A DNA stretch of 35,126 bases from Ghiorsea sp. (GTDB lineage: Bacteria > Pseudomonadota > Zetaproteobacteria > Mariprofundales > Mariprofundaceae). The notes under the pieces are model-generated. The model saw only the letters and a program-made list of their open reading frames with translations. It was not told where the DNA came from and ran no database searches. Positions 1-35,126 of this stretch are shown here, piece after piece. Where the stretch lies: positions 1-35,126 of the forward strand of contig JALUNK010000086.1 in the NCBI GenBank assembly GCA_027055255.1. The letters are read 5' to 3'. The stretch's first letter is position 1. Each line of letters opens with the position of its first letter. Both the position numbers and the translations under genes were made by a program.

Positions 1-218
1 TTAAATTGTATCAGCCCTTGTTTGTAATAAGTGTACATACCAAACAACGCTGTCACACCCACGATAAACAAGGAATATGCGGTTGCTTCAGCCGCACCCA
101 CACCCATCAAAAAGACAAGAATAGGCACAGTCAGGATAGAGCCTCCTGCGCCAAACACGCCAAGGCTCATACCCATAATTAAAGAGGCTGCAAGCCCCAG
201 CAACAGCATCATATCCAT
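1..218 (-). CDS. TauE/SafE family sulfite exporter-like permease, N-terminal part (truncated by window edge)
   Basis: Reverse-strand reading from ATG at 218 gives MDMMLLLGLAASLIMGMSLGVFGAGGSILTVPILVFLMGVGAAEATAYSLFIVGVTALFGMY..., with the GxxGAGGSxLTVPxL signature; open to the window edge. Confidence 0.85.
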   Translation of the reverse strand, partial: MDMMLLLGLAASLIMGMSLGVFGAGGSILTVPILVFLMGVGAAEATAYSLFIVGVTALFGMYTYYKQGLIQF

Positions 219-224
219 ATGCTT

Positions 225-641
225 TTACTTCTCGACTGGGTAACCAGCAGCTTTCCAGCCCTGCATGCTTTCAGGAATATTTTCAACGCTAAACCCTGCT
301 TTAGCTAAAATAGTTGAAGCCTTGGCAGCGCGTTTACCCGAATGGCAATAAACATAAACTTGTTTGTCTTTAGGCACTTCATTCATGCGCTCTTTTATTT
401 CAGACACTGGAATATTCACAGCACCCGGAACATGGCCTGCTTTGTATTCTTCAGGTGTACGCACATCAACAAATACGAATGGAATAGGTGAATTTCTGCC
501 TTGTTTCCAATGATTATATGCATGGATAATCGGTGCATTTTCATAACCTTGAGGTGTCATTTCCCCAACGCCGCAAGCATAAATACTTGTTGTTGCAGTC
601 AACATCAGACCTAAAACCAATATTTGAATTTTCTTTAACAT
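225..641 (-). CDS. Exported rhodanese-domain protein
   Basis: ORF track 225..728; the likely start is the internal Met (MLKKIQILVLGLMLTATTSIYACG..., signal peptide). Rhodanese motifs FVDVRTPEEYKAGHVPGAVNIP and active-site loop VYCHSGKR. Confidence 0.9.
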   Translation of the reverse strand: MLKKIQILVLGLMLTATTSIYACGVGEMTPQGYENAPIIHAYNHWKQGRNSPIPFVFVDVRTPEEYKAGHVPGAVNIPVSEIKERMNEVPKDKQVYVYCHSGKRAAKASTILAKAGFSVENIPESMQGWKAAGYPVEK

Positions 642-703
642 ACTTTTCTCCTTTTTTATTTGAACAGCCTCTAAACAGCGGCTTTTTGTTGTGTTTAACT
701 TCT

Positions 704-1393
704 TTATGATTCTTTGCTTAACCCGCACTTCAAGTTAGCTGGTACAGCTTCATGAATGCGCTTAGGCATAGGCAGATTTAAATTATTCATCAAATCCACA
801 AATCCTTGCCTTCCCAACTTCACCCTAGGGTTATGTGCTTTTTCTTCTGCCACGGTTGAAAGCATCATGCCTTTATAATCATGGCCGGGATAAACAATGG
901 TATCATCCGGTAGGGTATAAATTTTCTCAGTAATGGATGTATAAAGGGTATCCGCACTACCCGCTTGAAAATCGGTGCGTCCACAGCCACGGACAAATAG
1001 CGCATCACCGCTAAAAATCATGCCATTCGTTACAAAAGATAAGCAGCCTGATGTATGACCCGGTGTTTCCAACACACGCAATGTAAAAGCTCCGAAATGA
1101 AGCTCATCACCTTCTTGAAGCGGCACATCTACACACTCCACAGCTTCAGATGCCGCAACACCTGTTTGGCAACCTGTACGCTGACGCAGCAAGCCTGAAC
1201 CTGTGATATGATCGGCGTGAACATGGGTATCTACCACATATTTAAGCGTCAAACCAAGCTCTTCAGTCAGCTTTACATCGCGCTCAACCTGCTCAATCAC
1301 GGCATCAATAATAATCGCTTCTTTGCTTTTTTCATCAGCAAGCAAATAGGTGTAAGTCCATGTTGCTTCATCAAATAATTGTCTTACAAACAT
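704..1393 (-). CDS. MBL-fold metallo-hydrolase, ETHE1/persulfide dioxygenase-like
   Basis: Metal motif THVHADH, plus TPGHTSGCLSF, FSGDALFVRGCGRTDFQ and YPGHDY typical of ETHE1-like proteins; located among rhodanese genes. Confidence 0.88.
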   Translation of the reverse strand: MFVRQLFDEATWTYTYLLADEKSKEAIIIDAVIEQVERDVKLTEELGLTLKYVVDTHVHADHITGSGLLRQRTGCQTGVAASEAVECVDVPLQEGDELHFGAFTLRVLETPGHTSGCLSFVTNGMIFSGDALFVRGCGRTDFQAGSADTLYTSITEKIYTLPDDTIVYPGHDYKGMMLSTVAEEKAHNPRVKLGRQGFVDLMNNLNLPMPKRIHEAVPANLKCGLSKES

Positions 1394-1426
1394 ACTGACC
1401 TCCTTACCTTTATGATTTGTTTAAAT

Positions 1427-1756
1427 TTAACCTTGTAATGTTGGGTAGCCTGCTGCTTCCCAAGCCATAATACCACCCATGACATTGGTGACATGCGCAT
1501 AACCTTTTTGCATCAAAAAGCGTTGCGCTTGCCCTGAACGCGCGCCAGAACGGCAGCTCAAATAGATGTTTGCATCCTTAGGTAAATCCAAGGTGTCAAT
1601 TTGGCCCAAAGGATGATTTTTAACCAAAACACAATCAGGGCGAAGGGCTTTAAACTCTTCTTCTGTGCGTACATCTATCCAATGGTCAAAATCACCTGTT
1701 TCTACAACGTGATGAAAATCTTGTACTGTTGCTTCCATATCTTCTCTCCATTCCAA
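1427..1756 (-). CDS. Cytoplasmic single-domain rhodanese
   Basis: WIDVRTEEEFKALRPDC, active-site loop LSCRSGARSGQA, GGIMAWEAAGYP C-terminus; no signal peptide. Confidence 0.88.
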   Translation of the reverse strand: MEWREDMEATVQDFHHVVETGDFDHWIDVRTEEEFKALRPDCVLVKNHPLGQIDTLDLPKDANIYLSCRSGARSGQAQRFLMQKGYAHVTNVMGGIMAWEAAGYPTLQG

Positions 1757-1812
1757 TCGCTAAGGATTAATCTCTGAATTTTAGTGTGCGAAACATTAGC
1801 GATATTCTTTAA

Positions 1813-1828
1813 ATTAGCAATAGCTAAT
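1813..1828. promoter_or_regulatory. Putative operator (inverted repeat ATTAGC-AATA-GCTAAT)
   Basis: Perfect 6-bp inverted repeat, 57 bp upstream of the 1756 start codon; near-identical copy upstream of the ArsR gene at 3302-3317. Confidence 0.6.
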
Positions 1829-1873
1829 ATACTAATTTATAACCGCGTAAAAAGTAAGGTTTGAAAAATAGGC

Positions 1874-1903
1874 ATAAAAAAAGGCTGCTTATAAGCAGCC
1901 TTT
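1874..1903 (-). terminator. Rho-independent terminator of the 3282-1911 unit
   Basis: Perfect palindrome AAAGGCTGCTTATAAGCAGCCTTT (1880-1903), followed on the - strand by a T-run (AAAAAAA on +), just after the stop of the 1911..2303 gene. Confidence 0.85.
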
Positions 1904-1910
1904 CTCAATG

Positions 1911-2303
1911 TTAACGTTCGATTTCGAAGCCAGCGCCGCGCCAACCGCGCATACTCGCCTTCATATTGATGATATTATCAAAGCCCGCATCAACAAGTAT
2001 ATGCGTTGCTTTGGTAGAGCGGACACCTGATTCGCAATACACAAATACTTTGCCCGATTTCGGCACTTCAGCCAAATGGTCTGCTAGAACTTGAACAGGG
2101 ACATTCTTTGCACCCGGGACATGACCAGCAGCATATTCTTGCGGCGTACGCACATCCAAGAATAAGAAAGCTTCATTCTGTTTGCCTTTAAGCAATACTT
2201 GATGCGCTTCTTCTACGCTTGCAAGCGCTGCACCTTTAACCTGCCCATCATCACAAGCTGAAACCAACAAACCAGTCAGCACAATCAACCATAACTTTTT
2301 CAT
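1911..2303 (-). CDS. Rhodanese-domain lipoprotein
   Basis: MKKLWLIVLTGLLVSAC lipobox, FLDVRTPQEYAAGHVPGAKNVP, active-site loop VYCESGVRS. Confidence 0.9.
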   Translation of the reverse strand: MKKLWLIVLTGLLVSACDDGQVKGAALASVEEAHQVLLKGKQNEAFLFLDVRTPQEYAAGHVPGAKNVPVQVLADHLAEVPKSGKVFVYCESGVRSTKATHILVDAGFDNIINMKASMRGWRGAGFEIER

Positions 2304-2312
2304 ATTATCCCC

Positions 2313-2726
2313 TTATTTTCGTGGCAATTGCGCAGCACACCAGCTACCAAAACCACCTGCAAAATTATAAACATCCTTATGCCCTGCTTTGGCAATCATA
2401 CTCGCCGCCATCGCTGAACGCATACCCGCTGCGCAAATCAATACGACAGGTTTATCCATAGAAATCTTATTCATTTTTTGTTCAAATTCATTTAAAGGAA
2501 TATGAATAGCATTCGCTGGATGCCCACCGTTCCATTCACCTGATGAACGCACATCCACCAAAGTATGGTCTTCTTTAAAATCGGGGTATGCACCCGCAGT
2601 CATCTTTTTAATACCTAACATTTTTGGCTTTATCACCCTTCCCCAAACCATCCAGCCAACAATCGCAAATGCGATGATCAGTGGTAAATTATCTTGAACC
2701 CATGCCATGGTTAGCAGGTCTTGCAA
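2313..2726 (-). CDS. Membrane-anchored rhodanese
   Basis: N-terminal TM (LPLIIAFAIVGWMVWG) followed by a rhodanese domain: LVDVRSSGEWNGGHPANAIHIP, LICAAGMRSAMA, FAGGFGSW. The start could also be the Met at 2708. Confidence 0.88.
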   Translation of the reverse strand: MQDLLTMAWVQDNLPLIIAFAIVGWMVWGRVIKPKMLGIKKMTAGAYPDFKEDHTLVDVRSSGEWNGGHPANAIHIPLNEFEQKMNKISMDKPVVLICAAGMRSAMAASMIAKAGHKDVYNFAGGFGSWCAAQLPRK

Positions 2727-2926
2727 GCGGCTTCAGATTTAAGGCCTAACTTTTTCAAGATGATGCCCATCAAGCACCACTGCGTTATGCCTGATTGAAA
2801 TAAGTTTGCACCCACAAACAAGGTAAACCATAACCATGTTGGCTCTGAAAGTGGTGCGCCTGACAACACCACCGACAACATGATAAAAAATCCTGCAACT
2901 ACATGAATAATACGTTCTACTGACAT
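2711..2926 (-). CDS. DUF2892 (YgaP-type) small membrane protein
   Basis: 71 aa, VERIIHVVAGFFIMLS...LFVGANLFQSGITQWCLMGIILKKLG, resembling DUF2892/YgaP membrane-domain proteins; C-terminal CKTC. Confidence 0.8.
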   Translation of the reverse strand: MSVERIIHVVAGFFIMLSVVLSGAPLSEPTWLWFTLFVGANLFQSGITQWCLMGIILKKLGLKSEAACKTC

Positions 2927-2964
2927 ATCAAAGCTCCTGTTTAATTAAAGTGATAGTTTAAAGT

Positions 2965-3282
2965 TTATTTTTTAGCGCAAACATCAGGGCAATAAATGCC
3001 TTGAAGCGCGGTGAGAAGGTTTTCAAACTCAGGGTTAGCAATGCTGTAATACACTTGCTGACCACGCTTCTCATTAGTCAAGATACCCATCATGCGCATT
3101 TTAGATAAATGCTGGGAGAGGTTAGATTGCGATGAACCTGTGCGTTCAATCAAATCGTGTACGCACAGCGGGCCACTCATCAAATGGCATAAAACAGACA
3201 AGCGAACTTCATGCGCAATAGCTTTCAATCCTTCACTTGCTGTACTGATTTTTTCTTGAGGTATCATTTCCATAGAGCGCAT
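2965..3282 (-). CDS. ArsR/SmtB-family transcriptional regulator, YgaV/BigR-like
   Basis: wHTH core GLKAIAHEVRLSVLCHLMSGPLCVHDLIERTGSSQSNLSQHLSKMRMMGIL; Cys in VLCHLMSG and IYCP occupy places expected for sulfide-responsive ArsR proteins. Confidence 0.88.
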   Translation of the reverse strand: MRSMEMIPQEKISTASEGLKAIAHEVRLSVLCHLMSGPLCVHDLIERTGSSQSNLSQHLSKMRMMGILTNEKRGQQVYYSIANPEFENLLTALQGIYCPDVCAKK

Positions 3283-3299
3283 TATAAGGTCGGTTTATT

Positions 3300-3319
3300 A
3301 TATTAGCAATAGTTAATAT
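3300..3319. promoter_or_regulatory. Putative operator (ATATTAGC-AATA-GTTAATAT)
   Basis: Inverted repeat with one mismatch, 17 bp upstream of the ArsR start (3282), sharing ATTAGCAATAG(C/T)TAAT with 1813-1828. Confidence 0.6.
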
Positions 3320-3323
3320 GTGT

Positions 3324-4085
3324 TTATTTTCGTCTACACATCACATGCACATAACGACCCAATAAAATATAGGGCATGTGCTGAGAATATCGAAGCTCCA
3401 TAGACAAAACATCTGCGTCATGCTCATTGCCACCGCGCTTCATGCCCACATAATCACTGAACACCCGAATGCCACTGCGATAAAAGATTTCAAAACCATG
3501 CTCATTAAGCTTATTTTCCACCCAACTAGGCTGCAATGGGTTTGGCGGGGTTAAGCCCCCTTTCATGCCTGAAAAGTCGTTGTTATTGATTTTTTTGAAG
3601 TTACCACGCACCAAATTATGAAACATAAGCGCATCTTTATTATAAAACATCAATGAAACTAGACTGTCTGCATGGGTAAGCTCATGCAGCTTGGCGATAA
3701 AACTCTCAGGCTCATCCAACCATTCCAACACTGCATGACACAGTACCAAATCATAGGGTTTTGCTTTTAAATCTTGGAATGGTGCATGCAACCATTGTAT
3801 GTTTTTATTTATACCTTTCTCACATGCTGTTTGCTTCGCCGCAGCTAACATGTTCGCAGATATATCGTTGATACACACATCATGCCCAAGCCCTGCAAGC
3901 TGCAAGCCCATCTGCCCAAGCCCTGCACCCACATCAAGCACCTTTAAACCGCCATTTCCCCATGCTGGCACATATTGCTCCAAATCGCGCTGCAATACCG
4001 CCAACCGTATTTTACCTTTTCGGCTACCATAAATACGCTTTTGGAAATGTTCAGTTAAATCATCAAAATTGGTGTCTTGATTCAT
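3324..4085 (-). CDS. cmoM: tRNA uridine-34 carboxymethyltransfer-related methyltransferase CmoM (SmtA-like)
   Basis: NFDDLTEHFQKRIYGSRKGKIRLAVLQRDL N-terminus and SAM motif VLDVGAGLGQMGLQLA; strong resemblance to the CmoM family. Confidence 0.85.
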   Translation of the reverse strand: MNQDTNFDDLTEHFQKRIYGSRKGKIRLAVLQRDLEQYVPAWGNGGLKVLDVGAGLGQMGLQLAGLGHDVCINDISANMLAAAKQTACEKGINKNIQWLHAPFQDLKAKPYDLVLCHAVLEWLDEPESFIAKLHELTHADSLVSLMFYNKDALMFHNLVRGNFKKINNNDFSGMKGGLTPPNPLQPSWVENKLNEHGFEIFYRSGIRVFSDYVGMKRGGNEHDADVLSMELRYSQHMPYILLGRYVHVMCRRK

Positions 4086-4736
4086 TTATATTTTTTCAGA
4101 CACACCTGTCATCACTTTGGAGGTCAGCTTCATGCCTGACTTCACCATGGTGGGTAACTTAGCTGCACCCAAATCTTCCGCTAAATGTGCATGACCCATT
4201 TCATCAATTTTCATTTGCTCAATAATAGCTCGGCTTCGCTTATCTTCTTCAGGCAAGTTTTCTAAGTGACCTTGCAAATGAGAGACCACTTGATATTCCG
4301 TTTCCGCTAAGAATCCCAAGTTCCACCTATCGCCCACTGCACCTGCTGCAATGCCAATCGCAAACGAGCCAACATACCACAATGGGTCAAACAAGGATGG
4401 CTTTTCACCCAACTCATCCAAGCGCGTTCTGCACCAATTCAAATGGTCAGCTTCTTCTTCAGATGCATGCTTGAGTTTATCTTTAAGTGTTTTGTCTCGA
4501 GCAATGAGAGATTGCCCATGATACAAAGCCTGAGCCGCCATTTCCCCAGCATGATTCACCCGCATCAAACCAGCCGCTTTTTTCTTTTGTTCTGCGCTCA
4601 AATTATCTTCGCCTGTTTGCTCTGCGGGGTATTCGCGCTGGGTATGCTGGGCGATAAAGATATTGTTTAATGCTTTATCAATATGTCCAATCACGGCATC
4701 TGCTACATTGGTTTTTCGGAAATCATCATCTTTCAT
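4086..4736 (-). CDS. coq7: COQ7-family demethoxyubiquinone hydroxylase
   Basis: Di-iron motifs LMRVNHAGEMAAQALYHGQ, EEEADHLNWC, ETEYQVVSHLQGHL, QMKIDEMGHAHLA. Confidence 0.93.
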   Translation of the reverse strand: MKDDDFRKTNVADAVIGHIDKALNNIFIAQHTQREYPAEQTGEDNLSAEQKKKAAGLMRVNHAGEMAAQALYHGQSLIARDKTLKDKLKHASEEEADHLNWCRTRLDELGEKPSLFDPLWYVGSFAIGIAAGAVGDRWNLGFLAETEYQVVSHLQGHLENLPEEDKRSRAIIEQMKIDEMGHAHLAEDLGAAKLPTMVKSGMKLTSKVMTGVSEKI

Positions 4737-4758
4737 CGTGCTATTTTTACTTGTTTAC

Positions 4759-5487
4759 CTATTTATGCAAGTTATCATCAAAGCTTTGGTGCAACCACAT
4801 CGGCAGCTTCAAGCCATATTGCTGTAAAAGTTTGCGATTCTCTTTGTAGTTCGCATCAAACTTTTTGACATCCTGCCAAAAGGCTGGCGAGTGGTTCAAA
4901 TGTTTGAGGTGGGTTAACTCATGAATAAGCACATGCCGCACCAAAAAGTCAGGCAGAAATAAAAGCCCTGCATTAAGGTTGATATTTTTTTTCGCAGAGC
5001 AACTACCCCAGCGCCTTTTCTGCAAACGAATAGCAACCGTGCCATAAGATAAACCCATTTCTTGCGCCACAACAGCAAGCCAGGGTTTCAAATATTGCCT
5101 GCCCTTTTTCTTTACCCATGCTAACAAAGCTTGGCGCACTTGCTCTTTATCATCCATGTCACCTGTAACTGTGAGCATGAAACCCTGCTCGCTCAACTGA
5201 ATACGTGAAAGCGAGGAAGGTTGATAATCAAGCGCCCACTTCTGCCCCAAAGCCACAAAATCAATGATTTCTGGCAAATCTATGTTGGTTCTTTCTTGAA
5301 TGTTTAACGTTGATAACTGCTTAAGCACCCAAGCTGTATGCTGCGTCAACATAGACTGCATATACCGCTTAGGCATACGATGCGGCCATACAAGCTCGAC
5401 TTCGCCATAGTTACTGATGGTCAAGCGCGGACGCTTAGCACGTTTAGAAAGTCTAAGCTGCCATGTGAAAGGATAATCAGCGTTCAA
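4759..5487 (-). CDS. YgjP-like (DUF45/M48-type) metal-dependent hydrolase
   Basis: RWGSCSAKKNINLNAGLLFLPDFLVRHVLIHELTHLKHLNHSPAFW, an HExxH motif in the typical context. Confidence 0.9.
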   Translation of the reverse strand: MNADYPFTWQLRLSKRAKRPRLTISNYGEVELVWPHRMPKRYMQSMLTQHTAWVLKQLSTLNIQERTNIDLPEIIDFVALGQKWALDYQPSSLSRIQLSEQGFMLTVTGDMDDKEQVRQALLAWVKKKGRQYLKPWLAVVAQEMGLSYGTVAIRLQKRRWGSCSAKKNINLNAGLLFLPDFLVRHVLIHELTHLKHLNHSPAFWQDVKKFDANYKENRKLLQQYGLKLPMWLHQSFDDNLHK

Positions 5488-6258
5488 TTATTTTTTGAGG
5501 TAGTTCGCCATCAAAGCCAGCGAAATAAATCGAGGTGTCAACTTCTGTATCAGCCACAACAGTTTGTGTCGCCAACCCGGCACACAATAACCACCACCCA
5601 TATTTAAGGTTTGCAAGGATGCACTCACCACTTCTTTGGCGGGTGTACTAAATTCATTGCCTTTACCCTTGGGTGCGCCCGACACATCCCTAAACCCTGT
5701 GGGCGAAGGCCCTGGTGCTAGGGTCACAATCGCCAATTCACCTTGATGCTCTGCTCGAATCGCTTCACTCCAAAAGGTCATGCCTGCTTTAACGGCTGCA
5801 TAGGTTGCAAGATACGGCAGGGGTGTTTCTGCTGCCAAGGATGACACATTAATCATAAATCCATGGTTTTTTTTAAGCTGCGGAATCAAAGCGTGACCAA
5901 GCATAACGGGGGCTAATAAATCCACACGAATCACATCGGCTTGCGCCACACATTCTTTTTCGGCAAAACCACCCCACACGCCAAAACCTGCGTTATTCAC
6001 CAAACCTTTGATGGCATAAGAAGCAAGACTATCAATAAAGGTTTCTGTTTCTTTGCGTGATGATAAGTCTGCCTGCATACAGATATGTTTATCTGGATGT
6101 TGCAGCGCATTGTGGGTTAATTGTAAGCGAGACTTATCGCGACCGTGCAAGATAAGATTGTAGCCCAAAGCTTCAAGCTGCATGGCAAACTCAAGCCCAA
6201 AACCACCTGATGCACCTGTGAGCAATACCCAGAGCTTATCTTCAGGCTCGCTGTTCAT
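5488..6258 (-). CDS. SDR-family oxidoreductase
   Basis: TGASGGFGLEFA Rossmann motif, NNAGFGVWG, catalytic YAAVKAG; 4-bp overlap with the upstream gene. Confidence 0.9.
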   Translation of the reverse strand: MNSEPEDKLWVLLTGASGGFGLEFAMQLEALGYNLILHGRDKSRLQLTHNALQHPDKHICMQADLSSRKETETFIDSLASYAIKGLVNNAGFGVWGGFAEKECVAQADVIRVDLLAPVMLGHALIPQLKKNHGFMINVSSLAAETPLPYLATYAAVKAGMTFWSEAIRAEHQGELAIVTLAPGPSPTGFRDVSGAPKGKGNEFSTPAKEVVSASLQTLNMGGGYCVPGWRHKLLWLIQKLTPRFISLALMANYLKK

Positions 6259-7079
6259 GCGCTATCCGTAAAGCTCATCATGCTGCGATCACGTTTATTA
6301 AATGTTGCGATGGACTGCATGCCAAACTGCTGCAACAAAGCAAGGCAATCATTCATAGCATGCCCTACTTCACTGGGCGCATGCGCATCAGAGCCATAAG
6401 CAAAAGGGATACCTAGAGCTGTTGCTTTTTCAACAAGAGTTGGATGCGGATAAATTTCGCGCACAGGTTTACGCAAACCTGCTGAGCTAATCTCCAAGGC
6501 CACATCCGCTTTTTTTACTGCCACCAGCATGGCATCTTGAGCTTGTGCGACAGCTACCGAGTCTTTAGGCGCTCGATAACCAAACTTTTTAATCAAATCA
6601 GGATGGCCAATAATATCAAACAAACCACAAGCAGCTGATAGCTCAACCAGCTTAAAATAATCACAATAGGCCTGCTCAATATCGCATGTTTCAAAGCGCG
6701 CTATTTCATCAGGGTTATCAAAACCCCAATCGCCAATAAAATGAACAGAGCCCATCAAATAATCCCAATCATAATAGTTGGCTAGATGTGTAATATATTC
6801 TTCTGCGCCCTGATAATAATCGACTTCTAAGGCGGCTTTAATGCTTAACTGACCTTTAAATTGTTGTTGAGCTGCTTCCAGCTCTTCAAGAAAGGAATCC
6901 AATTCAGATTCATCCATACGCCATGCGGCATCAAAACCATCGGGCATGGGTGAATGGTCAGACATACCGATTTCTTTTAATCCAGCATCCACCGCAGCTT
7001 GCGCATATTCAGCAATGCTACCTTTGGCATGATTACATCTAGGCGTATGCATATGGTAATCTGGAACTTTTATAAACAT
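6255..7079 (-). CDS. PHP-domain histidinol-phosphatase
   Basis: PDYHMHTPRCNHAKGSIAEYAQAAVDAGLKEIGMSDHSP, MGSVHFIGDWGFDN, IGHPDLIKKF, YGSDAHAPSEVG. Confidence 0.88.
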   Translation of the reverse strand: MFIKVPDYHMHTPRCNHAKGSIAEYAQAAVDAGLKEIGMSDHSPMPDGFDAAWRMDESELDSFLEELEAAQQQFKGQLSIKAALEVDYYQGAEEYITHLANYYDWDYLMGSVHFIGDWGFDNPDEIARFETCDIEQAYCDYFKLVELSAACGLFDIIGHPDLIKKFGYRAPKDSVAVAQAQDAMLVAVKKADVALEISSAGLRKPVREIYPHPTLVEKATALGIPFAYGSDAHAPSEVGHAMNDCLALLQQFGMQSIATFNKRDRSMMSFTDSA

Positions 7080-7084
7080 CGTTA

Positions 7085-9541
7085 TTACTTAGGAGGGTCT
7101 AACGTTTGTTTAACCCCAAGCTCTTTCACCATATCAGGGCCAACCAAGGCTTTAACCGTGGAAATAATACTCGCTGCTTCAAGATGTTGTTTCACCATAT
7201 AGGAATCTGCACCAACTTCTAATGCGCGCATTCTATCCTCTGCACTTTCTCGCGTAGAAATCACAATAATAGGTAGCTCTTTATATATTGCTTGGTTACG
7301 AATTTGGCGCACAAGCCCGAAACCATCTAAACGCGGCATTTCAAGGTCGGTGATCAACATATCATAATGCCCTGATTGCAGTTTTTCCAAACCATCCATA
7401 CCATCAATCGCAGTATCAACAACAAAGCCTAGATTTTTAAAGATATTTTTCTCAACCTCTCTTGCAATCAAGGAGTCATCCACTAACAATACATTAAATC
7501 GTAGCTTATCTTCTTCTGCTAGGTTCACTTCAAGGTTTTGATCTGGGGCGGTACGTCCCATTTCCTTAATACCATAAGGTTCTAAAAGCATCACTACACT
7601 ACCATCTTCAACAATGGTATTACCCATCAGACCTTGAGGCAGATAACGTTTAATATAAGGATCTAAATCACGCACCATGATTTCACCTTCGCCCAAAAGT
7701 TCATCCACCATAATGCCAACAAAACCTTCAATATGTTCAGCAACAATGACAAAAGGCTCTTGAGACAACTCATCACCCTTGATTAACATCATACGACGTA
7801 AATCAACAATCGGCACTTGCTCTTTGCCATAGGTAAGAAATTGTTTGCCACCAACGCCAGTATGTATATTTTGTTCATTCACGGGTAAGGCCTGATCAAT
7901 CATATGGGTTAGCATACCATACGTTTGTCCACCAATTTTAAACATCAAAGCATCTTGCACTGCAATACTAATGGGTACCGAAATAATAAAACGTGTACCT
8001 TTCCCAACCTCAGTTTGTACCTTAATCGTACCTGTTAAACGGCGGACAGCATCTTGAACCACATTCATGCCTATGCCGCGTCCTGCCAGCGTATCCACCT
8101 CTTGAAGGGTTGAAAAGCCAGGGCGGAAGATGAGTTCCATGATTTCAGCTGAGCTCATCAGGCCAATTTCATCCTGTGTAGTCACGCCGCGCTCAACTGC
8201 AACACGTTTAATCGTTTCAGTATCTATGCCTTGACCATCATCAATCACTTCAATCACAACTTCACTACCACTTTGTTTGGCAATAATTGAAACTTGGCCG
8301 CGCTCAGACTTACCCTTTTCTTGTCGCACACTGGGGCTTTCAATGCCATGAGCAACAGCATTATTTAATAAGTGAACCAAAGGCTCAACCAAGGCTTCAA
8401 TAACATTTTGGTCCATTTCAACAGAGCTGCCGTCCACTACCAGCTGCACCTGCTTACCGACTTTTGAAGCCACATCACGTACCGACCGCGGGAATGTAGA
8501 AAAAATACTATCTAATGGGCGCACCATGAGCCCAAGCACTTGGTCACGCAATTCTTTAAAAATATACTCATTGCGTTCTGCTTGATAACGTGATTCTTCT
8601 GCCATTTTACGCATGTGTCGCAACTGAACATCAATCATATAGTCAATTGTTGATACTGCTTGTTCATCGCCTTGCGCTTCTAATAAGTAGCGAATTTTTC
8701 GCCATTCTCTACGTAAAGTACGCAAGTCTACACGTGCTGCTTGCAAACCACTTTCAGTTTTCTTATTTCGGCTTTGTTCCGTACTAATCTCAACCACTTG
8801 GTTCGATAATGTTTGCATACGTTCTGCATCAACTCGCAAAAAACGCCCAGAACTTTTACGTTGCCCTGAACCCTTTTGTTCGCTTACTTCAAGGTACGGT
8901 CTAAAGGTTGTCGATTCTTCAGCTTTATCTTTTGATGATGAGACAAGATTATCCAACTCATCTTGGCTTAAATGTTTATCGGGGTCAGTAGCCGATTCTG
9001 CCGCAGCATCATTTTTTTGTTTTTGTTTTCTATCTCTAACTTCTTCTGCACCAATCATCACAGGCATTTCTGAAGTTAAGTCAAGTGCATCAACTTCTGC
9101 TGCTAAAGACTGAGCAGGATCACCACCTTCCCCAGCAAGGTTATCACCCGCTGACTTTAAAACAGGAAGTAATGCATCATACTTTGCCCTTGCATCTTTT
9201 TCATCCAACAAGTCTTTACTATCTGGGTCTTCCAACCGCTTATCCAACAAATCATGCAAGTCATACATAAACTGTGTTGCAACATCCGTTCTCAACTCAG
9301 GTGATTTAATCAACAACTCAACCAAATCTTCAAAAACATGAGCCACACCACCCACATCATTGACCCCAAGCATCAAGGCTGAGCCTTTGATGGTATGCGC
9401 ATCACGGCGTAGCGACACCAAACCTTCATCGTCTAATGTGCCTGCTTCAAACTCCACCAACGCTTGGTTAATAGAATTAAGCCTTTCCCGCGCCTCATCA
9501 AAAAATGAGGCGATAAAGTTGGATAAATCAAAATCTGCCAT
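7085..9541 (-). CDS. Hybrid CheA/ChpA-type histidine kinase (Hpt - HATPase - CheW-like - REC)
   Basis: Hpt motif RRDAHTIKGSALMLG; HATPase HLLNNAVAHGIE, IDDGQGID, GRGIGMNVV; C-terminal receiver VLLVDDS...LITDLEMPRLDGFG...ADSYMVKQH. Confidence 0.93.
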   Translation of the reverse strand: MADFDLSNFIASFFDEARERLNSINQALVEFEAGTLDDEGLVSLRRDAHTIKGSALMLGVNDVGGVAHVFEDLVELLIKSPELRTDVATQFMYDLHDLLDKRLEDPDSKDLLDEKDARAKYDALLPVLKSAGDNLAGEGGDPAQSLAAEVDALDLTSEMPVMIGAEEVRDRKQKQKNDAAAESATDPDKHLSQDELDNLVSSSKDKAEESTTFRPYLEVSEQKGSGQRKSSGRFLRVDAERMQTLSNQVVEISTEQSRNKKTESGLQAARVDLRTLRREWRKIRYLLEAQGDEQAVSTIDYMIDVQLRHMRKMAEESRYQAERNEYIFKELRDQVLGLMVRPLDSIFSTFPRSVRDVASKVGKQVQLVVDGSSVEMDQNVIEALVEPLVHLLNNAVAHGIESPSVRQEKGKSERGQVSIIAKQSGSEVVIEVIDDGQGIDTETIKRVAVERGVTTQDEIGLMSSAEIMELIFRPGFSTLQEVDTLAGRGIGMNVVQDAVRRLTGTIKVQTEVGKGTRFIISVPISIAVQDALMFKIGGQTYGMLTHMIDQALPVNEQNIHTGVGGKQFLTYGKEQVPIVDLRRMMLIKGDELSQEPFVIVAEHIEGFVGIMVDELLGEGEIMVRDLDPYIKRYLPQGLMGNTIVEDGSVVMLLEPYGIKEMGRTAPDQNLEVNLAEEDKLRFNVLLVDDSLIAREVEKNIFKNLGFVVDTAIDGMDGLEKLQSGHYDMLITDLEMPRLDGFGLVRQIRNQAIYKELPIIVISTRESAEDRMRALEVGADSYMVKQHLEAASIISTVKALVGPDMVKELGVKQTLDPPK

Positions 9542-9560
9542 GAATAATTATCGCGCTGAC

Positions 9561-11084
9561 TTAAACAAACTTTCTAAGTTGTTCCGCAACCGTATTCAAT
9601 TCAATGGCCGCCTCTTTTGAAACTTGCATTTGTGATGCCGAGTCTTGAATCAAATCGGCAATCGAGCGCATCGTTTCTTCAAACTCTTCAGAACTATCAC
9701 TTTGCCGTTGTGTTGCCAATGCAATCGTCCGCACCGCTTTACTGGTTCGTTCTGACATACTTTCCATTTTACTTAGTGCTTCGCCGGCTTTCTGGGCAAT
9801 TTGAACACCCTTAGCTACACTTTCTAAACCTTTCTGTGTCACCTCTATAGACTCTTTGGTGGAGGTGTTTACCTCATTCACCACAATTTGAATTTCTTCG
9901 GTAAACTCTCTTGCCCGCTCCGACAAACGCCGCACCTCACTAGCAACCACTGCAAACCGCTTACCAAACTCCCCTGCTGCTGCTGATTCAATGGAAGCAT
10001 TAAGTGCTAGCAAGTGGGTTTCATCTGCAATTTCTTGAATCGAATCAACCGACTCAAGGATTTGCTCTGCTTTTCGTCCTGAATCAGACACCTTTTCCGC
10101 AATCTTCATAACATCCGACCGAATCAATCCCATATGTCCAATCGCTTCTTGTACAGATGCTCCACCCTCAATAGCTGCTATTGATGTTGCCGATGCAATT
10201 CTTTCAACACTATTTGCGGTTGCAGCAATTTTCTTCGCTGCACCGGACATTTCACCAAGTTCTTCAGTAACATGAACAACCGTTTTCGCCTGGGTGGCGG
10301 ATGCATCTGCTTGCCTATCCACAAAAGATAAAATGTTTTCAGATGCGCCAGAAATATTACCCGATGCATTTGATATATAGCTAACAACATTTTTCAAAAA
10401 CAATCGGTCTAAGGTAAATATAAGGAAAAGAACACCAATGATAATTAAGGCATTAAGTAACGTTAACTGGCTCATTTGCGACTTTTTCGCCTCAGTCTCA
10501 TCCGCTAGCGTACTGCTTACATGCTCTGCAACTGTATTAATTTTATCTTGCCCAACAAATACCAAGCTTTCAGCTACAATTGCCAAACTTCCCGCTTGCT
10601 CAAATGGTATTTTTCCTGTCGTAATATCTTCAGCCAATGTCCGCACTTCATCCATAATTTTACGAACTTGTTTAAGTGTTTCATCATCAGAAGCTGCTAA
10701 GATAGTAAGCGTAGACACGTCTTGATACAATGCATCAAACTCTTTTTCAATCTCTTTAATTTTTCCTATATCCGCTTTATTTTGTACCAACAAGTAATCA
10801 TTAAGCGGCAACAAAAACTTAGGAAGAGTACCCTTAAATTGTTCAAGTTTCGTTTGCTGTCCATACAAGTTTGAAAGCTCATCGACGTTCGTTGTTGCCT
10901 TGTAAGATGTGTAACCCACGGATGCTAATAACACAGCAAAAAACAGAAGTGTAATCGTCATCTTTCTGCGCGCAAAAGCTTTTAAATTAAAGACAGGATC
11001 ATTTTTTTCGTTTTTCTCTATAGGTGTTGCCTCTTTTTCTGGCAATGTTTCATCTATATTTTCAACAATGTATTCTTCACTCAT
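9561..11084 (-). CDS. Methyl-accepting chemotaxis protein
   Basis: Two TMs flank a sensor region; signalling hairpin [43 protein letters not shown]. Start taken as MSEEYIV at 11084; track start is 11102. Confidence 0.92.
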
Positions 11085-11126
11085 TTTGCTTCTCCATCTC
11101 AAATCTCAAGTTCAACTGAAAACCTT

Positions 11127-11594
11127 TTAATCCAGCAATGCCGCAACGCGAAGAATCGGTATCTCTTCATTTCCAACACGTATCAAACCTTTACTATGCT
11201 TCTCTCCAGAATCCACGGGTATTTCAACAGTTGGAATACTGTATAAATCAGCCACTGATTCCACCCACAGACCCAAATGAACCCTATCATGCCTAAGCAA
11301 AAGAAAACGAGTCTGCATCGTTTTTTCCTGTACGGGTTCGGGTAGTTTTAATACTTTCCCAGCATCAATAATGCAACATATTTGACCTCGAATATTGGTC
11401 ACGCCAATCAAATGATCAGGCGCCATGGGCACGGGTGTTACCGCAGCGGGGCGAACAACACTTGCCACTGCATCAACAGCTACTAAAAATATTGTGCCAT
11501 TCATGGCAACACGCATAAACTCAGAGTGAGGTACTTTGTCTTCACTTAAAGCATCTTTAGCATCTTGAATAGCTTGAATATCTAAACCAGCCAC
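11127..11594 (-). CDS. CheW-like coupling protein
   Basis: PDHLIGVTNIRGQICCIIDAGKVL and downstream CheW-like pattern; sits between the PilB-REC and MCP genes. Confidence 0.88.
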   Translation of the reverse strand: MAGLDIQAIQDAKDALSEDKVPHSEFMRVAMNGTIFLVAVDAVASVVRPAAVTPVPMAPDHLIGVTNIRGQICCIIDAGKVLKLPEPVQEKTMQTRFLLLRHDRVHLGLWVESVADLYSIPTVEIPVDSGEKHSKGLIRVGNEEIPILRVAALLD

Positions 11595-11606
11595 AACCCC
11601 TCCCTT

Positions 11607-13814
11607 TTAAGTTTTTGCTGCTGCACGAATACGATTATACATGCTCAACATTTTTCTTACTCTTGCTTGTAGTTTCATAGGCTCTACAGGCTTTACAATA
11701 TAATCATCTGCCCCAGAATCTAAACCCAACACCTCATCTTCTTCATCTTTACGTGATGTAAGCATAATAATCGGAATATTATCATATTTACTTTGTCTTC
11801 GCATTTCAGTGATAAATGTAGGGCCATCCACATTGGGCATTTCATAGTCTACAATGACCAAACTTAATTTTTCTTTTGCTGTTTGTAAAAGACTTAGACC
11901 TTTTCGCCCATCATCCGCCTCTATCACATCATGTTTTTCTGCCTGCAAAATAAACCGAACCAAGCTACGAATACTCTTAGAGTCATCAATAATGAGAATG
12001 GTATCTACACCTTGTTCATCATCAGTCTTCACCTGTTTCAAATCACGCGCCTGTGAAGCTTGCCCCAGTGACATCAACAAACCATCTTCATCAATCCTGT
12101 CTCTAAATGTAAAGTCTTCAGGTGGTGTTGCCAGCCGTTGCACTTCTTTCATGCTTGTGATGCCTGCCAAAACCTTATTCATACCATCTTCATATAGTGT
12201 ATACATACCTTCTTCACGACAGACTTGCATCAGCTCTTGGTCTGATGCTTCATGCGCAATAGCTTCACGCACTCTATCATTCACATAAAGTGTCTCGTGC
12301 ACCCCGCAACGCCCTTTATAACCGATATTTAAACAAGCTTCGCAACCCACAGGTTCGTAAATATCAATATCTTCAGGTATCTCAAAGAGTGTAACCATCT
12401 CTTCCGATGGTTTAACCTTTTTCTTACACTTTGGACATAAACGCCTTGCCAAGCGTTGTGCCACAATAAGGTTTAAACAAGATGATAAGGCTACCGCATC
12501 TGTCCCCATTTCCACCAAGCGACTCACCGTAGAAGGCGCATCATTGGTATGCAATGTGGACATCACTAAATGCCCAGTTTGTGCCGCATGCAAAGCAATA
12601 TGCGCAGTTTCCTCATCCCGAATTTCACCCACCATCACTACATCAGGATCTTGGCGTAAAATAGAACGGAGTGCTGCAGCAAAAGTCATGCCTGCTCGCG
12701 CATTGACCTGCACTTGGTTCAAACCTTTAATCTGAAATTCAACAGGATCTTCAACCGTTACGATATTGGTTTCTTCATCATTAATATGATGTAAAAAGGA
12801 GTACAGGGTTGTTGTTTTTCCTGACCCAGTTGGCCCAGTCACTAAAACTGCGCCCGTTGGGCGGCTAATACACTCACGAATGCGTTCATCTGCTTTTTTC
12901 TCAAATGCCAGTACATCCAAAGATAATGACAGCCCTGATTTATCAAGGATTCGCATCACTATTTTTTCGCCAAACATAGCGGGCAACGTTGACACCCGCA
13001 TATCAAAACCTTTACCACCAAACTTCACCTTAGTTCGCCCGTCTTGTGGCGTTCTGGTGTTGGAAATATCAAGCTTAGACATGATTTTGATGCGCGACAC
13101 AAGCATAGGATGAGCTTTGGATGGAAATTGCATCACAGCTCGCAAACGCCCATCAATCCGCAAACGCACAACACTATTACGCTCACCTGCCTCAATATGG
13201 ATATCTGAACTACCCAACTGCATGGCTTTAATAATAATGCCATTCACCAGTTTGATAATGGGCGAGCCTTCCGCACCTTTCTTTAAGGTATCAATATCTG
13301 CAGATGAGTGTTCCTCTTCATCTTCAACGCCTGCTTCAAAATCACCTGAATCATCAAGGCTAGACATCGCATCATCAAAGGCTGCGTCACCATCACTATA
13401 TAACTCTCTAATTTTCTTTTGAATAAGCTCTGGATTGGTAAACACAGATCGTACACGCTGCCCAAGCTTAAACTGCAAGGTATCCATGGCTGCATAATCC
13501 ATAGGATCAGCAGTTGCAATAACCATTTCTCCGCCACTCATGGCAACAGGCACAAAATGAAACTCTGTGCAAAGCTCTTCAGGACATTTATTTATAAGCT
13601 TTTCGTCAACTTCTACGTGGTTCAAATCTAAATAGGGAACCTTATAAATTTTAGCCAAGGCTTGAAGAACCTTCTCGGCATCAACACCTTCAACCGACAG
13701 CAAACCCAACAACAAACCGCCGCGTTTAGCTTCTTCACTTTGCATGGCTTCAGATATTTGCTCTTGTGTAACAAGACCTGAATCTATCAATTGCCTTTGC
13801 TGCTTAAGAAGCAT
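11607..13814 (-). CDS. PilB/GspE-family secretion ATPase fused to a C-terminal receiver (REC) domain
   Basis: MshEN-like N-terminus; Walker A GPTGSGKTTTLYSF, DPVEFQIKGLNQVQVN, LRQDPDVVMVGEIRD; tetracysteine CPKC...CEAC; C-terminal REC TILIIDDSKSIRSL...LVIVDYEMPNVDGPTF...ADDYIVKPVEP. Confidence 0.95.
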   Translation of the reverse strand: MLLKQQRQLIDSGLVTQEQISEAMQSEEAKRGGLLLGLLSVEGVDAEKVLQALAKIYKVPYLDLNHVEVDEKLINKCPEELCTEFHFVPVAMSGGEMVIATADPMDYAAMDTLQFKLGQRVRSVFTNPELIQKKIRELYSDGDAAFDDAMSSLDDSGDFEAGVEDEEEHSSADIDTLKKGAEGSPIIKLVNGIIIKAMQLGSSDIHIEAGERNSVVRLRIDGRLRAVMQFPSKAHPMLVSRIKIMSKLDISNTRTPQDGRTKVKFGGKGFDMRVSTLPAMFGEKIVMRILDKSGLSLSLDVLAFEKKADERIRECISRPTGAVLVTGPTGSGKTTTLYSFLHHINDEETNIVTVEDPVEFQIKGLNQVQVNARAGMTFAAALRSILRQDPDVVMVGEIRDEETAHIALHAAQTGHLVMSTLHTNDAPSTVSRLVEMGTDAVALSSCLNLIVAQRLARRLCPKCKKKVKPSEEMVTLFEIPEDIDIYEPVGCEACLNIGYKGRCGVHETLYVNDRVREAIAHEASDQELMQVCREEGMYTLYEDGMNKVLAGITSMKEVQRLATPPEDFTFRDRIDEDGLLMSLGQASQARDLKQVKTDDEQGVDTILIIDDSKSIRSLVRFILQAEKHDVIEADDGRKGLSLLQTAKEKLSLVIVDYEMPNVDGPTFITEMRRQSKYDNIPIIMLTSRKDEEDEVLGLDSGADDYIVKPVEPMKLQARVRKMLSMYNRIRAAAKT

Positions 13815-13924
13815 GCCACCCCCGGATCGTATTTATATGTGGATAACGTTAGTTGCTAAGTGAAGAATATCAAGCAGTTTTTCCATACTTTTACTAAAAA
13901 AATAATCAGGGTAGACTTTGCCCC

Positions 13925-15265
13925 ATGATACCGTCTGCAAACAACGCAAACCGCAAACATTATATATATGCCATGTCTGCCTTCATCATGCTTGCAGCCT
14001 GTGCGAAACACAATCCGCCTTTAACCCAACACACCAACGAGACTCAACAACGCATTCAAACGAAACCACTACTCAGCACGGACAACGACCTTATTCTGGA
14101 TGAGCTTGTTTTGATTGAACCTGAAGCAGATAAATTATCCCCTTTTCTTGTCAACTTAACGCCTAAAGATATGGATATCATCCAAACCGAAGCTCGGCGC
14201 ACAAGCTTCTCCAACTGGCAAAATATTGATGCTCGTGCCAAAGGCTCTCGCCAGCGTATGTTACACCTTTTGGATGAAATGAACGCACCAAAAGAACTTC
14301 TTTTTGTGCCTGTTGCAGAGTCTGGATATAATCCCTATGCACTTTCACCCACGGGAGCACTAGGCCTGTGGCAACTTATGCCAAAGACAGCTATTGAATT
14401 GGGTGCAACACACCGACATGGCCTTGATGGAAGACGTCATATTGAGCAGAGCACACGTGCTGCTGTCTCCTATTTCTTAAAGCTTCACCAGCGCTTTGAT
14501 GATTGGACATTGGCGCTTGCCGCATACAATTTAGGCCCTTGGGGAGTGCAGCGCCGCCTCAACAAAACACCATGGAAAACCGAAGATGGATTAAACGCAC
14601 TACCATTTCCCACCGAAACCAAACATTACGTCAAACAAATTTTAGGTATGATTGCACTACAAGGAAAAGGAGAACTTAACTTCTCTGAACCCTTGCAAAC
14701 TGTTGATTACCATATCAACCCCCCCATTGATTTAACCCACCTTGAGAAAGTTGCAGGCTTAGAAAAAAATGACCTATTTCGTTTAAATCCAGAATTAGAT
14801 TATCAACACTACCTCAAACAGGCTGTAACACTGCACCTACCTCAAGAGAGCATCACCCGCATTGACCATGCCTTACAAAAAGATAACAATATTTTTAAAC
14901 CTAAATTTATACATGTTAAAATCAAACAAGGTGATTCCTTGTGGAAAATTGCACACCGACATCATACTAATATTGCATATCTAAGAAAACTAAACCCGAA
15001 ACTTAGATCCGTTCTTTCCATAGGTCGTACCATTAAGGTACCTGCCTTTCGCAGCTTTGCCACCACCTCACACAAAGCCAACCCTTTATTAGCCAATGGA
15101 AGGCGCATTCGTTATAAAGTAAAAAACGGTGATTCACTGTGGACGATTGCCAAGAAGTTTGGCACTTCGACAAAAGCTATTGCTAGAATCAATCAAATTT
15201 CAATTAAAAAACTATTACGTCCCGGAGATAGGCTATGGATTGTCGCTCGCTTTCGACCAAGTTAA
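13925..15265 (+). CDS. mltD: MltD-like membrane-bound lytic murein transglycosylase lipoprotein with two LysM domains
   Basis: MLAAC lipobox; SLT motif PVAESGYNPYALSPTGALGLWQLMPKTA; two LysM repeats KIKQGDSLWKIAHRH and KVKNGDSLWTIAKKF. Confidence 0.9.
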   Translation: MIPSANNANRKHYIYAMSAFIMLAACAKHNPPLTQHTNETQQRIQTKPLLSTDNDLILDELVLIEPEADKLSPFLVNLTPKDMDIIQTEARRTSFSNWQNIDARAKGSRQRMLHLLDEMNAPKELLFVPVAESGYNPYALSPTGALGLWQLMPKTAIELGATHRHGLDGRRHIEQSTRAAVSYFLKLHQRFDDWTLALAAYNLGPWGVQRRLNKTPWKTEDGLNALPFPTETKHYVKQILGMIALQGKGELNFSEPLQTVDYHINPPIDLTHLEKVAGLEKNDLFRLNPELDYQHYLKQAVTLHLPQESITRIDHALQKDNNIFKPKFIHVKIKQGDSLWKIAHRHHTNIAYLRKLNPKLRSVLSIGRTIKVPAFRSFATTSHKANPLLANGRRIRYKVKNGDSLWTIAKKFGTSTKAIARINQISIKKLLRPGDRLWIVARFRPS

Positions 15266-16896
15266 CCATCATTTTGCTAGCATTTAGCTTATTATCTTGC
15301 AGCAGTGAAGATAAAAGCGCCGAAAAATCAGAGCCTCAGCCGCAAGTGACCAACTATCAACCTGCGCATGGCGGTAGATTGATTGATGCAAGCATTGGTG
15401 ATGCAACCAATCTTATCCCCATGATTGCCAGCGATGCATCCAGTCATGACATCGCGGGGCAGCTTTACTTGCCCCTGCTCAAATATGACAAAAACCTTAA
15501 CCTTGTTGGTCAGCTTGCAGAGTCATGGGCAGTATCCGAAGATAAGCTCAGCATTATATTTAAGCTCAAACCCAACTTAACATGGAGTGATGGCAAGCCG
15601 CTGACCAGTGAAGACTGCGTATTTACCCTGCATTTGATTCAAGATGATAAAACCCAAAGCCCTTACAAATCTGATTATATGAAAGTGGTATCTGCTAAAG
15701 CCTTGGATGCGCAAACCTTTGAAGTGCGCTACAAAGAAATTTTTTCTCCAGCCCTTGCCACTTGGGCATCTTTGGCGATTTTGCCCAAGCATGTATTTAA
15801 GGGGGTGAATATCATGGATACCGATTTATCTCGCCATCCCAAAGCCAGCATAGGTCCTTACTTTTTAGAAGATTGGCAAACCCAGCAAAGCATCACATTA
15901 AAAGCTAACCCTCATTATTTTGATGGCGATGTTTGGATTGATAAGCGCATTACACGCATCATCCCTGACCCTGCCACCCAGTTCTTAGAATTAAGTGCTG
16001 GAAAAATTGATATGGCAAACTTAACACCCACCCAATATAAACGCCTTTTTGACAATAATGCGCGCTTAAAGAAAGCGTACAAACGCTATAAATATCTTGG
16101 CTTTTCATATACTTACCTTGGCTTTAATCTTAAACGCAAACCCTTTGATGACATTCGAGTACGTCAAGCTTTAGCCTATGCCATTGACCGCCAAGAGTTA
16201 GTGGATGGTGTTTTACTTGGCTTAGGCGAAGCTTTAGCCACGCCGTACAAACCGGGCACACGCTGGGTGAATCAAAGCTTAAAACCACGCAGCTTCAATT
16301 TAGACAAAGCCCAAACCCTACTTGCTCAAGCAGGCTGGATTAAAGCTGAAGGGCAAAGCTTTGTCAGCAAAGATGGCAAACCACTTTCCTTCACCATTCT
16401 CACCAACAATGGCAATAAAAAACGCGCTGATACTGCGACCATAATTCAGCAACGCCTCAAACAAGTGGGCATTCAAGTGAATATCCGCCTTGTGGAATGG
16501 TCAGCATTTATTGAGAATTTTATCAACAAACGTGATTTTGATGCAGTGATTCTTGGCTGGTCGCTATCTCCAGACCCTGACCAATTTAGCATTTGGCATT
16601 CTTCGCAAACGGGTGAGCGAGAGTTTAACTTTTTAAGCTACAGTAACCCCAAAGTGGACAAAGCTTTGGTGCAAGCAAGGCTCACCTTTGATTTGGATAA
16701 ACAAAAACACTGGTATGACATCATGCAGCAAGAAATTTACAATGATGTGCCTGTGGTATTTTTGTATGCTGGTTATTCCCTTCCAGCCATTCACAAACGT
16801 ATCCAAGGCATTGAGGTTGCCCCTGCAGGCATTGGTCATAACAGTGAAAAATGGTTTGTCCCTAAGGCATTACAAAAAACGAGCATACAACCTTGA
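15235..16896 (+). CDS. Peptide/oligopeptide ABC transporter substrate-binding lipoprotein (SBP family 5)
   Basis: LLSC lipobox; SBP_bac_5 features LAESWAVSEDKLSIIFKLKPNLTWSDGKPLTSEDCVFTL, RVRQALAYAIDRQELVDGVLLGLGEA. Overlaps mltD by 31 bp. Confidence 0.9.
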   Translation: MDCRSLSTKLTIILLAFSLLSCSSEDKSAEKSEPQPQVTNYQPAHGGRLIDASIGDATNLIPMIASDASSHDIAGQLYLPLLKYDKNLNLVGQLAESWAVSEDKLSIIFKLKPNLTWSDGKPLTSEDCVFTLHLIQDDKTQSPYKSDYMKVVSAKALDAQTFEVRYKEIFSPALATWASLAILPKHVFKGVNIMDTDLSRHPKASIGPYFLEDWQTQQSITLKANPHYFDGDVWIDKRITRIIPDPATQFLELSAGKIDMANLTPTQYKRLFDNNARLKKAYKRYKYLGFSYTYLGFNLKRKPFDDIRVRQALAYAIDRQELVDGVLLGLGEALATPYKPGTRWVNQSLKPRSFNLDKAQTLLAQAGWIKAEGQSFVSKDGKPLSFTILTNNGNKKRADTATIIQQRLKQVGIQVNIRLVEWSAFIENFINKRDFDAVILGWSLSPDPDQFSIWHSSQTGEREFNFLSYSNPKVDKALVQARLTFDLDKQKHWYDIMQQEIYNDVPVVFLYAGYSLPAIHKRIQGIEVAPAGIGHNSEKWFVPKALQKTSIQP

Positions 16897-18224
16897 GCAA
16901 TATTCTCTCTGTTACCGAGCTTACCGCCCGCATCAAGCAAGTCTTGGAGCAAGGTTTTTCTCGTATTGAAGTCACAGGTGAAATTTCTCGCCTCACATCA
17001 CCATCATCGGGGCACTTGTATTTCACGGTGAAGGATAAACATGCGGCGATTTCAGCTGTAGTTTGGAAGAGCGCTGCTGCACGCCTAAAAACGCGCCCTA
17101 AAGATGGACAAGCTTATGTCTTTACTGGTCATTTAAGCGTGTACGAACCGCGAGGAACTTACCAGTTGGTGGTTACAGGCATCGCACCTGTGGGTGCTGG
17201 TCGTTTGGCTGAAGAATTTGAGCGCCGCAAGGCTTTATTTGCCGAACGTGGTTGGTTTGATACAGAGCATAAACAAAGTATCCCTGAATTACCGCAACAT
17301 ATTGGCATGGTCACATCGGCAACTGCGGCAGCTTTTGAAGATGTAAAAAAGGTTTTAAATACGCGCCCTGCATGGCTCAACATCACCTTATCCCAAGCTG
17401 TAGTCCAAGGTGAATCCGCACCTGCAAGCGTTGCCTTAGCCATCAAAAGATTACATAACTTAAAAGATAAGCCCGATGTTATTTTGCTGGTGCGTGGTGG
17501 CGGAAGTTTGGAAGATTTATGGTGTTTTAATGATGAAAACATTGTACAAGCCATCTATGAGGCATCTATCCCTATCATATCTGGAGTTGGGCATGAGATT
17601 GATACTACTTTGACTGACCTCGCTGCTGATGTTCGCGCGGCTACCCCTTCCAATGCGGCTGAAATAGCTTGCCCAGCCAAAGAAACTTTACGCCCTCAAG
17701 TGCAGCGTATGCGTCAACGCATACACCAAGCTTTTGATAGTTATAAAGATGGTAAATACTGGTCTTTAGAACGCGCAAGCCAGCAACTTCAATATCACTA
17801 CCGTCAAGATTTGCAACAGCAACACAAACACATACGTCAACTTAAAAACATCTTACATCAATATGAACCCAAGCAAGCTCTGCGTAGGCAAACACAACAC
17901 TTTTACGCTTTAAAACAAAGACTCCACTCAGCAGCGCAGGGGCATACGCCGCAATGGCGCCAGCATCTTGTCGAACATCAACATATGCTGCGCTTAAGCT
18001 ACCAAGGCTCGCTACAAATTCATAATCAACATTGGCAAAAGCGACACGAACAATTGCTTGCCATGAATCCCAAACACGTATTGCAGCGCGGTTATGCCAT
18101 GACCACAGATGCAGCAGGTAAAGTCGTATCTTCAACGCAAAATTTACAACAAGGTGATAAACTTCACTTGCACTTCCATGATGGCAGCGCAGAATCAACC
18201 ATCACCAAAATTAAGGGAGCTTAA
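16893..18224 (+). CDS. xseA: Exodeoxyribonuclease VII large subunit
   Basis: LSVTELTARIKQVLEQGFSRIEVTGEISRLTSPSSGHLYFTVKD, VVWKS, TSATAAAFEDV, LVRGGGSLEDLWCFNDE, GVGHEIDTTLTDLAADVRAATPSNAAE. TTG start overlapping the upstream stop. Confidence 0.96.
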   Translation: MSNILSVTELTARIKQVLEQGFSRIEVTGEISRLTSPSSGHLYFTVKDKHAAISAVVWKSAAARLKTRPKDGQAYVFTGHLSVYEPRGTYQLVVTGIAPVGAGRLAEEFERRKALFAERGWFDTEHKQSIPELPQHIGMVTSATAAAFEDVKKVLNTRPAWLNITLSQAVVQGESAPASVALAIKRLHNLKDKPDVILLVRGGGSLEDLWCFNDENIVQAIYEASIPIISGVGHEIDTTLTDLAADVRAATPSNAAEIACPAKETLRPQVQRMRQRIHQAFDSYKDGKYWSLERASQQLQYHYRQDLQQQHKHIRQLKNILHQYEPKQALRRQTQHFYALKQRLHSAAQGHTPQWRQHLVEHQHMLRLSYQGSLQIHNQHWQKRHEQLLAMNPKHVLQRGYAMTTDAAGKVVSSTQNLQQGDKLHLHFHDGSAESTITKIKGA

Positions 18225-18226
18225 AT

Positions 18227-19057
18227 ATGCAAAAATTGCTCTACTTCATCGCTTTCTTATGCGCCAGTCAAAACCTATGGGCGACTAACTATCAAGCTGC
18301 GCAAGGTGATGTGTTGCGTGTTCCAGCGCCCATTTCGGGAGAGCACCTTACAGTCAAAGCATTGGGTAAAAACTGGCCAATTTACCACAAAGATGGTCAA
18401 CCCATCGCTTGGATTGGTATTCACCTCAATGTTAAGCCTGCCACTTATGATATTCAGTGGTTTGCTGGAGGTGCAGCTTCAGTCAATCAAGCTGTGGACA
18501 AACTAGACGTTAAAAAAGGTGACTTTCGTATTTCTCATATTGAAGTCGCCAAAAAGATGTCATCCTTTGATGAAGAAGCGCTCCAGCGCATTCGCGCTGA
18601 CCAAGCCTCCATTAAAAAAGCATACAAAACAAACGTAGCTATCAAACCCCAATGGCCTGAAATGATTTGGCCAGTGCGGGGTATCATCTCAACTCCTTTT
18701 GCTGCCCAACGTTATGTTAACGGCAATCCACGCTCACCCCACTCTGGACTAGATATCGCCGCTCCAACTGGTACACCCGTGAAAGCACCTCTGGCTGGAA
18801 AAGTATTGCTTGTTGAAGATATGTTCCTCAACGGCACCTTAGTCACCATTGGACATGGTAATGGCATTACAACTGTATACGCCCATTTAAATAAATCCTT
18901 GGTTCAAGTTGGTGATGAACTCAAACAAGGTGATGTCTTTGCCGAAGTCGGTAGCACAGGCCGCTCAACTGGACCCCACCTGCATTGGGGCGTACAGTTC
19001 AACGGCAATAAAGTTAACCCTAAAGCCATGTTACCTTTAGCAACGCCAGAGCCATAG
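18227..19057 (+). CDS. M23-family (LytM) metallopeptidase
   Basis: HSGLDIAAPTGTPVKAPLAGKVLLVEDMFLNGTLVTIGHGNGITTVYAHL...GSTGRSTGPHLHWGV. Confidence 0.95.
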   Translation: MQKLLYFIAFLCASQNLWATNYQAAQGDVLRVPAPISGEHLTVKALGKNWPIYHKDGQPIAWIGIHLNVKPATYDIQWFAGGAASVNQAVDKLDVKKGDFRISHIEVAKKMSSFDEEALQRIRADQASIKKAYKTNVAIKPQWPEMIWPVRGIISTPFAAQRYVNGNPRSPHSGLDIAAPTGTPVKAPLAGKVLLVEDMFLNGTLVTIGHGNGITTVYAHLNKSLVQVGDELKQGDVFAEVGSTGRSTGPHLHWGVQFNGNKVNPKAMLPLATPEP

Positions 19058-19129
19058 TTTGCTTGCCTTGTTTGCTAGATAAGCACATTATACGCTAGTT
19101 CATACTGGATACTGGGAGAGAGTTTTATC

Positions 19130-19528
19130 ATGGCAAATACGATTAAAATACTAACCATTGATGATGAGGATTCAGTGCAAAGTATTATTGTTGCCTTTGC
19201 CCAACGCTTTTTTGCCGACAAGAACATAGCTTGCGAAGTAAAAGCATTTAATGACCCAGTACAGGGCGTATTTGAGCTTAGTGCCCATGGTGAGCAGTAT
19301 CATGTGATTCTGCTGGATGTACGGTTACCAAAGCTCACCGGCGATGAAATATTCAATAGTATACTGCATGTAAATCCAGAGCTTGCTAACCGTGTTATAT
19401 TTATCACGGGTTACCCCAACGACTTGGTTCAACGTTTTCCAGATATTAAGCTAAATATACTTAACAAACCTTTCCGTTATAAAGACTTTTGCATTAAAAT
19501 TGTCGAAGTTTTGAAAAAGAAAACGTAA
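19130..19528 (+). CDS. Stand-alone response regulator receiver protein
   Basis: ILTIDDEDSVQ, VILLDVRLPKLTGDEIF, FITGYP, LNKPFRYKDF: conserved REC residues, no output domain. Confidence 0.88.
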   Translation: MANTIKILTIDDEDSVQSIIVAFAQRFFADKNIACEVKAFNDPVQGVFELSAHGEQYHVILLDVRLPKLTGDEIFNSILHVNPELANRVIFITGYPNDLVQRFPDIKLNILNKPFRYKDFCIKIVEVLKKKT

Positions 19529-20077
19529 ATGAAGTTGCATACATGGTTTTCAACATTAAATGTCCAAAAGGTTGAGCTCAAGCTAGCGAGTGTTCTAGCT
19601 ATCGCCACAGCATGTATCGTCTTGCTTATTGTATCTTGGTCTTTTTTTGCTTCGACAACATCTAATAACACATCGCAAATGCAAAGTTCAACCCATCAAG
19701 AAGTACAAACTATTGAACGCCCTACTTTATCACAGGTAGACATTTCATCTCAACAAGACACCACTCGTTTAAAGCAAACACAAACAACAGCAAAGACCTT
19801 AACTAAAAAGGTTCAGGCGCACAAAAAAAGTGTTAATAAAATCATTCTGGGGCAAGGAAACTATTTTGTGCAAGTGGGTGCCTTCACCCAAGCTAAACTT
19901 GCTCGACTTATGCTTGAGAAAATGAAAAAGAAATATCATTACGCCATCATTCAGCAAAAAGGAGATAAACATGCTGTTTGGGTTGGACCTGTGGTGACCA
20001 AGGCGGATGCCATAAACCTACAACAACATCTACAACGTAAAAATAATATCCAAGGGTTTATCGTTACAAAAAAATAA
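19529..20077 (+). CDS. SPOR-domain membrane protein
   Basis: Single TM (VLAIATACIVLLIVSWSFFA), then linker and C-terminal GNYFVQVGAFTQAKLARLMLEKM...HAVWVGPVVTKADAINLQQHLQ, typical of SPOR. Confidence 0.87.
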   Translation: MKLHTWFSTLNVQKVELKLASVLAIATACIVLLIVSWSFFASTTSNNTSQMQSSTHQEVQTIERPTLSQVDISSQQDTTRLKQTQTTAKTLTKKVQAHKKSVNKIILGQGNYFVQVGAFTQAKLARLMLEKMKKKYHYAIIQQKGDKHAVWVGPVVTKADAINLQQHLQRKNNIQGFIVTKK

Positions 20078-20081
20078 AAGA

Positions 20082-20194
20082 TGCCACTTGAGCCGGACTG
20101 GTTTGCAACGCAAAAGAACCTTGCTGCCGCTGCTTCCTTCCGGACCTGACGGGGTTCACAAAGACTTTCCGTGCAAGGCCCGACCCAAGTGACA
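20082..20194 (-). ncRNA. ffs: Signal recognition particle RNA (4.5S type)
   Basis: Minus strand carries GTCAGGTCCGGAAGGAAGCAGC, the conserved SRP RNA apical domain, and the ends pair (TGTCACTTGGGTC ... AGCCxxxxxGTGGCA). Boundaries approximate. Confidence 0.92.
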
Positions 20195-20247
20195 ATCGGT
20201 ATCATGCTTTTAAAAACATGAAAACTTAAATGAGCTAAGCATCAAAA

Positions 20248-20335
20248 TGGCGGAGAGAGAGGGATTCGAACCCTCGGTACATTGCTGTACACACGCTTTC
20301 CAAGCGTGCTCATTCGGCCACTCTGACATCTCTCC
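20248..20335 (-). tRNA. tRNA-Ser (anticodon GGA), CCA encoded
   Basis: Minus strand GGAGAGATGTCAGAGTGGCCGAATGAGCACGCTTGGAAAGCGTG...GGTTCGAATCCCTCTCTCTCCGCCA; class II with long variable arm; anticodon loop TTGGAAA. Confidence 0.95.
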
Positions 20336-20442
20336 TAGCTCTAAAATCAAAACTGGCGGCACTTTAACGATTAGACGCAGAGTATCAAGCGTTATAGCCG
20401 CATTCAGCCACTTGGCTCGAAATTTGCTTACCTCTCTTTAAG

Positions 20443-21111
20443 ATGAAAAATAATCTATCCACATTAAACAATAACAGCCTTCACCCAACAGCATTCAACA
20501 GTTTTTTACCCAAAGAAACGATGGATATGGTGAACAACTATGTTGGCGAACTGCCTCAGGATCTCGCTTTTGAACAAGATATGACCATATTATTTAGCGA
20601 CATGCGTGGTTTCACTGCCCTAAGTGAGCAATACAACCCGCATAAGGTATATGAAACCATTAACGCTAGTTTAGCTTTACAGAGTAAGTTTATTGCTCAG
20701 TTTGGCGGTAGCGTCAATAAGTTCTTAGGAGATGGACTCTTGGCTTGTTTCTCAGGGGATGATCGCAGTATACGCGCATTCCAATGTGTTCAACGTTTAC
20801 TCAAAGAACTAAAAAAACTGGATGATGACAAAGCTTACCTTCCATGCCACGTAGGTTTTGGACTTAATGATGGCTCTGTTTTATTTGGTTTGTTGGGTGA
20901 CCATTCAAGGCGTGAATTCACCGTTATTGGCGATACGGTTAATACCGCCGCAAGATTATGTGGCATCGCAGAGCCTTTCAAAGCATTGATGACTCAAAAC
21001 TTTATTGATACGCTGCACGATGATGAAATTAAAGATAATTATGCTTTCGTTGAGCGCGCATTATTCAAAGGCAAAAGAGAAGCCATCCGTATTTACGCTA
21101 TTTGTTCATAA
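20443..21111 (+). CDS. Class III adenylate/guanylate cyclase domain protein
   Basis: MTILFSDMRGFTALSEQ, VNKFLGDGLLACF, EFTVIGDTVNTAARLC: metal-binding Asp residues and transition-state Asn/Arg present. Confidence 0.9.
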   Translation: MKNNLSTLNNNSLHPTAFNSFLPKETMDMVNNYVGELPQDLAFEQDMTILFSDMRGFTALSEQYNPHKVYETINASLALQSKFIAQFGGSVNKFLGDGLLACFSGDDRSIRAFQCVQRLLKELKKLDDDKAYLPCHVGFGLNDGSVLFGLLGDHSRREFTVIGDTVNTAARLCGIAEPFKALMTQNFIDTLHDDEIKDNYAFVERALFKGKREAIRIYAICS

Positions 21112-21126
21112 TCAAAAAGGTGCTGG

Positions 21127-21930
21127 ATGACCTTTATATTTAAGCTTATTCAACAAACCAGCACACATTACAAACGTAGGCAAGGCATGCAATTTGCAGC
21201 GGCACTTAGCTACAGTACACTCTTATCTGTTGTGCCTGTGACCATGCTTATCTTTTTCATATCTTTACAAACTGATATTTTTTCAAATATGTTTGATCAA
21301 GTTCGCGAACAACTGCTTACACAGCTTTTACCAACCAGCCGCGAACAAATTGAAACTTATTTATTGCAAACCAGTCAAAATATAAAGTCCTTTTCTTACC
21401 TTAGCATGGCACTTATCTTCTTATCCGCACTTTGGCTTTCTTTGGGCGTAGAGCGAGCGTTTAATCATATTTGGCATGTTGAAACGCCAAGAAAACTCAT
21501 ATTACGAATCCCTGCACATATCACACTTTGGCTTGCAGCCCCTCTTCTCATCATGCTTTCCATCACATTAACAACTTGGATGACTTCACTACCTTACCTC
21601 CATGATGTAGTGCTTCAGGTCTCATTTGTATCAAAAATGCTACCTTTGTTGGTATCATCTACTGCACTTTTCTTGCTCTACTTTTTTGTTCCCAACATCC
21701 ATGTAAAACTAAAATATGCTGGAATTGCAGGTTTGATTGCAGGTCTATTGTTTGAAACCAGCAAATGGGGCTTCACTCTTTATATTACAAAATATGCCAT
21801 GTACGAAAAATTATATGGTGCTTTAGCAACACTTCCTATTTTTATGCTTTGGGTACTTATTTCTTGGATTATCGTACTCTGGGGAGCATCCCTTCATTAT
21901 GTATTGCAAAAACAAGGACAATCCACTTAG
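21127..21930 (+). CDS. YihY/BrkB-family inner membrane protein
   Basis: GMQFAAALSYSTLLSVVPVTMLIFF, ALWLSLGVERAFNHIWHVE, GALATLPIFMLWVLISWIIVLWGASLHYVL. Confidence 0.93.
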   Translation: MTFIFKLIQQTSTHYKRRQGMQFAAALSYSTLLSVVPVTMLIFFISLQTDIFSNMFDQVREQLLTQLLPTSREQIETYLLQTSQNIKSFSYLSMALIFLSALWLSLGVERAFNHIWHVETPRKLILRIPAHITLWLAAPLLIMLSITLTTWMTSLPYLHDVVLQVSFVSKMLPLLVSSTALFLLYFFVPNIHVKLKYAGIAGLIAGLLFETSKWGFTLYITKYAMYEKLYGALATLPIFMLWVLISWIIVLWGASLHYVLQKQGQST

Positions 21931-21951
21931 CATCAACTATCATACGCCACT

Positions 21952-23070
21952 ATGGCAAAACAACATAAATTTTTCGCAGTCGTTGTACCTGGTTTAGAGC
22001 GCATCGCTGCGCGCGAGTTAGAGTCCTTCGCTGCACATGATATTACCATTGAATATGGTGGCATCCAATTCTCTGGAACTTTAGAACTGCTCTACCGTGT
22101 TAACCTTAGAGCCAGATCCATCACTCGGGTCTTAATGCGACTGCGAACTTTTCGCAGTATGACTTTAGAAGGTTTGGGTTACGATTTGAAAAAAGTAGCT
22201 TGGCATCTGTTTTTTGATGAAAACACTACACTTCATGTTGAGGTACACAGTCACCATTCACGACTTAATCATTCTGATGATATTGCAGACTTTACTAAAC
22301 AATATATTCAAAAATTATTACCCAAACTAGAAACAGGTAAAAAGCAGCAATCACAAACGCTACATATTCGTTTGGATAACAACCGTGGTGTCTTAAGCTT
22401 AGATACTTCTGGCGAACGATTAGACAGGCGAGGTTATCGTTTAAACCCAGTCAAAGCCCCCCTTCGTGAAACCATTGCTGCGGCTATGGTGCAATGGTCT
22501 GGCTGGTCGCCAGAACAAGCGCTTTTAGTGCCCATGTGTGGCTCAGGCACCCTTGCTATTGAAGCTGCATCTTTAGGATTAAATCAAGCGCCCAACCTTG
22601 AGCATGATTTTTCATGTTTACATTACCCTTCATACAAAGATAAAACATTCCAAAAAGTACTTGGAAAGTGTGCATCCATGCAAAAAGAAACGTCTCTCGA
22701 TATTTTGGCATCGGACTACAATAAAGCCGCAGTTGAAGCCTGTTTGGACAATGCTAAGCGTGCAAAGGTTGATAAAGCTATTCAACTGGAACGACAAGAT
22801 ATCCATGCGTTGAAAAAGCCTGTTACCAAGCATGGTGGAGTACTTATACTTAATCCACCTTATGGTCAGCGCATTGGTGAAGAAGCTAAAGTTCTCTCGC
22901 TCTGGGTAGATTTGGGTAATATCATTCGTGAGCAATTTGCCGATGATACGATGTGGAAAACCGTTATCATTTGTCCTGACCCAGAACATGAAAAGGCTTT
23001 AAAGCTTAACATAAAAAAACGACTTAAACTTAAACATGGCGGCCTTGATGTTATGCTTTTAGAAATATAA
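21952..23070 (+). CDS. THUMP-domain class I SAM-dependent RNA methyltransferase (RlmL/YpsC-like)
   Basis: FFAVVVPGLERIAARELESF N-terminus, RRGYRLNPVKAPLRETIAAAMV, MCGSGTLAIEAA, motif IV LNPPYGQRIGEE. Confidence 0.93.
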   Translation: MAKQHKFFAVVVPGLERIAARELESFAAHDITIEYGGIQFSGTLELLYRVNLRARSITRVLMRLRTFRSMTLEGLGYDLKKVAWHLFFDENTTLHVEVHSHHSRLNHSDDIADFTKQYIQKLLPKLETGKKQQSQTLHIRLDNNRGVLSLDTSGERLDRRGYRLNPVKAPLRETIAAAMVQWSGWSPEQALLVPMCGSGTLAIEAASLGLNQAPNLEHDFSCLHYPSYKDKTFQKVLGKCASMQKETSLDILASDYNKAAVEACLDNAKRAKVDKAIQLERQDIHALKKPVTKHGGVLILNPPYGQRIGEEAKVLSLWVDLGNIIREQFADDTMWKTVIICPDPEHEKALKLNIKKRLKLKHGGLDVMLLEI

Positions 23071-23087
23071 ACATACAAACTATAACG

Positions 23088-24923
23088 ATGAAGAAAAGTT
23101 TTTTAAACTCACCATGGCTTATTTTAATCGCGCCATTGCTTGCTTTTCCTTTAATGATTAATGTGCGTGTCTTCCCATTCATTGCACCCAATGAAGAACC
23201 CAAATGGGCTATATTAACCATTTGTGCATTATGGATGGGCTTTGCCGCAGCAGGACTGTGGTGGCAACGAAGAGAGCCGCTCCGATTGGCTAAACCAAGC
23301 ATCCCAACGATGTTATTAAGCATCTACCTTCTTATCCTTGGCATTGGTATTTTTGTTGGCCCAAATCAAACTGAAGGTTTTATTCGTTTTGCTTTTTGGT
23401 TCTTTTGTATCGTCATATTTGCTACCTCAGCTTGGGCAATCAAATATGAAAGCAAATGGCAATCCCTACTTGTATGGAGCGTAAGCCTTGGTACATTTCT
23501 CTTTTCACTTCGTTATTGGGAAAGTTATTTTTTAGATTACGGCAAACCCAACTATAATATCATGGTTCTCTTTTCACCTATTGGACATGTTAACTTTACA
23601 GGTGACGTACTGATAATGCTTCTACCTTTTCTAATGTGGGTACTGGCTACATATACCAGCCCTATTTTACGTTTATTCAATTGGCTTTCCATCACTACCT
23701 TGTCGACCATTTTGCTTGTCGCCAGTTCAAGAGGTGCTTTGGGTGGGGTGACTATTGCAGCTTTATTCGCTTTATTCATATTTATCAAACACTATCGATC
23801 ACTTTCCTTCGCCACCTATAAAATACCTGCTCTCCTTATGGCAAGCACTTTGATTGTATCAAGCATCGTTTATTTGTCTTTACCCTTTCATTATCGTGAC
23901 TTAGCCAGAGTTTCAGCAACAGCCGGTCAAGCAACAACGAATCAAGGAAAGGTTAAGTTAACACCTGGTGCAGCAACTCCTCCGTTAGTAAACCTATGGG
24001 TAGAGCTTTCACCGTTACTTGGCGCACGCACGCCCATCTTCGCTTCAACTACTGCAATGACTTTAGATACCCCTTTGCTTGGTCAAGGTACAGGTAATTA
24101 TGCTTGGGTGTACCCCAACTATAGCAACCGTTATCCTGACTTTCGGGATCCTTTAAGCAGCATTCGCACCTTTACCACCAACCCTCATAATATGGTTCTC
24201 CAAATCGCTTCACAAAATGGTATTCCTGCTATGCTCATTTTTATGAGCCTTCTCCTTTTCTTTTGGTGGAAACTTGTTTGTAGTCTTTGGGGGAAATGGG
24301 ATGCTTATCTGCTCTCAGGGCTTGCAGCTTTAACTGCTGCATTGTTTGATGCCATGTTTAATCATGTCTTTTTTAATCCCGCAAGTATGTTTGTCTTTGC
24401 CCTAATTGGTGGTAGTTGGTGGGGTTATTTAAATCTACTAAAAAAAGATACAGACAACACTTGGAGGTTTCCTACAAAACCTTTAGCTGCAACTACATTA
24501 ATCATTATAAGTTCACTTAGTATTTGGCCCATGCGCTGGGTGGTTTCCGAATGGTATACAGGGCAAGCAATGGCGCACATGCGCTATCCCACATATGAAT
24601 TACAATTTTATCAAAAAGCTTACGCTTGGGATAAAGAGAACTTTCGCGCTGTATTTGGCTTAGGGCAAGTGATGTACAAGCAGAAAAAATATGACGAAAG
24701 TGTTCGCTACTTCCAAGAATTTGAATCTTTTTATCCTTACAACCCTCCTGCACTCAATATGTTAGGTGCAGCTTTTATGATGACTGGAAACTACAACAAT
24801 GCTGAAAAAGCATTCCAATCCGCTTTGGAAATATCCCCTGATTTTGAAATGGCACAACAAAACAAACAACGCGCTCATGCTTTATTCTTGCAACAACAGC
24901 GAAATAAAACCGCACACCCCTAA
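23088..24923 (+). CDS. O-antigen ligase-like (Wzy_C) membrane protein with C-terminal TPR repeats
   Basis: Multiple TMs; Wzy_C-like segment LLGQGTGNYAWVYPNYSNRYPDF...TNPHNMVLQIASQNGIPAML; C-terminal TPRs (YDESVRYFQEFESFYPYNPPALNMLGAAFMMTGNYNNAEKAFQSALEISPDFEMA). Confidence 0.85.
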   Translation: MKKSFLNSPWLILIAPLLAFPLMINVRVFPFIAPNEEPKWAILTICALWMGFAAAGLWWQRREPLRLAKPSIPTMLLSIYLLILGIGIFVGPNQTEGFIRFAFWFFCIVIFATSAWAIKYESKWQSLLVWSVSLGTFLFSLRYWESYFLDYGKPNYNIMVLFSPIGHVNFTGDVLIMLLPFLMWVLATYTSPILRLFNWLSITTLSTILLVASSRGALGGVTIAALFALFIFIKHYRSLSFATYKIPALLMASTLIVSSIVYLSLPFHYRDLARVSATAGQATTNQGKVKLTPGAATPPLVNLWVELSPLLGARTPIFASTTAMTLDTPLLGQGTGNYAWVYPNYSNRYPDFRDPLSSIRTFTTNPHNMVLQIASQNGIPAMLIFMSLLLFFWWKLVCSLWGKWDAYLLSGLAALTAALFDAMFNHVFFNPASMFVFALIGGSWWGYLNLLKKDTDNTWRFPTKPLAATTLIIISSLSIWPMRWVVSEWYTGQAMAHMRYPTYELQFYQKAYAWDKENFRAVFGLGQVMYKQKKYDESVRYFQEFESFYPYNPPALNMLGAAFMMTGNYNNAEKAFQSALEISPDFEMAQQNKQRAHALFLQQQRNKTAHP

Positions 24924-24997
24924 TTTTATATATAGACAAGCAAGTTGTTCTGCATAAAATCAATCGTTCAGCGTACTTAAAATATAGAGGTGTACAC

Positions 24998-25609
24998 ATG
25001 TTACAACGTTTTTCACTACCATTATTGATTCTTCTCATTTTAGCAGGTTGCCAAAATATCAGCAAGGAAGACTTGCAAGTTTTACAAGCCCGTGCAGACC
25101 ACGCCAGCCAACTTGAACAAGAAAATGCACAATTAAAACGAGAGCGTAAGTCACTAAGTAAATCTATTCATGAGCTTGAATCGCAACTTGAACAAGAAAT
25201 TGCAGACAAACAAATTCTTATTGAGCAAAATGAACAAACTGGAATTATTAAAGTGACTATGCAACAAGATATCTTGTTTCCAAGTGGCTCATTTGAAATT
25301 GACCAAGAAGGTGCAGCAGATATGTTACGTAAAGTTGTTGCCAGCTTAGATGGTAAAAATAAATTGCGCGTTGTCGGTCATACAGATAACCTACCTGTTT
25401 CACGTAATATGCGCGATAAATTTTCAGATAACTGGGATTTATCTGCACGTCGAGCAGGCGAAGTTGCACGATTTTTGATTTGGGGAACAGGTTTCCCAGC
25501 AGAACGTATTGAAGTTATAGGTAAGGCAGCTGTTGAACCCATTGCCGACAATAGCACTGAAGAAGGCAGAGCTTTAAACCGCCGCATCGAACTATTTATT
25601 GAAAAATAA
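24998..25609 (+). CDS. OmpA-family peptidoglycan-associated lipoprotein
   Basis: LLILAGC lipobox, coiled-coil, then OmpA domain ILFPSGSFEIDQEGA...LRVVGHTDNLPVS...NWDLSARRAGEVARFL...NRRIELFIEK. Confidence 0.93.
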   Translation: MLQRFSLPLLILLILAGCQNISKEDLQVLQARADHASQLEQENAQLKRERKSLSKSIHELESQLEQEIADKQILIEQNEQTGIIKVTMQQDILFPSGSFEIDQEGAADMLRKVVASLDGKNKLRVVGHTDNLPVSRNMRDKFSDNWDLSARRAGEVARFLIWGTGFPAERIEVIGKAAVEPIADNSTEEGRALNRRIELFIEK

Positions 25610-25615
25610 ACGACC

Positions 25616-26893
25616 TTGATAACACCCCCTAATCTTTTACACAAAGAAGTGCCAGCTTTAGCCACAAAGCTGGCTTCCTTTTTTTTATTGGCTGGTTTAT
25701 TGCTTTTCCCGTATGCTATTGCAGGGAGCAATTTCTTTTTTGCTTTGCTTGTTATCACCGCGCTTTTATATCACCGCATTTTTAAACAAGGTTGGTTCAT
25801 ATGCTGGCATCATTACCGACATATCACAGTGGGTATACTGTTACTGATTGGCTTTAACTTTATCGGTTCACTATGGGGGCCATTGGATAGCTTGGCTATT
25901 CATAAAATGGGAAAACAAATCCTTTGGCTTTTTATTCCAATTATTATTGGCCTCACTTATTATAATACTTCGCTACGTAAACATGCTTTTATTGTTATTT
26001 CTTTATCTCTTTTTGGTCACCTCGTACTCACTACACTACAGTATAATGGAGTGATAGCCATTCAAGCACTAGGAAGCAGCGAACTGGATGCATCTGGATT
26101 TATTGGCCATTTATCCCTTGGTTTTATTTATGGCATTTGGGCAGGTGCGCTGATTGTAGCTGCCCAAGACTCACCAAAATTATGGAAATTTATTTGCTAT
26201 ACTTTAGCTATTTACGCACTTATTACCGTGTTTATGGCACATGGAAGAAGTGGTTACATTACAACTATAGCCTGTCTTTCTATCGTCTTATTTAAAGTAA
26301 CTTTTCCAAAACAATGGAAACAAAAGTTTATTGCCTTTAGCCTACTTATGCTTGCGATTACCTTTTTTACCCTAAGTTACCAGCCAGTCAAAGACAAAGT
26401 GGTTAAAACTATGGATGGTGTTTCTGCTTTAGCTGATGGAAATTGGGAACAAGCCGACATTCGCTTAAAAATATGGGCTGTTAGCTTAGAGGTTTGGAAA
26501 GAAAACCCTTATTTTGGTGTCGGTACTGCAGGTTATCCTGATGCTGCAAAAAAAGTATTACAAAGACCTGAAATGAACTATTTAAAACTACGAGCTGATG
26601 AAAAAGATGTTTTTTATGGTCATCCTCATCATGAATTCTTGTTTGCTTTATCTCGCTGGGGGCCTTTAGGTTTACTGGCTCTAATTTATCTCTGTTACCA
26701 ATGGGTTAAAACAGGCTGGAAGAAAGACTGGCAAGCAGACACCATGAACGCTTATTTGGTTACAGGAAGTGGTGTTAGTGTCATTTTGCACGGTCTAACA
26801 GAGCCCAGCTTAAACACACATTTCTCAACTCTGTTCGCCATTGTCGTTTTAGGGTTTGGGTTAAGCATCTCTCATAAAAACAAACAATCATGA
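25616..26893 (+). CDS. O-antigen ligase (WaaL-like, Wzy_C)
   Basis: Multi-TM; FMAHGRSGYITTIACLSIVL, NPYFGVGTAGYPDAA, YGHPHHEFLFALSRWGPLGLLALI. Start is TTG in the track and is uncertain. Confidence 0.87.
   Translation: MITPPNLLHKEVPALATKLASFFLLAGLLLFPYAIAGSNFFFALLVITALLYHRIFKQGWFICWHHYRHITVGILLLIGFNFIGSLWGPLDSLAIHKMGKQILWLFIPIIIGLTYYNTSLRKHAFIVISLSLFGHLVLTTLQYNGVIAIQALGSSELDASGFIGHLSLGFIYGIWAGALIVAAQDSPKLWKFICYTLAIYALITVFMAHGRSGYITTIACLSIVLFKVTFPKQWKQKFIAFSLLMLAITFFTLSYQPVKDKVVKTMDGVSALADGNWEQADIRLKIWAVSLEVWKENPYFGVGTAGYPDAAKKVLQRPEMNYLKLRADEKDVFYGHPHHEFLFALSRWGPLGLLALIYLCYQWVKTGWKKDWQADTMNAYLVTGSGVSVILHGLTEPSLNTHFSTLFAIVVLGFGLSISHKNKQS
25651..25687 (+). terminator. Rho-independent terminator for the OmpA-lipoprotein unit
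   Basis: GCCAGCTTT-AGCCAC-AAAGCTGGC (perfect 9-bp stem) followed by TTCCTTTTTTTTA; lies inside the predicted 5' end of the downstream ligase ORF. Confidence 0.8.
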
Positions 26894-27858
26894 ATATACT
26901 CATCGTACGCAATGATAGAATTGGCGACTTTATCACCGCATTACCAGCATGTTATATCCTCAAACAAACCTTTCCTCAAGCTCAAATTACGGTGTTTATT
27001 CACCCCATGAACCAAAGCATTGCCAAAGCTTGCTCCTTTATCGACCATATCATTATAGATAATGAAGAAAGTGTTTTTCAACTGAGCAAGGTATTAAAAC
27101 AAAGTCATTTTGATATATCGTTCACGCTATTTTCCAATACCCGAGTCGCTATTGCGCAAATGCTTGCAGGTATTGCCAAGCGCTATGCACCAGCCACTAA
27201 GATTGCACAAATATTTTATAACCAACGCATTAAACAACGTAGGTCTCAGGTGAAAATGCCTGAGTTTGCATACAACATCCAACTGATTCAAGCCGCATTC
27301 CCCAATATCAATACATCTTACCCCAAACCTTTGCTTACTTTTGATCAAAAAGAAACTAAGGCTATGTATCAAAACTTTTGTGATGAGCATGGTATTCACA
27401 AACCCGTTGTGGCCTTTCATATTGGCTTTGGTGGTTCATCAGATGCCAACTGGAATGTAGAAGAATATATTGAGCTGGCACAAAGCATAGAAGATGCTGA
27501 GATTGATATCGTATTTACTTTTGGCCCTGGCGATGAAGCTTTCTTGGCTAAATTTAAAGCCAAACGAGGTAATTTGAAAGCGCATATCTACTCATCCAAG
27601 GGTAGCGTGGCGCAATTCACACAGCTTATTTCAAACTTCAAACTCTTTGTGAGCACATCTACGGGAACGTTCCACTTAGCTTCCGCCGTAGGCACACCCA
27701 CCATGACTTTTTTTGCTGATACTTTGTTTGCCTCTGCCAAACGCTGGAAAGGTATTGGCGATGAGAAACTTCAGCATCATTATATGATTCCCTTAGAAAA
27801 TGAAGCTAAGCAACAATTATTCAACCAAGTGAAACATGATTTACAGGCACTTAGTTAA
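26890..27858 (+). CDS. Glycosyltransferase family 9 (heptosyltransferase-like)
   Basis: MNILIVRNDRIGDFITALPACYILKQTFPQAQITVFIH; SVAQFTQLISNFKLFVSTSTGTFHLASAVGTPTMTFF. Confidence 0.92.
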   Translation: MNILIVRNDRIGDFITALPACYILKQTFPQAQITVFIHPMNQSIAKACSFIDHIIIDNEESVFQLSKVLKQSHFDISFTLFSNTRVAIAQMLAGIAKRYAPATKIAQIFYNQRIKQRRSQVKMPEFAYNIQLIQAAFPNINTSYPKPLLTFDQKETKAMYQNFCDEHGIHKPVVAFHIGFGGSSDANWNVEEYIELAQSIEDAEIDIVFTFGPGDEAFLAKFKAKRGNLKAHIYSSKGSVAQFTQLISNFKLFVSTSTGTFHLASAVGTPTMTFFADTLFASAKRWKGIGDEKLQHHYMIPLENEAKQQLFNQVKHDLQALS

Positions 27859-28600
27859 GTGGGTTGTTTTTCTCGTGCAACTTTAGATATTTAACAGTTG
27901 TTCCCAAAGCATGAAAGAAAGACACAACAAAACCTTCAAAGCCATAGAATATACCTTTGCGGAAAAAGTAGCTTTTAACAAAGGCAAATAACCCTCGTAG
28001 TACTCCAGCCAACACAGAAACTCTTTTCTTACCCTTCATATCTTGCGCATATATTTCAGAATAACTTTGAATTTTAACTAAGAAGTCACCTACAGAGTCA
28101 AATGAATAATGTTTAATGGGCTGTTTAAGCTTAATGACTTGCATGCCTTCTGACTGAATCGTTTCATGCACTTTGGCATTGGAAAAGTCAGTGTTCCCAC
28201 GGTTGTATAAACGTACAATATATTCAGGGTACCAGCCGCAACATTTGATGTGTTTCCCTCGGTAATAGTTATCCCTGCGCACCTGATAAACGGTTTCTTC
28301 TTCTAGGCTCATATTAGTCAACTCTTCGACCAAAGCTTCCGTCATCACCTCATCCGCATCCAAGGAAAACACCCAGTCATGACTTGAAAGACTTGTTGCA
28401 TGTTTTTTAGTTTCACCAAAACCAAAAAAGTCACCCTCGAACACTTTGACATTGTTAAAACCTTTCGCAATCTCCAATGTTTTATCTGTTGAGCCGTTAT
28501 CATAGATAATCACTTCGGAAAAGCTCACTAAAGAAGATAAACATTGCTCTAGTTTGCGCTCTGCATTCTTGGTAATCATCACCACCGAAATATCAGTCAT
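27851..28600 (-). CDS. Glycosyltransferase family 2 (WaaE/KdtX-like)
   Basis: ISVVMITKNAERKLEQCLSSLVSFSEVIIYDNGSTDKTLEIAKGF..., HDWVFSLDADEVMTEAL. Confidence 0.92.
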   Translation of the reverse strand: MTDISVVMITKNAERKLEQCLSSLVSFSEVIIYDNGSTDKTLEIAKGFNNVKVFEGDFFGFGETKKHATSLSSHDWVFSLDADEVMTEALVEELTNMSLEEETVYQVRRDNYYRGKHIKCCGWYPEYIVRLYNRGNTDFSNAKVHETIQSEGMQVIKLKQPIKHYSFDSVGDFLVKIQSYSEIYAQDMKGKKRVSVLAGVLRGLFAFVKSYFFRKGIFYGFEGFVVSFFHALGTTVKYLKLHEKNNPLN

Positions 28601-29699
28601 TTGCCACCTCCTTAAGTGTTTTCACTAGCGATTGTAAATGTTTATCTGCGGAGAACTTTTCTTCAACTTTAAGCTTTGCAGCATCTGCGTAAACTTCAGC
28701 TTGTTTAGGGTTTAAATAAAGGTATTCAAGCGCTTTAAATAAGCTCTGACTATCACACGATTCAAATAGTAGACCTGTTCTTTTGTCATCAATAATTTCG
28801 GGCACTCCACCCCTATTGCTCCCCACCACAACCGTGCCAACACTCATCGCTTCAATCAATACCAAACCAAACGTTTCTTCTATCGTGGGTAAAACCAACA
28901 CATCACATGCCTGCATCAAACGCCTAGGTTCATCAACAAACCCTAGAAATAACATATCATTTTGTAAGTCTAAATCAGCAACTTTTATTTTTAAATCATC
29001 TAAATAACGCTCTTCCATGGGATGCCCCACGACCAACACCTTAAAAGGTAAACCTTTCGCTTTCGCTATTTTCAGTGCTTCCAATAAAAAGTCATGCCCT
29101 TTCTCATAAGCAATGCGCCCCACCAAAGCGATTAAAAAACACTGGTCATTAGGGTCATAAATGCTTCGTGTTTGCTGTATATCCTGTTCATTAAAAATTG
29201 TTACTGCATCTATGCCCAAATAATTCACTACAATTTCTGGTCTAACATCAGCAGGGATAAAACGATTTAAATCATCAGCCATCGTTTGGGAGATAGCCAT
29301 GATAACATCAGTATTTTTATATAAAAACCTGTGTAACAAACCGTCTTTCCTTGATGGAAACTTCATATGCCTTGTTATCACTAATTTAGGTTTACGCTTA
29401 GATAAGCCTTTTGCCAATACTGCTAGTGTTAAGTCTTTATTCCAATGTAAGTGAATAATATCAATATCATATTCATCAATGATTCGAGCAAGTTTTCGCG
29501 CTGCAAACAAGGGTAAATAATGAACTTTTTTTAATAACGTCAGGCTTTTGGTTTGAATCAAGGCGCTAAGCTTTGAATCTGGTGAAATCACAGACAATAC
29601 ATCTACCCTATTCTGTAATTCATTACATATTTTAGCAAAATAAAGTTCAAGCCCTCCCTTATTGGGAGACAAACATAATTCTAAGACTTTAACACTCAT
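28593..29699 (-). CDS. Glycosyltransferase family 4
   Basis: LELCLSPNKGGLELYFAKI, IALVGRIAYEKGHDFLLEAL, VLPTIEETFGLVLIEAMSVGTVVVGSNRGGVPEII. Start moved to MSVKVL (ATGA overlap). Confidence 0.93.
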   Translation of the reverse strand: MSVKVLELCLSPNKGGLELYFAKICNELQNRVDVLSVISPDSKLSALIQTKSLTLLKKVHYLPLFAARKLARIIDEYDIDIIHLHWNKDLTLAVLAKGLSKRKPKLVITRHMKFPSRKDGLLHRFLYKNTDVIMAISQTMADDLNRFIPADVRPEIVVNYLGIDAVTIFNEQDIQQTRSIYDPNDQCFLIALVGRIAYEKGHDFLLEALKIAKAKGLPFKVLVVGHPMEERYLDDLKIKVADLDLQNDMLFLGFVDEPRRLMQACDVLVLPTIEETFGLVLIEAMSVGTVVVGSNRGGVPEIIDDKRTGLLFESCDSQSLFKALEYLYLNPKQAEVYADAAKLKVEEKFSADKHLQSLVKTLKEVAND

Positions 29700-31627
29700 G
29701 GTTGCTGAACAGTCTGCTTCATCAAAGTATTGTGCTGCCAAGCATGAAGTAAAACTTGTACTTGCGCCTCTAGACGCTTTTCAGCCCGTGTAACGAGTGA
29801 TGCATCACCCTCACTATACACTAATCTATCTAGGCTTCGCACGACCAATGCTCCATTATCCTCAATACGTCCAGTCATAGCATCCCGTCCAAACATAACA
29901 CTTCGATGATTTCTAGGTTCAACAATTGAACTGCCAAGGCTTGCATATTTCACTTTTTTCCAGCCTGCCAAGTCGATAAGCGTCGGAATCAAATCAATTT
30001 GACTGCTTAGCGTATCATCAATACCTGGTTTAAGGTTGGGTGCGATCACGAGCATAGGAATGCGATATTGTTCCCGCATATTAGGGTGAGACATATTACC
30101 ACTGGCATGGTCAGCCAGTAAAATAAAAATGGTGTTATCTGCATAATTGGATGCTTCCACCTGCTTAAAGAATTCACCCAAGGCCCAGTCTGTATAATAT
30201 ATAGTGTTTAAAAAGCGCTCAGCATTCGAGCTACCGTCAAATTTCTTAAACCTAGGTTCAGGCAATGCCCAAGGCGAATGTGTACTCACAGAAAACATTA
30301 CGCTCAAAAATGGCTGCTCTGTTTTCTGATATAACTGTTGGCCTGCCATAAATAAATCATAGTCCCAACCACCCCACTGCGATTTGGGAGGATTTGGATG
30401 TAGCTGCTTTAAGTCTTCCGAACCATAGTAGGTATCAAAACCCGCAAGAGGTGAGATTTTGTCCATATAAAAGGAATGACGATACGAACCACTTAGGAAT
30501 GATGTTTGATAACCCTGTAGTTTTGCAATCTTCCCTAACCAACCCATACCATTAATTTCAATACCTTCACCAATACCACCAGCACCAGGAACTCTTGGAA
30601 CACCAGCAATTACAGCCGCAATACCATCAATTGAGCGTTGCCCATTGGCATAAAAGTTCGTGTACAAACGACCTTTCTTCACCAAAGCATTGTAGTTGGG
30701 CGTCACACCATAAGCTTTTTTACCTGCAAGCTCCCTTGTAATATCAATAAAATCAGGGTCCCAACTTTCCAACAATAAAATCACCACGTTCAACTTATCT
30801 TGTGCTGGATATATACTACTTCGCTCACGCATCAAAGGATAAGTAGAGTCTGGATACACCTCTGACGGTGATTGGTAAATCTTTTGTACTATTACTTCAG
30901 CTTCGGGCTCAGGCATAAAGTTTGGTACGCGCATATGGGATTGATGCAAGCTATGTAGTGTAGCAAACACACCGTTCAAGGTAAGGTGACCCTGAGCCAT
31001 AGAACCTTCATTGTAGGCAAATACAGATTGAATAGGTTTACTTTCAATGCCGCCACGCATGGTTAGCAAAATCAATACAAACATGATAACAAAAAAGGGA
31101 ATTCTCTTCCAACCTAGTTTCAAGTGCATAATTGCATTGTTGGGCATCATCCAACGTTTCCAAAGTTTGGCAGCAAAGCCCATCACGACAAACAAGACTG
31201 TAAAATAAGCCCAATATGCCGACACCAACATGTCAAACATAGCTTCCTTAGATGTATTTAATGCTGCTGCAAGTTCATGTCCAGTATGCCTATGTACCAT
31301 ACCAAAATACAATAAGTCACCAATAGCTATCAAAGCAAATGCAAACAACAACACGAAGGTATACCAGCTTAATAAATGCAAATACCAACGCGAAACAAAC
31401 CATTTCAAAGGTAAATATGACAATAAGAAGGGAATTCCCAAAAAGACCATGGTAATGGAACTGTCCATAAACCATGCACCTTTAAGCATAGCATATATCA
31501 CTTCTAGAATACTTAAATCAGAAAACTCATCAGGATACATCCATAAAAATGCAAGGCGAACCATAAAAAACAACAGCAGAAAGACTGCGAATAAACGCAC
31601 AAAAAACCATGTTACCCGTTGATTCAT
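29696..31627 (-). CDS. LTA synthase-like sulfatase-fold membrane protein (phosphoglycerol/phosphoethanolamine transferase type)
   Basis: N-terminal TMs; LNVVILLLESWDPDFID, YANGQRSIDGIAAVIAG, FLSVMFSVSTHSPW, FILLADHASGNMSHPN, DLIPTLIDLAG. Start from ATGA overlap. Confidence 0.9.
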   Translation of the reverse strand: MNQRVTWFFVRLFAVFLLLFFMVRLAFLWMYPDEFSDLSILEVIYAMLKGAWFMDSSITMVFLGIPFLLSYLPLKWFVSRWYLHLLSWYTFVLLFAFALIAIGDLLYFGMVHRHTGHELAAALNTSKEAMFDMLVSAYWAYFTVLFVVMGFAAKLWKRWMMPNNAIMHLKLGWKRIPFFVIMFVLILLTMRGGIESKPIQSVFAYNEGSMAQGHLTLNGVFATLHSLHQSHMRVPNFMPEPEAEVIVQKIYQSPSEVYPDSTYPLMRERSSIYPAQDKLNVVILLLESWDPDFIDITRELAGKKAYGVTPNYNALVKKGRLYTNFYANGQRSIDGIAAVIAGVPRVPGAGGIGEGIEINGMGWLGKIAKLQGYQTSFLSGSYRHSFYMDKISPLAGFDTYYGSEDLKQLHPNPPKSQWGGWDYDLFMAGQQLYQKTEQPFLSVMFSVSTHSPWALPEPRFKKFDGSSNAERFLNTIYYTDWALGEFFKQVEASNYADNTIFILLADHASGNMSHPNMREQYRIPMLVIAPNLKPGIDDTLSSQIDLIPTLIDLAGWKKVKYASLGSSIVEPRNHRSVMFGRDAMTGRIEDNGALVVRSLDRLVYSEGDASLVTRAEKRLEAQVQVLLHAWQHNTLMKQTVQQP

Positions 31628-32184
31628 ATACAACGCCTGCAACGCACCAGCTTGCCAACAAAGAAAAAGAACACAAATGGGTCAAGCAAATAATCCCACA
31701 TATTATTCGAGTCCAATACATGCAATGACCACGCAAGTACGACACATAATACAATGATTGCAGTTGCATAATATGCATAAACAAACGCCAGCAAGCTTAA
31801 GCCAAGTAGCGTGCCAAGCATATAAGGGTTGGCATAACCCCAAGCATAAGGATCAACCTGCCCCATTCCCAAAGCCAGTGGATAAAACAGTAACCCCAGC
31901 AACACAACACCCCATTGCAAAAATTTACTTTCTCGTGATTTTATCCATTTTTTATCCCAAACCATCTGAATAATGGCTAATATTAACAACGCTGTAGACA
32001 ATATACTTAAATCACCCGTTAAACCTCTTAACCACCACACAGGTCCATAAGTAAACGGATAAATAATTAATGGTGTAATCACAAACAATGTTGCCACTTT
32101 GACCTTGAGGCTTGCATCGGGGCGCACGCGCCTTAACCAAGCCAATCGCAACCAGTAAAAGAAAATGGTTAGCCCCAGCGTCAT
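31624..32184 (-). CDS. Uncharacterised multi-pass membrane protein
   Basis: Several hydrophobic segments; ATGA overlap with both neighbours supports a real gene starting at MTLGL (32184). No family recognised. Confidence 0.75.
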   Translation of the reverse strand: MTLGLTIFFYWLRLAWLRRVRPDASLKVKVATLFVITPLIIYPFTYGPVWWLRGLTGDLSILSTALLILAIIQMVWDKKWIKSRESKFLQWGVVLLGLLFYPLALGMGQVDPYAWGYANPYMLGTLLGLSLLAFVYAYYATAIIVLCVVLAWSLHVLDSNNMWDYLLDPFVFFFFVGKLVRCRRCI

Positions 32185-33338
32185 TGTACACCCGCTTTTT
32201 GCATCACTTGCTTCAACCAAGCTTGATTAAACTGAATATGTTTGATGTTTTTCCGTTTATAGGTGTAAAGCAGATGCCAAATACCATCTTTACTCTGTGT
32301 TATTGCAGGGTATGAAAAAGTATCACCATCTTGACCTTGCTCAAATTGATAAATCACTTGCCACGGCTGCTCAAGATGATGTGACACTGCCAAGGTTAAA
32401 TCCTGACGGTTATTGGGGTTATGGTTACCTATCCAAACCCATAAACTTTCATCTACTTTGGCAACGATTTGTGCTGAATTGGGGTTTGGCAATTCCGTCA
32501 GCGTAAAATCTTGCCAAGTTTGCCCTTCATCAAAGCTTTTGAGGCGAATAACTTTCCAATCTTGAGTATGTGAACCAGAACGCATAAAGGCATATGCCTC
32601 TCCTGCTCCACCTTGCACCAATGAGGGTTGAATACCCCCTCCATGCTCAAACATACGCACTTTTTCTAGTATTTCTCCAGTAGCTGATAAACGAAGAAGC
32701 TCTGGAAACTGTGCCACAAATTCATGGTAAACAGGTACAATCACACTCCCATCCTCAAGCATGTATGGGGTATTGCGAACCAAAGTACTTACATTGATAA
32801 AGGGTGATGTGACCAACCGTTTTGGTTTATCCCAAGTTTGAGCCAAGTCATCTGAAAACATGACATTCAAACTACTTCCAGCCCACCCTCCATACGAGAC
32901 TGTGACAAAGAACAACCATATCCGTTGGTTTTTATCCACAAGCACCAATGGGTTACCAATTTTACTAATATACCGACCTAAATCGTCACCCAACTGCGGG
33001 ACACCAAGTATGCCTTTAGGTATTGACCACTGTTGCTGCACTGAATCAAAAAAGCTTTGCATAATTTGCACATCTTTTGCGCCTTCACTTGCGCCAGCAA
33101 ACCAAAAAGAAACCAACTGACCAGAAGGTAAAACTGTGGCACTTACACTATGTGAAGAAGGTTTGTTTCCATTAGGAATCAAATGTTCTTGATAAATAAT
33201 TTGGCTTGTTGAAGCTTGAATATCAGACCAAACTATCGGCTGCCAAGCAGGTTTTAAGCTTACCTGCTGCCAAGCTAAAAAAGCAGCTAGTACCCAAGCA
33301 ACAAAAAAGAGAAGTTTGCCCACATTAGCTATGGTCAA
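32181..33338 (-). CDS. Membrane-anchored sialidase-like (BNR/Asp-box) protein
   Basis: N-terminal TM, Asp-box SFDEGQTW (SxDxGxTW) and degenerate SDDLAQTW; predicted neuraminidase pattern. Confidence 0.8.
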   Translation of the reverse strand: MTIANVGKLLFFVAWVLAAFLAWQQVSLKPAWQPIVWSDIQASTSQIIYQEHLIPNGNKPSSHSVSATVLPSGQLVSFWFAGASEGAKDVQIMQSFFDSVQQQWSIPKGILGVPQLGDDLGRYISKIGNPLVLVDKNQRIWLFFVTVSYGGWAGSSLNVMFSDDLAQTWDKPKRLVTSPFINVSTLVRNTPYMLEDGSVIVPVYHEFVAQFPELLRLSATGEILEKVRMFEHGGGIQPSLVQGGAGEAYAFMRSGSHTQDWKVIRLKSFDEGQTWQDFTLTELPNPNSAQIVAKVDESLWVWIGNHNPNNRQDLTLAVSHHLEQPWQVIYQFEQGQDGDTFSYPAITQSKDGIWHLLYTYKRKNIKHIQFNQAWLKQVMQKAGVQ

Positions 33339-33347
33339 AGTAGCGTA

Positions 33348-33923
33348 TTACCCGTGTTTAAAATAATAAATTGTATAAAAAATAGACAACCCAACCAGCG
33401 TCCCAAACCAATGTTTAGGCTCTTTATGTCCAAGCATTAGGCTGAATGAGTAAGCTTTTCTAGCCCTGTCTTTCCAAGGTGTTAGTCGAGGGATAAACAA
33501 AGGCACAAACTCCGACCACTTAGCATAAGCATCACCAAACAAGTCGACCATGCGCTCAGCCTCAATACTAATCACAACCATATAAATCCAAATAAAAATG
33601 ACTGATGCGATCAACGCAGGTACAAGATGGTTCCCCATCACACAAAAGCCAATAAACATGGTTGTATTAAATACATACAGAGGATTCCGAGTGAATGCAT
33701 AAGGGCCTGTTGTCGCAAGCTCTGCATCTTTATCAATGTACCCCAATGACCACGTGCGCCCCATTTCACCCAATATAACAATAATTGAACCCAAACATAA
33801 AGACTCCAAAGTGGGCTGAGCAAAGAGAATCACAATCAATGCTGCGACACCCGTTAGGCGCGGCCTATGATGGTAAAAGAAGTCTTGGTAAGGGGTTAAA
33901 GGTTTGTTCTTATTTTCGGTCAT
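33348..33923 (-). CDS. Isoprenylcysteine carboxyl methyltransferase / phospholipid methyltransferase-like membrane protein
   Basis: ELATTGPYAFTRNPLYVFNTTMFIGF, EAERMVDLFGDAYAKWSEFVPLFIPRL, matching ICMT/PEMT-like proteins. Confidence 0.85.
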   Translation of the reverse strand: MTENKNKPLTPYQDFFYHHRPRLTGVAALIVILFAQPTLESLCLGSIIVILGEMGRTWSLGYIDKDAELATTGPYAFTRNPLYVFNTTMFIGFCVMGNHLVPALIASVIFIWIYMVVISIEAERMVDLFGDAYAKWSEFVPLFIPRLTPWKDRARKAYSFSLMLGHKEPKHWFGTLVGLSIFYTIYYFKHG

Positions 33924-34666
33924 GGTTTTGAATACTCCGTTAATTTCACAACAATACGGCCAATTTTCAATTTTGCAGTAATTTTTAATGGGATACGCCG
34001 CTCATCATTGGTCAGCCATATTTTAATCACACCCACACTGGTAAATACACCTTCAGTTTTAAGTTCAGGTTGAATCACAAGGCACTCAACACGTTTACCC
34101 TTCAACCCTCGAATTTTTTCTTTTTTCAAAAGCTTCACAGCCACATCATATTTCTTTTCAGAATCAAATATAGGGATAGAGATGGGATGATCTTTCGTTG
34201 GTGGATTTAGGCGCGTTAAATAAAAGGCATCAATCACATTGAGGTAACCACTAGGCACATCAAAGACCTTGTTTTTACCATTTTTGGTGTACGAAACCTT
34301 GTTTTCTTTGTATAAAAACTCAGCGCGTTTAACCGCTCTATATTTGCGCTCCAATTGGTCAGTTGTAAAAAGCGTACTTTGCATTTTACCATCAATACAA
34401 ATGCCTTCAGAAACAATGGTATCTCTTACCCGTTTAAATAAATCAAGAAAACCATTGGTGCGTGCAAAGTTATGTACTTTATAACCATTTGCACCTTTTT
34501 TCGTAATCTTAATTTCAGCTGTACCAGCATTTACAAATTCCCAACCAACATCGTATTTGTAATGCTCTCCCACAAAAGGAAAACAATCTTCTGTTACGGC
34601 GAAAGCCTGGGTTGTCCAAAGCAGACCCACCACACCAAACAGTTTCAATATATTAACCATGTTCAT
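33920..34666 (-). CDS. DUF3108 exported protein
   Basis: Signal peptide VNILKLFGVVGLLWTTQAFA, then GEHYKYDVGWEFVNAGTAEIKI...VWLTNDERRIPLKITAKLKIGRIVVKL-like pattern. Start 34660 or 34666 rather than track 34702. Confidence 0.8.
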   Translation of the reverse strand: MNMVNILKLFGVVGLLWTTQAFAVTEDCFPFVGEHYKYDVGWEFVNAGTAEIKITKKGANGYKVHNFARTNGFLDLFKRVRDTIVSEGICIDGKMQSTLFTTDQLERKYRAVKRAEFLYKENKVSYTKNGKNKVFDVPSGYLNVIDAFYLTRLNPPTKDHPISIPIFDSEKKYDVAVKLLKKEKIRGLKGKRVECLVIQPELKTEGVFTSVGVIKIWLTNDERRIPLKITAKLKIGRIVVKLTEYSKP

Positions 34667-35126
34667 TTTCCCCAATCGCTTCAATGCTTTGCACAATAGC
34701 ACTGCTCTGAATCATATCCATACAAATAAAATTATCACAAGTTTTTTGAATACATGGCCCACACTCAGGCTTAGATTCCACATGAAAGTCTGTATCTCCA
34801 TGCGGCGCATTACGCTCGCAAGGCGTTGGCCCCCAAAAGCTTACCGTGGGTGTGCCTAAAGCTGACGCAAGGTGTAAAATCCCTGTATCTGCAGCAATCA
34901 CAGCATAACTTCTTTTAAAAAATGTGCACAATTCAGGTGTACTCAAGCGTTTGGGCAATACATATCCCAAACCTGCTTCGTTTAGCTGCTTTGCCTTGTC
35001 TTCTTCTTTTGCATTACCCCAACAGAATACAATAGAGAATCCTTTTTCTTTGAGCATGTTTCCTGTTTGAAGCCATGTTGCATCGGGCAGCTCTTTGGTG
35101 GCAAATGAGCCGCCAAGATTAAATAC
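34653..35126 (-). CDS. Glycosyltransferase family 9 (heptosyltransferase-like), C-terminal part
   Basis: Open to the window edge: VFNLGGSFATKELPDATWLQTGNMLKEKGFSIVFCWGNAKEE; STPELCTFFKRSYAVIAADTGILHLASALGTPTVSFWGPT. Confidence 0.9.
   Translation of the reverse strand, partial: VFNLGGSFATKELPDATWLQTGNMLKEKGFSIVFCWGNAKEEDKAKQLNEAGLGYVLPKRLSTPELCTFFKRSYAVIAADTGILHLASALGTPTVSFWGPTPCERNAPHGDTDFHVESKPECGPCIQKTCDNFICMDMIQSSAIVQSIEAIGENEHG

Follow-up and report, generated by a model that had tools for sequence, protein, structure and literature searches.

The cst operon of Staphylococcus aureus is a gene cluster under sulfane-sulfur control that combines rhodanese domains, a persulfide dioxygenase and TauE. 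The yrk cluster of Bacillus licheniformis has the same kind of content and control (PMC9918477), and the BigR operon consists of an ArsR-type regulator, a DUF442–ETHE1 protein and TauE (PMC5823870). In Rhodobacter capsulatus, SqrR controls sqr and a rhodanese (PMC9995734). Here we analysed a 35,126-nucleotide stretch of DNA (the window) from Ghiorsea sp., a vent bacterium that oxidizes iron. The window forms the start of contig C86 in a 2.0-Mb genome of 85% completeness. The window carries four rhodanese genes together with genes for a repressor, a YgaP-like membrane protein, a dioxygenase and TauE. We read this cassette, with a probability of about 0.62, as a sulfide/sulfane-sulfur response (detoxification) regulon of iron-oxidizing Zetaproteobacteria that serves both faces of the inner membrane.

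The genes lie on the minus strand in two transcription units. Reading 5′ to 3′, the first unit comprises an ArsR/SmtB-family repressor (2965..3282; PF01022), a YgaP-like transmembrane protein (YgaP-TM) that corresponds to the membrane domain of YgaP but is encoded on its own (2711..2926; PF11127, E 5.6e-13), a membrane-anchored rhodanese with one N-terminal transmembrane (TM) helix (2313..2708) and a lipoprotein rhodanese (1911..2303). The second comprises a cytoplasmic single-domain rhodanese without signal or TM segment (1427..1738), an ETHE1-type dioxygenase of the metallo-beta-lactamase fold (704..1393), an exported rhodanese with a signal sequence (225..641) and a TauE/SafE permease (3..218; PF01925, E 6.5e-10, 39.5 bits), of which the contig end leaves the N-terminal 72 residues; the complete gene is present in relatives (for example, at locus L090). 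Between the lipoprotein- and cytoplasmic-rhodanese genes lies an intrinsic-terminator-like hairpin (1876..1904, minus strand), which was missed by a pattern scan, although folding supports it (−20.5 kcal/mol for the RNA of 1870–1912).

As the sequence-only reading had it, the locus holds four complete and distinct rhodaneses. All match PF00581 (E 2.8e-20, 3.7e-11, 9.4e-19 and 3.2e-19; 43.8 to 73.1 bits, cut-off 22.2), and each has the catalytic Cys in a CxxGxR loop—CHSGKR in the exported, CRSGAR in the cytoplasmic, CESGVR in the lipoprotein and CAAGMR in the membrane-anchored enzyme. Their likely starts are ATG 641, ATG 1738, ATG 2303 and ATG 2708; for the cytoplasmic enzyme, TTG 1756 is the less likely start, and orthologues begin at the codon equivalent to ATG 1738. 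None of the four reaches the NCBIfam cut-off for the PspE equivalog (best 57.5 of 102 bits) or the GlpE equivalog (best 55 of 102 bits). Four of the five rhodanese matches in the genome fall inside 2.5 kb here, and because just one further match exists, a 343-residue frame, the clustering is not a matter of chance. A plasmid-borne origin was considered and rejected, the TM rhodanese having no plasmid match.

By full-length homology (residues 1–226) to the Myxococcus-type enzyme 4ysb (E 3.3e-78) and human ETHE1 4chl (E 1.9e-77), and by the aligned metal-ligand motifs THVHADH (HxHxDH), CGRTDFQ (GRTDFQ) and YPGHDYKG (GHDY), the metallo-beta-lactamase protein is an ETHE1-type persulfide dioxygenase. 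YgaP is defined by a rhodanese and PF11127 in one polypeptide; in the window these are two separate adjacent genes. One family member without the TM-type rhodanese (genome G016, locus L105) instead encodes a rhodanese joined to a YgaP-type TM domain in a single frame, together with ArsR, dioxygenase, exported rhodanese and TauE.

The repressor has an ArsR fold with both sensing cysteines, C32 and C98 aligning with those of SqrR, and its best PDB matches are SqrR (6o8l/13ct), HlyU, YgaV and BigR. Equivalogy with Blh or BigR was rejected on the curated cut-offs, the BigR equivalog NF040642 scoring 59.4 bits against 155. Both units are preceded by a common palindrome, ATTArCnATnGyTAAT: ATTAACTATTGCTAAT (3302..3317) lies upstream of arsR and overlaps a promoter-like TTGCTA-17-TATAAT, and ATTAGCTATTGCTAAT (1813..1828) lies upstream of the cytoplasmic-rhodanese unit. 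Across 16 genomes of the genus, ATTARCNATNGYTAAT has nine exact matches, every one of them within this locus. Relatives carry long near-perfect palindromes (32/36 at L090 and 34/36 at L095), in which differing flank bases keep the symmetry. The search for further regulon members elsewhere in the genome gave no other exact operator match, and one-mismatch places on contigs C3 and C67 were not well above the control count. The common palindrome points to co-regulation of the two units; together with the SqrR-like cysteines, it supports, short of proof, persulfide control of the cassette. An adjacent ArsR is absent at 29/29 sampled family loci outside Ghiorsea, and regulation by ArsR thus appears lineage-specific. 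At 14 loci, two of them in the same genome, the rhodanese set contains or adjoins a regulator of the Crp/Fnr family, in many cases with a GQSCMLTT motif (for example, L090:5294–5938 and L178:8649–9305); none was seen at the window's locus.

The sequence-only reading had assigned the four rhodaneses to four different locations. The predicted locations do differ, but the four collapse into two compartments. In the TM rhodanese, acidic or neutral residues precede the single helix and a lysine/arginine-rich stretch follows it (the net charge changes from about −0.7 to +2.0 across the helix); 44/46 orthologous ORFs of this type are more positive after the helix. By the positive-inside rule, this charge distribution most likely places the catalytic domain in the cytoplasm, and it disfavours a periplasmic domain. 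The lipoprotein rhodanese has a good lipobox (LVSAC) after its signal sequence, with Asp at +2. By a rule established in E. coli, Asp at +2 retains lipoproteins at the inner membrane, and the rule may hold in this class too. The exported rhodanese carries SIYAC followed by G, matching the PROSITE lipoprotein pattern, as do 26/34 regex matches of its type; Ala-Cys-Gly after the signal is invariant in the genus, and the pattern is not matched by several orthologues from Ghiorsea that have Gln at −4. The call is ambiguous, and the exported enzyme may be a second lipoprotein. Given the predicted cytoplasmic domain of the TM-anchored enzyme and the lipobox match of the exported one, we place, with moderate confidence, two rhodaneses on the periplasmic and two on the cytoplasmic face of the inner membrane.

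A neighbourhood search for conservation, proposed with the sequence-only reading, yielded a three-type, multi-compartment core that runs through the family and a four-rhodanese form confined to Ghiorsea. A TM-rhodanese profile recovered 54 family members and just two other genomes (399 phylum members sampled, E ≤ 1e-22); the TM type was absent from at least 20 family members, many of them incomplete genomes. At 43 sampled family loci, the YgaP-TM gene is always near the TM rhodanese (43/43), and at 40 of them three or more rhodaneses fall within 5 kb (of the three exceptions, two are at contig ends), the membrane-anchored, exported and cytoplasmic types being kept side by side across the family. 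Other neighbours are TauE (20 of the 43 loci), sulfide:quinone reductase (SQR) within 6 kb (18) and the dioxygenase (11). The lipoprotein type accompanies the TM type at 14/14 Ghiorsea loci sampled and is present at 0/29 other family loci, and ArsR has the identical split; both are lineage features and so lend linkage no independent support. The full set of four occurs at 9/14 Ghiorsea loci, counting L088, in which a frame shift, possibly a sequencing error, splits the lipoprotein rhodanese (4866–5265). Two Ghiorsea genomes carry, in place of the second unit, genes for an OsmC-like protein, a two-part protein resembling glutaredoxin and another, distinct cytoplasmic rhodanese with the loop CLSGGR (L091:4435–5823 and L094:4739–6144). 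No comparable set appeared outside Zetaproteobacteria among the 80 closest dioxygenase loci, a survey anchored on the dioxygenase and blind to cassettes that lack one.

The set might have proved to be a common cassette already on record. We found no description of it in the open-access literature on rhodanese with Ghiorsea or Zetaproteobacteria, or on multi-compartment rhodanese clusters; the three-enzyme, family-wide core seems previously undescribed, and every part of it is of a known kind. The sequence-only reading did not mention that two units share an operator, that the YgaP-like partner is split off as its own gene or that a link to SQR extends across the family.

As a response regulon, the cassette would work as follows. 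By homology with its relatives, the SqrR/BigR-like ArsR would bind the palindrome before both units and release it when persulfide rises. The persulfide source would probably be SQR, whose gene neighbours the set in numerous sister genera; a distant homologue lies elsewhere in this genome. On the periplasmic side, two lipid- or signal-anchored rhodaneses would handle sulfane sulfur; on the cytoplasmic side, one TM-tethered and one soluble rhodanese would do so beside the split YgaP-type membrane protein. The rhodaneses would move sulfane sulfur back and forth between thiols and thiosulfate or polysulfide, the cytoplasmic dioxygenase would convert thiol persulfide to sulfite, and TauE would presumably export the product. 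Points that count against this reading are the BigR and PspE scores below their cut-offs, the lack of an adjacent ArsR at the family loci sampled outside Ghiorsea, the position of SQR outside the Ghiorsea cassette with a merely distant homologue in this genome, and the doubt over the thiol substrate.

Within this reading, each rhodanese may simply act in its own compartment without hand-over, turning persulfide and sulfite into thiosulfate or the reverse, a version to which we give even odds. It has a precedent in E. coli, which has a separate periplasmic PspE and cytoplasmic GlpE (PMC2593051), and it sits well with the exported gene, which varies in position within the locus and is missing from 5/14 Ghiorsea loci; that the TM, exported and cytoplasmic types stay tightly linked across the family hints instead at a common task. 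Such a task could be the sulfane-sulfur relay across the envelope that the sequence-only reading had suggested: periplasmic lipoprotein rhodaneses would take sulfane sulfur from polysulfide or thiosulfate and pass it to the pair of YgaP-TM and TM rhodanese, from there to the cytoplasmic rhodanese and the dioxygenase, and the resulting sulfite would leave through TauE. Several observations favour it: rhodaneses of all three kinds—membrane-anchored, periplasmic and cytoplasmic—are retained together across the family, YgaP-TM always accompanies the TM rhodanese, and the linkage to an ETHE1-type dioxygenase and TauE was confirmed in this locus and in most Ghiorsea. The hand-over itself is another matter, as the same observations are explained by detoxification that runs in parallel in the two compartments. 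With its single helix, the TM rhodanese offers no evident conduit, the three rhodaneses are kept in numerous sister genera with neither dioxygenase nor TauE nearby, and no TusA/DsrE-type carrier was recognized among the cassette genes of the window. We regard a directed relay as unlikely, and parallel action as at least as likely.

A different proposal is that the cassette serves growth on sulfide or thiosulfate, not detoxification. Zetaproteobacteria count as oxidizers of iron (and hydrogen). The SQR that neighbours the rhodanese set in sister genera is canonical in the sole one tested (L178), a full-length match to A. ferrooxidans SQR (507 bits), and this linkage would suit energy metabolism, as would the sqr reported in Ca. 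Ghiorsea MAGs (PMC8042907); against it, Mariprofundus isolates are described as obligate iron oxidizers (PMC4643136). We consider this role quite improbable. In Ghiorsea, SQR lies outside the cassette, and the homologue in the window's own genome is distant, a 486-residue protein (L110:1261–2721, on contig C185) unlike the canonical SQR of sister genera and conserved in most Ghiorsea genomes, mostly at 94–97% identity. Sulfur oxidation genes beyond sqr are reported missing from Ca. Ghiorsea MAGs (PMC8042907); despite this report, L008 (listed with L097), which bears the name of one of these MAGs, RB_MAG_00008 (Ca. Ghiorsea rimicarensis), holds the full cassette.

The thiol that would carry the persulfide was approached through its biosynthesis. 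The GshB N-domain was not found in any of the 23 genomes of the order tested but was detected in E. coli and in several members of the phylum, and the thiol substrate of the dioxygenase is therefore uncertain; glutathione, whose persulfide ETHE1-type enzymes oxidize to sulfite, is itself in doubt. Matches to PF02955 were rejected as glutathione synthetase, the one tested being RimK, and a search with PF08886 matched none of its controls and so carried no information. Glutamate–cysteine ligase (PF04107) is present in 16/16 family or order genomes tested, with one copy (G007) passing TIGR01436; in the Zetaproteobacteria tested it is of the plant/alpha type (for example, L186 on contig C210 of the window's genome, G000, and L185:5494–6858). 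The thiol may be gamma-glutamylcysteine, or glutathione obtained through an unrecognized synthetase or by import. The Zetaproteobacteria tested carry glutathione-type enzymes, such as the ETHE1-type dioxygenase, with no canonical GshB detected. A more ambitious reading, which we rate as a long shot, would make YgaP-TM, the TM rhodanese, the exported lipoprotein rhodanese and the cytoplasmic rhodanese, often with SQR, a dedicated module of Zetaproteobacteria for sulfane-sulfur transfer across the inner membrane that uses a non-glutathione thiol, perhaps gamma-glutamylcysteine, and to which Ghiorsea added the CESGVR lipoprotein.

Kinship and loops bear on whether the four enzymes are interchangeable. 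Orthologues within the genus are 49–99% identical and paralogues 23–44%, the exported and lipoprotein types forming the closest pair (44%) and the remaining pairs reaching 23–37%. In a tree built on a short alignment, with several weak inner branches, the TM, cytoplasmic and exported/lipoprotein groups separate, with the exported and lipoprotein types pairing up; the fourth, lipoprotein enzyme therefore probably arose by duplication, and it may share the periplasmic location of the exported type. The loop is near-constant in orthologues of the TM type (CASG[MNGATQI]R, with CAAGMR a window-specific variant) and of the lipoprotein type (CESG[VK]R), and it varies within the genus in the exported type (CHSGKR, CRSGKR, CHSGVR, CRSGVR and CEAGVR). 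Differences such as Glu in CESGVR, Ala in CASGxR and His or Arg in the exported type may reflect a choice of acceptor or donor. The earlier argument that different loops mean different acceptors is plausible for the near-invariant CESGVR and CASGxR and fails for the exported type. Recent tandem duplicates in one location, which had been named as a possible undoing of the idea, are ruled out by the identities and the tree, and simple redundancy of recent copies with the same role is highly improbable: the grouping of the exported and lipoprotein types speaks for it, but every other pair is more divergent, and each type forms a separate clade, for the most part with a distinctive loop.

A multi-compartment rhodanese set that is conserved and comes with a persulfide-type sensor offers a tractable case for asking whether sulfane sulfur crosses the inner membrane by protein hand-over, and bears on how iron oxidizers cope with sulfide. 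Among described systems, the repressor's best match of solved structure is SqrR; the genes of the SqrR regulon are scattered, and the available part of the source describes no multi-compartment rhodanese cassette. Ghiorsea differs from E. coli with its YgaP, PspE and GlpE in having PF11127 as a separate gene, a rhodanese with an N-terminal helix of its own and the whole set in a single locus. Cable bacteria likewise combine SQR and a dioxygenase with rhodaneses in both periplasm and cytoplasm (PMC13047784); in the available part of that account, the dioxygenase is fused to a rhodanese (Rho-PDO), and an ArsR/YgaP-TM cassette of the Ghiorsea layout is not described. Unlike the Ghiorsea cassette, cst and yrk have a CsoR-family sensor and TusA/DsrE carriers, and are not known to include a periplasmic lipoprotein rhodanese. 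On gene content, the locus resembles the bigR operon of Xylella and Agrobacterium (BigR, Blh and TauE), sharing with it an ArsR-type repressor with a cysteine pair, an ETHE1-type dioxygenase, sulfurtransferase and TauE. In the bigR operon, however, a single DUF442 sulfurtransferase is fused to the dioxygenase, whereas Ghiorsea has four separate PF00581 proteins, some of them exported or anchored, in two units with two operators.
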